Source: a bacterium
Lineage (GTDB): Bacteria > Arandabacterota > Arandabacteria > Arandabacterales > Arandabacteraceae
DNA: 6,210 nucleotides
Assembly (NCBI GenBank): GCA_029933125.1
Contig: JAOZOU010000033.1
Location: 1-6,210 of the forward strand
Reading direction: 5' to 3'
Below the pieces are notes generated by a model. It was not told where the DNA came from, ran no database searches, and saw only the letters and a program-made list of their open reading frames with translations. Below, in pieces: positions 1 to 6,210 of the stretch; positions within the stretch are counted from its first letter, which is position 1; each line of letters begins with the position of its first letter. Both the position numbers and the translations under genes were made by a program.

Positions 1-20
1 CCTGTGTTCGACAGCAATAG
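1..20 (+). repeat. Left terminal inverted repeat of the IS
   Basis: The sequence CCTGTGTTCGACAGCAATAG is the exact reverse complement of bases 1867-1886. Identity stops at base 21. Because the window begins here, an extension of the repeat further to the left cannot be excluded. This end lies downstream of the transposase stop codon. Confidence 0.9.
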
Positions 21-95
21 GTTAACGAAAATGGAAACATATAATAATAACAATCAGATAGCGTGATACTTTAAAAAGGTGTAGTGCCTATGATA
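21..95. other. AT-rich IS segment behind the transposase gene
   Basis: This short noncoding stretch between the left repeat and the transposase stop is rich in A and T (runs of ATAATAATAA near bases 41-51). I see no GC-rich stem followed by a T-run in the transposase direction, so no intrinsic terminator is called. Confidence 0.5.
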
Positions 96-1730
96 TCAGG
101 CTTCGAGATCGATTTTCAAGACGCGTTTTGGAGGTTTAATCTTTAGCTTTTTCAAGATGTTACGTTGTCCGGGCGTCAACTCTGTGTGCTGTAGAATGCG
201 CCCGTTTTTATCAAAAAATTCGATCAAATGTAGCTGCTGCATCCGGCTTCGGATTTTGGGCCATGTGAGCCCGGTTTCCACTTCCGCAACCCGTACCAGC
301 AACAGGGCCAGCCAGCAGAGCAGCACATGAGAACGAATCCGGTCATCCTTGGAATGGTAAACCGGACGAAGACACAGGGTGCTCTTCAAGGTTCGGAACG
401 CCCTTTCAACTTCCATCAGTTTCTTGTAACCCAGGGCAATGTCTTCCGCTGATAAATTCCGGTCACTGGTGGAAAGCAGATACTTGCCATCGAGCTTTTC
501 TTCCTGCTTGACTTTGGCTTTATCTATTTTGAGTTTCCCGCTCTTCAGCTCTTTGACATAGCGTCCCATGGACGGATGCAGCATGACCCTGCACTGGGCC
601 TTGGTTTTCTTCTTGCGATTGAGCACTTCCAGTTCACAGGCTAATCGTTCCAGGATCTTTTCGCGCTTGATGCGGTTCATTTTGGCCTGTTCCGGGTTAT
701 AGGCAATCACATACCGCCGTTGACCCAGGCCTTCACCAACAAAGACCTCTTTGATCGAGAGATTCTCTGCAACCACCTTGAACCGGCCCGGATGCGCCAG
801 GGCAGTTTCATTCAGATGATTGCCGCGCAGCTTTTCCCCCAGGATGTACTGACCACCGGCCCTCTGAAGAATCCGTTGATTCTCATCACTGGTCATGCCG
901 CGATCCATCACCCACACCACGCGTCCCAGGTTCCAGTCGTTGAGATCTTTCTGGACTTGATCAACACATTGGGAGTCGTGCTGATTGCCCGGCAACACCC
1001 AGCATTTTACCGGGATTCCTTCCCGGGTGACCGCAAGCCCGATGGTCACCTGAGGCAGGTCATCCCGTTTATGTTTGGATTTCCCATATGCTTTGAGTTC
1101 CGAGGGTCCGGGCTCATCGGTTTCAAAATAGGTATTGGTGGTATCGAAAAAGATCAGATCAACAGTGAGGTTGAGCAGGCTTGCCGTTGACCAGAACACC
1201 TCCTTTTGAACCGATTCGGCATGCTCCAGCAGGAAATCCATGGCCCGGTAGAAATGCTGTACCTGAAAAGGTTCCCGGTTACCCAGGTAGACTTCCTCCT
1301 CTGACCACTGTTCTATGGCCAGTTTTGACGAGGGATTCAAGGCACGGTTGGCTACCATGGCAAACAATGCCTCACCAATGGGAGCGCTGAAAGACCTTTC
1401 GGATAGGGCCTTTTGCAGGCATCCTCCGATATTCAATCTGTCCCAGAGCGCTTTGAGCAGATAGGCGCCGCCGGCCGGTCGGCTGCTGACAAATTTGAGA
1501 TCGCCGCCCTGGTTCCGGAGCTCAAGGGCATCCTGAGGTTCCAAAAATCGACTCAGGCTTTTGACCAGTCGTTTAAGGGCGTCGATGTCAAGCTGATCCC
1601 GGCGTCCGAAGGAATACACGACCTGGGCCTGAGCAAAGCCCTTTTCCTTGTTCCAGACATTGTGGGCCAGTTGAACATATTCGACTTCGGAACCGTCTTT
1701 GTTTTTACGCTTTATGGTGCGAACATACAT
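96..1730 (-). CDS. IS1634-type DDE transposase
   Basis: This 544-residue protein would catalyse cutting and joining of the element ends at the 20-bp inverted repeats. It shows the IS4-superfamily DDE/RNase H-like plan. The first Asp is D196 in FFDTTNTYFE. The second is D276 in VMDRGMTSDEN. The catalytic Glu is E442 in a YREK-like motif, Y435-x2-L438-x3-E442-x6-K449, with Leu where the motif usually has Arg. RPVYH (455-459) and a hydrophobic helix (VLLCWLALLLVRVAEVE) follow, as is usual for IS1634-type enzymes. Residues 1-90 form the N-terminal region typical of the group (MYVRTIKRKN, VVYSFGRRDQL). The start is the ATG at 1728-1730, preceded by TAGATAGGC as a weak ribosome-binding site. Length and motifs are intact, with no frameshift. 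It is transcribed away from the downstream plus-strand operon. Confidence 0.92.
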   Translation of the reverse strand: MYVRTIKRKNKDGSEVEYVQLAHNVWNKEKGFAQAQVVYSFGRRDQLDIDALKRLVKSLSRFLEPQDALELRNQGGDLKFVSSRPAGGAYLLKALWDRLNIGGCLQKALSERSFSAPIGEALFAMVANRALNPSSKLAIEQWSEEEVYLGNREPFQVQHFYRAMDFLLEHAESVQKEVFWSTASLLNLTVDLIFFDTTNTYFETDEPGPSELKAYGKSKHKRDDLPQVTIGLAVTREGIPVKCWVLPGNQHDSQCVDQVQKDLNDWNLGRVVWVMDRGMTSDENQRILQRAGGQYILGEKLRGNHLNETALAHPGRFKVVAENLSIKEVFVGEGLGQRRYVIAYNPEQAKMNRIKREKILERLACELEVLNRKKKTKAQCRVMLHPSMGRYVKELKSGKLKIDKAKVKQEEKLDGKYLLSTSDRNLSAEDIALGYKKLMEVERAFRTLKSTLCLRPVYHSKDDRIRSHVLLCWLALLLVRVAEVETGLTWPKIRSRMQQLHLIEFFDKNGRILQHTELTPGQRNILKKLKIKPPKRVLKIDLEA

Positions 1731-1750
1731 GCCTATCTATAAAGCATGTA

Positions 1751-1766
1751 TTGACATGAATGTCAA
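1751..1766. promoter_or_regulatory. Palindrome with TTGACA on both strands upstream of transposase
   Basis: TTGACAT-GA-ATGTCAA is a 7-bp perfect inverted repeat with a 2-base centre, 20 bases upstream of the transposase ATG. Each arm contains a consensus -35 hexamer. On the minus strand TTGACA (1766-1761) is followed after 17 bases by TTTATA (1743-1738), or after 19 by TATAGA (1741-1736). Either would start transcription almost at the ATG, giving a leaderless or very short leader. On the plus strand TTGACA (1751-1756) would point toward the HEPN gene, but no good -10 lies 16-18 bases on. It could be a weak promoter, a binding site for an autoregulating transposase, or chance. Confidence 0.35.
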
Positions 1767-1783
1767 GAGGAAAATGACAATTC

Positions 1784-2314
1784 GTGTGCCTATGTTTTTT
1801 GAGATTTACCCTCACCTGTTTTGAACTATTTCACATGGTTAGGGGTCCAAAATCGATCGTATGTGTCTATTGCTGTCGAACACAGGCTGAAGAACTGGCC
1901 GAAAAGCTCATTGAGAACGCTTTGGAAGACTGCGTCTCTGCCTTCGACGGATTTGGCCGCGAGCTTTGCCGCGTCCAGGCCCAGAAGGCGGCGGACCCCA
2001 CCAAAGCAGAGAAGGTCAGCTTCCAGAATCTTGACGGAGCGAAAGCGAACATCCTTTCAACGTTTGGAATCGATCTATCTGCCTGCGTGACCTCCGACGA
2101 GTGGGCTGCCGCAGTTCGTGGCTTTCAGAAGCGCCACTTGTTTGCCCACAAGATGGGAGTTGTGGATGAAGAATACCTTGCCAAGACCGGCGATCCGAAC
2201 GCTGTGGTAGGACGAAAGATTAGAGTAGATGATTTGGACGTCCGCGCGGTTTTGCAGGTAATACGGAAGGTCGCAAAGCACCTATCCGAGAATCTGGTGG
2301 GGGGCATGGCATGA
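1784..2314 (+). CDS. HEPN-domain protein, 5' end replaced by IS
   Basis: The open frame is 176 codons from a GTG at 1784, but codons 1-34 lie inside the IS and are almost certainly not original. Host-derived sequence starts at A35. The remaining 142 residues look like a complete helical HEPN domain: a long first helix (35-68, with FDGFGREL at 54-61), the motif RHLFAH at R117-x4-H122 within FQKRHLFAHKMGVVDEEYL, and a final helix (149-171). R-x4-6-H is the ribonuclease active site of HEPN toxins and effectors, so metal-independent RNA cleavage is the likely activity. It is cytoplasmic, with no signal peptide or membrane segment. Neither the GTG at 1784 nor the ATG at 1835 has a well-spaced ribosome-binding site, and the host part has no early ATG, so an N-terminal portion of unknown length is missing and expression is doubtful. 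The stop overlaps the start of the next gene (ATGA), placing it as first gene of the operon. It may best be treated as a 5'-truncated pseudogene. Confidence 0.72.
   Translation: MCLCFLRFTLTCFELFHMVRGPKSIVCVYCCRTQAEELAEKLIENALEDCVSAFDGFGRELCRVQAQKAADPTKAEKVSFQNLDGAKANILSTFGIDLSACVTSDEWAAAVRGFQKRHLFAHKMGVVDEEYLAKTGDPNAVVGRKIRVDDLDVRAVLQVIRKVAKHLSENLVGGMA
1867..1886 (+). repeat. Right terminal inverted repeat of the IS
   Basis: The sequence CTATTGCTGTCGAACACAGG is the exact reverse complement of bases 1-20 and marks the transposase-proximal end of the element. The open frame of the following HEPN gene runs through it, so any protein begun upstream would contain residues encoded by the repeat. 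Confidence 0.9.
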
Positions 2315-3123
2315 CGATGGTCGCCGGAACAGAGATTTATGATACGGACGCCCCGCCGGTTACCGCTCGTGGAGTATTGTACACAGATGCCGAGCTTGAT
2401 GACGCCCTATCCGGTTCCGTGTCCCATATTCTCAAGGACACATCAGGGAAATCGGATATCGAGGCTATGCTGGCAGGAGTAGCCACAACCGATTTCGCTC
2501 AGAATAACCTGAAAACGGCCTTGGAGGCTACACCGCCACTGCATAGCTGGAGAGTGGGTGAGGGCCTCGCCGAGGCTTACTTGACAGAACATAAAGATTG
2601 CACGTTTCCGTGGCCATCCACTCGTGATTTGAGGAATCCTGATGCAAGCCCGGCGGGGGCAGACCTTGTGGGCTTTCAGAAGACGGACGCTCCAGAAAAC
2701 AAACACCGATTTGCCTTTGGAGAGGCGAAGACCTCCGATGAGGAGCGATATCCGCCGAACACGATGTACGGACGCCATGGAATGGTTCGCCAGCTTGAGA
2801 ACCTCAGAGACTCAAGAAAGACAAAGGATGCCCTTTTCCTTTACCTTGGGCATCATGCCCACAACGCACCGTGGAATCCATTGTACCAAAGCGCAGCTTC
2901 TCGATACTTGAACAACCCGACCGATGTGTCACTTTTCGGGGTTCTCGTGCGAGATGTCGACCCAAAAGAAGAAGATCTGAAGAGTCGGGCAAGCGCACTC
3001 GCTGATGGATGTCCATCAGCTACCACGATTCACCTTGTAGCAATGTACTTCCCAAAGGGATGTATCAACGCGTTTGTCGAACGAGCAACAAGAGAAATGG
3101 AGGGCGACCATGCTAATAACTGA
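2311..3123 (+). CDS. PD-(D/E)xK nuclease-like protein, HamA/DUF1837-like
   Basis: This 270-residue soluble protein has a recognisable PD-(D/E)xK nuclease core: acidic residues E84/E88 in a helix (VGEGLAEAYL), D118 in GADLVGF, the E138-x-K140 pair in a hydrophobic strand (FAFGEAKTS), and a following helix with Q161 (MVRQLENL). The C-terminal part holds two predicted strands (SLFGVLVRDV near 207-216 and TIHLVAMYFP near 239-248) and ends in a charged helix. Size, motif order and position directly before a Ski2-like helicase resemble HamA of the Hachiman anti-phage system, where HamA is the DNA-degrading effector held in check by HamB. That comparison is by memory of family architecture, not by alignment. 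The start is the ATG at 2311, overlapping the previous stop as ATGA with GGTGGGG upstream; the ATG at 2317 is an alternative. The gene is intact. Another nuclease family, such as a restriction-type endonuclease, remains possible. Confidence 0.72.
   Translation: MTMVAGTEIYDTDAPPVTARGVLYTDAELDDALSGSVSHILKDTSGKSDIEAMLAGVATTDFAQNNLKTALEATPPLHSWRVGEGLAEAYLTEHKDCTFPWPSTRDLRNPDASPAGADLVGFQKTDAPENKHRFAFGEAKTSDEERYPPNTMYGRHGMVRQLENLRDSRKTKDALFLYLGHHAHNAPWNPLYQSAASRYLNNPTDVSLFGVLVRDVDPKEEDLKSRASALADGCPSATTIHLVAMYFPKGCINAFVERATREMEGDHANN
3001..3020 (+). repeat. Perfect 9-bp inverted repeat inside the nuclease gene
   Basis: GCTGATGGA-TG-TCCATCAGC forms an almost perfect palindrome. As RNA it could fold into an 8-bp stem with a 4-base loop, about 90 bases before the helicase start. 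No T-run follows, so it is not an intrinsic terminator. It encodes ordinary residues (ADGCPSA), so chance cannot be excluded. Confidence 0.5.
3099..3104 (+). promoter_or_regulatory. Strong ribosome-binding site for the helicase gene
   Basis: GGAGGG sits 5 bases before the ATG at 3110, inside the last codons of the nuclease gene. It fixes the helicase start at 3110 and shows that the two frames overlap by design (14 bases). This suggests independent loading plus coupling to translation of the nuclease gene. Confidence 0.75.
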
Positions 3124-6100
3124 GGACGCCCTCAATCGCGTTGACCAACACTGGGCGCTGATAGCAGTCGGTATCGAGAAACGCGACCGCGCACTCGAAG
3201 TAGCCAAGGTTCGTCTCGTGAGATCGGCTGTTGGCCATCAGATGACTATTGCGTTTGATGAGGTATCCTCGGATGCGGAACTGGTCGAGCGAGTAGCGAT
3301 GGCGTATGAAGCGGCCGCCATTGAAGGTCTGGACGCTCTGATTTATCTTCCTGGCGACGCATCACGAGAGCAACTGCGTCAACAGGCCCAGGCAGGAGCA
3401 TTCAGGGCTTACGAACTCCTACGTACACTACCGATACCCTCCGACGTAGAAGAACGTATTTTCCACATTCTCCACTTGGCGGCCATAGCCTATTGCGGCG
3501 ATCAATGGCCGGACTTGAGAAGATGGTTACAGGATCATAAGCAGCAGACGAGACCGCCCTCAGTTGCGCACGCCACTTGGGACCGTAGGCTTCTTTATCG
3601 CCTATTCGATTGCTGGATACGTCTATTACGAAAGCGGGGCTGGGATGACCTTGATTCCATTCGTGAGATAATAGCGGGCCTTCGTAAGGATCAGGAGCAG
3701 TATGAAACTGTCGTACTCTCCAAAGAGAATGGTAGGGAGGGTCAGGCAATCGCCCTCCGTCTGATCGCCCTGTATCATTGGGCAAAAGCAACGGAATTAC
3801 TCGCTGTGTATACATTACAGGGCCAGCCGGCAGGAATTGACGCCGAATTGGACAAACACTTCGAGGCCGGGAGAAAATCGGCCCAGACCGCTCAGGACGC
3901 AACGCTCGATATCCTTATGCGGTGGTTACACGTCACGGCACGCCGAATGGTTGCCGGGTCTCTCTGGAATGTGGCGCAGGCAATTAACTCACGAGTAACC
4001 CGCTTTGTGGAAAGCATCACGAAAACGCAAGCTCTTTTTGAGTTGCTTCCGCCTCAGCGTGCTGCCCTGCAAGAACAGGGCTTGTTGGACCAAGCCAGTC
4101 GTGCCGTGGTCGTTGACCTTCCAACATCGGGGGGTAAGACAACCCTCGCCGAGTTCCGAATGCTGCAAGCGTTGAATCAATTTGAGGCTGACAAGGGGTG
4201 GGTAGCATATGTAGCACCGACAAGAGCACTGGTGGCACAACTGACACGACGGCTCCGTGAGGATTTCAGTACGCTTGGCATTGGAGTGGAGCAACTAACA
4301 GGCGCTGTCGAAATCGACTCATTTGAGGAGGCGTTACTTACACAAAATGATGGTGCTGTGGCCTTCCACATTCTAGTGTCGACACCAGAGAAACTCCACC
4401 TGGTAATCAGGAATAAGAAGGTGCCTCGACCCCTTGCTCTTGTGGTCATGGATGAAGCTCACAATATCGAGGATGAAGAAAGAGGGCTTCGAATCGAGCT
4501 GCTTCTGGCAACCGTGAAAAGGGATTGTACCTCCGCCAACTTTTTACTCCTCATGCCCTACGTTCCGAACGCAAAGGACTTAGCCCAATGGCTCGGAGCG
4601 GATTCTGCCAAGACAATCAGCATTGGGACATCTCCTTGGCAGCCCAACGAGCGGGCAGTAGGCATTTTCTCCTTGCGGCAGGACAATTCGGTTCGCGCAG
4701 GTTGGTCTTTATTGTTCGAGACTCTTACCACGACCCCAAAGACCATTCACCTCCGCGGTCAACACCAAGTGGGGCGAGTGAAGCCGCTTAACGTCCCCTT
4801 CAGCAAGGCCAAGGGTTTATCAACCCAGGCGGGGGCCATGGCAAAGGTGTTCTCAGAGCGAGGCACCAGCATTGCCGTTGCCCAGAAAATACCTGACGTG
4901 TGGTCTATGGCCCGTAAGATTGCGAATGATCTCCCAGTGTTCGCTGATGTTCCTCCCGAGATAGGTCTTGTCCAACGGTTCTTGCAAACAGAAATCAGCC
5001 AGGAATTCGAACTCGTTAGTATGCTGAGCCGTGGCGTAGGCGTTCATCACGCCGGCTTATCTGATGAGATTCGCTCGCTGATTGAATGGCTTGCGGAAAT
5101 CGGAAAGTTGCGAGTTCTTTGCGCCACGACGACGCTGGCCCAAGGGATAAATTTCCCGGTGGGTTCAGTCTTCCTTGCAACCCGCCTTTTCCCTTATGGC
5201 AAGGAGATGACCACTCGAGCGTTTTGGAACCTTGCAGGACGTGCCGGCAGGTTGAAGCAGGAGAGTGTCGGCATAGTGGGCATCGCTGCTGGGAGCGACT
5301 CAGAGGCAATACGGCAATACGTAAGTAGAGCGACGGGTGATTTGGTTTCACGGCTCGTAAGCCTGCTGGACGGAGTTGAGCAGGCTGGGCAACTCAATGA
5401 ACTTTCCTTAGTAATTCAACAGGAGCAGTGGGCAGATTTTCGTTGCTATGTTGCACATCTTTGGAATGAAAAGAAGAATCTTGACGATGTTCTAGCCGAG
5501 ACGGAGCAATTGCTACGCAACACTTACGGTTTTGGCAAGCTACAATCGCATTCAGACCATGCTGCACAACAGAAGGCAGAAGCTTTATTAGAGGCCACGA
5601 AGGACTACGCGCGCGAATTGGCGCAGAACCCGGGGCATGCGGCTCTTGCTGATGCTACGGGATTTGCGCCTGAGGGAGTTGCTGCGGCATTAGCAGGCTT
5701 GAATAGGTTGGAGAACAGGCTCGCGCCTGCAGATTGGGAGCCATCCAGCCTCTTTGGGGATTCCGGCTCTTCCCGTCTACCTCATTTAATTGGAATCATG
5801 ATGCGTATACCTGAAGTTGGGCGCTCTCTGGCGGAAATCAGTTCCGAGGGGCTGCAGCAACGGCACATTGCAGAAATGATGCAGGCATGGGTCGGCGGTG
5901 CGTCGATTCAAGACATTGCTCACACATTCTTCAGCGGTCAGAGTGGTACAAAGGCAATTACTAAGGCATGCAAAGCAATTTACAAGGTACTGACCAATAG
6001 TGGACCATGGGGGTTGTCGGCTCTGAGCAAGATGGGCTTGGATTTCGAGAATCTGCCGGAGGAACAAAGGCAGCGACTGAACAGCCTACCTGCGATGATA

Positions 6101-6210
6101 TATCACGGCGTCAAAACAGAGGCGGCTGTTCTCATGCGCATGAATAGTGTTCCAAGGAGCATTGCTGAATCACTTGGTAAGGAGTTCGAGCGGAACGCTG
6201 GAGAGCCTGC
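3110..6210 (+). CDS. Large Ski2-like SF2 helicase, HamB-like, 3' end outside window
   Basis: The frame is open from the ATG at 3110 to the right edge: 1033 full codons and no stop, so the C-terminus is missing from view. Motor motifs, in residues: Q-motif-like Q316; Walker A PTSGGKTT 338-345 (K343); Ia APTRALVAQ 369-377; Ib STPEKL 424-429; II DEAH 448-451; III region with M482-P483-Y484 where SAT is usual, followed by the Ski2-typical VPNAKDLAQWLG; a motif IV-like strand 586-603; GVHHAGLS 644-651; V ATTTLAQGINFP 672-683; VI NLAGRAGR 707-714. HHAGLS, TLAQGINFP and GRAGR together mark the Ski2/Hel308 group, ATP-driven 3'-5' translocases on DNA or RNA. About 310 helical residues precede the motor, and more than 300 follow it, including AWVGGASIQDIA near 926-937, reminiscent of the Hel308/Ski2 helical region. 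Paired with the upstream nuclease-like gene, it fits HamB, which senses DNA damage or ends and releases HamA. Helicase identity is very secure; the HamB role is inferred. Confidence 0.85.
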   Translation, partial: MLITEDALNRVDQHWALIAVGIEKRDRALEVAKVRLVRSAVGHQMTIAFDEVSSDAELVERVAMAYEAAAIEGLDALIYLPGDASREQLRQQAQAGAFRAYELLRTLPIPSDVEERIFHILHLAAIAYCGDQWPDLRRWLQDHKQQTRPPSVAHATWDRRLLYRLFDCWIRLLRKRGWDDLDSIREIIAGLRKDQEQYETVVLSKENGREGQAIALRLIALYHWAKATELLAVYTLQGQPAGIDAELDKHFEAGRKSAQTAQDATLDILMRWLHVTARRMVAGSLWNVAQAINSRVTRFVESITKTQALFELLPPQRAALQEQGLLDQASRAVVVDLPTSGGKTTLAEFRMLQALNQFEADKGWVAYVAPTRALVAQLTRRLREDFSTLGIGVEQLTGAVEIDSFEEALLTQNDGAVAFHILVSTPEKLHLVIRNKKVPRPLALVVMDEAHNIEDEERGLRIELLLATVKRDCTSANFLLLMPYVPNAKDLAQWLGADSAKTISIGTSPWQPNERAVGIFSLRQDNSVRAGWSLLFETLTTTPKTIHLRGQHQVGRVKPLNVPFSKAKGLSTQAGAMAKVFSERGTSIAVAQKIPDVWSMARKIANDLPVFADVPPEIGLVQRFLQTEISQEFELVSMLSRGVGVHHAGLSDEIRSLIEWLAEIGKLRVLCATTTLAQGINFPVGSVFLATRLFPYGKEMTTRAFWNLAGRAGRLKQESVGIVGIAAGSDSEAIRQYVSRATGDLVSRLVSLLDGVEQAGQLNELSLVIQQEQWADFRCYVAHLWNEKKNLDDVLAETEQLLRNTYGFGKLQSHSDHAAQQKAEALLEATKDYARELAQNPGHAALADATGFAPEGVAAALAGLNRLENRLAPADWEPSSLFGDSGSSRLPHLIGIMMRIPEVGRSLAEISSEGLQQRHIAEMMQAWVGGASIQDIAHTFFSGQSGTKAITKACKAIYKVLTNSGPWGLSALSKMGLDFENLPEEQRQRLNSLPAMIYHGVKTEAAVLMRMNSVPRSIAESLGKEFERNAGEP

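Follow-up and report, generated by a model that had tools for sequence, protein, structure and literature searches.

Two separate defence modules lying side by side, one of them disrupted by a transposon, are the best explanation of the window (probability roughly 0.7). The window is the whole stretch of DNA that was analysed, an entire contig of 6,210 bp from an assembly of 3.23 Mb in 176 contigs, which belongs to a small phylum. One module is a nuclease-helicase pair of the candidate system PDC-M23 (M23A and M23B), while the other is represented by the 3′ remnant of a zinc-ribbon/HEPN gene. They came together, perhaps within a type I restriction operon, before the HEPN gene was broken. Each comes from its own mobile family. 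They are not parts of a single conserved three-gene system, in which a sequence-only reading of the same DNA had seen the HEPN protein as an added ribonuclease. Three results are of use: the HamA-like fold of M23A, the repeated traffic of the pair through restriction operons and a zinc-ribbon/HEPN family that uses the same slot.

Three overlapping frames are located on the plus strand downstream of an insertion sequence (IS), namely at 1887-2314, at 2311-3123 and from 3110 to the contig end. These frames, the ATGA overlap, the nuclease of 270 aa and the helicase of 1033 residues up to the contig end had been described from the sequence alone and were confirmed. The motifs R-x4-H, D118/E138-x-K140, PTSGGKT and DEAH are present as well, and the first two go beyond chance because they are kept across the family alignments. 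Thus, the frames and motifs of that reading are real, but the three-gene system that was built on them is not supported. Both contig ends are truncating, with the left flank and the 3′ end of the helicase gene outside the contig.

An insertion sequence inside a zinc-ribbon/HEPN gene

Positions 1-1886 are a complete IS of the IS1634 family that lies inside the HEPN gene. The element, which was given no strand as a whole, carries both hallmarks of its family, an IS1634-type DDE transposase and terminal inverted repeats. The transposase of 544 aa is encoded at 96-1730 on the minus strand and matched the IS1634 transposase model with E = 2.8e-113. The terminal inverted repeats are 20 bp long and perfect: the left repeat CCTGTGTTCGACAGCAATAG (1-20, plus strand) matched the right repeat (1867-1886, minus strand) with 100%. 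The left end of the element is the contig end; a contig start at an exact IS end is common where an assembly halts at a repeat. Further copies were sought in order to fix the ends independently, and none was found in eight genomes of the phylum. Plasmids yielded partial matches of 67-72% only.

Homology to the HEPN family begins immediately after the right repeat. It starts at 1886, which corresponds to residue 180 of a relative of 327 aa from a viral contig (L087), and the remnant comprises 142 codons at 1887-2314 on the plus strand, in phase from 1886. L087 is its closest relative, with 47% identity over L087 residues 180-310. The close relatives L007, L008, L087 and L089 are 314-340 aa long and carry CxxC pairs in the N-terminal half and a HEPN-like domain at the C-terminus; CxxC pairs also occur in most other members of the family. 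Approximately the first 180 codons of these relatives are absent from the frame in the window. As their N-terminal CxxC half is lacking and homology begins at 1886, the IS is placed between the zinc-ribbon half and the HEPN half of the gene. A search of the rest of the assembly did not recover the missing half. The idea of a complete HEPN gene, with its start at 1784 or at 1887, was rejected, given that 1784-1886 is IS sequence. The numbering R117/H122, by which the sequence-only reading had described a complete gene, needs a start at GTG 1784 and therefore a start inside the IS; what is present is a 3′ remnant only.

The motif concerned, RHLFAH, is located at 2132-2149 on the plus strand and was identified in the family alignment, in which all 16 rows, that of the window among them, retain R[HN]xxxH. 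It agrees with the motif of the HEPN superfamily, Rx4-6H with a polar residue after the R. No Pfam match was obtained for the frame. The 142-residue fragment was predicted as a helical bundle (pLDDT 87), for which Foldseek against the PDB gave nothing below E 1. With VIA-align, the top rows were mostly HEPN proteins, led by 4nqf with Z 7.4 and followed by Csm6, YutE and HepT-type toxins, although helical bundles can attain Z values of this size (up to 7.4) by chance. On its motif and the ranking of fold matches, the fragment is considered a HEPN domain with moderate confidence.

It is improbable that the truncated frame is a working, shortened toxin translated from a start in the IS end (GTG 1784 or ATG 1835), even though it continues into the IS without a stop, its RHxxxH motif is intact and the predicted model of the fragment is a full HEPN-like bundle. 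Such an RNase, free of regulation, should be toxic. Moreover, approximately 180 N-terminal residues of the close relatives are gone and a search for a promoter-like site in 1650-2350, the region of the IS end, found none.

A PDC-M23 pair with a HamA-like nuclease

The stop codon of the HEPN frame (2312-2314) overlaps the ATG of the nuclease gene (2311-2313) as ATGA. The nuclease (270 aa, 2311-3123, plus strand) matched the PADLOC profile PDC-M23A with E = 6.8e-102 over residues 1-264. It is followed by a Ski2-like helicase at 3110-6210 on the plus strand, which starts at ATG 3110, is open to the contig end and matched PDC-M23B with 1432.8 bits over 13-1030 of its 1033 available residues. Since both proteins match over their full available length and are encoded next to each other in the same order, the pair is, by its profiles, a member of PDC-M23, whose scores for the two proteins greatly exceed those of every other family. 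As far as the citation in PMC12988326 goes, this PADLOC candidate comes from a guilt-by-embedding approach (preprint of Payne et al.). No third gene is described for the candidate, whereas the window has a HEPN remnant in front of the pair.

The helicase carries a Walker A motif, PTSGGKT (4121-4141), and a DEAH box (4451-4462), both seen in the plus-strand sequence and kept in A1 and A3. A DEAD model matched it with E = 4.7e-23, and a PDB search led to Ski2, Brr2, Hel308 and HamB. The HamB models reached E values of 1e-64 to 1e-45, with HamB1 as the best one (E = 1.4e-64). The helicase is 76% identical to its closest relative, L012, and 72% identical to L015, the other of the two nearest. Judged from L012, approximately 55 residues of its 3′ part are missing.

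The predicted catalytic stretch of the nuclease, D118 to E138-x-K140, is encoded at 2662-2730 on the plus strand and was located in the family alignment. D118, E138, K140 and also Q161 are identical in 72 of 72 rows, which represent 71 distinct nucleases. The predicted model (pLDDT 90.7, built from 59 aligned sequences) had a sole significant match in the PDB, namely, HamA of E. coli Hachiman (8vx9_A; Foldseek E = 3.4e-6, TM 0.60). The structural alignment with HamA extended over 247 residues with Z 17.2, an rmsd of 4.3 and approx. 12% identity. PaqCI followed as the first match other than HamA with Z 6.7; it is also the nuclease that the Hachiman authors found to be most like HamA (PMC12278908). 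The order D118/E138/K140 of M23A is that of D119/E138/K140 in HamA, where E138 and K140, which share their position numbers with M23A, are catalytic (PMC12278908). Within HamA segment 70-140, the motifs G-E, G-x-D and E-A-K occur at nearly the same positions as in M23A; in the HMMER alignment of the two, the last motif is shifted by two columns.

On the sequence level, the similarity to HamA is much less pronounced. The PADLOC HamA1 profile matched the nuclease with E = 0.029 and a separate search gave E = 1.2, both below significance, while no match was obtained in Pfam and NCBIfam, including DUF1837, at E values up to 1. A profile-profile comparison matched HamA-like nucleases over the same motif with E = 0.0019, but with a probability of only 14. 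The pair had been called Hachiman-like from its sequence. That description holds for the fold as modelled, the D-E(X)K residues, the gene order and the adjacent helicase with its HamB profiles, but not for the nuclease profile, and by profile the pair is PDC-M23. It is conceivable, though doubtful, that M23A-M23B has diverged within Hachiman and belongs there as a subtype: HamA as the only significant fold match, the strong HamB matches and the shared order and residues speak for it, whereas the HamA and DUF1837 sequence models stay below significance and the curated PADLOC models assign PDC-M23 far above any Ham model. We infer that the pair works like HamAB. It is not filed as Hachiman because the nuclease misses the HamA sequence profiles.

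Genomic settings of the two families

M23 loci were collected by alignment-based scans, which gave 76 loci, 72 from the genome collection and four from viral contigs. They span Pseudomonadota, Thermodesulfobacteriota, Myxococcota, Verrucomicrobiota and Acidobacteriota as well as Rhodothermota, Bacillota, Chloroflexota, Actinomycetota and ANME archaea. The nuclease gene adjoins the helicase gene in 73 of the 76. Type I restriction genes on the same strand were found at a distance of up to 8 kb in 28 of the 76 loci, with the pair between hsd genes in 14; many of the other loci are on short contigs. Among the loci with enough flank on both sides (n = 42), restriction genes are present in 15, and the pair is nested in 10. 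L012 has the order hsdM-hsdS-M23A-M23B-hsdR, and its hsdS is coupled to M23A by the same ATGA. L015 lies outside any restriction locus. The helicase tree implies 11 changes of the restriction-linked state, of which at least 10 are forced by well-supported branches. This shows that M23A-M23B repeatedly moves into and out of type I restriction operons in Bacteria and Archaea. In single cases, the slot upstream of M23A is taken by RhuM (L040, L044), by DUF4365 (L071) or, directly upstream in L081, by an unrelated protein of abortive-infection-like type that has an RNxxxxH motif.

The relatives of the HEPN protein live on plasmids, viral contigs and genomes, mostly alone or with other neighbours, for example a phospholipase-D-like protein or a P-loop NTPase. 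In the full-length relatives, the zinc-ribbon part at the N-terminus matched PADLOC PDC-M14A with E values between 4e-13 and 6e-16. Three loci of the family are restriction-linked. L087 has the order hsdM-hsdS-ZnHEPN-TIR-Schlafen-hsdR (Schlafen/AlbA protein) with hsdS and HEPN coupled by ATGA. In L088, a frameshifted HEPN gene adjoins a type IIG-like methyltransferase, and in L113 the HEPN gene is located directly 3′ of a type ISP restriction enzyme. These loci agree with the published linkage of many HEPN clades to restriction systems, for which PrrC is the worked example (PMC3710099). A PrrC-like, restriction-linked context thus remains for HEPN genes in general and for these three loci.

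No member of the window's HEPN family was detected in any of the 76 M23 loci by phmmer and the family HMM, and one conserved HEPN-nuclease-helicase system was rejected on this ground. Likewise, no HEPN relatives were found in ten genomes with M23 loci or in 45 genomes of the L015 group. Approximately 800 genomes of two other phyla contained six, and none of the four strongest, which were viewed in context, adjoins M23. Viral contigs gave matches in alignment-based scans, but none in scans with single sequences. The sequence-only reading was to fall if the HEPN gene stood beside the pair in this genome only; among everything searched, the combination of HEPN and HamAB-like genes occurred only in this contig.

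In a true three-gene system, of which the window would be a rare or damaged example, a HEPN RNase, a HamA-like DNase and a HamB-like helicase would contribute two effector chemistries to one complex or one regulated circuit. The ATGA overlap that couples the HEPN frame with the nuclease gene would fit such a system, but the same coupling is seen between hsdS and M23A in L012 and between hsdS and HEPN in L087, and is therefore unspecific. The recurrence of HEPN genes in restriction-linked, multi-pronged systems (PMC3710099) and the RNxxxxH protein in L081 also point in this direction; the latter, however, is unrelated to the HEPN protein of the window. Given that the HEPN family is absent from the M23 loci and lives elsewhere, be it alone, with NTPases or in restriction operons, and that the copy in the window is truncated, the three-gene system is very unlikely.

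Judged from their relatives, the two separate modules most likely come from the hsdS-hsdR slot of a type I restriction operon, because both families occupy that slot as cargo in other loci, coupled by the same ATGA. For the copy in the window, this setting is unproven, as the left flank is missing and hsdM and hsdR, which were searched in its assembly, gave no match.

Proposed mode of action and comparison with known systems

By analogy with the mechanism of Hachiman (PMC12278908), the Ski2-like helicase of the first module would survey DNA and load on single-stranded ends or damaged DNA. Its ATP use and motion would activate the bound D-ExK nuclease, which would then degrade DNA, so that the infection is stopped and the cell is lost. 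The intact zinc-ribbon/HEPN protein of the second module is probably a latent endoribonuclease held or triggered via its N-terminal zinc ribbons, and might, by analogy with PrrC, serve as a backup when restriction is blocked. By removing the presumed regulatory half, the IS1634-family element has left an orphan HEPN domain that would be either dead or unregulated. Provided that the genes downstream of the IS are expressed, the DNA arm M23A-M23B is the only one that may still be intact.

A more elaborate ancestor can be proposed, albeit tentatively and as a rather unlikely case: a type I restriction operon with a composite cargo of zinc-ribbon/HEPN RNase and HamAB-like DNase-helicase acting as coordinated layers. 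Restriction would cut, M23AB would sense the ends and amplify the loss of DNA, and the HEPN RNase would fire if restriction were blocked. In the literature, no experiment on any member of either family was found. PDC-M23, so far an orphan computational candidate, gains a testable mechanism as a putative HamAB-like, end-activated nuclease-helicase, and the question is opened whether DNA ends generated by restriction trigger a second, Hachiman-like step of destruction. In addition, a zinc-ribbon/HEPN family that uses the same hsdS-hsdR slot is defined.

Compared with Hachiman, the pair shares the plan of a small D-ExK nuclease followed by a Ski2-like helicase, the HamA fold and the identically numbered E138 and K140. 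It differs in the lack of a significant HamA/DUF1837 profile match, in the low identity within the structural alignment and in the many M23 relatives that lie inside type I restriction operons. AbpAB, a proposed Hachiman variant, is also a nuclease-helicase pair with a HamA-like part, and the third fold match of M23A, the 531-residue chain 8zue_A of an E. coli Hachiman system, contains a HamA-like fold within a longer chain. The HamA-like part of AbpA is, however, described as catalytically inactive and as having an N-terminal fusion (PMC12278908), whereas M23A is a solo protein with intact predicted catalytic residues.

PrrC-EcoPrrI, a HEPN anticodon nuclease encoded in a type I restriction operon, resembles the HEPN module in that a HEPN RNase gene is associated with hsd genes, and the closest relative of the window's HEPN protein is located between hsdS and hsdR. 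Yet PrrC carries a fused ABC ATPase (PMC3710099), while the HEPN family considered here has N-terminal zinc ribbons instead of the ABC ATPase of PrrC and RloC, and the truncated copy in the window is without any N-terminal domain. The PDC-M14A profile covers 152 aa of the zinc-ribbon part of the HEPN relatives and not the HEPN domain; this part is absent from the window. Although its proteins are unrelated and act as a toxin-antitoxin system by ADP-ribosylation of DNA, DarTG2 from E. coli EPEC is likewise defence cargo of a type I restriction operon: darTG2 sits between hsdS and hsdR (PMC12255303), the same slot that is occupied by M23AB in L012 and by the HEPN gene in L087.

Genes directly upstream of M23A

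The slot in front of the PDC-M23 nuclease gene M23A, which the HEPN remnant occupies in the window, carries other cargo elsewhere. A RhuM-family protein is encoded immediately upstream of M23A in two loci (L040, positions 958-1509, for which the RhuM Pfam match was displayed, and L044, positions 7650-8210), ATGA-coupled to it, so that this position also holds a putative toxin of another type. At L081, a protein of 300 aa (positions 5309-6208) overlaps the M23A start. It had no Pfam match; by its RNYIHPH motif alone, it appears to be an abortive-infection HEPN protein of an unrelated kind.

Cargo of restriction loci

The type I restriction operon of L087 (positions 2027-11238) contains three additional genes between hsdS and hsdR, encoding a Zn-ribbon/HEPN, a TIR-domain and a Schlafen/AlbA-domain protein. 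At L113 (positions 288-4130), a full-length Zn-ribbon/HEPN gene also lies approx. 19 bp after a type ISP restriction enzyme. In the M23-bearing restriction operon of L013, hsdR is immediately followed by a UvrD-like helicase and a DarT-like ADP-ribosyltransferase (positions 12488-14583).

Possible recent transfer and split frames

The M23B helicases of L019 and L020, one from a Marinobacter and one from a Halomonas genome, are near-identical (branch lengths of 0.001 and 0 in the helicase tree), which suggests a recent transfer. Two loci have the M23A nuclease in two pieces, L022 (positions 1295-5349), where the helicase is likewise split, and L058 (positions 8189-9001); the HEPN gene is split at L088 (positions 4822-5966). 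These frames reflect either decay or assembly errors.

M23B-like helicases with a different nuclease

On plasmids of Rhizobium etli and Ensifer (L005, positions 3755-7727, and L006, positions 3755-7763), an M23B-like helicase accompanies a different small nuclease of the Q-x-K/E-x-K type. None of the PADLOC nuclease models matched this nuclease, and the pair possibly constitutes an additional HamAB-like subclass.
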